A DNA stretch of 64,000 bases, taken from NCBI GenBank assembly GCA_036365515.1, contig CM070873.1, forward strand, positions 80,142,029 through 80,206,028, read 5' to 3'. The stretch comes from Torymus aiolomorphi (Eukaryota; Arthropoda; Insecta; Hymenoptera; Torymidae). Position numbers and translations under genes: made by a program. The first letter of the stretch is position 1; every line of letters starts with the position of its first letter. The notes under the pieces were generated by a model that was not told the DNA's origin, did not search any database, and saw only the letters and a program-made list of their open reading frames with translations. Positions 1-64,000 of this stretch are shown here, one piece after another.

Positions 1-1322
1 GTATAGGTTTCCAAGCTTCCTTTCATTGCTTTTCACTGACAACTGTGAGTCGTACTTAGCTGTTCGAACTCAACGATTTTTATTAAAAATTAGCACTGAT
101 ACTCATTTTTTATATAGTTTTTACGAAGATTTCAGATAATTGATTATATATTGATGTATGTATAACCTTGGAATAGAGAACAACTGTCTCCTTGACAGAC
201 ATACAGAGCTTACTTATGCAAATAAATATAATGAAATCATAAATATAAGTAAAGAAACACAAAGTCGTGGAAAATTCAATGTATATGTATAGAATGTGTC
301 GAGAGTTTCGATTATCGCGCAAGGTTAAAAAACACACACATAGTGTCCTGAAAACGAATACACCACACACTTTTTAAACAAATATACACGAGTACCGTTC
401 TCGAAAAGGGTATATTTAATGTTTCTAGAGATATATTTTATCTTTAGATATATTTAACAGAAAATACGAGTGTGTATATATACCTACGTCAAATCGATAA
501 ATCAATAACTTTTATTTAGTAAAATTCAACCTCCGCGGCGCGTTGAAATTACTAAACCGAAGTTCTGTTATTAAAAAAGTTTCGCCGCTACAGAGTTGCA
601 AATTTCGCTTTAATCGCGCGGGTGAACAATAACGCGCGCGCGGGCAACTTTCGGCCGCACAGTGTATCGCACTGATTGAGCAACAGAAAAGAAAAAATTA
701 ATAATAACCGTTAATTCGAGCACGGAGCAGGAGACCTTCGCGAGAACTACATCCCAAATCACAGATTCGTGTACTACGCCTATTCCTCTTTGTGTCAGCG
801 AACATCGTGATATACATTCTCCCCCAACATCGCCGCAAGCACCGGCACCCCCCCCCCTCCCCCTAAAAAGACGCTAGTCATCGTTCACCCTCCTTCCTCC
901 CTCCCATTCCCAAAATCATCATTTTCCGCGGCAAAAGGAGAGCGCTGCAGCGTGTCGCGACGAACGAATTGAATCGAAAAGCGCGCGCGCGTGGGCCGGC
1001 TTTGCAATTGAATTTCGGCTCGATCGATTCGCGGGGCCGCGGGGGCGGGAGAGAGGAGAGCCATGGCGGCGCGAGTCGCCGCCGAAAAATCATTTGCTGC
1101 GCGCGGCTATATGTGTAGGTGTACGTGCGGTTGCAAAATTTCGATTTTTTTTTCTTTTTTTTTGCAAACGGCGGGGTTCAATTCGCGGAGTAATTCAATT
1201 AAGTCTGTGTGTGTGTGTGTGTAGAGCAGGGGGGGGGCTTTGGGTTTTTACTAACGAAACCGAGAGGAAGCTGCTGAGGGTGGGTTATATGGGGGAGAGC
1301 GTTTTCGTGTATTATGTGCACT

Positions 1323-1570
1323 GATAGAATTTTTCAAGAAAAATTACCATGAAATTCACGGCAATCAGAGAACATTCGAAGTCTCTGGGAATTTTTACCG
1401 TTGTCAGGGTAATTTTTACTAAGCTTCCCTAAAAATTTTCCTTTACACTCAGAGAAAATTTGTAGAGAAGGTTAGTAAAAATTACCGTGACAACAGTAAA
1501 AGTTCCCAGAGAATTCGGAGTTCCCTGATTGCCGTGAATTTCGCGGTAATTATTCCTGAAAAATTCTATC
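1323..1570. mobile_element. fold-back MITE
   Basis: GATAGAATTTTTCAAG at the left pairs with a right end TGAAAAATTCTATC. The arms continue with mismatches through repeated GTAATTTTTACT-like blocks to a centre near 1450. Total about 248 bp. Confidence 0.75.
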
Positions 1571-4114
1571 CGTGTGGTTGGAGCGGCGTGTGTTATTGTA
1601 ATGAAAAATGTTCGGAGAAGGGTAAACAAAGTGTTGAAATGGAGCGTGTATTGACGAAAAGGTGCGGTAATTGCAGTTAATTATAATGAGAATGTTAATT
1701 TCAGTAAGTTTAATTCCAGCCGTAGTAGTTATATTCCTTTCGTGATAAAGTTTTAATATTCACGTGCGAGGAGTGTGTGAGCGCGCGCTGCATCTGATGA
1801 ATTACAGAGTGAGACGTAAAAATAGCCATTCGTTGAATAAAAAAGGAGGAGCGCGCAATTTCTACTGCTCGCGAGAACCAGAAATATAACAGCACGCGTA
1901 AAAAGAAGCATCTATAATACGCTGAAATAATAAAAGGTGCCGGATTCCTCATTCATATATACTTGTATAATGTAGAAGATGTAGCTCAGGTATGTTACGC
2001 ATGTATGTAGAAAAAGACGCGGGATTTTTGTTATCCAATATTTTTAATAGCCCCGAGAGAACCGGTTATGCGAATCCCCGCATATAAGATACATCAAGCG
2101 TTAAAGGGTTAAATTTATAGTAATTGTTCGGCAGCACGAAGGCAATTTCAAATATTCCCATGCGAAAAGAGTATTATTTTATCTAATATCGAGACGAAAC
2201 TTTCGCACCAAATGACTAAATTTGCAGATGAACTGTTTTATAAAGATTTTCCTTTAACAACGACACATTATTTTCCATGAAATAAGTACAGTGTATGGTT
2301 TTAACCATATCTTCTCTTTCAAGACGTTAAGTTAATATGCTTTTACAGATTTAATCTTTAATTATCCCGGTGAAATGTTGCAAAGCTATACCTCGAGAAA
2401 GGTTGCAATCTATTTTAGATGAATATCTACTCTGCCCATCTCAGCAGTGAAAATCACTCTTAAAACTGCAAATAACCATACCATTTTCTACTCTACACCC
2501 GACCAATATACTATATTTCTCAATTTTTATATTTTTTCGAACGAAATGAATCATCTTTTCACAAAGAACCGAGATACATTAAAACTATTTTCCCCTCTCC
2601 TCCATAAAAAAGTCCATCCACAGTCTAAACAACAAGCTAAATACATAAACCCGAGTCTCGCGACAGCGTATAAATATATATACCTATACGCGTGTCATTA
2701 AAACCGGGCAATCGGGAAATCGTCATGCCATCTCTCGCTCCGGCTTGCACGGCGGCGGCGGCAGCAGCAGCAGCAGCGACTTTTTCTCATTTCGCGAAAG
2801 GAATTTGCTCGCGCGTCGGTGTGTGCGCGCGTATATACAGGTGCGCTCTCTCGCGCGCCATGAAAAGAGAGTCCGATTACGAGGCAACCGACGCCAGAGG
2901 TTGCATTGCGCGCCCGGGAGGGAGAGAGCGAGAGACGGAGATGCGGAAATCGAGAAAAAAGGATTGAGAAACAGAAAGGGAGTGAGGGGAGAGCGGAGGG
3001 GAGGTAAAAGAGATACGAGCTTTCGCGCGCGCTCACGCGGGGTGGGGGGGGGGGCCGAGAAAGGGCGTAGTGATTAGTTCGCGAAATTAGATTCGGGCTT
3101 TTGTCGAAGGGAAGGCGACGCGTTGTCTTTGTGGTGCGAGGTTCGGGCGACATTCCGGAATGTAAAGCAGCGACGCGTCGAGTATTTTCGAGTGGCTTAA
3201 TATTGTTATACGTCGAGGAAGAAAAAAAAAAGCGTGATATAGTGCATTTTGGGGGCTAGGAGAGAAAAGGGCCGGCACTCTCTTTGCTACTCTCGCTATA
3301 TACACTTTCGACTGCAGCACTTTTTCGCGCGCAGTGCCTAGCACTTTTTCGGCGAGAGAATCTCGCATGCAAATATGGAAGCGCAGGACCTAGAGTAGAG
3401 AGAGAGCGAGGCGAAAGCTCGCGGAAAAAGCGTAATTTATGCACAATTATTCTCTCTCTCTCTCTCTCGCGCGCGCGGAGCAGCGCTGAATAAAATGAGC
3501 GAGAAAAAGGAGCGAAATTTTCCGGTCTTTTTTTCCCTTTGCGGCGAAAAACGAAATTTTTCGCGGCCCACGAGCGCGCGCGGCGTCGGCGAGAGGAGAA
3601 GAAAGTCCGACAGAGAAGTTTTTTCGGGCCCCGGCGTATAATTAAGCGAACGAGAGGAGTGGCGACGGGGGGGAAGGACGAACGGCCGGCGCGGATCATT
3701 TCGAGAACGGGCACGCTGAAAATCGGAGCTAAAAATGGAAAAAGGGGAGAGAGCGAGGGAGAGGGCTGTTGAAAGTTGAGGAAAAAAGACGGCTGCAGAA
3801 GCGCGAAATCGAATGTCGAAGCGAAGGGGGACGAGAGCGAGCGAGATAGAGGACAGACGAAATAGTAAAAAAGATTCAAAGAGAAAGATCAACAATGAGA
3901 GAGCAAGACGGCAGCTCGAGTGCGAGAGAGAGAAAGTCAGAGAGAGAGAGACTCGAGCTCGAAGATGAGGGCGCAGACAAGGAGGGAAAACGCACTCGAA
4001 ATGAAGATAGTCGGAGAGGGAGCGAGAGAGCTAGAGCTGGGCCCTCCCCCTTCGCCCTTCCTGCTCTCTCACTCTCTCCCAATTCTCCCACCCCTACGCT
4101 CGGAAAGAGAGAAA

Positions 4115-4254
<140 letters not shown>

Positions 4255-5503
4255 AGAGAGCAACGTAGCCAGAAAATGGGAAAGAGCGAGAGACCGCCGT
4301 GTGCTGTACATGCACACGTGTGTGCGCGCACAGAGCTATAGATATATACGAACGGATAGAGGTAGGTAATGAAGGAAGAGAGACGGGCAGAGGGAGAGAG
4401 AGGAGATGAGAGATAAAGGGAGGGCGAGAGAGGGGGGCGGGAGGGGGAGGGAGCGAGGGGGAAGGCGAAACTACAGCGCCGCAGCGCGCGCGCGCGCGAG
4501 CGAGCGACAAAAAGAGAGACGGACTCGAAACGCGTTTCCCCGCGTGTGTCTGTGCCTAAGTGTGTGTATGTGTGTGTGCGGGTGTATGTGTGTGTGGCAA
4601 TGCTGCACATGTACATGTACAGCGGCAGTGCCGTAAAGCAACGACTGCGGCACACAGGTAGTATATACGGCTCTCTCCCTCTCTCTCAGTCTCTCTACGT
4701 GTATACGTGTACAATATGCCCCCGAGCCCTGTGCTGTGTGCGTTTACGTATTTGCCAGGATGTATTCGTGTTGGTGTGCATGTACATATGTGTATGGGTG
4801 ATGAAATTGCTGTGTGTGTGCGTATACATGTATATCTGTATATGTGTTTTGCGACTTGCCGCTGAGCGCGCCGAATAGTGCCTCATGCATATATATACGC
4901 GCACTTGCTCTCTCACTCTCGCGTACACACACACATGCGCGCTCTCTCTCTCCCTCTCTATCTCTTTCTCGAGCACCTGACCAACGGCCGCACGTTTACA
5001 TCCCGAGTAATGCTGTACATGCATATATGGTGGTTGGGATCTGGCTTTTGTTTGGAAAGAACATTATTCCTAAGATGTGTATAATAACCGAATGCATTGT
5101 TGATTTCATTTTCGAAAACTTGTTTTTCTCTTTTTATGCTTGGATGTAGATGTGTATAGCTTTGCATTATTTTGCATGCATGAAATTTCTTGGCTTATCA
5201 AACTATGCATTTTAAATGTTAATGCCTGAATTTACGAGTGTAAAGTGTCTAACGTTTACTAATCAAGAGCTTTTGTACGGGATTATACCTCGAGATTGTG
5301 TTAATTAAGCAGGTGTGCAAGATTTGGAGAAAACATCTAATGCGAAAGTGTTTTGCCTAGGTTGGTACAATTTAGGAATGTAAATTTTTACTTATATATA
5401 TAAGTATATTCCGGTTATTATACGGCCTAATGTTGTTCATATGTAAGTTGGTGAATATATATATAATGTTTATGATATAGCATGTTACGTTATTTTAGAT
5501 CCT

Positions 5504-5739
5504 ACACGGAGAAAAATGTTTGAGTAAAAATTACTATACTGTATTGAACCCGGGGGACAGACTCGCATTATCAAAAAAATTAGCATACTTTCTAGTAAAA
5601 ATTACTATATTTCTAGTAATTTTTACTACATTTATAACAATTTTTACTAGAAAGTATAGTAATTTTTTTGATAATTTGAGTCTGTCCCCCGGTATCAATA
5701 CAGTATAGTAATTTTTACTCAACCATTTCTCTCCGTGTA
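5504..5739. mobile_element. fold-back MITE
   Basis: ACACGGAGAAAAATG...at the left and CATTTCTCTCCGTGT at the right; long arms contain GAGTAAAAATTACTATACTG and a GGGGGACAGACTC block. The two strands give mirror-image ORFs, which are artefacts of the palindrome. Confidence 0.85.
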
Positions 5740-6791
5740 CGTACATATATGTGTGTATTGTAAGTATCTCATGTATCATGTAATGAATACATGTGATTAC
5801 TTACTTTTTACTATTAATTCTGATAATGAGAGAAAACTGTAATGCCTAATCACCGTAAAATAATCATAGATTTCGTTTTAATTTCACACGGTTTTCTTAA
5901 AAAAAGCCTATCGCAGTGCGGCACAACTAATTTTACAAATACTAGAGGGTATAATACGTTTAAAAATCGATCGTTTTCGCCTACTTTTGTATCTCTCGGT
6001 GAAAGCCAACCGTGTCACATTAAAATTATAGCAAGACACAGCATATTATACATAAAATAAGATATGTACAATATACATTAAAGTGTGAGACGAGCGAATG
6101 TATAAGCTTCTATGCGACTCTGCACCTACGCACGCACACGCACACACCTAACACGTACTTGTCATGTATATACGTAGTAGGCGTATATATGTTATACATG
6201 TTTACTTTTACATACATCAATGCATATGCAAACACAATCAAAGCTCTCTATACACGTTGTTTTTTTTCTCCCATATACGTGTGCCTCTCGTTATCGATAT
6301 ACGCATCCACACGTGGCTCGTACGTTCGCACGCATCATGCTTCCTAATTTCGACTATTTCTTGTTTTGTTTTCAATTGTCGTGTCCGCAACGAAGCAAGC
6401 TGCATTATCGACGCGCATGCACAGGCACACACGCGGGATCAGACAGACCCACATAAAATTCCTATACGCGGCACAGCTATGCGCACTCGCGAGTATAAAA
6501 CATTTACGCACATGGACAGAAGCGAGAGAAAGAGAGAGAGAACCGGTGCGCAGCCACACGCTTACACCGAGTTACATCCACCTACGCACTCACATATGCA
6601 CACACATACATGCACGAACCATGGTCGTAACTCCCCCCACCCTCTCACCCCCCGCGTCAGTCATTCATTTAGTCCGGGCGGGCGGTGGGGGTGGCATGGG
6701 GCAAGGGGAGAGAGAGAGAGGAGGGCAGGGTATTTCAGGAGGTGGCGGCCGCCACCCACCGGCGTCCCTCTGTCTCTGTCTCCCACCCTGG

Positions 6792-6792
<1 letters not shown>

Positions 6793-6829
<37 letters not shown>
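6793..6829 (+). repeat. (CAG)n microsatellite
   Basis: About 12 CAG units inside an otherwise pyrimidine-rich noncoding stretch; reads as poly-Gln, poly-Ser or poly-Ala by frame. Confidence 0.95.
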
Positions 6830-6830
<1 letters not shown>

Positions 6831-8894
6831 GCCCCTTCCCCTCGGCAGATCGATACAACCCCCTCCGACCGAACACTCTCTCTCTCTCGCTCTCTCTCAC
6901 CCCCTAACTTTACTTATTATACATTCCCACTTGCCTCCCACCGCCCGCCGCCCGGGCTGCCACCCACCACCCCGTGTGTCCCTTCGCCCGCCGCTGCCGC
7001 CTCTGCCACCGTCGCTCTCTCTCTCTCTCTCTCTCAGGCTGGTCTGCATATACGCAGCTGCCGAGTCGCGGATGATGCGAGTCTCATTATCTTTTGCGTA
7101 TACTATCCGAAAAAAAAAATGCAGATGCAGGTACGCGTGTCCGTATTGGCGGTGGAAGATGGTATATACATGGAAAGGACTAGCGCGCGTTCTCGTTATT
7201 TTTCGCAGCGAGGATGGAGACTGGATTCGGATGGGCGCGAAATTAAATTTCAGCTCGTTATGCCGGAATTGCGGCGCGTTTGATTAGTCAATGGTCTATA
7301 TCGACCTGCAACGCGTTAATTTAAAGGAGTGTGGGACGTGATTGTATTGCAACGAAAATCACCACTATAATGGCACTGCGGATAAAAAATGATATTTAGC
7401 GAGCGTTATAAGTGCTGAGAAGTCGCTGGCGTTCTTTAAAATAAATCAAAAGTGTAAATATTGGTAAAGAATTTTTTTGACACTCCGTGTGTAAAGTGCC
7501 GCTTTTATGCACGCTTAGGTTTGCAAGCGTGCGCTAAAGTAGCACTTTACGTATACCTTGTGGCAAAAAATAATGTCCGATACAGGTGATAAAAATGATT
7601 CTCACACGAGTGTGATTGTCACCCTCGCTTCGCTTGGCCAACAAATTCGCACTATAATAGTATCGAGAAGTACTATTTTTTAATTAAACGAAACACGTGG
7701 AAAACTGGTTATTAGCGAGGCATTACATTAATCCGACCATTTTCTATGTATTTAAACGTATGCGTATATAAATATAGCCTAAAATTAAAAAAGAATTATA
7801 AGTTATTTTAAATTTACAGCTTTGATTTAGATTAGAAAGCATATAAAATAAAAATAACCAGCACGTTATTTAACTCCTGGAAACTTCCCGTAATAACACT
7901 TTCATTATTAACGTTTTGATTTTACTCAATGATTGTGAACATATTTTTAAATGAACAAACTACTTATGCGTATACGCTTGTGCCTGCTCAACTAGTTACT
8001 AACAATAACTGTACTCGCAACAGCTTACAACAAAGTACTCCTAATATACACGCTACTGATCGCAACAGAACTTCCCTAAGCCCACACCGCAAACTTACGA
8101 AAAACGAAAAAAAAAAAAAACTTTTTCACGAAACGTACTACCACCTCTCTCGAACCTATATACACGAAAATGTCTCTATACACATGCACAAAGCGTGCGG
8201 CATTTTTCATCGCGGACAGTCGCGCGCACAGCGTCAATGGCTCGGACAAGCGTGAAATCAGTCGGCGCGCTCGTCATTTTGCAGAACCAGCCGGCGCGCG
8301 CATGTATACGTGCATGCATGTGTCATTGTCACGGACGAAAGCTGCTGCTACTGCTGGCGCCGTCGTTGCTGCTCGTTGCCGATTAGCACCTATTCGCCGC
8401 TGCTATAGGTAGCTCGTCGCGTAATTATTAATAAACATTAGTGCGGGTGGTGTGTTCGGGTTCCTAGTGCCGCCGAGGTAAATGGTGCATGCCGGCAGTA
8501 GTAGTGTTTGTCAGGGTGGGTGTTGGTCACTTGTCACACGGTGACGAGATTTCGGTTTAACACGCGGAGAAGTGGATAAAAACGGGTTCTTGTCAAAATC
8601 AATTGCACACCTCTGTTTAGCGGGTTCGTATTTTGTCTAATTTTTTTTTCTTTTCGAAAAGATTATATTGAAATTATCAGATTTTAATATCCTTTGAGCA
8701 TCGAGATACGTAGACTGTTAAGAATAGTCTCAATTGGACATAATAAATGCCTTAATAATAATGATAATCCCTAAATGGATGATGTTTTTAATTTGATAAA
8801 TTTAATGATAACATTCAAATTACTTTATAATAATGAATTTTCGTGGACAAACGGTTCTACGTACTTTTAAAGCGCACCGCCTCGATAATCGATA

Positions 8895-9057
8895 AAAGGA
8901 CCCCGCACACAATGTATGGGAAAAAATCATTCGGTCAAATTTTGGGGGGTTTTGCCCATGAGAACTTTTGTTCAGGACCTCAAGATCTATCTTTTCCCCA
9001 AGTTTGATCCAATTTGACCGAATGATTATTTTCCATACATTGTGTGCGGGGTCCTTT
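8895..9057. mobile_element. short fold-back MITE
   Basis: AAAGGACCCCGCACACAATG at the left and its complement at the right, with about 45-bp arms (one or two mismatches) around a 70-bp centre. Confidence 0.85.
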
Positions 9058-9374
9058 AATAAACATTTTCTCAGCTAGATAACAAAAACAATCACCGGCT
9101 AAGAAACAACGAATAATCAAAAACAAAACAAAAAATCACGACAATCGTGCAGCTGCACACGACGCATCAACGTCCCTTAATCGTGCCCCGTGCGTCATTA
9201 ACAAACAATTCCAGAATCGGATCATTGGTGTAGCCGTGCGCCATCCCCTGCTTATACCCCCGAATCAAAAGACCAAGAGGCGCCCGAGCGAACAAGACTC
9301 ACTCGGGGCCTTCCTCTCTCTCTCTCTCTTTCTCTTACTCCTCGAGAAACGAAAACAACGAAGGGCTCGAATGA

Positions 9375-9414
<40 letters not shown>

Positions 9415-12400
9415 GAAAGCCGCACTCGCGCTATATCGCGTTTCTCTAGCCCCGCGCGCGCTCGCGTCGACTCTCATTTCCCCGAGAGAAGAGAGAGAGA
9501 GAGAGGCTCTCTACTCTCGCGACGCTCTCTCTTGCTCTCGTCTGCGCGCGCGTGTGTCTCGCTCGCACTCTCGCGGCTAGCCACGCGCGACTCGGGAAAT
9601 CGATAAGATCCCGCATTTCCCGAGTCTCGCCCCTGCGCGTCCCCTTCTCATTCTCTCTCGTTCTGTCTCGCTCCCTCGTTTTCGTTCGTATCTCGTTCTC
9701 TCGCTCTCGCTCTTTCTCTCGCCGACTTTTCTGGACAAACGCGAAATTCGTTGGCCCCTTCTCGGTGCAGCCGAAAAATTGTGGCCCGCGCCGGAGCCAG
9801 ATGCTATGCGGAATATGGGTTTCTTTTAGTCGTGGTCTAGGTTTAGTCGCGATTGACGGGTTTCATTGCGCGGGTGCACTGAGCTTTGGCTCTCTGGCGA
9901 GCGAAAAAATATAGGACGGAATTACGGTTTTCTTTTTTTTTCTTTTTTTTTTTTTTTACGAATTTAAGGTTCTTATTTATATTACAAGAACGCGCTTACG
10001 TTATTATATTAATTGAGGTAAAATTAGGAATAATGAGCCAGAGTATTTTTCCATTAAAATGGTGGCATGTGTGTATATGTGTTTACGCGGGGAGTGACTA
10101 GCTCGCGCCCGGAGTTTCACAATGAAACTGGAATGCCGCGTCCATTTTGGGAAGGTTTTGACCTCCAGCTGCACCCATTGCAGTCGATTTTATTTCGGTG
10201 TTTCAGAAATAACTACCGCTCACCCAATAAATCTAAATTTATTTTTTTTTTCTACTAAAATTCGCTTTAACTTCATCGGAATCGCCAGTTTTCTTTTGTG
10301 AATGAAAAATATTTTTTCATTATTTTCGTGTAATTCAACTTTCGATATTGAACCGTACAATTTTTAAACTGATTCTGAAATTACTTTTCAGTTTTCAAAT
10401 TAGTTTTAAAAATAACTTTTGGCAATTTCATTCTGTGCATTCTTGATAGAGTAGATAATTAAAAAATATACATAGAAACGATATTGCCAAATATTCTAAA
10501 ATACGAAACTCCAGAGTGATATGTATATAAATATAAGTATTAACAAGGAAATAAAAAATATCATACACAAAATTAGAATTCTTTATAAAATATAATATTT
10601 CTCCAGCGCAAAGAGGTGTAATATACGAGTATTCCAGAGGACGGCGGCTATATGTGTTTGCTTTTATGCACGCGATTTACGATTCTGCTTTTCCGAGAGT
10701 TACATTACCAGGACGATGGAATAATTTATCAAATGCGCCATTATCATATTTATTAAATATTTTTCACTAAAGTCTCGAAGAGTCGACGAACGCTCGTCAA
10801 AGTGAAAGTTATTTTGTACTTTTTAAGGTAAACCCGTTATACAAAATTCACGTTCTTCACTTTGACTTTGTGCAAAGATAGTCTATACGAAGAAAAGGGC
10901 TTGAAAGCACTCTTCTACGTACAGAAAATCTGGCGATGAAAAATTTCGTTGTAAATATTTTCTTACTGAAAATGATCTAAATAAAATACATTGTTACTAT
11001 TTACTTTAATTATATAGAAAAATTAGTGATTTCCCGACTTAACCAAATCGCCCATCTCTTTTCGCGCAAGAATTTCCCGTCCAATTTACCTTCCAGCGAG
11101 ACCTTCACGGCTATCATTCTTTCTCCTACAGCACTGCAGTCAATGCTAACGAACCGCGAAATCCGCGACCACCCACACTCCAGGCCCATTTTCGCGCGGC
11201 GATCTCCCTTCCCATAAAGGCCACGCTCTCTCCCACACACAAACACACGCACACACACACAGAAGCACAGAACGCGATCGAAAGAAGCGCTCGCACGGTC
11301 GCTCGCGTGAAAAGCTCGCGTGTGCAGCGGCGCGCGCAGGAAAATCGATGCTTCGGCCCTCCGCCGACACACTCGCGCGCTCGTATACACACACAGGTAC
11401 ACACACACACACACACACATAGAGGACTAGTGCGCGAAATTACAACGGGCTTGTTTGCAAATGGCACTTTGATTGCGCGAATTTTTGCCCACGAGCGCGC
11501 CGCGTAATTGACTTTGCTGCGCCCGCGCGAGTGTGGCTTGTGTCCCGGCCTGCGCGCGTGTTCTATGCACTTTTGTCGATCTAGACACACGGGGACATTG
11601 TGTCGAAGAGGATGACCGAGTGAGCGCCGATGGAGCGGGAACGTGGTTTTGGTGGCAAAAAAAAAAAAAAACAGAGAGAAAAAGGAGTGTCGATGTGGTC
11701 TGATTATAGGTAATCTCGCAGCGTTAAGATACGGTCGGTTTTCGTTTTGGAATGCGCGCATTTAATCACATCCCAAATATATATTGAATTTTGGTGGTGA
11801 ATGTTTTTGTCACAACAAAACAGAACAACGTAACGTTACTTTACCATACAAGCCAAACTCAAAGAAATTATAATAATTATACTAAACTAATGTACTAGTA
11901 TATATTATATTCTAAATAACAAAAGCTATAACGAAACCAAAAAAGCATAAAATCATAATTACTATTAATTTAATTATATAGCTCATCTTTCTTTTTACTC
12001 CAATTAATTATGTACACTATATAGAGAATTCGATTACGTCGTATCGAATTGAATTCATGTTTGATAAAAGTATACACTTTACATAATGTGAATTACTTTT
12101 TTCTCGGTTATTGTGTTGAAACATTTTTACAGCAGAGAATCGAGACAGTGCGCGTAAAAAATTCAGCCATGTTATACACTAATTCATATAAGATTCCGTA
12201 ACCCGTAAGCACGTTGGAAATAAGTCATTTATCACCCATGTTTCTCAATAGAAGCAACTCGCAATGCTCGATTCTCAACTGCATCGTAAGATAAAAAAAA
12301 AGTACATTGCCATCGCGCGAACTCGAAAATCCTCCCGAATAACGACTCGCTCTCGTTTCAAAAGCTTCATCGAGCTGAATATTATGCCATCATTATTGCG

Positions 12401-12522
12401 AGAGAATTTCAGAGCAGGCGAGTCGAAAAGCCCCCGTAGACTTCGTCACCTACAAAGCTGAGCTTTTCCCCCATATATAGACTCGCTCGCATATATAGGT
12501 ATCAGCGTGTATGTATATAGTA

Positions 12523-12642
<120 letters not shown>

Positions 12643-12685
12643 GTAATATAAAAGAAAGCGCGCTTATGAGGCACGTATGACTTAC

Positions 12686-12779
12686 ATTGATGCTTGTCGG
12701 CGAGCATAATCAGGGTCGACGGCAGGTCCCTCCGCCTAAAGAAGCACATCACCTTCGCCTCGACGTTACCATTGGCCGT
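12686..12779 (-). CDS. MTA1-like: MTA1-like protein, third coding exon (BAH domain continued)
   Basis: A 94-nt minus-strand exon with an acceptor CTGTAG just above 12779 and a donor GTAAGT starting at 12685. It encodes 31 codons plus one base: [20 protein letters not shown] followed by [11 protein letters not shown]. This is the continuation of the MTA BAH domain (residues about 62-92). Together the three exons give the first 92 residues of the protein. The remaining BAH, ELM2, SANT and GATA-type zinc-finger exons must lie further along the minus strand. I could not recognise any in 1-12685, so they are probably beyond the left edge. A (TG)n microsatellite starts about 50 bp past the donor. 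Confidence 0.88.
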
Positions 12780-14404
12780 CTACAGAGGGAGAGAGAGAGA
12801 GGATATCGATTAGCTTTTCCGCGACTGTGTGTGCCACGACAACTACTACCATCCTCGCCCCGTGCAACCCACCACCACCACCACCGTCGTTGCTGCTGCT
12901 TCTCCACCGACAACGACACGACGACGACGACGACGTCGCTCATTACGCGGGGCTCGCGCAAATACACGCGGATTCCTCTGTGCTGCTGGAGCAGCGCGCC
13001 TCAAAATGACGCGAACGGGCAAACAAAAGAGAGAGCAAAGATCGCGCAAACGCCTTTGATCTTTTCGCCGTAATTAACTCCTCGCGAGACACGAACGCGC
13101 GCGCGTGTAGCTAGGGCTCGTTAGGGGGTCCTCCTCCTCCCCGGAAGACTGACTGTGCCCGCGACCGCGAGTAGTTTGACTCATTTTTTTTTATTTTCTT
13201 TTTTACTCGTTGAATGTGTACAGAGTCTGTAATTCGCGAGCCTGGTAAGGCCAACATTTCGGATCAACGCGGCTTTGGAAATACGAGATTTTTATCAACT
13301 TTTGCTCTTGTCGGGATGCAAAGTAATTAATTACCGATAATGAGTGGTGGTGCTGATGGTGGGTTTAATATAATAGTATTTCTATGTTTCTCGTGTACCC
13401 GAAATGAAAAAGCCGCTCTGCAGTAGTTGAAAATGTAAATTGTAATTAGTAAGCCGCTGCGGCGGTGTTGGATCCAATTTTCTTTTTCACATCATGTGCA
13501 CTTTGATTCTGAGAAATCTTAATTGACGAGAATTCTATGCCGCAGAACTTTTCAGTACTTTGTATGACGCTGAATAATTTACGCGCGAAATTCAGATAAA
13601 ATACAATCTTTTGAAAATCTAATTTTTAATTAGAGGAAAATCTGAAATTAATGATGTTTTCAAGTATGGTTATTTATTAAAGTGTAAAAAAAATTTTAAT
13701 TTCAACACGCAGTGCACAAAGGAGTGTTGAATAATATCTACTCCAAGCAACCTTTATTTTACTAGAAACGTATTTTTCAGCGAATATTTTATTTCAGTAT
13801 TCTGGAAAATCAATATTACGTGAAAAGAATAACTGGACTTTTTGTGGCAAAAAAAAACTTTACCCTACGCGGGAGAAAGCTTTTCACATTGGATAAAGAT
13901 AAAAAGATGAATAAAATACAAAAATTAAAGGCCTTTATTACCTGAAAAGGCACATAGGTATTTTTGTAATGTAAATAGCGACGGTGAAATGTGAAATGTA
14001 CAAAAAGTTGTGTAAATAAAATTTAAAAGTTAAAACTAGTAAATTAAGTGCAGTGAATAATAATGAAAGAAAATGAGATGTCAAAAGTTTTCTTCGGAAA
14101 ACAACTTTTCTAACAAGAAGCCTCTTCACCTGTTCACGAACTTCCAGAAGTGCACCATAAATTAAAAGGCACGTAATGCTATAAAGGCATTTTGGTAGTT
14201 CTGATTCGAATAAACAATTTTTTAATTTACAATATAAAACTATCTAATTAATTCCAATGATTCTAGTCTGACATTGAAAAGATATTTAATTTAGAAGTTT
14301 TCCACGGAGCAGCTTTTATATTTCTGTACACGAAGTAGCAAAATCGAAAACAAATAATTCATAGAAATATGCGTATGAATAATTCTACTGTAATATTTAC
14401 GTAC
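12780..14404 (-). other. MTA1-like intron between BAH exons
   Basis: About 1.6 kb. The first 300 bp (12780-13100) contain CT-, CAC- and GAC-rich low-complexity sequence; the rest is AT-rich and unremarkable. Confidence 0.75.
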
Positions 14405-14472
14405 CTTATTTAGTTCCTCTATCCTTCGTATCTGATAAGGGGATGTCGACGATGTCTCGAAGTAGACATAGT
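14405..14472 (-). CDS. MTA1-like: MTA1-like protein, second coding exon (BAH domain)
   Basis: A 68-nt minus-strand exon flanked by a TTTCAG acceptor (exon starts at 14472) and a GTACGT donor (exon ends at 14405). The two leading bases complete an Asp codon, and 22 codons follow: YVYFETSSTSPYQIRRIEEL then NK. This matches the beginning of the BAH domain in MTA1/2/3 (YVYFE...NPYLIRRIEELNK), residues about 40-61 of this protein. It ends in phase 0 and joins the exon at 12686-12779 without disturbing the frame. It is too short to be caught as an ORF and was found only from splice sites and sequence recognition. It is separated from the first coding exon by a 12.9-kb intron. Confidence 0.88.
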
Positions 14473-16910
14473 CTGAAATACATATAAGTTAGGTATAAAT
14501 ATCATTTTTTATTTTTACATTGAATCTATATTTAGTGGTACTGCATATAAAAAATATCAGAGTTAGAAAGAGTAGGCTATTTTTGGACATCTAAATTTGA
14601 TTTACATATTTATCTATATCATTATCTGATTATGAGCCAAAATATGTATTTAAAGAATATGTATGGATTCACGAATGGTCAACTGTAACCTGCATATTCA
14701 TATTGATTTCCGAGGCCAGTGAAATTCGATATGACTCTGCACTGTGCGCGAACACTCGTACATATCTAATCGCGGCATTATTTGATATTTTTGTTTAACG
14801 GGTTAAAAATAAGTTTTGAATTCGATTCGTTTTCCCCAATGAGAACGTAAACGGCTTTCGCACAAGCGCTATAATTTGGTAACGATTTTTAAAAATGATG
14901 CGAAGACGCAAGTAATTAAGTACAAAGGTCAAGAAGATCAATCGTGATTTATCAGATGAATCATAATCAAAAGAAGTGGGTGTATAATTAAGAATATAAA
15001 GGCGCTTTGATATGTTACTGATCTTTCTAAATAATGTATCTCCTTAAAATGTCCAAAAGCGGATATTAGTTTTATTCGATACTGGAAATAGAAGATTGTT
15101 TACACTTTGATGTAAAATGTTTTGTTGTTATCAGGAACTGTATTGTAGTGTTCTAATTATGACAGAATCAAATATCAATTTACATTGTTTATTTATTTAT
15201 TTATTTCACATTCAGAGCCCAGTATATAAAAATATTGAAAATATACATAATGGTGTACATAGAACGGCGAAATAATAAAAAATTCGCAAAAAAGATAAAA
15301 CACATTCAAAAAAGTCAATACTTAATTCGAAAAAGAATTCGACTTTACACTGAACTGAAGCCCACGGTCACGCAACGCGAAGAAATTATCACTCGATACA
15401 GAAGAGCGGACAAAGGTTTCTTATCATTTTCGTGCTTTTAGTGTATATCAACTTGAATCGAGAGAAATTCACGTTCGTATCACAAACTGACTCATTTTTT
15501 ACGGATGAAAGCTATAAACGATAACATTTTTTTATAATATACATAAACATCATTTATTCAAAGTTCTAATCTTACTTATTATATATATAAAAAAATAGAG
15601 AAATGTTAAATTAGTTGGCATAAAAAAAATAAGCGATGAATATTGATGCAAAATATCAGTTAGAATCTAAGTGGAGCACTGAGGGGAAAGTTTCTTCGCT
15701 TAATAAGCGGTTACGATAACGTAAATACCATCTGCATTTTTCCTCTAAAACAAGGTAAATGTTTCTGTCTTCGCGTCAACGCCAAACCTAACAATTCCTA
15801 GTATATGACAGATGTTCGACGTGTCGTGCGTTGTGAGCTGCAATTTCAACCGGGGTGCGACCAAACAACTTTCTTTTTTTAAATATGCAACTCTCAATTG
15901 CATCTAATTTGAGGTTAACATAAACGTTGAAAAAACATATTTCAAAAACTTTTTAAGTAAGGAACTTCTTAAAAGTTCTCCAGTTTACGTTTATGTCGAA
16001 ATTATTTTGCATAAAAGAATACCAACTGATAAGAATTTTTCCATCGGTCTTACAGTCTTACAAATTAAATTAAAATAATTAATATTTATGGCAGTCAGAT
16101 TGCCCTTGTTTATAAAAGAATACAATTAGTTTTATAAAATAACTTAGTCTTTTTTTATTCAAGAAGGGTGGACTCAGTATCAGAATAACAATTCTATTAT
16201 GATAATTTCGAATTAAAATATGTTCAAGTCACTACCAAGTTCTGATAAAGAAATATTTAACCTATAAAAAGATAAGTGAAGACTAGTTAGAATATTTACA
16301 TGAACTTAATGAATGTTTATTGTTGTGAATATTCATAAAGTATTTTGAGATGTTAATAATATTTTAATATATAATAATTATTCTATTTACTAAATATATT
16401 CAATACAGTATAAAAAAAATCAACTGCGCAGACGAAGTTTTCTATTGCTAAAATGATAATTCGACGCACTATCTTCTATCGCTTCAAATTAAATTATATA
16501 TTTTTTTTCAACAAATGCATGAAACGGGATTTTTTCACGCCTAAAAGTCGAGTAGAAAATCGCTCATTTCGAGCGTGATTTGGGAAAGAATGAATGAAAT
16601 CCATGTTTTCACAGTTTTGTGAGGAAAAACACGTTTTTTCACAGTTTAGAAAAAAAATTTTCCCCGTTACAACGAAGTGTTGTGGTTTCGTCCTCTACTA
16701 TCGAATTCATGCATTTTTAAGCTTCTTGGCCTATTTAGAAGGATATTGAGAACATTTAAAATGTAATTACAACATAATGAATATTTACAAATTGGATATA
16801 ATGGATATAAAAAGAGCGCGCATATTTGAAGTAAAATATTAACAATATAATCACTTTTAACTGTGTTGTGCACGACTCGAAATGCACAATCATCTACCCG
16901 CCTTTTATGC

Positions 16911-17162
16911 ATATGAGACGTTTCACGTCAACTGCCCCAGCGCGGTTTTTGAGATATAAGATGTTTTGTAGTTTCTGAAGGTGAAAATGGGAAATTTCGG
17001 AAAAACTGCCTATATCATTGGAAAGCTTAGGAAAAAATACGTTGAAAACGCTTATCAAACAATTTTTTAAAGTACATATTAGTATCATAAACATGAGTTG
17101 GAAATAGCACGATTTGGCACTCGCGCGCCGATCTGGGGCAGTTGACGTGAAACGCCTCATAT
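16911..17162. mobile_element. MITE with about 30-bp terminal inverted repeats
   Basis: ATATGAGACGTTTCACGTCA at the left; TGACGTGAAACGCCTCATAT at the right, followed by a CTGGGGCAG / CTGCCCCAG match. The centre is AT-rich and unmatched. Confidence 0.8.
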
Positions 17163-17210
17163 ATAAAAAGGCCCTTTCATGCACTCGTTGAAAAAAATAC
17201 GGTGTGTAAC

Positions 17211-17344
17211 ACGGGAAGAAGAGCTATTTCAGCCTCGGATGAGGTGTTTGCAGCACCCAACTTCGTCTCGGGCGCCTTCGGCGCCCTCGACTCCCAGTCG
17301 TGCTGACCACCGCACCCTCGCTTGAAATAGCTCATTTTCTCCCC
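17211..17344. repeat. short GC-rich inverted-repeat element
   Basis: GAGCTATTTCAG near the left and CTTGAAATAGCTC near the right bound about 130 bp. The GC-rich centre contrasts sharply with the AT-rich flanks. Only the ends are palindromic. Confidence 0.45.
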
Positions 17345-18469
17345 TTATTGACAATTTACTATTGTGTCTTCATAATTATGAATGCAAAGCACCGTGCGTA
17401 TCATATAAATAATCTATCAGAGTATATATTTTCATCAATAAATTATATTAAAAAAAAGTAGATTAATTAATCGATAATCTAATTTATGTTTAAATACTGA
17501 AGTACGATCAGTTTACAAGAGAATGATGAATCTACTATTTTATAGCTCTGCACTTTATGATTTTCAGTTTATACTGAGACAACGGTAAACAAACCACTAT
17601 TATTGTTTAAATTTGATAAGGGACTGATTCATTTGTGTTGATTATAATATTAGTTATGTAGTCAAATCAATACTGAGTTAATTTAGATATTAGAATTATT
17701 ACAAAATCAATTAGAAATTTATTAGATAAAGTTATACCCAGTACTCTGACACTTTTGGAGTTCATTCTTAAACAAATGATGATTTTAGAGCCAATAGGGC
17801 AAATTCTCCAAATCTGCAAGGTCTTATAATTAATTTAGGGTTAATTTTACTAATTTATGCAAAGAAAAAGCTGAGATTTTTTTTTATATTAAAAAAATAA
17901 GTTGAAAAAAAATGTAAACAATGCCGCAGTGATCGGACGCCCTACGTTGAGTTGGATACCATACTCGGACATCGTTTTGACGCAATACTCAAACACATGT
18001 TTTTAATTTCTATAAAAAATGTCGATTTTATTTGTTAAATGAAATTAAAATATTTTAATAAAATCAATACACATGTTTTACTAAGATTTTTTTTAATAAA
18101 ACTTCATAAAAATATGTAATTAAAAACTCTAAATTATATTAATTTAATCATTGTATTTATGAGCGCTGCGCCCGCGCATTGCATATAACGCAGTAATTCA
18201 AATTCAAACATATAAATAATATTTTAAATTTTACATTTGGCATATTTTGGTTTTGTTACATTAATTTTCAGATTAAACTTGAGATGTGGAAATACGTTGA
18301 AAAACGAATAATAGATTGTTTGATAAAAATATCAATGTCATTTTTATTTATGCGTGTATATCAAATAAATCAATATTATTTACTTGAAGTTTAAAATTGT
18401 GGCGCTTAATTCTTTTTATACTAAATTATAGATAATAATTATAAATTAATGTAATAATGTTTTATGTTT

Positions 18470-19000
18470 AGCTGAAAATTAACAAATTTTTGCCAGAAGC
18501 AAGTAAAAGAATTATCGCGCTTAGCTACAACGGAACTTTTTTGCACTCAATTTGCGATACCTTTTTCTATAATTAAGTTTTCTTAAAAATTCAAAATCTA
18601 GCGTATTTATAATTGAAAAACAAACAACTTTGCAAAAGAAAAATTTTGATAAAATTAGTGCAAATAGTGAAAAAAGTCTTATAAGCAAATTAAATTGACA
18701 TTTTTTACTGAAATTTTTAATTAAAAACGTTTAAATAATTATGTAAACTAAATTATAGATAATAATTATGAAGTAGCTTAATAGAATATTATTCTCTCTT
18801 TAAAATGCGAGGTTGAAAGTTGAAAAATTTTCGTTAGAACCGGAGATACAAGCGAAAGAGTGGCCGCGCTTAGCTACATCAGGACTTTTTTGCACTAAAT
18901 TTGCTATAACTTTTTTTCTAATTAAGTTTTCTTAAAAATTTAAAATCGAGCATATTTCTGAATTAAAAACCAACAATTTTGCAAAAGCAAAACTTTGATA
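18470..19000. repeat. diverged tandem duplication, period about 350 bp
   Basis: Two copies of a segment containing CGCGCTTAGCTACA, then a TTTTTTGCACT block, AATTAAGTTTTCTTAAAAAT and a Gln-Lys-like AT-rich tail occur at about 18470-18660 and 18820-19000. A preceding TAAATTATAGATAATAATTA is also repeated (18422 and 18751). Similarity is perhaps 75-80 percent by eye. Confidence 0.65.
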
Positions 19001-20854
19001 TCTTTCAAAGAATTAATGATATAACGATTTAAACAATTAAATTGTTAATAACAATTTATCTGACCACTTTCAGGACTTCTACCCTCAAAATTCGTAATCA
19101 GGATGAAAAAATACGTATAAAAACCTTGAGTAGAGCAATGGCACTCAATCGGCTACGAAATCATAGCCTGCGCCTAGACTATGGGTACTTCCCTTACTGT
19201 GAGTTCGTAAAATCGGTCTTCAAACTTAGTGATTCATGTTTATAAGATAGTCAAAACTTAACTGTACAAGCCCGCAGTTCGATCATCGTCACCTCAATCC
19301 CTAGCAAACAAAAAATCATCTCGAAGCCACTCGAAAAGATCAATCGGCACCTCGCGAGTGAAGACCCATATTATTCGTAAAGCCAACAACGTCGCACGCG
19401 TATTCTTATATCCACACGCTCTCTATCTCTCACCCGAATTATCCACTTTAATACGCTCGGATGACTCAAGTCGTCGCTCTCTGCGTATGTATATACATCA
19501 CAGCCCGACAACATACTTGCATAGAAATAATATGAAATTTCGTTCGATAAACCTGTAGCTATAGGTATATGTACGCCGGACGAAATCTTAATGAGAGTAG
19601 CATTATCGCCCGCATCGCGTCTCCCGAAGGACACGTGGCTGAAGAAACCGTGCGCAGCTCGATACCGCGAGGGGTTCGGAAGAGACGCGCAGATGGAGAA
19701 TGTACAGGAGGGGGAGCTGTGAGCTGCTGCAGATGATCAGGCGACGAGCGCGCAGAATTTTCGGGATCCCTGTGCGCGCGCGCGACACCTTATGGCTACT
19801 TGTGTGTGTGTATACCTATATATGCGAGCGGCAGCTGCAAGGCAAAAGAGAGGTATGTATGTGTTAGGAGAGCTCACCGGGTCGTGGTGTAACGAATTTT
19901 TCGAAAATTACGGGTGGAAAGTTTCGAGCGGCTGGGTGGATGGTTGGCGACTGAGTTTTCCGAGTCTGAAGAATTTTAAAAAGTTTGTTTTTTAGGTTTC
20001 TAAAGTATTTTTGTTCATTGAGATTCAGTGTATTTAGAAGGCGCACGAAATAATTCCAAGAATATGAATATTATTTAATGCAAAGTAGAACGTTTTATCA
20101 AATTTAATATTTCTGTTTCATAATGATAAAATAATGCTAAAAATATAATTCTAAAAATAAGTTAGGATAATGGTTGATAAGTTGAAATTAAATAAAAAAT
20201 AGTCGACAAATAAAACAAAATAATATTATACAATACTGATTTTGACTCCAGCACTCGTTTATTATGTATAGAAAAAAGCAATGATTTATAATTTGACGGG
20301 TAAAAAGATACATTTTCTAAATGCTGCACTTTAATTATATGCCATGTTAATAATTGATAATTAATAATTGAGATTTACAAATAAACTGTGCCGATCATTA
20401 ATTAGGCCCGTGCGACACTAATCATCACTAAATTAATATATGTTCTAATAATCATTTGCCTACACAAATTATACCCGAGCCCTTTGAAGTGGCAACAATC
20501 AATCTGTCGCAAAGCGCTCCCAGTCTCCAGAACGAAAACTCCGAAGGTTGCGATCCTACGTATACCAACGAACCCACGCTCGAATCTTCCATATCTCCCC
20601 TACGCTACTTCCTGCGCGCGCGTAAGCAGGGCTCAGTTTTTGTTCTATCCACAGAGACGCCGTAGCTAGCTCGTGTGCGCGCGCGCAGGTCAACTTCAAT
20701 GTACGTTGCATAGACGACGCGGTGTCGCTGCTCCCGTACGCGCGCGGGAGAAAAGCCAAAATTGCATTACGAGGCGTCGAACAACGCCAATAGGAAAAAC
20801 GATAGCAGGTGCATCGCGCCTGTTTTTTTTCTCGTCCCTCCCTCACTTTCTCTC

Positions 20855-20891
<37 letters not shown>

Positions 20892-23800
20892 CCGTTTTCC
20901 TTTTTTCGTTCGTTATTACAAAGCGGCACGTGCGCTCATACACACGCGTATACACACCCATACACGTATGGCAGGGAGATGGCCTAGTTATACCGATTGG
21001 AAATCTATTTGGGGCGCGTGAGAGCGTGTACGTGCACGTGCTGATGTGTATGCGTGTGTATGTGTCGTCGCACGCAGCGCATGCGGTAGAAGTCGGCGTT
21101 GTTGGTGATGTGATCGAAAGGTATAAGGGGCATGCATATAGTTTTTTTTTTCGTCCAAAGATATTTATTGGAATGCAGGCCGGAAAATTTATGTGGTAAC
21201 TGTATATATAACATTAGTTTTTAATTTTTTGTTTTTTTTTTTTTTACTTTACTTACAATTCTTGTCTGAATTGATTTTATTTACAGAACATTTTTTAAGC
21301 TGAAATATTATTCAAAAGGAAATACTTAAGGAGGATTTTTCGCTAAGGAGCGTATTTAATGGCTGCTTCCTTGAAACGCCAATATTTTTAGCCCACAATA
21401 TTAATATTATAGCTTGCAAAGTAATCTAAAGTCTAAATTAATGATGAACTAATAGATTTATAGGTAAAAAAGATATAAAATTTATTTACGCAAGGAATTC
21501 AGAAATTTTATGAAATTTAAAAAGCTGTATGTCACGCATTTTGCTTAAATTTTCGTGATTGATATTAAGTAACTTTGCCAAACCTTCGTTGACTCATATA
21601 TTTTTTCATTAATTCCTTTTTCTGATGGTTTCTAGAATATATATACATTTTCTCACTGGCTAAAATAGGCTGGAAGTATAAAAATTATGCAAACATACAA
21701 AATAAAATTGCGTTATTCCATAAAGCTATATATAGCAATGTAACCTTAAAACCCGATTTTTATCAATGTTGCAGTCATTTTTTTTTCTTCATCAAGCTAC
21801 ATTGAAATTTTGCACAGAGATTGTAATAATCATTATTTGAAAGACCCTCCTTAACATATTTTTAAAACTAGTTGATATATTTTTATTTTAGCTGAAGTTG
21901 GTATAATTTTGTAATTTATTCTTTTGTATTTATCCTCAACTTTAATTATTTGTTAGTAACATCATTATTATTATTATCTTTTGTTCATTCCGCACAATGA
22001 ACTAATGAAAAATTAATTTAACTAAGGCGGGTGACTTATATAATTAAGGTGCAACTATTGTAAATTTGAATAAAATATTCTTAAACTAAAATATGTGGAA
22101 ATTATTTTTCAGAATAGAAAATTTAAAAGCTTTTCTTTACATTCAAAAATTAAGAGAAAAAATATATTTTTATACAGTATTTTCGATTTGTGTACGTGAC
22201 GTATAACAGTCTAAACTGTTTACGCTGAACATTCAATGGCCTAATTATGCGAGTTTTAGACTAATTAAAGAGATAATTAACTAAAGTGCAGTAGTGTTAC
22301 ATTTGGATTTTTACTTTTTAAACTAGCGTTAATTTGGCGCACTACGCGCGCCCTCTCTTCACTGTTTCTCGATTTCTTTCGAGTTTCGAGATCGATTCGA
22401 GATTTCGAGATACCTCGAAAAAACGCTCGAAAACCGAACGAATCTCGATTGCTCAATTTATATTAAGGATAAAGTATATAAGCTTATGTCAAATAGTAGA
22501 ATACTAATAACAAATTTGAGCTATACGTATACTTGATCTTAGCAAGTAGTGCCAAAGATACTCAAGATAATTGAATATATTAAATGCCTTTCATTTGACT
22601 GCATCTGCAAGGAAATTTCTTAAAAGCTTTTCTATATCATCTCTTTGAGTATATTTCGATAGTTCAACCGGCCATATTAAGGAATACGGTAAAGCACTTC
22701 TTCGATAAATAGGATCAATGTATCAATACTATAAAATAGCTAATTCCATTACGTAATGGACTCAATGTTCTGAAAAACTTTTACATTATACAAAGGCTTC
22801 CAATTAGCTTATTAGTCACAAGTGGTAATTACAAAAAAATTAATATTACGTGATTATTGTGTCACTGACTGATAAATATAAAAATATTAATTAGCAGGTT
22901 TAATAATGACAAAAATGCCAAATGACCACGTACAAGCATTTTTTTTTCGAGATCACTGATCGTTCGTGAAAGATTAAACGATTCATAAAGGAAAAGTATG
23001 CAAAGGGCAATGAACCATGATACAGATATATCCAGTGACTCTTTTTGTAAATTTTAAAACTTTTAGGAAACAACGATTTATATTTCAAATTAATTCTCAG
23101 AGATGCAACTTAACGTAGAAAACCTTTCTAGTTTTTTAAAATCTCAAATTACCGCAATTAGACAACGACCCGATACCGACCGTTTCATTCATTCTATTAT
23201 ACATCGGGATTTTGAAAAGCGATTTCACGCACACACACACGGGCTGAAAGCACACATACATATAGTCCCGAAAATCGCATCGCGCATTGGGGCACGCAAA
23301 TCGAGCGAGAGCCAGTGACCGCGCGCTCGCTATACTATACTCTCCCACACTCGGCGCGGATACGTGTGTCTATATACATACATGCGCGTATATATAAAAA
23401 AGAGAGAGAAGGAGAAAGAGAGAGAGAACCGGTAGCGTTGTCGTCGTCACGCCACCAACGCCACCGCGGCACGGCTATCCGAAAACGACGGAAACTACGC
23501 GGCGGGCGTGGAAAATGCTAAAATCATCAGAAAAAAAAAAATTGGATTTGGCGAAGGATAATAGTTGGAACGTTCTTTTTTGTCTTTGGATATCGTCGTT
23601 TATTTTCGGTATTAAATGGTCGCTGATTGTAGTTGTAGGATGAAATAATTGTTTGTTATTGATTTTTTATTATTATTATTTTTTTTTTTGTAAAGATAGC
23701 AGAGATTTTTAATGCTGCCTTGATATAGTTTTGCAAATAAAATGGTTTAGTTACAGTGGCAACATTTTACTGCCGCCTATAAATTTAATGTGCGACCGCG

Positions 23801-26296
23801 ATAGTGCAGGGTTTATGTAAAACTTTATTCGAGACGGTAAAATTGGCTATTTTATGCAAAATTCCGGACGGAAGGTGAAGTGAAAAATAAAAATAAAAAA
23901 ATATGGATGTACCAGTGAAACCTGCTCCGAAATGTTCTATACTACAAATCCGATTACAAAACAGAACCGTAGAATAGAAGTATTACGCGGCGTAGCTGTA
24001 ACCTAATCTCCGAGAGAAAAAAAAATTCGAAGTTCAAAACAGTCTTACACTTCCTTTTTAGGCCCTTCATCAACGAACTCACATTATATATCCACAACTA
24101 ATATTAATCAAACTGAACAATTTTATTCTTTTTTTTTTTTCGTCAAACTGCATGTTCGCCCTCACACACGCTCGATTTCACATGTGCGACTCCTATCTAT
24201 TTCTCTCTGTCTCTCTTCTTCGCTTGCGTCTAACGGATTCCGTGTACAGAGCAGCAGCAGTAGCAGGCTTTGGGGAAAACGGAAGGGAGCCCGAGAGAAG
24301 CGCGCGTGCGACAGAGACGGAGAGCGCCGACTCGCTCGTTCGCGCAAGCAAGAGAAGACGAGCGACCGAGCGCGCGGAGAGGGGGAGGAGAGAGGGAGAA
24401 CGACGAGGGAGAGGCAAGGGGGAGGAAAGCAAAGCAATAAAATGCCGACGAAGACAGAGAGAGAGAGCAACCGAGGGAGAACGAGAGAGATGGACAAACG
24501 CGGACAGAAGGCGACGGCGGCGGTGGCGGCAGCACGCTGATAAAGGAGAGGATCGACGCCCGAATTCACCGATCGTATAGAGAATTAGTCGCGCGGGAGG
24601 ATGTTGGAATGAAACGAAGGCTAGCTTCGACATTTCCCCGCCCCTTTATTTTCGGAAGTGCTGAGAATAATTGTCGCTGGTCGCGACGACGTGAGGCTTT
24701 GGCCGCGCGTAATTGCAGCGTGCGCGAGAATGCATTTGTTTCGAATTACGGGCGTGTCGGTGTGGCAGGCGCGCGCGAGAACGCGTCCACGGTTACAATG
24801 TTGGCCGTGCGAGAGTCGATGACGATGGTGAGAGTTGGGCGCGAGAGTTTTTCCAATTTCGAGTATATAATGTTCTAAACTCGCAAGAAAGTAAATAAAC
24901 TGTGATGATGGTTCAAATTTTGATGGATTTCGAGAGGCTTTTCCGAACAAGTGATTTCAGTGTTAATGTATGTGCATTTTAATTGCCCGATTCAATTGAT
25001 TTACTAACTCAACGATAATTAACATCTATGAAATGGGAATGCAAATAAAAGAAGATTGTTTGTATTTATACGTATACCTCGTCAAGTAGCATCGCTTTAC
25101 ACGGCAAAATGTTAATTAGATGTGTAAAGTGTATAATACTATGTTCTATCTATTTAAAATAAGACTGACTTTCAATTATGCAATGAATCGACATACTATT
25201 CATTCGAAATGTATTTATATAATCGAGAAAGAATTAGAAATTTTGTTTTTCTAAAATGTTTACCGGTTTGGTAAAAATAGACACTTGAGCGCATCTGTTG
25301 AGTTCTTGAGTAATTGATGAAAATAATGATTAAAAATTTATTATAAAAATCCGTGGTTTTTTAGTCCATAAAAATAACTATTTATCATATGTGTTTCGAA
25401 GACAAGAATAAAATATAAAATAAGACCAATTAAAACATGGATTTTTGTCGTCTAATTAGCGATAATTGATAAAAATTTTAAGTAGGTCTCAGGAATGATA
25501 CCCTAAAACATTTATAAAACTAAAAGATTGAAAAATAACTTAGTTAAAAAATCGTGCCATCTAATTAAATCATTTTCTTTTAGTTATTGCGCAACAGAAA
25601 TAGAAATAGCCGTAACGAAATGTTCATATTTAAATAAGAACAACAAATATAAAAATAACTATTTGGAGTACTAAAAATAAATGAAATAATAGTGGGTCAA
25701 ATTCGAATACAAACACTTGAAAATTAAGTTTACTTTATTTTCTCCTGAATTTTTAATATTTATATATTCTTTCGTGAATCTTCTATAAGCAATAAAATAT
25801 AACATTACGGAAATTGAACAAACAGATGCATGATGGTTATAAATTGACAAAGTATTACATTTTAAGTCATTTTTTATTGTTTCTTGACGAGTGTGAACTT
25901 TAAATAATCGAGAAAGGCAATTATATAGTTTCCAAATAATAATAATAATAATGCAAAACTATCGAAATATAACGGACCCCTATTAGCTTTTTCAGAATTA
26001 TGTACTCAATAGTAAATAGAGGGTTTTTCTTTTTCCTGCAACGCCACAGCTCTTTTAGATTCTAAAAGCATCGCATAACTCAAACTCGTCCGAAAAGCTA
26101 GTCCTACGAGAAGCAAGCGTCCGCTCAATTCTCGAAGCGAAATTCGTTGCGGCGTAACGCCAGAGAGGCTAGAAAGTCTCGTATACTCTTTTATCTAATT
26201 CATTATTAAAACCAGACTACACGGCCGGGCTGCCTAACCGTGTAACCTCTATCTAATCTAAAGTTACTTCACGTAGCCCGCGCATCTGTAATCAGA

Positions 26297-26417
<121 letters not shown>

Positions 26418-26606
26418 CGAAGGGACCGCGTGCGCGACACAACATATACACACAACAAGCACTCGTATACACACATATATACACACGTTATAGGGAGGAC
26501 GACACACGACGGCGACGGCTAGTTCGGAAGCGTGCGAGCGCGATCGGAGGCCTCTGCGCGCGTGTATACTTGAGGCGGCTGGAGGAGGCGGTGAGGTGTA
26601 TAGAGC

Positions 26607-26676
26607 GGACGGACGGACGGACGGACGGACGGATGGACGGACGGACGGACGGACGGATGGACGGACGGACGGACGG
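26607..26676 (+). repeat. (GGAC)n tetranucleotide repeat
   Basis: About 17 units of GGAC with two GGAT variants; reads as Asp-Gly-Arg-Thr in plus frames and Arg-Pro-Ser-Val on the minus strand. Confidence 0.95.
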
Positions 26677-27401
26677 TCGGTCGCCCGTTCGTTTGTCGGA
26701 CGAAGCGCAGCGGCCGGAGAGGAGGGGAGAGAGAGACAGAGAGAGCAAGCGCGCGGAGGGAGTAGTTCCAGGGGAGAGAAGGTACAGATGAAAAGGAGGA
26801 AAAAGAGGGAATGCGAGCGCCCGCCCGACTAATGGAAACGGAGGGAAGCGAGAGACTAAGAGAGAACGAGAGAGCGAGCAGAGAGCTGAGAGAAAGAGAG
26901 GGAGAGAGAGCTGCGGCGGTGCTATTTGCAAAACAACGAGCATTAGCTTCCCGATGGGTAATTAATGCGAGCGTCGGTTGTAGTGGCCGATGGTACTCTG
27001 AATTTTTGATTCGGTGCTAAGAAGAAGAGAGCGCTCTGGAAGTGAAATGTTGATAAATATTTGTAACTATTTATTGCATAGGAGGATATTGCTTTGGTTT
27101 TGGATATTCCAAGCTTAGTTTAGTCCATGATCTGAATAGAAACATCTAGAAGCGACTGAAATTAGGAGAGGCTTTGAATGTTTCATGACCAAGACTACGT
27201 TGCTCCGATACATTGTTTTAATGTTGTTGAACTATTAGTTTTTGAGTCAATGATTAAGAATAACCTAGTATTTCATAAATGTCATATAGATTGTTAATCA
27301 ATTAATATTGATAGAAACTGACCTTATTTTTATATGCAGCTAATTAAATAACTAGATTAAATGTTAATGAATGAAAAAGTGGTAAAAAAAATGAGTCTCA
27401 C

Positions 27402-27516
27402 CGCCCACTCGATACATGTTGGCTGTCATGTTGCTGGTGTCTGGATAGCCCCCGAGAGCGTAATTGGCGTTCTCGTGGTTACCGTGACTCTCGTGATATT
27501 CGGCCGGCATCGGCAT
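27402..27516 (-). CDS. MTA1-like: MTA1-like protein, first coding exon (N-terminus plus start of BAH domain)
   Basis: Read on the minus strand from an ATG at 27516-27514, this exon encodes 38 residues and one base of the next codon. It ends in MTANMYRVG, which matches the start of metazoan MTA proteins, at a strong donor (GCG|GTGAGA). The split codon G+AC gives Asp and joins the exon at 14405-14472 to restore the conserved GDYVYFE run. MTA proteins are core subunits of the NuRD nucleosome-remodelling and deacetylase complex in the nucleus; the BAH domain binds nucleosomes and the later ELM2-SANT region binds HDAC. The canonical start would be Met30 (27429). The in-frame upstream ATGs at 27516 and 27510 add a 29-residue His/Asn/Gly-rich extension, so which start is used is uncertain. 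The family assignment rests on three exons with matching phases. Confidence 0.85.
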
Positions 27517-27759
27517 GAAGAATTATATGCGTTTTTAGATCTTTCACATGTACACAGTACACAAATGTCAATCTCTCTTTCGTTGAAAGTCAAGATTTCA
27601 TTAGCACAGCCAGCTGTCTCGCTTTTCGATGGCAGCACTTTGAAGCATTGCGTTTCCTTTTGATTATCAATAGTCTCGAAGAGGTTATGGGACATACAAA
27701 ATTGTTTGCTACTTTTTTAGAAAAAATTTGCCTTCCTTGGTTAGTGGATCCAAACTCAC

Positions 27760-27794
27760 GCCAGCTGAGTAATTGGTTACATGCAGTACTGAAC
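27760..27794 (-). other. MTA1-like: possible noncoding 5' UTR exon of the MTA1-like gene
   Basis: On the minus strand a pyrimidine-rich acceptor ending TTTCAG precedes 27794, and a good donor (GGC|GTGAGT) follows 27760. This leaves a 35-nt exon-like segment about 240 bp upstream of the first coding exon. It has no extended coding potential. The call rests on splice-site appearance only, and I did not find a matching acceptor just before the coding exon, so it is tentative. Confidence 0.25.
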
Positions 27795-28543
27795 CTGAAA
27801 TAATAATGGAAAAACAAGAATTAACATAACGAAACCTTAAATCACAAGATAATTTTGTTAAGCATAGGTTATTTTTTCTTAGCCAATCTATTAATAAACT
27901 TCACATAATATTATACATAACCAAAGTTTAAATAAAATAAACCTTAAATAATCTTTTACTTTGAAAATGCTTTACTACACTCTTAAAAAAATTTTTTTAC
28001 AAACTCAATACTAACCTCACTAAGGCATGATTTTGCTCAATGATACTACTTTTACCAAAAGTAAAATCACAAAAAATTTAATTTAACTTAAAAACATAAT
28101 TCAATATCATCTTAATTATTTATAAATAATGCCAATTGATAAACAAAGAGAAATATCAAACAAATAACAATGCAAACCTAACCAAAACTCAACACAATCT
28201 AAATGCTCATTCTAACCACTGTAAACACGCAGGGTCACACTTTTACTCCTGGCGAAACCAAAGCCGCCACTGACCCTGCTACACAGTAGGTAAACTGTCA
28301 CTCAACCCCTCCTCAAAAGCAATTAAAGTGCAAGCAATTAAATGAGGAAACTTTGAATCACCTGGCAGTAATGCAATCTGCAACCAAGGAAATGCAGCTC
28401 GCGCGTCGTTCTCTCGGTAGCAACGGACACACGTGTCCCCGGCGCCGTCGCACTGTCCAGGAGCATCCTCACACAACACGTCGTCGTCTCTCTCTCTCTC
28501 TCTCTCTCTCTCCTTCTTCGCTATTATACACTCGACGCTTCAC

Positions 28544-28637
<94 letters not shown>

Positions 28638-29860
28638 TCTCAGCAGCAACAGCAGGAGCAGTAGCAGGCGGCAGTAGTGGTACTAGTACTAGTAGAGTCG
28701 CTCCGCTCGGCGCGCAGCAACACCGCCATTTTCATTGTATGATGTTGCCCCCGCGGTAGCGGCGGCGGCTGCGAGACGTCGAGGGGCCTGCTCTCTCTCT
28801 CGTCGGGTATCCACACTCACAGCTATATATATGCGTGTATGTGTATGTGCGCGCGTACGCTAGCCGTACACGCTGCGCTCCGATTTGCGACTCTCGCTCT
28901 CTCTCTCTCTCCGTGTGTACGAGCGCGCGTACTTACACGCAATGCACTTCCGCGTCCTTCCCCCGAGAGAAGACGCGCGCGAACGGAGGCGATGGCCGTT
29001 GGAGACACCACTGTCGTGTGTCCCTCTGTCTCTCTCTCTCTTGCTCACGCATGTACTACGTGCGGAGGCGACGACGTCGCGTGCCGGTCGTCGCTTCTCT
29101 CTCTCCTTCTCTGTCTGTGTCTCACGTCTCAGCCGTGGAAGACGCGCCGCGGCACCAGCCAGCCGGCCGTCATGTCGTCTTGATCGCACGCACGTACACT
29201 GTATATATATCACTGCACACACTTTGCCTTCTTTCTCGCTCCCACGCGTCAGTCGGCCTGTTCTATCGGCAAAAGTTCGCAGCACTCGTCCGTGTGTGTG
29301 TGCTGTGGTCTACTACTACGTGCGTGTCGTTTCGACGACGGCAGCAGCAGCACTCAGCAGCAACAGCGACGCGAGCGCGTGGCGAGTGCCGCTCTGTCTC
29401 CTCGCTAGCCGGGCACGGACGGACGACTGTCTCGCTCACTGCGCTGCGTATATCGTACGCGCGTACGCGAACGCGATATATACACGAGAGCACCGCAACG
29501 TGTGTACGTGTGCGATGTTTGCAGCTCTGTGTGCGTATACGTGGAGTCGCCACGGTACAGCGACGACGAGAGCAGCGCCCCCCCGGACGAGGGCGTCCTT
29601 GTCGCGCTGATTTACGAGCCCCTTGCGCCGTGCTTGCGAGCGAGCAGCGGCCAGAGGCACCCCCCAATCAGCGGCCAGCGACAAGTGAGAGAGAAAGAGA
29701 GAGATAGATGCAGATGAGCCGCCGCACTAGCCGCTGCTTTGCCAGCCGGTTGTCCTTTTTCGTTGCCGTGTAGCGGCCGCCTGTGTGGGGTCTATCCACA
29801 CTGTACACCACGAGAGAAGGAGTGGGGGTAAGTCCGCTCGAGCCAAGCTGCTATTGGATG
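27795..29860 (-). promoter_or_regulatory. probable promoter and 5' region of the MTA1-like gene
   Basis: 27800-28300 is AT-rich. 28380-29860 is strongly GC- and CpG-rich with CT/GA and CGACG repeats, as at the Hairless 5' end. It is upstream of the first coding exon and therefore a likely promoter, but no start site can be assigned. The long ORFs here (up to 290 codons) are Ser/Arg/Ala/Thr-rich low-complexity artefacts. Confidence 0.35.
28549..28640 (+). repeat. (CT)n microsatellite
   Basis: About 46 CT units, preceded by a shorter run at 28487-28512. Confidence 0.98.
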
Positions 29861-29913
29861 GATGCGCAGTGCGCATCCGCGGATCGTACGCGCAGCGTCA
29901 GTCTGGACTCTCA

Positions 29914-30284
29914 TGCCCCATTGCCAATCACATAACTGCGTACGATCGCGTACGTCTGCGTACAACCGCGTCCGACGTTGAGAAAGAATCTAGTGATTTT
30001 CGCTGTTGCCAACAGCGGCAATGTCAGTGCAATAACTAGTACTTTCGAGGAACAGACCTACGTATACGAAAGTCGGCTACTACACCAACGACAACAGACA
30101 TAAACAAGCAAGCGTTACTCCGATCTACTGCACTTCGTGTGAGTAGGTCTGTTCCTCGAAAGTACTAGTTATTGCACTGACATTGCCGCTGTTGGCAACA
30201 GCGAAAATCACTAGATTCTTCCTTAACGTCGGACGCGGTTGCACGTAGACGTACGCGATCGTACGCGGTTATGTGATTAGGGCA
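29914..30284. mobile_element. fold-back MITE with CGTACG-rich arms
   Basis: TGCCCCATTGCCAATCACAT at the left and ATGTGATTAGGGCA at the right. Arms of about 150 bp match through GCGTACGATCGCGTACG, AATCTAGTGATTTTCGCTG and the AACTAGTACTTTCGAGG block. The ends resemble the fold-back at 54261-54433. Confidence 0.9.
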
Positions 30285-30287
30285 CAT

Positions 30288-30523
30288 CTACAACCTCACG
30301 CAAAAACTGTGCGTGCACGCAAATCTCACTAGATTTTACTAGAGCTAGTTGTGCAACCAACCTTGACTAAAAATTGCCACACTTTGTCTCTAGAAAACCA
30401 TCCAAGAATTGTTTTTTTGAGGTTAGAAAACAGTTTTTATTTTTAATCAAGGTTGGTTGCACTTCTTATTCTAGTGAAATCTAGTGAAATTTGTGCACGC
30501 ACAGTTTTTGCGTGAGGTTGTAG
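30288..30523. mobile_element. fold-back MITE adjacent to the preceding one
   Basis: CTACAACCTCACGCAAAAAC at the left is complemented at the right, including a GTGCACGCA block and CAACCAACCTTGA / TCAAGGTTGGTTG. It starts 4 bp after the preceding MITE ends. Confidence 0.9.
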
Positions 30524-31288
30524 AAGGCTCCTAACCGCAGCAGTGGGACTGCGTCCCCGTGCATCCACATCCCACGCGTAAGGGGACGGTGCTGACACCT
30601 GCGGGACGCCGGCTGCTTAGCAAATGGCGCGTATTTTCGTTTTTTCTCAAACGATAACGAAGTTTCGTTTTTCACCTTAATAGATAAACAATATTAACGT
30701 AATTGACATTTCAGGCGTTTAATTATTTCTTTTATTAATTTATAATACTCTTGATAGAAGTTAAAAAGACTGTAATAATAGTGATTTATAAATGTAATAA
30801 GTAATAAAACTAGGTATTTTAGAATTTTAATAACCTTGAACTCTGTTGAAGCTTTAATAAAAATGTGAAGACGCTATACAGGTAGCGATATAGATTCAGG
30901 AAAAATATGCCCCATTTCTTAATTGTTTGGGAGTCATAAATGTAATGTTTTTCCCGACTCTTCCGAGGTCCTAAATTAATCCAGCAGTATACCGTTAATA
31001 TAAGCTTCAACATTTCACAGAAAGATTTACGCAATAGACGAAGAAAATTATTTTTATTATTATTATTATTATTTTATTTGAAATTACTTGCAAAAAAAGA
31101 AAGTTCTTGTATAATTTGTTTAGGCTTGCAAGCAAGATTTCAGATGTTTGTTTCCAGGTAGAGAGCGAAATATAAAGTGGGATACGTTAATCAACCCTCT
31201 ACCCTGGTCGGAATTAGTCATTTTGCTAAAATCAAAATTCTAAATTGCTTTACGATTCTAGAAGAAGTATTTGGATATTCATCACATT

Positions 31289-31720
31289 TAAGAGTGCTCT
31301 CTACCTAAACCCCAACTCCGGAATAGATCGCAGCGCCCCCATGACTTTATTTACGTATTTTCATCAATGTGTACTTATAAATTTTAAATTAATTATAACT
31401 CAGTTTTCCCACGTGTAAAAGTTAATAAGGATTACTCTTAAACAAGTTTCATGAATTTAAATGAATAAATGAACTTGTATTTTGTAGAGAAAATTCAAAC
31501 GTTCAGTGGACATTTCTGAAAATGACTCCAAATTTTTCTCTACAAAATACAGATTTATTAATGGAATTTAATTTGGGAAAACTCTTGTAATCGTGTCTTT
31601 AATACTAATTACACGTGGGAAAACTTTATTTTTAAGTTAATATTACCCCAAATTTTTTTAATTAAAAAAAACACTTTTGACAGTAGGTAGCGCTACAATC
31701 GGGGTAGAGAGCACTCTTAA
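31289..31720. mobile_element. MITE with AAGAGTGCTCTCTACC ends
   Basis: TAAGAGTGCTCTCTACC at the left is mirrored by GGTAGAGAGCACTCTTA at the right. An inner imperfect palindrome around AGAGAAAATT / AATTTTTCTCT lies between about 31430 and 31560, and GTGGGAAAACT blocks recur. Confidence 0.8.
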
Positions 31721-34700
31721 GCTCACTGGAGTGAAAAACCATGAAAATTCTCTGAATGGGACCGAAGTTTGCAAACGAATTTGGTTCTTGGAATTGTTAT
31801 TATTTTGATTTGACCTCTTACTATTAATCTTTCACAATTTATACTTTCATTTTCTTCTTTTTATTTATACAAATTTAACAATTTCGAAATTATAAAAATA
31901 TGTATAAGGACCATTATGATAAAAATAAAGCTGCCAATTACTGTCTTTGGTGCTGCATATTGTGAAGTTCTTTTAAGGTATTAAATTAAATAAAATATAC
32001 AAAACTTCAGTATAGTATTATACGAAATATTTATATTTATGAAATTAGTCTTTCTATTTTTATACAATTTTTCGTATTCGCATCGCCTTCCATTTTAACT
32101 TTTCTTCTCTTTCTCTTACCGTTACTTTTTTAATAAAACATAGTCTGAACGGTCCACGCGCATATAATAGTAAAAAGTAAATACAATTAAAAATATGTGA
32201 ATAAATGGGAGAAAAGTCAATACTCATATCGCTTTACGATTGATGTAAGAGAAACATTCGAGCGAGCTTTTGTATCTTTCGCACTGTAACATAATAATAG
32301 GAAAGAAATGCCGACTAATATACGTTTTACAATAAAAAATTTTCTTTTTTATACAGAATAAATAGAGCGAAGAAGAACGTATAATGCGGATTCCTTGCAC
32401 GACTCGTCATATACACAATACCACAGACTTGCATTTTCGTCCATTCGTTCAATCTTCCTTTTGTTCCCACTTTCATTCACGCTTCATCTAATTTTCTTTC
32501 ACACTCGCTCTAGCTCCTTTTGACAAATGAGTATATATGTATATATTTACATACATAAATTGCATATATGCATTTAGAAAAATGTGTCTTCGCACGTAAT
32601 AATTTTTATAGCGCACTAGTACTCGTTATCATTTTTATAAAGTCATCCAAAATTCAGAGCTCAGGTTTTATCATACGAAATAATTTTATAATTAAAGTAT
32701 TATGAAGTATTTTAACGATTTTGTTATATTTCTAAAGTTACATCTTATAAGGAGTTTCGAAATATTTTCAAGTAGTATTCATAACTTTTAATTAAATGAA
32801 TATAACCATGTTTTCGTAAATATAATTTCTAAATTATATGTTTATTCGTACATGTGTTTGTAAAATTTTATTATACAAATAAACTAAAAAGATCAATTTT
32901 ACTCTATCTTGCCTGTTCTTTAGAAATTTTTGAATAACTTTACTAAAATATTTTGAGCGTTGGTGTAACGCCACCAATTGTTTTTTTTTTTTTAACTTTT
33001 CTCTCCTTTCATTATATACTTTCTTTTTTTTAACTAAGGCACGCTTCATGCTTGTAGTCCATAATATTTTTACTGTTCAATATATATATATAAACAATAT
33101 ATACGACATACCTATGTTTTAAAAATTTTCATATAGATCCAATTGAATTTAATGAAATAAACATTAAAGAAAAGTAAAACATGAAGAGAGCGGATGTTTC
33201 GTTTGATTTACGTACGGCGTTCATGGGTTGAACGATATGTTTCTTAAATTAAAGAAAAGAAAAACCAAAAAATCGATGCGTATTATCATCTGTAAAAGTC
33301 GATGTCTTTAGACGTAGATAATATCCTTTTCTTCTGTACATAATCCTATGTATATATTCCTTATATTTGCCCTAAAAATAGAGGATAGTCGTATTGTTCT
33401 CCTTGTTCTATATAATAATGAATGTAATAATGACAGCATAACGTTAATTACAGTCAATAACGAAATAAAAGTAGATAATTAAAAATTGAAGGGTATCATA
33501 GGCTACCACTCTCTGTTACAGGCTAAGAAGACACAGCTGAGATAAAACAGATTTGTTTAGCAACAAAAAAAATAATTCATAAGCTATTTAAAAGCGAAGA
33601 AATCTCGTTTCATGTGAAAAACACGTGGAAGCATTTGAAACGATATACCACGGTTAAAATGAAGTTTTACATTAAAGGAATGGAAGGAACCGAGGGAGAC
33701 TTGACTCTTCTAAAAGATATCGTCAATAGTGACGAGCTGTGAGTTTTACGCCAAAATATTATAATATACAAGATATTGCAATTTGACTTTCCAACGTGCT
33801 GGTACGTGTATAATACTACTAGATACGGCATGTCGTTGTCAATTCAGTTCGGTAGATTTCAATAGCATATTTTTTTTAGGTATAAAAATGTGTATCTAGG
33901 AGCTTGACAACCACAATAACGAGGAAAGTCGTAATTTTATTTTTTATATGTACAAGTTTTTAGGCACACCATTGACAAACGTAAAGTTTTAAAGTCCCAT
34001 AGCTGTCGTTAGTGTTCTTTAATATTTCTGCTTAGATGAAGTAATATGTACAAAAAGAATTATGACTAATATACGTGCCTACAAGGTAAATGTTAGAAGG
34101 AATGACATAAAACGGCGTGAATAAAAGTTTGTAATACTCGCTTTTATACATAAAATAATTTGATATGTATATGTGCTTCAAGAAAAATAGTAGTGTTCGT
34201 AATCAGTACGTAAAGTACGATTTTACACACCGGTAGCGATCGAATAGATGACTGGCCGTCGTAGTCGGCCACGAGTCATACTCGGTTGCTACGACTGTGT
34301 AATAAATCGTACGCACGTGTTGTGAATTGCTTTTTAATATCGTATTCGTTAGTACCAACTTTACGCGTTGTTTTCGATGTGCACTGAAAACAATGAGTAA
34401 AATAGGTACTTTACGCATACTATATAAAAAATATACATATTGTACTTTAATGTTTTAGTTCTAAGACGTATTGTTTTTCCATGATTAAATTAATAGATTA
34501 TATTCTTTGCAATAAAGAGTATGGTGGAAAATAGATGTAGGTAAAAATAGAACATGTTTATCAGTTCTTGGTTACTGAATATGGTTATTAAATACCAAAG
34601 TTATTTTTGAATGCAAAGGAATTGCAATTATTCAATGAATATTTAATACAACTTATTTAACTGAATATTAGTAAATACTATTTAATTCGTGGAATAATAT

Positions 34701-36898
34701 GTGTATATACATGTATACATATATTACTTTTAATTGTCTGTTGTCAAATAGATAGTTTTGATGTTACATTGATGCATAAATATGCTATTTTTTCTGCATA
34801 AATACAAACTATTCTACATTGCTTTTATTCAAAATATTCAATTCTAGAGTGTATAATATGAACTTACTTTTACCCACTTATTATACATATGGTCCTCTTA
34901 GCTTATAATTTCAAATTCCTTTTTGAATTTGATACAGGTATTGCCAGTACATATAGTTTCATTTTAAATATAGCGTTTTCATAGAAAAAATATATTTTTC
35001 CATTAATTATATTTTATTTATTACTTCAAACTCTTCATTTTGGTTTTCTTAAACATTATTTTTAAAAGTCAATTCTGAAAATACACAAAATAATACCGTT
35101 TTAAATCCGAAGTATACTTTAAAGAATCATAAAATTGCACTTTCAGTTAACTTTTTTGTCATTTGATACAAATGTATACAATTACATTTTATAAAATCAT
35201 TATTGCAATGGAATTTACAATTTATAGTATCATAATTTTTTACAACCTTAGAAAAAATACGATCTAAATCTATGTTAAAAATAAAATAACTGGAACCCAT
35301 GATTATCATTTCTCAATGACAATGATGAAAGTAAAAGATACACGTATATATACATAAAAATATCAATATTATATTAAACCTTGCTTTAATTGAATAAAGT
35401 TAAGGATTGGAAAAAGTTTTTATTTAAAAGCATATTCTGTCTCACATGTCTCACAATTTGAACATTTGTAGATAGCCTTTGCATACATAAATGAAAGTGA
35501 ATTTTTTTTTAGCAAATGTCAATGTTATATAACAAAATACATAATTGGTACAGGAAATAATACATATACTAATAAATTACTTGTAAACAGTCTTAAAAAC
35601 AAACATATGAAAATTATTGGAGGTATCAATAAATTATATCAAGTAAAATTATATGTTTAACGAATTAACATTTAATAAATCAAAATTTCATGAAAAGTAA
35701 TTTACTTTTAAATACTTATATTTTCACTATTTAATTGTTTATTTTATCACAATTTTATATTTAAAAAAATTGTTTAGTAACATAATAATATCAATTTTGT
35801 ATGAATCATATATCACAAATTACTATACTTATGATTTGTGCAAGAGCTATCTAATTATTTTTAAAAACTTTTCTTATACTTTTTTTAAGCATTTAATTTA
35901 ATCTATGAAATATTAAAACTTTATTGATATTGTTATTGTATGTATTCATCAATTATATCTACAACAAAATACTTCAAGATATGATTTGAAGTATTTCATT
36001 GCAAATATGAAAGTGAAAGATACAATTGGTCTAATTGATTTGAGATTTCTAAATAAATGATGAAATAATACATAGTACTGCAAAGACATACTCTTTTTTA
36101 TATATATTCGTTCATTACGTAAATTAATTTTGTTAAAATATTTTTAAAAAATACGTATAATTGTATGTATTCATAATTTTATAATTTACTTTTTTGAAAT
36201 TTATTATTTTTAAAAAATCGGATTTCTATGTAAAATTAACAATAAGAAATACTGAAATACATATTTTCATAATTATGTATGGGTTGTATTTTTAAAATAC
36301 TGCAAGCTCATGAGTATATTTATTATGAATCAGAAATATGCTTCGTCATAATTCATACAAGTTACTTTATAGCATTTACAAAATTATAAACTTATACCCA
36401 GTCAATTTCTAAAAATAATTGAACAAAAGTGTTGCAGTTACTATTTTTCTATTCTTGACGAAACTAAATAAGATTTTGGTAACTTAAAATAGTTTTGAGA
36501 ATATGAACTAGAAAATAACTTGTATAAGTAAATATACAAATCCGTTATTCTTTTGCTATTGTTTAGAATTTCCTACTTTTTATAATTGTGTAATTAAGTA
36601 ATACCATTAATGTTCGGGAAAATAATTTATGAAATTCATTCATCCAAGCAGAATAATTTACCAATAGACAGCAGGACAACCTCAACTCACGAAACAATGG
36701 CTTATCGCCTTTACTTCGAGAACCTACCTTCTACATACGTACTTTCTATTTTGTTTTAGGGATAAAAAAATACTAATGTATGTATATCGCATTGTCGTTG
36801 CACGGGCAGTGTTTGTTGCGCATATGGACTATTCTAACATTACTTTTTCATTCGTAATCTGTCCAACGATAAGGCACCGATTTTTGGGATCCTGAGAT
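31721..36898. other. AT-rich intergenic DNA and Hairless 3' UTR
   Basis: Apart from the small candidate gene at 33659-33907, I see no recognisable coding sequence. The part adjoining 36898 must be the Hairless 3' UTR on the minus strand; its end cannot be fixed by eye. Confidence 0.5.
33659..33907 (+). CDS. possible small gene: two-exon 35-residue protein
   Basis: ATG at 33659 opens MKFYIKGMEGTEGDLTLLKD followed by IVNSDEL. If unspliced this stops at TGA 33740-33742 (27 aa). A strong donor (CT|GTGAGT, intron from 33739) and a pyrimidine-rich acceptor (TTTTTTTAG, exon 2 from 33880) would instead add YKNVYLGA and stop at 33905-33907, giving 35 residues. An AATAAA follows near 34121. The peptide has mixed charged and hydrophobic composition unlike the low-complexity ORFs around it, and the candidate intron (141 bp) is of normal insect size. 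I do not recognise the protein and assign no function. It could also be the first exon of a longer gene. Confidence 0.3.
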
Positions 36899-36933
36899 TC
36901 AACCCGCATGCTTGGACAAATTTAGAGGCATAT
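36899..36933 (-). CDS. H: Hairless, last coding exon (CtBP-binding motif and stop)
   Basis: A 35-nt minus-strand exon after a TTTCAG acceptor. Its first two bases complete an Asp codon split from the exon ending at 37176, and it then encodes MPLNLSKHAG followed by TGA. PLNLSKH (residues 519-525 of 527) is the CtBP-binding motif known at the extreme C-terminus of Hairless. Through it Hairless recruits the corepressor CtBP to Su(H) at Notch target genes. The intron separating this exon from exon 3 is only 242 bp. The 3' UTR must extend leftwards; no single polyadenylation site stands out. Confidence 0.92.
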
Positions 36934-37175
36934 CTGAAACACAGAAATTACATATTACCGTATATACAAAAATAATACTACCAGTTATTTGGTGACTGAC
37001 AATACATAATTATTTTTTCACACCGGTTTTTACGTTTCATAATCTTGGCGTATTTTTCATTGATAGTTTAGATATCACAGACGTATCAAAATTTACAATA
37101 TTAAGTTTTAATGTAAATATAATTATTTAACATGTGCTTACTTTAGATAATGTGAAACAAATTTCGAAATCATAC

Positions 37176-37683
37176 CTGAGGGAGGCGTGAGGGTCTGCTC
37201 CCTGTAGTCCTTGTATCGGTGCGCGGGAGGCGAAGGTGACGGCGTGTGGTGAGGTGGCTGGGGCGGCGCCGGATAGAGGGGCATTGGTGGCGGATAGTGC
37301 ATCGGTTGCGAGTAGTGCATCCAACAGAAGGGCGGCGCCCTATAAGCCGCGGGCGGCAACATCGGCAATCCGTAAAGGGGTTGGTGTATCGACGGTGCGG
37401 CACTGGGGCCGAGGTAAGCCGCCGCGGCCGCAGCTGCTGCTGCCACGCCAGGATCTACACGACTCGAACGCGGATAGGCCGGCGAATGCTGCTGGTGCTG
37501 GGGCGAGTGCTGTGGCGGTGGCGGTGGCTGGGGTGAATGGTGGTGGTGCGGCCGATCCTGGGGCTTGAGCAAATTACGCAGAAAGCCCGGCTCGCTTTCT
37601 ACGCTCGGTTTGTCCTCGCCCAGGATTGACGTGATGCTGTACGAGGAGAGTTGTTTCGAGGCAGGCGCTGCTACCTCGTTTGT
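37176..37683 (-). CDS. H: Hairless, third coding exon (Groucho-binding motif, Pro/His/Ala-rich region)
   Basis: A 508-nt minus-strand exon, acceptor AAAGCAG just above 37683 and donor CAG|GTATGA below 37176. It begins in phase 0 and leaves phase 1, consistent with both neighbours. Residues 348-516 include YSITSILG (362-369), corresponding to the Groucho-binding YSIHSLLG motif of Drosophila Hairless. A low-complexity stretch rich in Pro, His and Gln follows, then a run of nine alanines, then many Pro/Tyr/Met residues. The low-complexity part is encoded by GC-rich DNA very unlike the surrounding AT-rich introns. Groucho and CtBP are the two corepressors through which Hairless silences Notch targets. 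Confidence 0.92.
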
Positions 37684-37765
37684 CTGCTTTTGAAAATAAA
37701 CATGTGTGCGCGTTTATAATATGGCGCAATTTTATTTTATTCTACCCGCCCAAAAAAAGATGAAG

Positions 37766-38037
37766 TGGCCAATATATTGCTCAGAGTATGAGCAATATGT
37801 GGCAATCATATGAGCCATACATCGGATGTATGGGCAATATGTAAGCTATATGTCGCTCTGGCGCCGGAACCATGTATTGGCCATGCTATTTTCCATATAA
37901 CGTGCATAATGTGGCCCATATTTTTTATTCATGGAGCTATGTACAAATAAGAATTTATATAATAATTATATGGGGAATACTATGGGGCCAATATTTCGCT
38001 CCGGGGCCGGAGAGACATGGCCGATATATTGGCCATA
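37766..38037. repeat. possible MITE rich in TTGGCCAATAT-like words
   Basis: TGGCCAATATATTGC at the left and ATATTGGCCATATATTG at the right form weak inverted ends. Inside, GGCCATATT, GAGCAATATG and CGCTCCGG/CTCTGGCG words recur in both orientations. Confidence 0.35.
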
Positions 38038-38285
38038 TATTGATAATCAAATTTTTTACGCGGGTACTTATAAGACAAAGATTAAAAATAATAAGCTCCA
38101 TAATGATTTCGAACGATTATAAAATAATATAACGAAGCAAAAGTACCATTTTATTTTTACCTATTTATTTTTATATTATGTTTTTACGGATAGTCAAAAG
38201 GTTTAGAATAGAATCTTTTTAGAATTAAATATGTAAGATATTAATGAATTATTTAAGCTCTACGATTTTAAATTAGTTGAATGAA

Positions 38286-38928
38286 TTAAGGTTGTAAGGT
38301 CCCTGCCAAAAGTTAGTTTTTCACGTTAAAACTGCGATAAATAATTATATGTAAAGTAATTGATCAATTTTTAGTTCTCGCGATGAATGTATTAATGCAA
38401 TTGGAATATTATAAGCTTTATAAATAAAAAATCAAAGCAAAATTGTAAACTCGGCACTATTTTTTATAAATCGTCAAAATGTACTAATTTCATGGGTTTG
38501 AAGTTTGCAACGTTGTAGTGCAACGAAATAAAAAAATATTTGATTTTACTTCAAGTTTATAATAATTAATATTAATATTGCGTGTAGATTTATTGCTTTA
38601 TAGTATCAAATAACTTTATAATAAAGATTTAGATAAAATTTCCATTGCTTGATAATTTTAATAAATTGTAAAAAATTATTTCGTTGCACTCCAACGATGC
38701 AAACTTCAGGCCCATCTAATTTCAATGTAATGACCATTTTTTTTTAATAGTGCTGAGTTTACAATTTTTCTTTAATTTTTGATTTTCAAAGCTTATAATA
38801 TTCCAATTGCATTAATAAATTGATGGCGAGAACTAAAAATTGACCAATTACTTTACATAATAATTTATCACAGTCTTAACGTGAAAAACTAACTTTTGAC
38901 AGGGACCTTACAGCCAATACAACCTTAA
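38286..38928. mobile_element. outer fold-back MITE in Hairless intron 2, about 205-bp arms
   Basis: Left arm TTAAGGTTGTAAGGTCCCTG and right arm CAGGGACCTTAC...AACCTTAA pair over about 205 bp with scattered mismatches. A different MITE (38493-38714) occupies its centre. Confidence 0.85.
38493..38714. mobile_element. inner fold-back MITE nested in the palindrome centre
   Basis: TGGGTTTGAAGTTTGCAACG at the left and CAAACTTCAGGCCCA at the right, with TTTCGTTGCACTCCAACG / GTTGTAGTGCAACGAAA. An inverted solo copy is at 40241-40460. Confidence 0.85.
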
Positions 38929-39005
38929 AATAAAGTATACACCCTGTCAGTGCTACTTGATAAATGCCTAATTTCTCACTTCAATGAATGATCGTATCTA
39001 TGACA

Positions 39006-39091
39006 CACACACGCACGCACACACACGCACGCACGCACGCACGCACGCATGCACGTACGCACGCACGCACGCATGTACGCACGCACGCACA
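39006..39091 (+). repeat. (ACGC)n repeat in Hairless intron 2
   Basis: Imperfect CGCA/ACGC tetranucleotide repeats with ATGC and GTAC variants, about 90 bp upstream (plus-strand sense) of the Hairless exon 2 donor side. Confidence 0.95.
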
Positions 39092-39180
39092 CTCTGGAGA
39101 TATTACTCAAAGAAAAGATATCATTTGTAACGTTCTTTAGTTGCAGATTATTATAAAGAGAAAAGACAAAGTATCATTAC

Positions 39181-39647
39181 CACTGTACTGTTTGCCGGCT
39201 GAGGCGGCGTGGCTCTCCTCTTGGACGCCTGATCCTCGAGGCTGACTCGCTCGAGCTCGCGTAGTATGCGCTTGCGGGGCGAGACGACGTTAGGATCGAG
39301 GAGCCGTGCAAGCTTGTCGATGATGATGCTGAGGCTTTTGTTTGGGGGCGCGCCGTTGAGCTTGCGCACCGTCGGCAGCGGCGGCGGTGGCGGTGGCGCC
39401 TGTTGCTGCGGCGGCGACGGCTTCGATTTCGCGATCGACTCCTGCAGCTGCGCCAGCGAGGAACTAGTATCAAACGGCTGCCGCCTCTTCCGCGCTATCA
39501 GTCTAGGGTGGACGCACAGTCGCGCCTTCGGATTGCGTCGATAGTAGAATGTAAATTCAGTCGAGATATTGCGCCTCGGGTTGCTCTGCTTCCAGCAGTG
39601 GTCGCGCTGCCACGGGCTCGACTGTATCGACGAGTTGTCGTCCGAAA
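39181..39647 (-). CDS. H: Hairless, second coding exon (second part of the Su(H)-interacting region)
   Basis: A 467-nt minus-strand exon from a TTTCAG acceptor (starts 39647) to an AGTG|GTAATG donor (ends 39181). Two bases complete Val192 and the exon leaves phase 0. It encodes a conserved basic-aromatic block, HCWKQSNPRRNISTEF then TFYYRRNPKARL (about residues 208-235). A Pro/Gln tract and then an Arg/Lys-rich helix-like segment ending NSTV (residue 347) follow. The conserved block matches the second half of the bipartite NTCT region that contacts Su(H) in Hairless proteins. The phases fit both neighbouring exons. Confidence 0.9.
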
Positions 39648-40240
39648 CTGAAATTTTAAATATACGTTTAGATGTAATCGTGAAATGGAACTGATACACT
39701 GTGGTATTTTTTTCTTTAATTTGATTAAAATATTTTATTTTAGAATCAAGTGCAGTTAAAGAATAATTTTCTTTTTTTATATGTAGCAAAATTTAATAGA
39801 TAGACAATATGATGAAGAATTAAAAAAAATAGAATCTATTCCAAAATATCATACATGAATTTTACATATTAGATTTTTGGAATTAGCTTTCTATAAAAAT
39901 TGTCTGTTTTAATTCTTTGAAAGTCAAATATACTTTTATCACTTAAGCTACGCAGACAAGTTTGAAAGAATTCCTTAACTGAAATGAGTTGATTTACTCA
40001 ATTCTCACTTATCAGACTCAGATTAGAGGCTTACAAAAATCATACCACAATGTAATATGACAACAAATTTCCAAGAAATGAAAACATAATTAAATCAGAC
40101 TACAGAAAATTTGATACAAGTTAATTCACGATACAATATATACTTTGCAAAGATAACAATATTTTACAATATGAATGTCTTTTATTAAATTATTGTATAC
40201 TGTTTTTATCCCAAAGAATCTTAATTAGTAGACATTGTAA

Positions 40241-40460
40241 TGGGCCTGAAGTTTGTCATTGGAGTGCAACGAAATAATTTTTTACAATTAATTAAAGTTA
40301 TCAAGCAATGGAAATTTTATCTAAATCTTTATTATAAAGTTATTTGATACTATAAAGCAATAAATCTACACCCAAAATTAATATTAATTATTATAAACTT
40401 GAAGTAAAATCAAATATGTTTTTATTTTGTTGCACTACAACGTTGCAAACTTCAAATCCA
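40241..40460. mobile_element. solo copy of the inner MITE family, in Hairless intron 1
   Basis: Begins TGGGCCTGAAGTTTG and ends CAAACTTCAAATCCA. Internal sequence (ATCTACACCCAAAATTAATA and flanks) matches 38493-38714 in reverse orientation along its whole length. Confidence 0.85.
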
Positions 40461-40557
40461 TATATTGTATCACTTTTACATAATTTAATTATATAATCTT
40501 AATTGAACAAAATGTAAATCAACACTATTGAATAATTGAGACTTATAATGAGACTAG

Positions 40558-40778
40558 GTGTTTGAAATTTCGAACGTTCATAGTGAACGAAAGATTTTTG
40601 CCATTTTCAAATTTAGCCGAATTTGGCTACTTAATACATTTAAAATCGGATAATAATTGTATTCTTCACTTCTCACTCTTGCAGTCATCAGTAAACCAAC
40701 ACTCCGGGGAATTCTAACCAGCATTAAAAACTTTAAGTTAATATTTCGTTCATTATGAACGTTCGGAATTTCAAACAC
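40558..40778. mobile_element. MITE in Hairless intron 1
   Basis: GTGTTTGAAATTTCGAACGT at the left and ACGTTCGGAATTTCAAACAC at the right, arms about 35 bp with mismatches, centre unmatched. Confidence 0.8.
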
Positions 40779-41252
40779 GTATGAGACTTATAATTTATTT
40801 TTTCATTTGAAGACTAAAATTATTAACATACCTTTTTAGTTAAACTTTACCTATTTAATACTATATATCTTGGTGAATAAAAAAAATGAATAGAATACAA
40901 AACCGCTATGTTTATTAAAAAATAAAAACTAGTTCACAAAAACACCATTAAGAATCTTTTTCCTTTGATTATTCATGATGATTGGATTATAAGAAAAAAG
41001 AATTATAAGAACAGAAAATATGTAAATTATTTGGAAAAAAAGTGCTTAGTTAATTATGGCTATTAATGATTAACTTTTTGTCCTTTATATAACATTTTAA
41101 AGATTAATTTTCTTGTACATCAGTTTGACGACTGGTTCTTGCACGTTTTCCGGTAGGTATATTAAAGCAGATCTTTTCTTCAGATATAGTTTTTTATAAT
41201 TCGAAATGAAAAAAAAAAGGTAAAAAACGAAGAAAAAGGTAAACAAACTGAC

Positions 41253-41826
41253 CACTGAGCGACGCCGAGCTCTCCTGCCTGCTGGGCGTGACGCTGGCAG
41301 GCGGCCAGAAGGTTTTCTTGGGTACCGGAAACCAGGTGGTCCTCTCGCCGTCCCTGCGATGCGACAGCTCCAAAATGAACTTGCCATCTTTGAAGAATTT
41401 GAGCCTGCCGCCAGGCGTGGGCAGATTGCTCGAGCCATTGCCAGACTGGCTCGTCGCGCTGCCGCTGTCATCGTCGTGCAGCCGGCTATCAGTGACGGGC
41501 GAGCCGGTGGCAACGACACGCGGCGACGGCTGTCTCGGTAGCTGTTGCTGCTGGAGCAGTGCCGTCGTCGGCGAGGACGACTGAGGACTATTGCCAGCAG
41601 CGGCGCCGTGATGATGATGTTGATGGTGGTGATGATGATGATGCGGCTGTTGCTGATGATGATGCTGAGGACTGCCACCGGGCGGCGGGTTCTTGCCGTT
41701 GGCCTTGGCGAGGGCCGGGTGATGATGCTGCTGGAGCACGCCAGGCGGCGGCTCGCGGGAGCACATCTCTGTCATGGTCCTCACGTGACTCGCGTGGGTA
41801 TGACATTCCGCGGACTTCTCGCGCAT
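41253..41826 (-). CDS. H: Hairless, first coding exon (Su(H)-binding beta-hairpin)
   Basis: A minus-strand exon from ATG at 41826 to an AGTG|GTCAGT donor at 41253: 191 codons plus one base. After a His/Gln/Pro-rich N-terminus (His runs at about 54-73) comes GGRLKFFKDGKFILEL (139-154) and Trp165. The spacing matches the Su(H) contacts established for Drosophila Hairless (L235, F237, L245, L247, W258 correspond to L142, F144, L152, L154, W165 here). Hairless is the main Notch antagonist in insects: it binds Su(H) and converts it to a repressor. The whole protein is 527 aa (574+467+508+35 nt), about half the length of the fly protein. Met18 and Met21 are alternative starts. An acceptor at about 41869 implies a noncoding upstream exon. 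Confidence 0.93.
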
Positions 41827-41868
41827 GCTGTCGTTACCTGCTCACGAGCCATTCTCTGCCCTTTAACC

Positions 41869-44800
41869 TGAAATTACGAGATTGTTTAGTTTATTTTGTC
41901 ATTGTTTTTTGCACTTTTAAGAATATTTTGTTTTTTGGAATCGGAATTTTTTCAAACACTAGGAAAAGTAAATACTATTTATATTTATAATAAAACAAAC
42001 ATTTAATAAAAGTCTGATATTAGCAATTATCATTGCCAATAAATTTTTTGTATTCTTTTAAACATAACATGTTTGTAAATAATAAATTTAGGCCATAAAT
42101 TGGATAATTTTCTGAGTGAACAACTAGGGATATTTTTTAAATAACATTTTTATATGACAAACCCTTTTAAGTGAACTTTATATTTTTTTTCTTTTTCAAT
42201 AACATTTATATTAATAATTACAAATTTTACAGATTGATAGAATTTATACTTCAAGAACTTTAAATAAAACAGTTGATCATAAGTTCAAATGCTTTAATTA
42301 AATATTTTCACAAACTAGAAAAAAAATATTTTTTAAATATTGCTTTTAATTTTTAAATTTCAAGTATTTTTGTCTGTTATCCCTCTGATGATAGTAGTAA
42401 AACAAAAAAATTTCATTAACTATTGAAAATTTTAATTTCTCATTAATATTGTTTATTATATCTTAATTTTTTTTTCAAGGTCTATTAATAAACTATGCTT
42501 CTTTTTCTTTGCATTCACATGAAAAATAATTTATATTTATCTTTTTTTTCTTTATCAAATCCAATATTATCACTGTGTTTAGGTTTTTCATTATTCATCT
42601 TTAAAACTATAAATTGCATATTGTGCTAATTTAGTTATTATGTGAAATACTTAATGTTAAAATAATTAAGTTAACATATTTTTCATTTTTTTCTCAAACT
42701 ATGTGCCAAGAAATGGATAACTATAAGATCCATTAAACTAATTTATGTTTCCATTTACAGGTGTACGAATGAAATAAAAATGTAATATAAAATTATATTT
42801 CCTCATTTTGCAAAGGCAATAAAACATGTAACTGCTCTAGGAAAAATCTTACTATAGGTAGAGGTTTATACTTTCATAAATATACTTAGAAAAAACTGTG
42901 TATCTTTTAGATATTCCATTCAATCATGCTTCACAAGTGTTTCATAACACAAGTTTATAAAAAGTGAAAGTAAAAAAATAACAAGGTAGTAGTTGTTTTT
43001 GGCAATATTTTTAGCCTATCTCTAATCAATGAAATTAGAAATCATATGTTTTTCATACCAATACTAATAAAGACATCAAAAGTGTTTCATTGATCTGTTA
43101 TCATTGTATTATTTCCTTATTTGACATGCATACTAGCGTCTCAATTGCCATGATAAGTAAACAATAGAACTATATATGCATGGAAATAAGTCAAAACATG
43201 CTATGCCATTTTAACTGTTCTTGCTTCTGTGACATCATATTCAACTCTATTGATGAAAAAATTTAATTTAGAGCGTCCAAAATGATGTTTTGCAAAAAGC
43301 TTTTGATACCATTATCATTTTCATCAACATATATATGTCTCCATATCTTAATTCCCCTGATTGAAATATAGAGTAGAAAAAAAAGGCATAGATACCTCAG
43401 CCACCCATGTCTGACTGTTGTTCGGCAGCCCCAGACTCCCAAAGTTCTACGAGCACTGTCAAGACACGCTTCAATCCTGTAGAACTGCAGTGAGGAACTC
43501 CTACGATAACCTGGGCTACTAGTAGTGATAACCTCTAGCATGTGCTCCGGGCCAACAAGTTGCACCAGGACAACCTCTCGCGCACGACTGTCTCTATCTC
43601 CCTCTCCCTTTCTCTTCCTCCTCTCTCTCTCGCTCTCTCTATCTCTCTCTTCCTCCGGCAAAGGCGTCGCGAGACCGAGCAGCTGCACCCACGCAAAGCT
43701 CTCCTATCTCACTCTTTCACTCTCGTCAGCGAATCCTCCCCTGCTCGTATCACGTGCAGGTCTCCCGTGGCGGCAGCGGCACCGTGACGATCCAATCCTT
43801 ACGACGTCAGGTGGACCAGCAGCAGCAGCAGCAGCTGCAGCAATAGCGAGAGCAACAGCGGCTCACCGTCGTCGTCGTCGTCGTCGTCGTAGCCGCTGGC
43901 CGACACATGTGTCCCTTCCTCTCTCCCTCTCTGTCTAGCTCAAGCACGCGCGGCGGAGGCACTAGATTCCTCCGCGACTCCGAGGTCCTCGTCGTCTCGG
44001 CTGCAGCAGCAGCAGCAGCTACTACTCGTTTTCGCGTCCACTACGTGACCTTCAGGCGCCCGACGACGAAGCAGCGACAGCGGCAGCAGCAGTGGCATCG
44101 TCGTCCGTCCGTCGCGGCGCACACATGCACCGTGTAGAGAGGTGTGCGAGAGAGCGAGCGGCGAACGAGTAGCCGAGGCGAGCGCGCGCGCGAGAGCCGC
44201 TCTCTCTCTCTCTCGCGCGTGTATATATGTACACAAACGGCTCGTGAATGCGCGCGCGCGCACACACAGTGTGTCGTCCTCTCGCAGGCAGGCAGCCGCA
44301 CGCTGTGTGTGCTGTGTAGTGTAGCGAACGAGCAAGCAAGAGAGAGAGAGAAGAGTAGTGTGTCCGTCGGTGCGTGCAGCCGCCCTTTCGGGGAGAGAAA
44401 AAAACGGGAAATTCTTCTTGAGCAGCGCGCGCGCCGCCGCGGTAGGCTGCTCACGTCGTGTGCCTCTCTCGGTCGCCGCGTTGTCCCTCTCACTCCTCTC
44501 TCTCTCTGCCCATCTATCTTTCGCTTCCTCGTCGACGTGCACGCGCACTCTCCTGCTGCTGCTGGTGCTGCTGGCGGCGACGGAAACGGCACGCGCGCGC
44601 GGGCACTATAATACTCTCTCCTCTCGCACCTATACTGCTCGCCGAATTGTACTCTGTACTGTACACTGGTCACTGCTCCTCTCTCGGCGTAACACGTCTG
44701 TTTGTCTCTCTTCCTCTATCTCGGTCTCGCTCCGCTCGCGCGCGTGTATGGGTAATCCGGGTGCTTCCGTTTCTTTACGTGGGCGCCGCGAGTTTTTCCT

Positions 44801-45400
44801 TTTTTTTCCGCCTCTCCACTCTGCTGCTCCGTTCTCGTTCGCGATGCAGCCCAGCAGCAGCAGTCGCCAGCACACACCTCTTGGTGTTTTCAGTCTTGCT
44901 CTCTTTCTCTCTCCCTCCCACTAGAGTCCGATGGCCTGTGCGCGCCTGCTGCTACTCTTCGTCCGTACTTATGTATATATACATATATATCTGCGCGAGC
45001 GAGCGACCGCCTTACGTCTTCGGCCGTTTCGTGTGTCCGTTTCTTTTTTTTCCCCTCTCTCTTACCCGCTCTGCTGCTGCTGCAGCAGTTGTGTGTAGGT
45101 ATATATAGGTATATATGTACGCGCGTGCTGCACAGGCTGCACTCTGCGCAGCGCCTTCGTTCTCTCACTTCTGTCTCTTTCGCGCTCGCTGTCTTCCTCG
45201 AATGCTGAAACGCTGCGCAGCAGTGCGCGATAGAGCTTTTCGATACGCGCAGTGCGACTGCTCGCACGCGCTCTCAAGCGCTTCCAAATAAATAAAGTGT
45301 GCTTTGCACGTACTACGTACGGCTGTACCTAGCCTCTCGTGCGCTATAGGAAAAGAGAGAAGAGAACACTCTCGCGCTCGCTACTCAACTATCTTTTATA
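41869..45400 (-). promoter_or_regulatory. H: probable Hairless 5' intron, noncoding exon and promoter region
   Basis: An acceptor (TTTCAG) immediately upstream of the first coding exon implies a spliced 5' UTR. From about 41870 to 43380 the DNA is plain AT-rich, intron-like sequence. A good minus-strand donor (GAG|GTATCT, exon side ending at 43396) could be the partner. From about 43500 to 45400 the sequence becomes GC-rich, full of (CT)n, (CA)n, (CAG)n and (GTC)n tracts on the plus strand. These read as GAGA-type repeats on the gene strand and are typical of insect developmental promoters. The long Ser/Leu/Arg ORFs here are low-complexity artefacts. The assignment to Hairless is by position only. 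Confidence 0.35.
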
Positions 45401-46282
45401 TATATACTATACGGGTTTGATATCTCGCGCGAAGTGCGAGAGAGCGTTCGTTGGTCTCTTCGTTCGATGCGCTCTCGTTACTTTCTCTCCTTCTCCGTCG
45501 CGGTTCGCTTCCCTCTCTCTCGCGCTCTCTATCTCTTGTGGGCGCGCGAGCGCGAGACGAGTGTTCTTCTTTTTTCACGTTTTCTATATAATTTTTCTTT
45601 TGCTCCCCCCTCTCTTTTGCGCTCTCGTACTGGCTCGTCAGCCAATGAAAATTGTCACGGCAGTCTTCGTCGCTCCTCTCGAGATTGGAGAGAGGCACGC
45701 AACATCCATGCTCATACTGCATTTTTTAATCTCCTTATAATATATCTACACACATTCTCTATGGCTTTTTATATTCAATTATCATACTCTTCCTTGTTTT
45801 CTTCTATATTTTCTCCTCCACCTTCTGTAGCCATGTGCATAATTTTCCAAAAAGTAAAACAAATTTATGTCGCATTAGTGCGAAGAGACAGAGCAGCTCC
45901 AGTTCGTATCAAGCCTACACGCACGACCGCACGATATTTTGTGTGGTGTGCAGCAAGCACAGGCGAATTCGTTTTTTTGCTGCGTGCGAGTTCACGCGTA
46001 CGACGACGTAAGTACATAAGTATGCGCACAACGGTATCGGGAAAGAACTCCTTTATCGAGCGAGGGAGTGAGCATATAGGCTTTTACGAGACGGCGTGGG
46101 CGGGATTTTCGATTTTACCATAGTCTACTTGACAGTTTCACGCTCACGGAGCATTACTTTTTCTTCGGGGAAACTGACTGCGAATATATCTATAAGTATA
46201 CATATATAGTAAAGATGATTCAAATAGAACAGTTTTTTGGATACCAAAAAAGGCATTGATTGTTGGGTACACTGCGTGTTCT

Positions 46283-46650
46283 TTAGGGGGATGTGAGTAC
46301 CGACGTTATTTTTCACACGAGCATAACTCACGCAAATATCAATAGAATTATCGAGAAAAAAATCTGCATATAGTGTTTGCGTGTGCGGAGCGCTTGACAG
46401 ACGTCTTTTTCCACAAAAATGATGAGAATTTATTGAATTAAATAAAACCCGGACTGTCGGTAAGTAGGAATCTACAATTGACCTACTTTTCAAACGAGCA
46501 TAACTCACGCAAATATCAATAGAATTATCCAGAAAAAAATCTGCATATAGTGTTTGCGTGTACGGAGCGCTTGACAGCCGTCTTTTTCCAAATAAGTGTT
46601 TGAATGTTGATTTTAAAAAATATTGAAATTAGGGTTGCACATCCCCTTAA
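46283..46650. mobile_element. MITE with TTAAGGGGATG-type ends and internal tandem repeat
   Basis: The ends are CTTTAGGGGGATGTGAG at the left and GCACATCCCCTTAA at the right, imperfect inverted repeats. Inside, about 95 bp (46321-46415) recur almost unchanged at 46499-46593, a 178-bp period. The terminal sequence is the same type as in the fold-back at 59496-59902. Confidence 0.55.
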
Positions 46651-47030
46651 GGCAAAATATTGGAGCAGAATCTGCAAGTACATAGCTGAAACAGTATTAA
46701 AACATATTTCTCTTACCATTCAATAATTCGGCAGCAAAATTTGTTCTAATTCTATGTTTTAATCAGATCAGTATTTAGTGTAATGCAATATAATAATTAC
46801 ATTATAAGGTTTCCAATTACTCAAAAGTCATCGTTTTAACACTTTGCTGTAGGGGTCATATTGGGTCGTATAAAATTTTAAAGAAACTATTTCTCTGTAG
46901 TAATGTATGATCCACAGGAGGATGTACTTTTTTCATGAAATTATATAACTTTACATCAAAAGAATAAATTAAATAGTTGAGGACGATCTTTGGAGGCAAA
47001 ATAAAATGATCTTATTTCTTTTTTGGCAAC

Positions 47031-47062
47031 GTTTCGTTGGCTTAGTACGCCAACCTCATCAG
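47031..47062 (-). ncRNA. hammerhead-like core in the outer palindromic element (uninterrupted copy)
   Basis: On the minus strand: CUGAUGA, one extra G, a 6-bp stem GUUGGC/GCCAAC around loop GUACUAA, then GAAAC. The mirrored copy on the plus strand is split by the retrozyme (47166-47180 and 48313-48329). I cannot find a proper stem III with a UH cleavage site or a stem I partner, and the extra G is irregular. It is therefore described as ribozyme-like, probably a degenerate or minimal form. Confidence 0.4.
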
Positions 47063-47180
47063 GCCGAAATTATAACCGTATATATCCTACGTCGATCAGA
47101 TGTTATTCTCGACAGTCGAGAATAACATCTGATCGACGTAGGGTATATACGGTTATAATTTCGGCCTGATGAGGTTGGCG

Positions 47181-47464
47181 TGTGGCAGTTCAAGCTTCAC
47201 AGCTCTGCCACCAGAGTTCGTGCCAAGTTTCAACTCTCGCAAGTGGCCGAATCGAGTCCTTGGTTAGTATATATAGAACTTCCAAGATTAGTACAGACAT
47301 CCTACCCGAGTCTAAGGCAAGGTTACCATCAGCCTTACTGATGAGTCCACGATGGTAACCTGGGACGAAACTCAACCTACCTTACCGACCTCTCTCACAC
47401 CTAACCTTACTTTCTCCACGAGATGCCCTCGTAGAGTCGCACCGCGGCTCTGCGAGACCGCACA
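47181..47464 (+). repeat. left LTR of the retrozyme-like element
   Basis: This 284-bp direct repeat starts TGTGGCAG and ends CCGCACA, the TG...CA ends expected of an LTR. It is almost identical to 48005-48308. The differences I see are one T/C change, a 20-bp gap near 47420 and three substitutions close to the 3' end. A TATATATAG box (47268-47276) lies about 32 bp before the ribozyme. A pol II start about 25-30 bp downstream of it would lie just upstream of the hammerhead, which would leave the ribozyme whole near the RNA 5' end. Confidence 0.9.
47308..47373 (+). ncRNA. type III hammerhead ribozyme (left LTR copy)
   Basis: Read in order: stem III strand GAGU 47308-47311; cleavage nucleotide C47312; stem I UAAGGC 47313-47318 pairing perfectly with GCCUUA 47332-47337; core CUGAUGA 47338-47344; stem II GUCC 47345-47348 with GGAC 47363-47366; core GAA 47367-47369; stem III ACUC 47370-47373 pairing with GAGU. 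All invariant core positions (C3, U4, G5, A6, G8, A9, G12, A13, A14, U16.1, C17) are present. Loop I contains GGUUACCAU (47321-47329) and loop II AUGGUAACC (47352-47360), perfect 9-nt complements, consistent with the loop-loop contact that speeds natural hammerheads. Predicted cleavage is 3' of C47312. Confidence 0.93.
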
Positions 47465-47465
47465 C

Positions 47466-47483
47466 TGGTGACCCCGACGTGAT
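47466..47483 (+). promoter_or_regulatory. primer-binding site for tRNA-Trp
   Basis: TGGTGACCCCGACGTGAT starts one base after the left LTR. It is the exact complement of the last 18 nt (including CCA) of animal tRNA-Trp, and it is the same PBS as used by avian sarcoma-leukosis retroviruses. It identifies the direct repeats as LTRs replicated by a tRNA-primed reverse transcriptase. Confidence 0.9.
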
Positions 47484-48004
47484 ATGAACACGCAAAGTAA
47501 AAAAACCTTCTGATACAATCCAATCCGACAAACCACAAAAAGAGACCCCTCAAGGCGTGCGACAGATGACGCCTCGAGCGAGCGGTACAGTGGTAAAAAC
47601 CCAATCCTCGAACCGTCGTCACACATGACAAAAATTGGCTAGGTGACAAGTAGACGACATTGCCGGCCGGGATGCCCGGAGCCCATTCTCTTCCTTATCG
47701 CCGCAACATGGCAACAGACCGAATGGTAACCATGCTCCGGCTCCACTCTTCGACATCCAAACCCGTATCTCCACCAAGCAACGATGGCGGACCTGCTGCA
47801 ACCGCCACAGCTGTGGAGCTCTTGGGAGCAGTAAAGCTTAGGATGTAGGCAATCACGCAATCCACACTTCCTGACCTGTAAATCATACATCCTCGCTGTC
47901 GGTAACCTCGTCCCCACTAACATCAATTAAGTTCTCGCCTCCGCTCGGGCACTCACTCCATCTTCTCGTTCCTCGCCTACGGCCTCGGCACTGGGGAGGG
48001 CGCC
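47484..48004 (+). other. noncoding centre of the retrozyme-like element, ending in a purine tract
   Basis: About 520 bp without a long ORF; the best is about 60 codons around 47660-47848, with no recognised similarity. It ends CTGGGGAGGGCGCC directly before the right LTR, and GGGGAGGG (47994-48001) is a plausible polypurine tract. A further ATGGTAACC at about 47723-47731 repeats the loop II sequence and is complementary to loop I of both ribozymes. Confidence 0.7.
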
Positions 48005-48308
48005 TGTGGCAGTTCAAGCTTCACAGCTCTGCCACCAGAGTTCGTGCCAAGTTTCAACTCTCGCAAGTGGCCGAATCGAGTCCTTGGTTAGTATATATAG
48101 AACTTCCAAGATTAGTACAGACATCCTACCCGAGTCTAAGGCAAGGTTACCATCAGCCTTACTGATGAGTCCACGATGGTAACCTGGGACGAAACTCAAC
48201 CTACCTTACCGACCTCTCTCACACCTAACCTCACTTTCTCCACAACCTTTCAACTCTCCCCACGAGATGCCCTCGTAGAGTCGCACCGCGGCCCTACGAG
48301 TCCGCACA
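48005..48308 (+). repeat. right LTR of the retrozyme-like element
   Basis: A 304-bp copy of the left LTR at a constant 824-bp offset through the ribozyme. It contains a 20-bp segment (ACAACCTTTCAACTCTCCCC, near 48243-48262) missing from the left copy; flanking CCAC repeats suggest a slippage deletion on the left. The near-identity of the two repeats indicates a recent insertion or recent conversion. Confidence 0.9.
48132..48197 (+). ncRNA. type III hammerhead ribozyme (right LTR copy)
   Basis: Identical over all 66 nt to the ribozyme at 47308-47373, offset by 824. Predicted cleavage is after C48136. Two active copies in one transcript would release an 824-nt linear RNA with 5'-OH and 2',3'-cyclic phosphate ends. 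Those are the ends used by tRNA ligase (RtcB) to make circles in retrozyme and viroid-like systems (established knowledge for those systems, inference here). Confidence 0.93.
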
Positions 48309-48515
48309 GGCCTACTAAGCCAACGAAACGTTGCCAAAAAAGAAATAAGATCATTTCATTTTGCCTCCAAAGATCGTCCTCAACTATTTAATACAAAAAT
48401 GGATGGCGTTATACCTTCAACAAAAGAATAAATTATTTCATATTAAAAAAAATTTAATTTTAATTTTTCAAAACTCTAAACAAATTGGCGTATGAGTATA
48501 AAGCAAATGTTTATA

Positions 48516-49813
48516 TACGAGGGTCATTTGATAAGTACCTAGCCTACAAATGAAAACACCAAAATTTTATAAAAAATAAAATTTATTTATCAATGTAGTC
48601 TCCTTTTAGTTGAATACACTTGGTCCAGCGGTGTTCCAATTTTTTTAACCCCGTTGAAAAAAATGTTTTCTCTTGGTTTGCAAAATAGGCTTCCGTGGCG
48701 GTGATTATTTCGTTATTGGAGTGGAATCTCTTCCCGGCGAGCGAATTTTTTAGGTTCGGAAACAAAAAAAAGTCGCACGGAGCCAAATCTGGAGAATACG
48801 GTGGATGGGGCAGCAGTTCGTAGCGTAATTCTACCAATTTAGCCGTGGCGAGTGCAGAAGTGTGAGCCGGTGCATTATCGTGGTGGAAAAGCACTTTCTT
48901 TTTAGACAAATAGGGCCGTTTTTCTTCTAACACGGCGTCAAATCGGCTCAATAGTTCGGCGTAGTACTGTCCTGTGACCGTTTTGCCCTTCTCCAGATAG
49001 TCAATAAAAATCACACCTTGAGAATCCCAGAAAACAGTGGCCATCACCTTTCCGGCCGACGGGACCGTCTTCGCCTTCTTCCGAGCAGATTCACCGGGTA
49101 AGGTCCACTGTTTTGACTGCTCCTTGGTCTCTGGAGTGTAGTAGTGAATCCATGTTTCGTCGACGGTCACGTAACGACGCAAAAACTCTTTTGGATTGTG
49201 ATTAAACAGCTCCAAACACTGCTCTGAACTGGTCACACGGATGCGCTTGTTGTCTGCAGTCAGCAAACGCGGCACCCACCTTGCTGACAGCTTCCTCATG
49301 CCTAAAATCTCATGTAGGATATGCCACACGCGTTCTTCTGAGATGCCTACTATCGCAGCTATCTCGTGCACCTTTAATCGGCGGTCTGACAAAACGATAT
49401 CGTGTATTTTTGTCACGTTCTCCTCCGTAGTGGCTGTTTTCGGAGCACCTGGGCGTGGATCATCAAAAACCGACGTACGACCACGTTGAAACTCGTTATA
49501 CCAAAATTTAACGGTCGCCATCGAAGGAGAAGCATCCCCATACACTGCATCCAAGCGTTCTTTAATTTCACTGCGCGATTTCCCTTCCAAAAACAAGAAT
49601 CGAATCACCGACCGATATTGTTCTTTCTCCATTTTTTCAAAAATCAACGGACACATTTGCTTTCACACGCTCTCAAAAATAAACTACAACTCCGATCCGG
49701 CTGAAATTTCGTCTGTAACCGTTTACAGGAAGATACTGCACTGTAGTGTATTTCTGGTACGATAGTGGCACCATCTGGCGGTAAGGCTAGGTACTTGTCA
49801 AATGACCCTCGTA
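48516..49813 (-). mobile_element. complete mariner transposon with TIRs and TA target duplication
   Basis: A 1298-bp element bounded by about 28-bp terminal inverted repeats: TACGAGGGTCATTTGA at the left, and its complement ending at 49813 on the right, with about one mismatch. TA dinucleotides at 48514-48515 and 49814-49815 are the duplicated target. The size, TIR length, TA target and intact transposase all fit a full-length Tc1/mariner-superfamily element. It lies 80 bp to the right of the retrozyme-bearing palindromic element and immediately left of an (AC)n-containing repeat. Confidence 0.96.
48583..49656 (-). CDS. mariner transposase, intact (DD34D)
   Basis: A 357-codon uninterrupted minus-strand ORF; the start could be Met1 or the more typical MEKEQYRSVIRF at Met9. 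The N-terminal part is a paired-like double helix-turn-helix DNA-binding region, including KFWYNEFQRGRTSVFDDPRPG, the conserved mariner linker. The catalytic aspartates lie in VDETWIHYY, HHDNAPAHT and the last Asp of YSPDLAPCDFFLF. Exactly 34 residues separate the second and third Asp, which is the mariner DD34D signature. The enzyme cuts and pastes its own element at TA dinucleotides. No stop, frameshift or missing catalytic residue is visible, so the copy could be active or very recent. Confidence 0.97.
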   Translation of the reverse strand: MCPLIFEKMEKEQYRSVIRFLFLEGKSRSEIKERLDAVYGDASPSMATVKFWYNEFQRGRTSVFDDPRPGAPKTATTEENVTKIHDIVLSDRRLKVHEIAAIVGISEERVWHILHEILGMRKLSARWVPRLLTADNKRIRVTSSEQCLELFNHNPKEFLRRYVTVDETWIHYYTPETKEQSKQWTLPGESARKKAKTVPSAGKVMATVFWDSQGVIFIDYLEKGKTVTGQYYAELLSRFDAVLEEKRPYLSKKKVLFHHDNAPAHTSALATAKLVELRYELLPHPPYSPDLAPCDFFLFPNLKNSLAGKRFHSNNEIITATEAYFANQEKTFFSTGLKKLEHRWTKCIQLKGDYIDK

Positions 49814-50396
<583 letters not shown>

Positions 50397-50397
50397 G

Positions 50398-50735
50398 CCA
50401 GGGCCACATAGATGAATACGCTTGCGTACGAACCCGCATAGCGCAGTGAAGTTACTAGGAAAACTTTGTAATGCCAACTTTACAGGAAAGTCACGTGAGG
50501 AACTTCTATTGTTGAGAGGGTTCACGAAGTCATACTGACTTTTCTGTACAGTTGGCACTAGCGAGTTTCGCTTAGGCCGTCTAGTGAGTAGTGATTCCGC
50601 TGCGCCGTACGCATTCACGGTGAATCCACATTACGTGCTCGGAGCTGTGCGCTCTACCCAAAAGAGTGTTGTTCGACATCTATGTACTGTTATCTATGTT
50701 TGACATCTATGCTCTGTTTAATAAGAAACTACCGT
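50398..50735. repeat. diverged copy of the GAATCCACATTACGTG family with an insertion
   Basis: Begins GCCAGGGCCACATAGATGAA (50397) and continues after about 190 bp of extra GC-rich sequence with GGTGAATCCACATTACGTGC and GAGTGTTGTTCGACATCTAT. It is the inverted counterpart of 55690-55940. Confidence 0.5.
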
Positions 50736-50740
50736 CCTTT

Positions 50741-50929
50741 CCACATGGAGTGCGTCGTGCGCCGCGGTTCCGATCGCTTGAAACAGCAACTCTATGATAA
50801 TTGGTTAATTCTCTTTTACCATCGAGTTTCGTCAGAGGAATTAACCAATCAGCATACAGTTGCTGTATTCAAGAGATCGGAACGTGGCGCACGACGCGAC
50901 GCACGACGCACGACGCACTCCATGTGGCT
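50741..50929. mobile_element. fold-back MITE with CGTCGTGCG-rich ends
   Basis: CCACATGGAGTGCGTCGTGC at the left, complemented at the right through GCACGACGCACTCCATGTGG. The inner arms pair AATTGGTTAATTC with GAATTAACCAAT. Confidence 0.85.
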
Positions 50930-52078
50930 GTGACTCCAATAGAGTACAGAGTGCTGTTTCGCGTGCTGTACGAGTGCTGTTTCGCCTGCCATGTCGTGGC
51001 AGCACGCGTGTGGAACCTTTCGTATTTATATCTAGTGTAGAAAGGTCTCGCCAGTTATCCTCTGCGCATGTGCGCACCGCCAGCTGATTTGAAAGAAAAA
51101 GCGAACTTATTTATTAATAATAAATTATTTACAAAATTACAATGTATATTTAATACTTTTATTATATATAATATCATTACATTTCAATATATATTTTATG
51201 TTTACTTTTGCAAAAATAAAGAAATACTAAAAAAATTTATATTTATTATTATTAAAAAAAGGCATAGAAATAAATTGATAATACATTTGAAATTTTTAAA
51301 ATTTATTTCAATAGCAAATATAAAAAATTATACATTAGTAAATATTAGTAAAACATTAGTAAAACATTAGTAAAATATTAGGTATTAATACCTACGGAAA
51401 AATATTATACGATACAGAATTATAAAATTCACTTATAAAAGATACAAAATTACAAGCAAAAGGCAGCAATGGTAGTATTTCACAAAATTTAATAAAGAAT
51501 AATAAAAAGCATTTTTTTTTACGATTGAATTTAATTATATTCACTCGTTGCAGTACTTAAAATTCATAAAATTTGAAAAAGGAATCTAAAAACATTCTTA
51601 TTAAACTTAAAAAAATTACTAATACAAGATGAAAAATTAGAATCATTATTTTTTAATGTAATTTTTAAAAATTTTCATTATTTTTAGAAAAGCTAGGCCT
51701 TTTTTTTGTTTAGGTAACATATTAAAATTCATTATAATGATGTTGATTCTGGCTACAATGGATGTTTTCATGTTAACATTTTCAACCTGCATTTTTGATA
51801 AGGCTTTCAATTCGATATTCGATGGCTGTTCCCTCTTCCTTTTCTTAGAAGTATTAGTATAAATATTTTTGTCAGAAGTTAACATAGCTACATTTCTCCG
51901 AGATCAACTGGCGGTGCGCACATGCGCAGAGGATAACTGGCGAGACCTTTCTACACTATAAGATATAAATACTAAACGTTCCACACGCGTGCTGCCACGA
52001 CATGGCACGCGAAACAGCACTCATACAGCACGCGAAACAGCACTCTGTACTCTATTGGAGTCACAGCCTGTGGAAGGA
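50926..52078. mobile_element. long-TIR DNA element, copy 1
   Basis: About 170-bp terminal inverted repeats (50926-51095 and 51907-52078) begin GGCTGTGACTCCAATAGAG and include GCACGCGTGTGGAAC and the GCGCATGTGCGCACCGCCAG block. Between them lie about 550 bp of AT-rich DNA and a 79-codon minus-strand ORF (51646-51885) with a basic KKRKREQ stretch and an amphipathic tail. I do not recognise the ORF product and claim no transposase. Confidence 0.75.
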
Positions 52079-52108
52079 CGTTACGGGTACGGGTGAATGT
52101 ACAAGGCT

Positions 52109-53071
52109 GTGACTCCAATACTTCTGACAAAACTATTTATACTAAAACTTCTAAGAAAAGGAAGAGGGAACAGCCATCGAATATCGAATTGAAAGCCTTA
52201 TCAAAAATGCAGGTTGAAAATGTTAACATGAAAACATCCATTGTAGCCAGAATCAACATCATTATAATGAATTTTAATATGTTACCTAAACAAAAAAAGG
52301 CCCAGCTTTTCTAAAAATAATGAAAATTTTTAAAAATTACATTAAAAAATAATGATTCTAATTTTTCATCTTGTATTAGTAATTTTTTTAAGTTTAATAA
52401 GAATGTTTTTAGATCCCTTTTTCAAATTTTATGAATTTTAAGTACTGCAACGAGTGAATATAATTAAATTCAATCGTAAAAAAAAATGCTTTTTATTATT
52501 CTTTATTAAATTTTGTGAAATACTACCATTGCTGCCTTTTGCTTGTAATTTTGTATCTTTTATAAGTGAATTTTATAATTCTGTATCGTATAATATTTTT
52601 CCGTAGGTATTAATACCTAATATTCTACTAATGTTTTACTAATGTTTTACTAATATTTACTAATGTATAACTTTTTAGATTTGCTATTGAAATAAATTTT
52701 AAAAATTTCAAATGTATTATCAATTTATTTCTATGCCTTTTTTAATAATAATAAATATAAATTTTTTTAGTATTTCTTTATTTTTGCAAAAGTAAACATA
52801 AAATATATATTGAAATGTAATGATATTATATATAATAAAAGTATTAAATATACATTGTAATTTTGTAAATAATTTATTATTAATAAATAAGTTCGCTTTT
52901 TCTTTCAAATCAGCTGGCGGTGCGCACATGCGCAGAGGATAACTGGCGAGACCTTTCTACACTAGATATAAATACTAAAGGTTCCACACGCGTGCTGCCA
53001 CGACATGGCACGCGAAACAGCACTCGTACAGCACGCGAAACAGCACTCTGTACTCTATTGGAGTCACAGCC
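52109..53071. mobile_element. long-TIR DNA element, copy 2, inverted and truncated at one end
   Basis: Matches copy 1 in reverse orientation: a shortened GGCTGTGACTCCAATA end, then the same ORF (plus strand, about 52120-52314), the AT-rich segment, and the full TIR (52911-53071). With copy 1 it forms a palindrome of about 2.1 kb. Copy 1 and copy 2 differ by a few substitutions; the ORF has a frame-ending difference after PKQKK. Confidence 0.75.
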
Positions 53072-53125
53072 TAAGCGCCGCGCTGCGCTGCGCTACGCCG
53101 CGCCGTGCTGCGCCGTGCTGCCGCT

Positions 53126-53266
53126 GGGCCCTTTCTACAGTGTGTTCTGTCTGTTCTAGACAACTTCTCTGTATGTCTGTCTCTGTCTTACATAAACGGA
53201 ACAGATCTATCTGTCTTTGTCGGGAACTCACAGAACACACAGAACACACATATGTAGAAAGGCCCC
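53126..53266. mobile_element. 140-bp MITE, family F1, copy 1
   Basis: GGGCCCTTTCTACA...at the left and CATATGTAGAAAGGCCCC at the right. The interior carries TGTTCTGTCTGTTCTAGACA and AAACGGAACAGATCTATCTG. Near-identical copies lie at 53939, 54109 and 60143. Confidence 0.85.
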
Positions 53267-53938
53267 TGCGTTGAAGCTTAGCTCTGCCGTTCCGTTCCAT
53301 TCGTATATTCTTACAAAAAAATGAGCAGTTGCATGTCTATGATATTTATGAATCACGGACGATGTGTATATGCTCCAAAATGAAAAGTTAAATAAATGAA
53401 GGGATAGTTTAGATAACGGACAGTTCAAGAACAAAAGTATTTTAAGCCGAGAAAGAAAACACAAGACCCAATTGATATGATATACTATGAATTATAAAAT
53501 TGATTAGAACACTGGAAAATGCAGCTATTGATGAATAAGATGGAATTAGGCGATAATGGGATGTCCTTTAACCAGTTCAAATAAATGATGAAATTGATTA
53601 AAACTCATGTTAATAAATCTATAAAACTCTTCATGATCCTTTAATGCAAAATATTTAAATAAAGTGCTATAAGCACTATGAATATTTCTTTGAGGTATTG
53701 CTAAATGTGGTCGAACCCACCAACTTCTGCAAGATTGTTGTTTCTTTTTTTTTAATTTTTTTTAACAATTTCAATAACTTTAATGAAATTATACATTTTT
53801 CTAATTTTTTTATTTTAGCTTCAATCATGATCATGACCATGAAAATGATAGATGTACGACATAGATCTATAGAATTGTACCATTAACAATGGAATATAGA
53901 AACGGAACTATGGACCAGCGCAAGCAGAGAACCGCGCA
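53267..53938. other. unassigned DNA between MITE copies
   Basis: About 670 bp, AT-rich, with no recognised gene or repeat; a 62-codon plus-strand ORF at 53698 is not supported by anything else. Confidence 0.5.
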
Positions 53939-54082
53939 GGGCCCTTTCTACATATGTGTGTTCTGTCTGTTCTACACAACTTTTCTCTATGTCTATCTCT
54001 GTCTTACATAAACGGAACAGATCTATCTGTCTTTGTTGGGAACACACAGAACACACAGAACACACATATGTAGAAAGGCCCC
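53939..54082. mobile_element. 140-bp MITE, family F1, copy 2
   Basis: Same ends and interior as the copy at 53126; left end GGGCCCTTTCTACATATG. Confidence 0.88.
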
Positions 54083-54108
54083 AGTGCAGCGCGGTGTAAG
54101 ACGGCGCA

Positions 54109-54243
54109 GGGGCCTTTCTACATATGTGTGTTCTGTGTGTTCCCGACAAAGACAGATAGATCTGTTCCGTTTGTGTAAGACAGAGACAGACATAGAGAGA
54201 AGTTGTCTAGAACAGACAGAACACACATATGTAGAAAGGGCCC
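54109..54243. mobile_element. 140-bp MITE, family F1, copy 3 (inverted)
   Basis: The same element in opposite orientation, 26 bp from copy 2, so the pair forms a larger palindrome. Confidence 0.88.
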
Positions 54244-54260
54244 TGCGAAGCGCGGCGCTT

Positions 54261-54433
54261 ATGCCTCTACCACATAAGCGCGTACAACCGCGTTCGACCG
54301 CGTAAAAGCGCACGCGCTCGCTTCTCTCATTGGTCGTCGAAGGCCTGAGCTCGCTCCCAACCAATGAGAGAAGCGAGCGCGTGCGCTCTTACGCGGTCGA
54401 ACGCGGTTGTACGCGCTTATGTGGTAGAGGCAT
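54261..54433. mobile_element. fold-back MITE with CGCGTACAACCGCG arms
   Basis: ATGCCTCTACCACATAAGCG at the left and its complement at the right. Arms of about 75 bp are nearly perfect, through GCACGCGCTCGCTTCTCTCA. The arms resemble those of 29914-30284. Confidence 0.92.
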
Positions 54434-54451
54434 TATGTACATTCACCCTAC

Positions 54452-55030
54452 AGTCCGTTATTCCGGCGCCGTCGGTCGCGCCGTTCCGAAATCCGGCATG
54501 CCGTCTTGCTGGGTATAACTGATTTCGAAACGTTCCGAAATCGTTCGGTTTTGGTATATATCAATCATCAATCTACGTCGATGTAAAGCCGCGCGGTCTT
54601 GACGCAGATATAGACTTAACCTCAAAATTGGCTTCGCGATCGCGCGAAATGCAAAGCGAGATCGCAGAAATTGTCTTTACTTATAACTACTTAATATTGC
54701 GCTGTGCGAACGACGCGGACGATCGACGTAACTGGAAAGAGCGAAGGTTGCGCGCGTATGCGGCCTAACCTCCGCAAACACGTATATATACGTGTATATG
54801 TATATATTTATGATACATACGATATGCGGGAGGGGGAGGAGGGTGGCGGCAGATCGTCGAGGGTTCGAATGCGTAGATGTGCATGATCAACGATACAAAA
54901 CAAACTAGGTTATAGTATCGAAATAAAAAATATTTCGAAACGCTCCGGAAACAGTAACATAGATTAAGGAACGTTCCGAAATCGTTCCGTTTTCGATTAG
55001 TTGGCGCCGTGATCGCCGGAATAGCGGACT
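54452..55030. mobile_element. element with AGTCCGTTATTCCGGCG terminal inverted repeats
   Basis: AGTCCGTTATTCCGGCG at 54452-54468 is mirrored by CGCCGGAATAGCGGACT at the right (one mismatch). Inside, GTTCCGAAATCGTTC-type words recur near both ends. About 580 bp, no coding capacity recognised. Confidence 0.7.
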
Positions 55031-55052
55031 ATACCCTACGTCTCTTCCCCTT

Positions 55053-55668
55053 TAGGGTCTGTCTACACGTCACCACACACCACTACAATACACCCCACCA
55101 CACGCATAGTCCGAATGTTCCACTCCGTTCCCCCTCGTATACCAAGTTACTGATTGAGTACAGAAGAATAACAAACCCGACTGCCTGTTTTTTCTATTAC
55201 GCTGTCAACGCTGTATTCTTTATTGCAAATCCCCGAAGAAAGGTGTATAAGTATGAAAAGGTGCATGTAAATTTATTGTTTTGGAGAAGATAAATCAAAA
55301 TATAATCAGCATTTATTGTGCACTTACGGTGTACTATACTTATGGTGTACTATTTGTATGCAAGTGGCACAAGCAAGGGTAGTTCATAATTAAATTTTCA
55401 CAGCTCCTGATATGATTACAGTGCACAATAAATGATGATATTTTTATTCATCTTCGCCAAAACAATAAATAAGTACACCTTTCTTCGGGGATTTGCAATA
55501 AAGAATACAGCGTTGACAGCGTAATAGAAAAGAGAGGCAGTCGCGTTTGTTATTCTTCTTTACTCAATCGGTAACTTGGTATACGAGGGGGAACGGAGTG
55601 GAACATCCGGACTATGCGTGTGGTGGGGTGTATTATAGTGGTGTGTGGTGGCGTGTAGACAGACCCTA
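55053..55668. mobile_element. fold-back element with about 205-bp arms
   Basis: TAGGGTCTGTCTACACG at the left and CGTGTAGACAGACCCTA at the right. Arms pair through CCACCACACGCATAGTCCG, GGGGGAACGGAGTGG and AATACAGCGTTGACAGCGTA to a CCCCGAAGAAAGG block. The centre (about 55270-55450) is AT-rich. Confidence 0.88.
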
Positions 55669-56050
55669 TCCTGTGGTAACAAGTGAGTAGATGTCGAACA
55701 ACACTTTCTTTTTGGTAGAGCGCAAAGCGCACGGCGCACAGCTCCGGGCACGTAATGTGGATTCACCGTCATGCGCAAGCGTATTCATCTATGTGGCCCT
55801 GGCCTAACGGTGAATCCACATTACATGTCCGAAGCTGTGCGCCGTACGCTTTGCGCTCTACCCAAAAGAAAGTGTTGTTCGACATCTATTTAACTGTTAT
55901 CTATGTTTGATATATGTGCTCTGTTCAATAAGAGACTACGTCTCTTTCGGTTTATCCTGTGATAATAAGTACGTAGATGTCGAACAACACTTTCTTTTTG
56001 GTAGAGCGCAAAGTGCACGGCGTACAAGTCCGGGCACGTAATGTGGATTC
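55669..56050. repeat. repeated MITE segments (GAATCCACATTACGTG family), three partial copies
   Basis: A segment containing AGATGTCGAACAACACTTTC, a GGTAGAGCGCAAAG block and GTAATGTGGATTCACCGT occurs at about 55690-55770 and 55980-56053. It occurs inverted at 55806-55890, and a related inverted copy is at 50620-50735. CCAGGGCCACATAGATGAAT at 50398 recurs inverted near 55785-55803. Confidence 0.65.
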
Positions 56051-56228
56051 ACCGTAAGAGCCCGGACACTTAAAAAAGAAGAGTGCACAGACACAAGAAA
56101 TAGCATTTATTGTATATCTATATACATGAGGAACTGCTCGTTGTTCCTCGCTGTTTTTGATATATATAGATATACAACCAATGCTATTTCTTGTGTCTGT
56201 GTACTGTTCTTTTTTAAGTGTCCTAGCC
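56048..56228. mobile_element. fold-back MITE, GACACTTAAAAAAGAA family, short-loop copy
   Basis: CCGGACACTTAAAAAAGAAG at the left and GTTCTTTTTTAAGTGTCC at the right, with CACAGACACAAGAAATAGC arms. The loop is short (TATATATAGATATAC). Its relative at 50124-50396 has the same arms but a huge (TA)n loop. Confidence 0.85.
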
Positions 56229-56457
56229 TTAGGCCCTTCACACAGCTCTGAGTTACAGATACAATGAGACACAGATACAAACAATAACATGGGTTTCTAT
56301 ATCTATATATATTAGTTACAAGTCAGATACAAAGGAACAAGAGATTTGTAACCCATGTATCCGTCTGTTCCTCATATATATAGATATAGTAACCCATGTT
56401 ATTGTTTGTATCTGTGTCTCACTGTATCTGTAACTCAGAGTTGTGTGAAGGGCCTTA
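56229..56457. mobile_element. fold-back MITE with TTAGGCCCTTCACAC ends
   Basis: TTAGGCCCTTCACACAGCTC at the left, complemented at the right by GTTGTGTGAAGGGCCTTAA. The arms are about 85 bp and include TAACATGGGTT / AACCCATGTTA. Confidence 0.92.
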
Positions 56458-57689
56458 AGGGGGTTTCACCCAAAACGCCTTTTCTTACGGTGAAAGTACA
56501 ATGGTGTTCCGTGCCATGCTCCGTGCTCTGTTCCGTGCTCTGTTCCGTGCTTTGTTCCATAGTGCCATCTGTGCGCGGCGCCCACACTGTTCCTGTTGAT
56601 TCCATAATTCTGGGCTAAAATTTTTTTTCTTTTTTTTAACAATTTTAATAACATCACTATTTCTAATAAATGTACACAATGTTCTGTTACATTTATTGCT
56701 CTCAATATTTTATTACAATTATAATTTTTCTGGAGTCATTCGTTCACCTTTTAACATCACTATCACTGTATTATTATACACTATATACACTTATATTACA
56801 CTGTAAAAACTGCTGTCTAAATTTACGACTTCCAAAATTATAATAAAATTACAACGTTAAATTTTGAATCAGAATTATGGAATCAACAGGAACAGTGTGG
56901 ACGCCGCGCATTTTAACACAGCGCCTTATGGGACGGCCCGCGCAAGATGAACGTTTTCGTTTATAACTCGAAAAGTTTTCTTAGCAATTTTTCTAAAAAC
57001 CGAAATGTTATTAATGACATCTATTAGAACAAGACATTCAAATCTGAGAAAGCCCAGCGGTCTCGTTTGTGAGATACGTTAATTGAAAGTGCGGAATATC
57101 AGGTTAGATTTCATGCGCGCGTGAGACGCATGCATGGCGAGGGGTGAGAGAGAGCGGGGGCGCCGCTGGTGCGCACGCTTGCTGCGCACACACAGCCAGG
57201 CGTCTCTAGCGTAGCCACTCCAGTCGGTGGTGTTATTCAGCTTTTCTTTATTTCTATACTAAAGAAATAATCCATATCAAATAATAAAATATGCGTCTTT
57301 ATATTTCAATTTGCTCAATTTTGCTCAACCCTTCATTTATTTGCACATATCAAAATTTTGTCTTGAAAGCAAAAAACGCTAATAACGCGTTCTATTTTTT
57401 TACTGTTATTGTTTTCAATGTTTGCAAAATTTAAATATTGAGCAATTATGAGCAAATTAAATGACATTAAACACCATTTTTTTTCTTGTCTGTTGATTAT
57501 TTCTTTAGTAAAAACCGAAGAAATCGCCTCGGCTGAGGTAGCTGCGCTGGCGTCTCTCGGTGTCTGTGCTCAGTCCCGTAGCAAGCAACTCTCAACAAAA
57601 AGAGAGGGGGAGCGCATGCGAGAGCCTGTACGCGTCGCACGGGGCGTCGTGCTCTATGGGTTCGGGCCTCGTTGGTGAAACCCCCTTAG
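56454..57689. mobile_element. 1.2-kb element with TTAAGGGGGTTTCACC terminal repeats
   Basis: TTAAGGGGGTTTCACC at the left and GGTGAAACCCCCTTAG at the right. A nested palindrome inside pairs CACTGTTCCTGTTGATTCCA (56581-56600) with its complement at about 56882-56901. No transposase was recognised; the ORFs are short. Confidence 0.7.
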
Positions 57690-57704
57690 GGAGAGTGTAC
57701 ATAA

Positions 57705-57880
57705 ACGCTACGCGACGTGACGCGACGCGACGCTACTGTTACTTGTGGAATTTGTTGCTGATTGGTTAATAAGCTTTGTGGTGTACGAGTTAACTGTATA
57801 TAACCGTAGGGTTACTCGGCTTATTAGCCAATCAGCAACAAATTCCACAAGTACAGTAGCGTCGCGTCGCTGCTAATATT
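57705..57880. mobile_element. fold-back MITE with GCGACGCGACGC arms
   Basis: ACGCGACGCTACTGTTACTT, then GTGGAATTTGTTGCTGATTG at the left, mirrored at the right by CAATCAGCAACAAATTCCAC and AGTAGCGTCGCGTCG. Arms about 60 bp. Confidence 0.8.
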
Positions 57881-57999
57881 TAAATGTTAGCCAATCAGCG
57901 ACGTGGTCTACAAGTAATCAATGCGACAGCGTAGCGCAGCGCAGCACTTAGGGTAAGTCCAGAATAGATGCGTACGTGCGTTTGCGTTCATGCGTTTAT

Positions 58000-58186
58000 G
58001 TTCATGCAGCTACTTCGAGCAGAAGTCAGGAGGGTGTACTCTAGCTAGTGCCAACTGCGAGAAAAGAAAATGCGCCAAGTACGTTATAGCGAGATACCAT
58101 TTGATTTTTGCAGTTTTTTCCCGCAGTTGGCACTAGCTAGAGTACACACTCCTGACTTCTGCTCGAAGTAGCTGCATGAACGCAAA
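58000..58186. mobile_element. inner MITE A of the nest
   Basis: GTTCATGCAGCTACTTCGAG at the left pairs with CTCGAAGTAGCTGCATGAAC at the right. AGAAGTCAGGAGGGTGTACT and CTAGCTAGTGCCAACTGCG are also mirrored. Confidence 0.88.
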
Positions 58187-58367
58187 GGGTGTGTCCAGAA
58201 TAGGACGGAAACTGCTTGCGCAAATATATGCTTTAGTAATTTCTAGTGAAAATTTAGGGATATCTAGTGATTTTGAACCTTAATTACCAGATATCCCTAA
58301 ATTTTCACTAGAAATTACTAAAGCTTATATTTGCGCAAGCAGTTTCCGTCCTATTCTGGACATACTC
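58187..58367. mobile_element. inner MITE B of the nest
   Basis: GTGTCCAGAATAGGACGGAA at the left pairs with TTCCGTCCTATTCTGGACA at the right. Arms of about 75 bp continue through CTTGCGCAAATAT and AGTGAAAATTTAGGGATATC. Confidence 0.9.
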
Positions 58368-58429
58368 AAACGCATGAACGCAAACGCACGTACGCATCTA
58401 TTCTGGACTTACCCTTATGTACATTCTTC

Positions 58430-58648
58430 CTTCCGCGGGTGCAAGCGCACCCCTTGCAGGGGGCGACTGAACTCCGAGCGTGCGCGCGCAGTCGAGCGGC
58501 AGTCGCAACCGCGCTGCCAGTAGAGTATAACGTCAGTATAGCCAGTATAGCAGCTCTCAAATAAATATATAGATATATTACGCTATTACCCATATCGCAT
58601 CGTCAAGGCGGCGCTGCAGCAGCTGCGCGGAAGGAATAAATTTTCAAA
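58430..58648 (+). promoter_or_regulatory. PRMT1: probable PRMT1 promoter and 5' UTR (variant a)
   Basis: About 220 bp between the right end of the nested MITE stack and the PRMT1 ATG. It is GC-rich at 58440-58530, then AT-rich with a TATATAG-type stretch near 58565-58577, then GC-rich again before the ATG. It is the only non-repeat DNA immediately upstream of the gene, so the promoter is probably here. No specific factor sites are claimed. Confidence 0.4.
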
Positions 58649-58714
58649 ATGGCGACCACGGAGCAAGTGCCGGTTGAAAGCAACGAGGTCCGCACCTTCA
58701 CCGCCGAAAACACG
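58649..58714 (+). CDS. PRMT1: PRMT1, first coding exon (variant a)
   Basis: A plus-strand ATG in good context (AAAATGG) opens 22 codons, MATTEQVPVESNEVRTFTAE then NT, ending at donor ACG|GTAAGT. Phase 0 joins directly to the exon at 61438, giving a 385-aa protein (Drosophila Art1 is 376). The N-terminus of PRMT1 is variable and often made from alternative first exons, so this segment is assigned by splicing logic rather than homology. Upstream (58430-58640) is a short promoter-like stretch, hemmed in on the left by a stack of nested MITEs. Confidence 0.8.
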
Positions 58715-59104
58715 GTAAGTCATCAAGGATTAAAGCCCCCGTATCCTTCAACCCCTAGCCTAGACGAAGGCTCACAAGCTCCAAGGGGCCCGATCATCGC
58801 TCGATTTTGCAAACACGCGAATTTCGCCGTGCGGAGCGCGAGTCGCCACCGTGCTCAACGACATACATGCGCTACTCCATTCTCTAACGTCTCTCTCTGT
58901 CTCTCTTGCTCCCCCTTGCGTGATATCGCTCCGCGGCAGGGTTGTTGATCCGACTTGCCGTCTACGCTCATAGTCGATGACCGTTAGCAGCTGGCGACGC
59001 CTGCGGCGCTTTCCGCAAACGTCAACTGCAGTATATATAAACAAATGCAATTATGCAAAGAAGAAATGATTTTTCCTTCTTTCTTATGGTAAAAGAGAGC
59101 TTGA

Positions 59105-59207
59105 AAAAACTAGCAACGAAATCTATTCCCTGGAACATTAACAAAATCGCGACGGTATAGTCCCGAAAAGCATCTAAAACGAGAATAGATTTCGTTGCTA
59201 GTTTTTT
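59105..59207. repeat. short fold-back, about 25-bp arms
   Basis: AAAAACTAGCAACGAAATCT at the left and AGATTTCGTTGCTAGTTTTT at the right, about 50 bp apart. Confidence 0.8.
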
Positions 59208-59495
59208 TCTAGTCCTTTCTGATCATTAGAAAGACGAAAAAAACAATTAATACAAATGGTATAAGCAGTTTCGTATTCCATTTGGTTTTCAGTTTTCTAA
59301 GATAATGAAAATAACTTAAAATCGCATACTAATAAAGTTCAAGAGGTTTTTAAAATTAGAACTACCATAACTTTGTGTAGGAATGAAATTGTGTACTTTG
59401 GAAATCGGCAAATTGATGCTTCTTATTTCTAGTTTATTTTTCTGCACACTGAGAAAAAAATTTCTTTGAATCAAAGAAATCGAACATTTAAACGC

Positions 59496-59902
59496 TTAAG
59501 GGGATGCCATACTCGTACCATTACCGACCGAGCAATTCACACAGTTTTAAGCTGATTATAAAAAAAGTACGTCGAATCATAAAAAATCAAGAGAACACTC
59601 TTCTGTGTTTTTTAACGTTCTATCACCCAGTCAAAGTTTGGAGTCGGAATATCAAGGCGTTTTTTCAAAAACTTTGAACGAAATTAAATTTAATTAAAAC
59701 GAAATTAAATTTTGTTTTGTTCAAAGTTTTTGCAAAAACGACTTGATATTTCGACTCCAAACTTTGACTGGATGATAGAACCTTAAAAAACACAGAAGAG
59801 AGTTCTCTTGATTTTTTATGATTCGACGTACTTTTTTTATAATCAGCTTAAAACTGTGTGAATTGCTCGGTCGGTAATGGTACGAGTATGGCATCCCCTT
59901 AA
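59496..59902. mobile_element. fold-back MITE, about 195-bp arms, TTAAGGGGATG ends
   Basis: Left arm from TTAAGGGGATGCCATACTCG and right arm ending in its complement; the arms match almost to the centre near 59700. It lies in PRMT1 intron 1 (variant a). Confidence 0.85.
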
Positions 59903-60142
59903 AATGAAGACAAATTTCGAATCGCAAATGCACGCAAAAATTTGTTTCCGAAAAAATGTACACTCTTCTTGTTAGTATTATTTAGATTTAATGAATGAAA
60001 TGAATAATGATTAAACTAGAGGCCATTTTCACATGTTTTTAAACAATGATTTCAAAAAACTGTAACGTTACAAAATATCTTATTTGCTATCATTTTTTTT
60101 TAATGATTATTACTTTTTTTTGCATATTTTTTATCACCTTCC

Positions 60143-60284
60143 GGGCCCTTTCTACATATGTGTTCTGTCCGTTCTAGACAACTTCTCTCTATGTCTGTCT
60201 CTGTCTTACATAAACGGAACAGATCTATCTGCTTTGTCGGGAACACACAGAACACACAGAACACACATATGTAGAAAGGCCCCC
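60143..60284. mobile_element. 140-bp MITE, family F1, copy 4, in PRMT1 intron 1
   Basis: GGGCCCTTTCTACATATGTG at the left and CATATGTAGAAAGGCCCCC at the right, with the AACGGAACAGATCTATCTG interior. Confidence 0.88.
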
Positions 60285-60568
60285 GTGAAAAGCTTCATGA
60301 GCGCTCGAGGAACGGAGGAACGTTCTTCTTTGTATAATTGCATTTGTTTATATACACTGCAGTTGACATTTGCGGAAAGCGCCGCAGGTGTCGCCAGCTG
60401 CTAACGGTCATCGACTATGAGCTATGAGCGTAGACGGCAAGTCGGAACAACCCTGCTCCGCGGCATTGGATCACGTCGGTTCAGCAGCCCATTTGGTTTA
60501 TTCACGCCGAGCCGAGAGCTACGACGCCCAGACGCTTAACATATAATAGATATATAGCAGCTATTACC

Positions 60569-60571
60569 ATG
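60569..60571 (+). CDS. PRMT1: possible alternative PRMT1 start exon (variant b)
   Basis: An ATG in good context (ACCATGG) lies directly before a strong donor, ATG|GTGAGT. Spliced in phase 0 to the exon at 61438 it would give [10 protein letters not shown], a shorter N-terminus than variant a. The preceding 100 bp (60466-60568) are GC-richer, like a short promoter or 5' UTR. The exon lies just past the right arm of an inverted repeat within intron 1. This is inference from the splice signal and phase; transcript evidence is needed. Confidence 0.35.
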
Positions 60572-61437
60572 GTGAGTATCGCTAGCGAAACAACGCGTGC
60601 GGAGTTATCATCGCATTTCTTTTTGCCCTTTTCGTAATCGTCATTCCCGTCGCGGCATCGATTGGCTATTGCGAAAATATCCTCGCATGCATATAGGTAT
60701 GCGTAGCGGGGCAAAAGAGGTGTGCTTGCTATTGCGCGTGTAGGGGCGCGAGAATCGGCGCGGGGGACGCCGCGGCGGTGGCCTTTTTGGCGGGCACGTG
60801 GTTATGCGCCGCACATCCGTTGGGTTAGAAACCGCATCCACGCTCCTTTCCGCTTTTTGTACCCCGGCAACAGAGGCGACGACGAGGACAGCTCTTGATT
60901 CGCTGTACTCTCGACAGTTGCTGGGTAGTTTACTTGAGAAACATTGAATAGACATCAACACATTGTCGACACGAATGAATAATATTGTAAAGTATATTTT
61001 GCGTTCATTTTTTTTTTCGTTTTCTTTTTTCTACCTGTATTAATGGATGATGCGGTGTGAGACTGAAGTGAGAGTAGAAGGAATTTCTTTGTTTTAGAGC
61101 GGATTGCATTGATTATATGTGTATTCAACTATTTTGTTCCACATGTTTGAATTTCGGACTGAATAAATAAAGCATTTACTTAAATATGTTTGAATATAAA
61201 AGATGACTATACTAAAAAGATGATAAAATGCTTTTTGAACTAAACGGCACTAACTACATTATTGTCTGCTTTTTTTAGTTGGAGTACTTATTTCATGATT
61301 GTCTATGTAAAATATGTCAATTACACCATTAACTTTCTTACAATAATCTGCTTCAAGCTTCATTTCTTGGACAATTATATTAAACTAAGAAATATGAAGA
61401 CTTCTCTTTTCTAAATCATTTAATTTATTTGTTTTAG
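60572..61437 (+). other. PRMT1 intron from alternative exon 1b to the catalytic exon
   Basis: 866 bp. The first 350 bp are GC-rich, the rest AT-rich, ending in a TTTATTTGTTTTAG acceptor. No repeat recognised. Confidence 0.6.
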
Positions 61438-62250
<813 letters not shown>

Positions 62251-62492
62251 ACAATACTATTGCTGTCATTTATCTCATCATTTTATCATTAAATATACTT
62301 CAATTAATTTCTAAAAAAGTTGTGAATTTTCATTTTATATAATTATTTTAAAATCTTTGTATGGCCTTTTTTCAAGTAAAATGAATTATTAAATCTTTAT
62401 GAGTAGAAGTTTAAATGTTGGATAATCTACTTTTGTACAAAAATACTGCAAACTTACATTTTATGTTTTATAAAAGTCAATATAATATTTAA

Positions 62493-62930
<438 letters not shown>

Positions 62931-64000
62931 TATAGATCTGTTGACAATATCGATGAATTTCGCGTCATATAGTCACTTTTCAAAGAGGAAAAAAAACAAT
63001 GAATGAAAAACTGACCGCGGGATATTCTAAACTGTACGTAATTGCCGATAGATGCCGTAATCGATGAGAAGAAAAGAGCAGAAGCCGATCGATCGAATAA
63101 TGGAAAAAATGAAAGAGCTGAGTGCTAATAATGACTTTATTCGTCCGTTCGTGTCTGTCAGCAATTGCTGCGGGACGCAAATGCCGCAATTTATATATCA
63201 TTTTTTTACGTCGATAGAGAGCTTTAACTCTCTTCCTTCGGTGCAAGTCTTTCGAAATACTTCCAATGCGATCACAATAGATATACACTAATATTTTCCC
63301 AGTATTCTTTTGTGAACACGATCAAATGCGAAATGCGTCGTTTTATTATAGCTTTATAAGAAAATTGTAATTAGTATTTCAACTAGCGTTTTCAAAACCT
63401 GACCTCACTAAAGATTATTGTATAACAATTGATCATTTTTTTATCTGAAATTTCGCGTACATAAAGTGACAATGGTTTTAGATAAAAATTATTTTGTTAC
63501 AATTATTTTAATCTTCAAATATACGTTAGTTGATCACATTTTAAAAATCCTTTAATCGACTTTTCTTTTATCTTTATTTTTTAGCTTGATTAAGTAAAAA
63601 ATATAAAAAAGAAAAGAGACATTACTAATTCAAATTTAGTTTACAGTATTTTATATGAAATTAAAAAAAAATGGATTTGGGTCGTATTTAGAAACTGACG
63701 AGGATTTTTTGTTTTTTGTAACCAATTGGCAAATTTTAGATTTAGGCAACGCGATTAAAATTTAAAGAATCAGAAGTCCTCCTATTACTACTAAATAAAA
63801 TTAATCTACGCGGTGCTTATAAAAGTTTGTAAGTGGCAAAATTTCACCATTTATGTTATGTAGGGACCTTGTTAATACATGAATTTACGTACGTAAAACG
63901 ATAACATTGTGTTGTGTGACTATTCCATGCGTATACTGCATTACCGTGTAATAGTAATAAAATTGCTATCTTTGCTATAAACATATGTTTCTTTTTATTG
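62931..64000 (+). other. PRMT1: PRMT1 3' UTR and downstream DNA
   Basis: About 1.07 kb of AT-rich sequence follows the PRMT1 stop. Candidate polyadenylation signals AATAAA occur at 63794-63799 and 63956-63961. I cannot tell which is used. No other gene or repeat is visible before the window ends. Confidence 0.5.

Follow-up and report, generated by a model that had tools for sequence, protein, structure and literature searches.

The window, a 64,000-nt stretch of the genome of the wasp Torymus aiolomorphi (contig CM070873.1, positions 80,142,029 to 80,206,028), contains a non-coding LTR element whose parts are collected in Table 1. Its LTRs begin with TGTG and end with CACA. Between them there are 4 substitutions and one 20-bp indel, confined to the final 57 bp of the 5' LTR; the 20-bp shortfall of the 5' LTR is judged a deletion, given the 304-bp LTRs of other copies. 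One base past the 5' LTR, positions 47466-47483 match the complement of the tRNA-Trp 3' end exactly over 18 nt, and a purine tract stands 4 nt from the 3' LTR. The longest stop-to-stop frame has 96 codons, one translated frame of the element had no match in the protein database, and GC content is 53%, against 39% for the whole window. The preliminary description of this DNA had named the near-identical TG...CA repeats, the primer binding site (PBS), the purine tract, the lack of coding capacity and one type III hammerhead ribozyme per LTR, and all of these held up on measurement. The window also holds a PRMT1 exon (61438-62217), closest to those of Nasonia (89%) and Ceratosolen (91%).

Table 1. 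Parts of the LTR element and of its insertion site, in window coordinates
Feature	Positions	Strand	Remarks
LTR retrozyme copy	47181..48308	+	1128 bp; LTRs, PBS, polypurine tract and hammerhead motifs
5' LTR	47181..47464	+	284 bp
3' LTR	48005..48308	+	304 bp
Non-coding interior	47465..48004	+	540 bp
Extended PBS	47466..47514	+	complement of tRNA-Trp 3' half, A76 to A38; the window copy has a 10-nt insert
Polypurine tract GGGGAGGG	47993..48000	+	CGCC (4 nt) between tract and right LTR
Left TSD GGCG	47177..47180	+	
Right TSD GGCC	48309..48312	+	one mismatch against left TSD
Candidate TATA box TATATATA of Pol II promoter	47268..47275	+	motif only
Type III hammerhead motif, 5' LTR	47308..47373	+	predicted cut after C47312
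Type III hammerhead motif, 3' LTR	48132..48197	+	predicted cut after C48136
Predicted monomer RNA between cut sites	47313..48136	+	824 nt; circle inferred; coordinates from sequence, folding computed
Host palindrome	46968..48392	.	arms 46968-47113 and 47115-47180 + 48309-48392; resembles Penelope-like elements; own hammerhead core

The element splits the right arm of a palindrome, inside the stem-II loop of that arm's own hammerhead core (CUGAUGAG-GUUGGC-loop-GCCAAC-GAAAC, intact in the left arm and interrupted in the right). The uninterrupted left arm reads GGCG-TACTAAG and the right arm GGCG-element-GGCC-TACTAAG, so that GGCG/GGCC, put forward earlier as the flanking duplication, is confirmed against an empty site on the palindrome's other arm as a 4-bp target site duplication (TSD) with one mismatch. 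By comparison with the family features given in the available parts of PMC11167929 and PMC7761336, the palindrome's core is like the minimal type I motif found in Penelope-like elements. An Rfam scan of 1.5 kb returned no hammerhead match at the palindrome's own cores, and its MIR4372 and mir-2002 matches were rejected because they are the host palindrome itself.

In each LTR the hammerhead consists of stem III (GAGU/ACUC), C17 (at 47312 and 48136), a stem I of 6 bp, CUGAUGA, a stem II of 4 bp and GAAA. With the Rfam model RF00008 each of the two reaches 35.7 bits (E=1.3e-5, scanning 1.5 kb). The gathering score is 48.5 bits, and a default scan with Rfam therefore shows no hammerhead in the window. 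A strict type III descriptor matches once in each LTR and nowhere else in the window (2 matches), against 0 in 200 dinucleotide shuffles. The loops (13 and 14 nt) are complementary over 11 nt, a length reached by 2 of 300,000 random loop pairs. The available part of PMC3088659 describes a pseudoknot as common in type III hammerheads whose stems differ by 2 bp, and stems of 6 bp (I) and 4 bp (II) are consistent with that remark. In the minimum-energy fold both loops pair with each other as an 11-bp hairpin that excludes stems I and II, as computed by an energy model unable to score a loop-loop helix jointly with the ribozyme. We infer that the loop pairing forms a kissing helix in the active ribozyme, and it may possibly also be a latch that holds the closed circle shut. 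The fold of the predicted 824-nt circle is more stable than 60 of 60 shuffles (z=-3.0).

Relatives of the element, which the preliminary description had suggested looking for, are plentiful. A search of the 1.08-Gb assembly (21 contigs) found at least 52 matching pieces, with at least 16 full-length copies counting the window's own (the others 93-96% identical), as well as solo LTRs and a second subfamily; copy counts are minima because 40 of 281 candidates were scored. The 39 loci fetched comprise 22 with two or more LTRs, 9 solo LTRs, 5 one-LTR fragments and 3 without a long LTR match, the last two groups being left out of the TSD counts. Perfect 4-bp TSDs flank 17 of the 22 loci with at least two LTRs (3 of 4 bases agree at 3 loci, no TSD at 2) and 7 of the 9 solo LTRs (3 of 4 bases at 1, none at 1); in this count L043 and L044 have identical flanks. 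Substitutions between the LTRs of one copy range from 0/304 (L013) to 14/304 and 14/306 (L014 and L034), so some copies are young and, judged by its sequence, the window copy is a real element belonging to a family with young copies. The second subfamily (L031-L040) has LTRs about 90% identical and an interior 80-90% identical over the alignable part. Exact LTR-type hammerhead cores number 93 on five contigs (0 for the reversed-pattern control); 16 pairs of them lie within 1.5 kb, and 15 of these are spaced 771-852 bp. Hammerhead pairs spaced about 12.1 kb apart were considered as a possible autonomous element with hammerhead LTRs and rejected: at the one locus inspected they are repeated segments with an F-box ORF and contain LTR positions 129-304 only. 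At one locus (L017) three LTRs stand in tandem and there is a single perfect TSD; the two interiors are 97% alike over the aligned part and carry different PBS variants. Two U5 haplotypes segregate in the family, and single elements may have one in each LTR. Tandem and haplotypes would each be in keeping with two or more RNAs having served as templates; a single circular template explains neither.

How well is the ribozyme kept? Among the 59 LTRs of the fetched loci, the 74-nt hammerhead stretch is identical to the window's in 24, and the letter pattern GAGTH..CTGANGAG..CGAAACTC is retained in 51 and lost in 8. One loop-loop pair is A-U in 41 of 42 full-length rows of subfamily 1 (G-U in 1), and the same position in subfamily 2 is G-C in 12 of 14 LTRs (G-U in 1, A-C in 1). 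Twelve of the 14 subfamily-2 LTRs also show U7>A, and position 7 is left free by the hammerhead consensus. Divergence between the subfamilies, taken over 4 loci, amounts to 2-3 of 66 sites in the hammerhead and 20-29 of 238 in the remaining LTR. Within subfamily 1 (47 LTR copies), non-majority bases make up 0.87% in the hammerhead, 0.88% in U3, 1.9-2.1% in the hammerhead's direct neighbours and 6.6% in U5. Hammerhead conservation within this subfamily is not above that of U3, which counts against reading the element as a retrozyme.

Complementarity to tRNA-Trp extends beyond the first 18 nt. In several copies without the insert the PBS reads TGGTGACCCCGACGTGAT-N-TGAACACGCAACCTTCTGAT, 39 nt that are the complement of tRNA-Trp from A76 to A38 and about twice the usual length; the tRNA-Trp letters used are those of the human sequence, from the available part of PMC6379413. 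The N faces tRNA A58 (position 47484 in the window copy) and is A in 14, C in 10, G in 1 and T in 0 of 25 copies. Parsimony counts 6 changes at this site and at most 1 at other PBS sites, on a tree-based count whose regular expression itself demanded conservation at some PBS sites. A second count covers all PBS sites, each placed by its distance from the LTR end, in 26 rows (one of them, L027_0, being the PBS of the Gypsy helper discussed below); of the first 28 sites, the 27 besides site 58 are unchanged in 24-26 rows. Site 58 partly tracks lineage, in that copies carrying the interior insert tend to differ there from those lacking it; set against the 6 parsimony changes, the notion that it is a mere lineage marker appears only partly excluded.

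Position 58 of eukaryotic tRNAs is m1A, a base that reverse transcriptases miscopy, and the A58 opposite N is presumably methylated. For tRNA-Trp, m1G37 is also reported, which is a hard stop; tRNA introns are located at 38/37. An independent LTR element (L066) has an identical PBS end point and A at 58; at L059 the PBS runs further and a T stands at 58, as if it came from unmodified sequence. These patterns suggest that plus-strand synthesis likely reads past m1A58 with the wrong base and halts before position 37. Priming by a tRNA half is possible as well, because the PBS end at 38/37 coincides with the tRNA intron site. A search of the host genome for an intact tRNA-Trp gene found none; one gene was recovered, with mismatches in two stems.

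Which element could provide the enzymes? The preliminary description had looked to an autonomous LTR element with matching ends and a tRNA-Trp PBS. The pattern CANTGGTGACCCCGACGTGAT has 47 genome matches, retrozymes included. One Gypsy family (LTR TGTAGGGG..CTCCACA; L083-L085 and L087) combines paired LTRs with long frames, and a scan of L085 revealed a DUF7041 gag followed by RT-RNase H-integrase in Ty3/Gypsy order. It was rejected as the helper: it shares the PBS and spacer base with the retrozyme but not the LTR start, and a chimera indicates another DUF7041-gag Gypsy. This chimera (C5:37460400-37469700) consists of a Gypsy LTR, the 18-nt PBS, retrozyme interior, a retrozyme LTR with hammerhead, the 18-nt PBS again (one base changed), a DUF7041 gag, the RT, RNase H and integrase of a second Gypsy family, and a Gypsy LTR; its protease match, between gag and RT, is weak and below cut-off. 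Both junctions fall within the 18-nt PBS common to retrozyme and Gypsy, the outer Gypsy LTRs are identical at 268 of 270 aligned sites, and in the hammerhead T replaces C at the cleavage position. No TSD is visible at the flanks (left GTCT, right CCTT). Four other copies of this helper Gypsy share its LTR, and they have no hammerhead core in the 0.7-0.8 kb before and around the start of gag.

Helper and retrozyme LTRs have a common start, TGTGGC, beyond which they show no significant similarity, and in both the polypurine tract (PPT) ends 4 nt before the LTR, these 4 nt being CGCC in 26 of 30 retrozyme loci. The retrozyme's LTR start and PPT resemble one Gypsy family, and its LTR end another. 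The tRNA-Trp Ty3/Gypsy element joined to the retrozyme in the chimera is likely the helper; the partner foreseen earlier is thus recovered as regards PBS, TGTGGC start and PPT spacing, but not in the rest of the LTR, which is dissimilar. Most simply, the chimera would have arisen when reverse transcriptase switched templates between the two RNAs inside one particle; recombination of the DNAs at the 18-nt PBS may have produced it instead. The chimera names the helper, not the circle, because conventional strand transfer on linear RNA gives the same layout. Mobilisation by an LTR retrotransposon, as originally proposed, is supported by the TSDs of the family, the kept hammerheads, the shared PBS and PPT/LTR ends, and the retrozyme::Gypsy chimera.

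We consider it likely that this non-coding LTR family lives as a retrozyme, with predicted self-cleavage in both LTRs and a probable circle of about 0.8 kb that is probably copied and integrated by the tRNA-Trp-primed Ty3/Gypsy element. Pol II transcription would start about 26 nt downstream of the candidate TATA box and a short way before the ribozyme, leaving a short capped leader ahead of the cut. The transcript would cleave itself in each LTR to release an RNA of about 824 nt, whose ends a host ligase would join into a circle. tRNA-Trp would then prime reverse transcription over about 39 nt, plus-strand synthesis would read through m1A58 of the tRNA, putting in a wrong base, and stop before position 37, and the helper's integrase would insert the DNA copy.

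Could the family do without a circle? The element is short and non-coding with a PBS and PPT, as TRIMs are, although at 1128 bp it is slightly above their usual 1000 bp, and Hymenoptera are known to have TRIMs with 4-bp TSDs (PMC3532108 and PMC10886601, available parts). As an ordinary TRIM it would be copied from linear RNA by conventional strand transfer, a process that can yield both the chimera and the copies, and the hammerhead would be a passenger or would serve transcript trimming or silencing; subfamily-1 hammerhead conservation no greater than that of U3 sits well with this. However, core and loop pairing are kept in two subfamilies, with one compensated pair, and, if the ribozyme works, both cuts strip away the terminal repeat R needed for linear strand transfer. 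We regard copying from linear RNA as unlikely, and prefer the retrozyme cycle.

The genome holds many more type III hammerhead sequences. The core pattern CTGANGAGTCCN{5,25}GGACGAAAC has 2,334 genome matches, LTR-type cores included, against 0 for the reversed-pattern control; among the matches listed, all on one contig (C1), several families occur, some of them as tandem arrays spaced at about 454-457 and 353 bp. Loops were compared in 13 hammerheads (11 small loci, the window and L052; 5 families as grouped in the analysis), matching loop 2 to the 34 nt upstream of the core, with 130 cross-family pairs as the control. Complementary runs of at least 7 nt occur in 7 of 13 hammerheads (3 families) and in 4 of 130 cross-family pairs; without G-U pairs, the runs of the remaining six are 5 nt in four, 4 nt in one and 6 nt in one. 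With G-U pairs counted, runs of at least 9 nt are found in 9 of 13 hammerheads against 5 of 130 cross-family pairs. Paired loops appear common among the type III hammerheads of this genome, since own-loop runs exceed the cross-family controls.

Among the closest known systems are the LTR retrozymes of plants, which depend on Ty3/Gypsy (Cervera, Urbina and de la Pena 2016, PMC4918200, available part). Like them, the wasp element has a type III hammerhead in both LTRs, LTRs of about 0.3 kb, a non-coding interior, a PBS and PPT with Ty3/Gypsy-like ends, a 4-bp TSD and a distance between cut sites within 0.6-0.8 kb or close to it. Its dimensions fall within those of LTR retrozymes (LTRs of about 300-400 bp, non-coding interior of 300-700 bp), with the 284-bp 5' LTR slightly short. 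It differs in its insect host, its extended PBS, its long complementary loops, its GC content (53% against more than 55%) and its primer, and because the PBS corresponds to tRNA-Trp and not tRNA-Met it is classed as a variant, not as a member of the plant family. A plant-type LTR retrozyme transferred horizontally into the wasp lineage from a food plant would account for the layout that PMC4918200 describes in its available part (LTR type III hammerhead, non-coding interior, 4-bp TSD, spacing of about 0.7-0.8 kb), but such a transfer is very improbable in view of the tRNA-Trp PBS, loops of 13-14 nt with 11-nt complementarity against the small loops of plants, a resident tRNA-Trp Gypsy partner and the other type III hammerhead families in the genome. 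That a repeat pair with hammerhead-like letters arose by chance or assembly error, as the single locus visible in the window might allow, has a negligible probability and is refuted by the family copies (93 exact cores on five contigs, control 0; perfect TSDs at 17 of 22 loci), beside the descriptor's 0 in 200 shuffles.

Known animal retrozymes are non-LTR elements with type I hammerheads (Cervera and de la Pena 2020, PMC7229834, available part). They too are non-autonomous hammerhead-bearing elements in animal genomes, but their type I hammerheads lie in tandem repeats, with RNAs of about 170-400 nt and without LTR, PBS or PPT; the wasp element, with type III hammerheads in LTRs, falls outside this group. 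Type III hammerheads with paired loops are reported from termites, dipterans and HDV-like RNAs, and none from hymenopterans by the authors' descriptor (PMC7936874, available part). These share with the wasp's an occurrence in insects and Watson-Crick loop-loop pairing, and differ in an extended helix I and an extra hairpin; the available text describes no LTR element. Insect elements with type III hammerheads are mentioned as in preparation in the available part of PMC7761336. Helenus and PbTRIM (PMC10886601, PMC3532108) are short non-coding LTR elements of Hymenoptera with 4-bp TSDs, and Helenus also has Gypsy partners, tRNA-Trp being used by some Helenus and by Gypsy-32_NVi; the available text of these papers mentions no LTR hammerhead, and the primer of PbTRIM is tRNA-Leu. 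In the wasp LTR no tRNA-Lys or tRNA-Trp similarity rises above shuffles and no A/B-box pair beats them, and identity with Helenus (TRIMp3) was rejected because the LTR has no tRNA-like Pol III promoter. Hammerhead Penelope-like elements (PMC11167929, available part) are likewise retroelements with a hammerhead and resemble the palindrome hosting the insertion, but they are not LTR elements and carry a minimal type I hammerhead. No animal LTR retrozyme appeared among the papers listed by searches of the open-licence literature. Exact hammerhead and PBS patterns had 0 matches in collections of viral contigs and genome contigs, and a further pattern search picked up a hammerhead-like match in two viral contigs that are not visibly related to the element.

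The preliminary description had called the element an independent or convergent LTR retrozyme of an insect. By its layout it is an LTR-type retrozyme; an independent insect origin is favoured, not proven, by the use of tRNA-Trp instead of tRNA-Met, by paired instead of plant-type loops and by the many type III hammerheads that belong to other families in the genome. A broader proposal, in which our confidence falls somewhat short of even, is that insects evolved LTR retrozymes on their own: a genome-wide stock of kissing-loop type III hammerheads, many of them tandemly repeated, would have been captured by Gypsy-dependent elements, with a circular RNA template, m1A58 miscopied in each round and the tRNA copied up to position 37. 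The insertion within a second hammerhead palindrome, the roughly doubled PBS complementarity, the complementary loops and the multicopy family go beyond the preliminary description. What is new, as far as the DNA tells, is an animal variant of the plant LTR-retrozyme layout that differs in primer tRNA, host kingdom and loops.

In the literature examined, retrozymes with LTRs come from plants, and those of animals are tandem, type I and LTR-less. With a second LTR lineage, in animals, that differs in primer tRNA and ribozyme loops, comparison could test how ribozyme-bearing circular RNAs came from retrotransposons or led to them. A named helper candidate, together with a variable base opposite tRNA position 58, opens the way to direct tests of the copying reverse transcriptase and of primer use. 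If the broader proposal is true, each round of transposition writes a readable scar of tRNA modification into the genome.

A pattern search of the whole host genome for the type III hammerhead core returned 2,334 matches, those in LTRs included; among the matches listed are tandem arrays with spacings near 454, 457 and 353 bp (example in the table).

The window retrozyme lies within a palindrome resembling a Penelope-like element. Each arm carries a hammerhead core, and the retrozyme occupies the stem-II loop of one of them. A direct repeat flanks the palindrome, with ~25 extra bp at the right, and beside the palindrome is a 359-codon ORF that, as read from its sequence, would encode a mariner-type transposase.

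Coordinates of the features discussed
Feature	Sequence	Position	Strand
Palindrome	window	46968-47113 and 47115-48392	
Direct repeat	window	46954-46971 and 48418-48435	
Putative transposase ORF	window	48583-49662	-
Retrozyme tandem (L017)	C4	143152991-143155333	
Tandem hammerhead array (L052)	C1	6355012-6370809	
Repeated segments (L101, L102)	C1	42100900-42113800	
Paired cores (L106)	C1	14926600-14927400	

Differences between paired LTRs fall mainly in U5 in the window copy and in loci L014, L017, L024 and L029, and two U5 haplotypes segregate within the retrozyme family. L017 has three LTRs alternating in tandem with two interiors; its two units are non-identical and share a single TSD. An extended tRNA-Trp PBS also occurs in other LTR elements, running beyond position 37 with T at 58 in L059/L089, and ending at 38 with A at 58 in L066/L086.

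Repeated segments of ~12.1 kb combine an F-box ORF with LTR positions 129-304, hammerhead core included. At L106, two cores 466 bp apart are both very like the LTR core, and this pair possibly links the tandem with the LTR forms.
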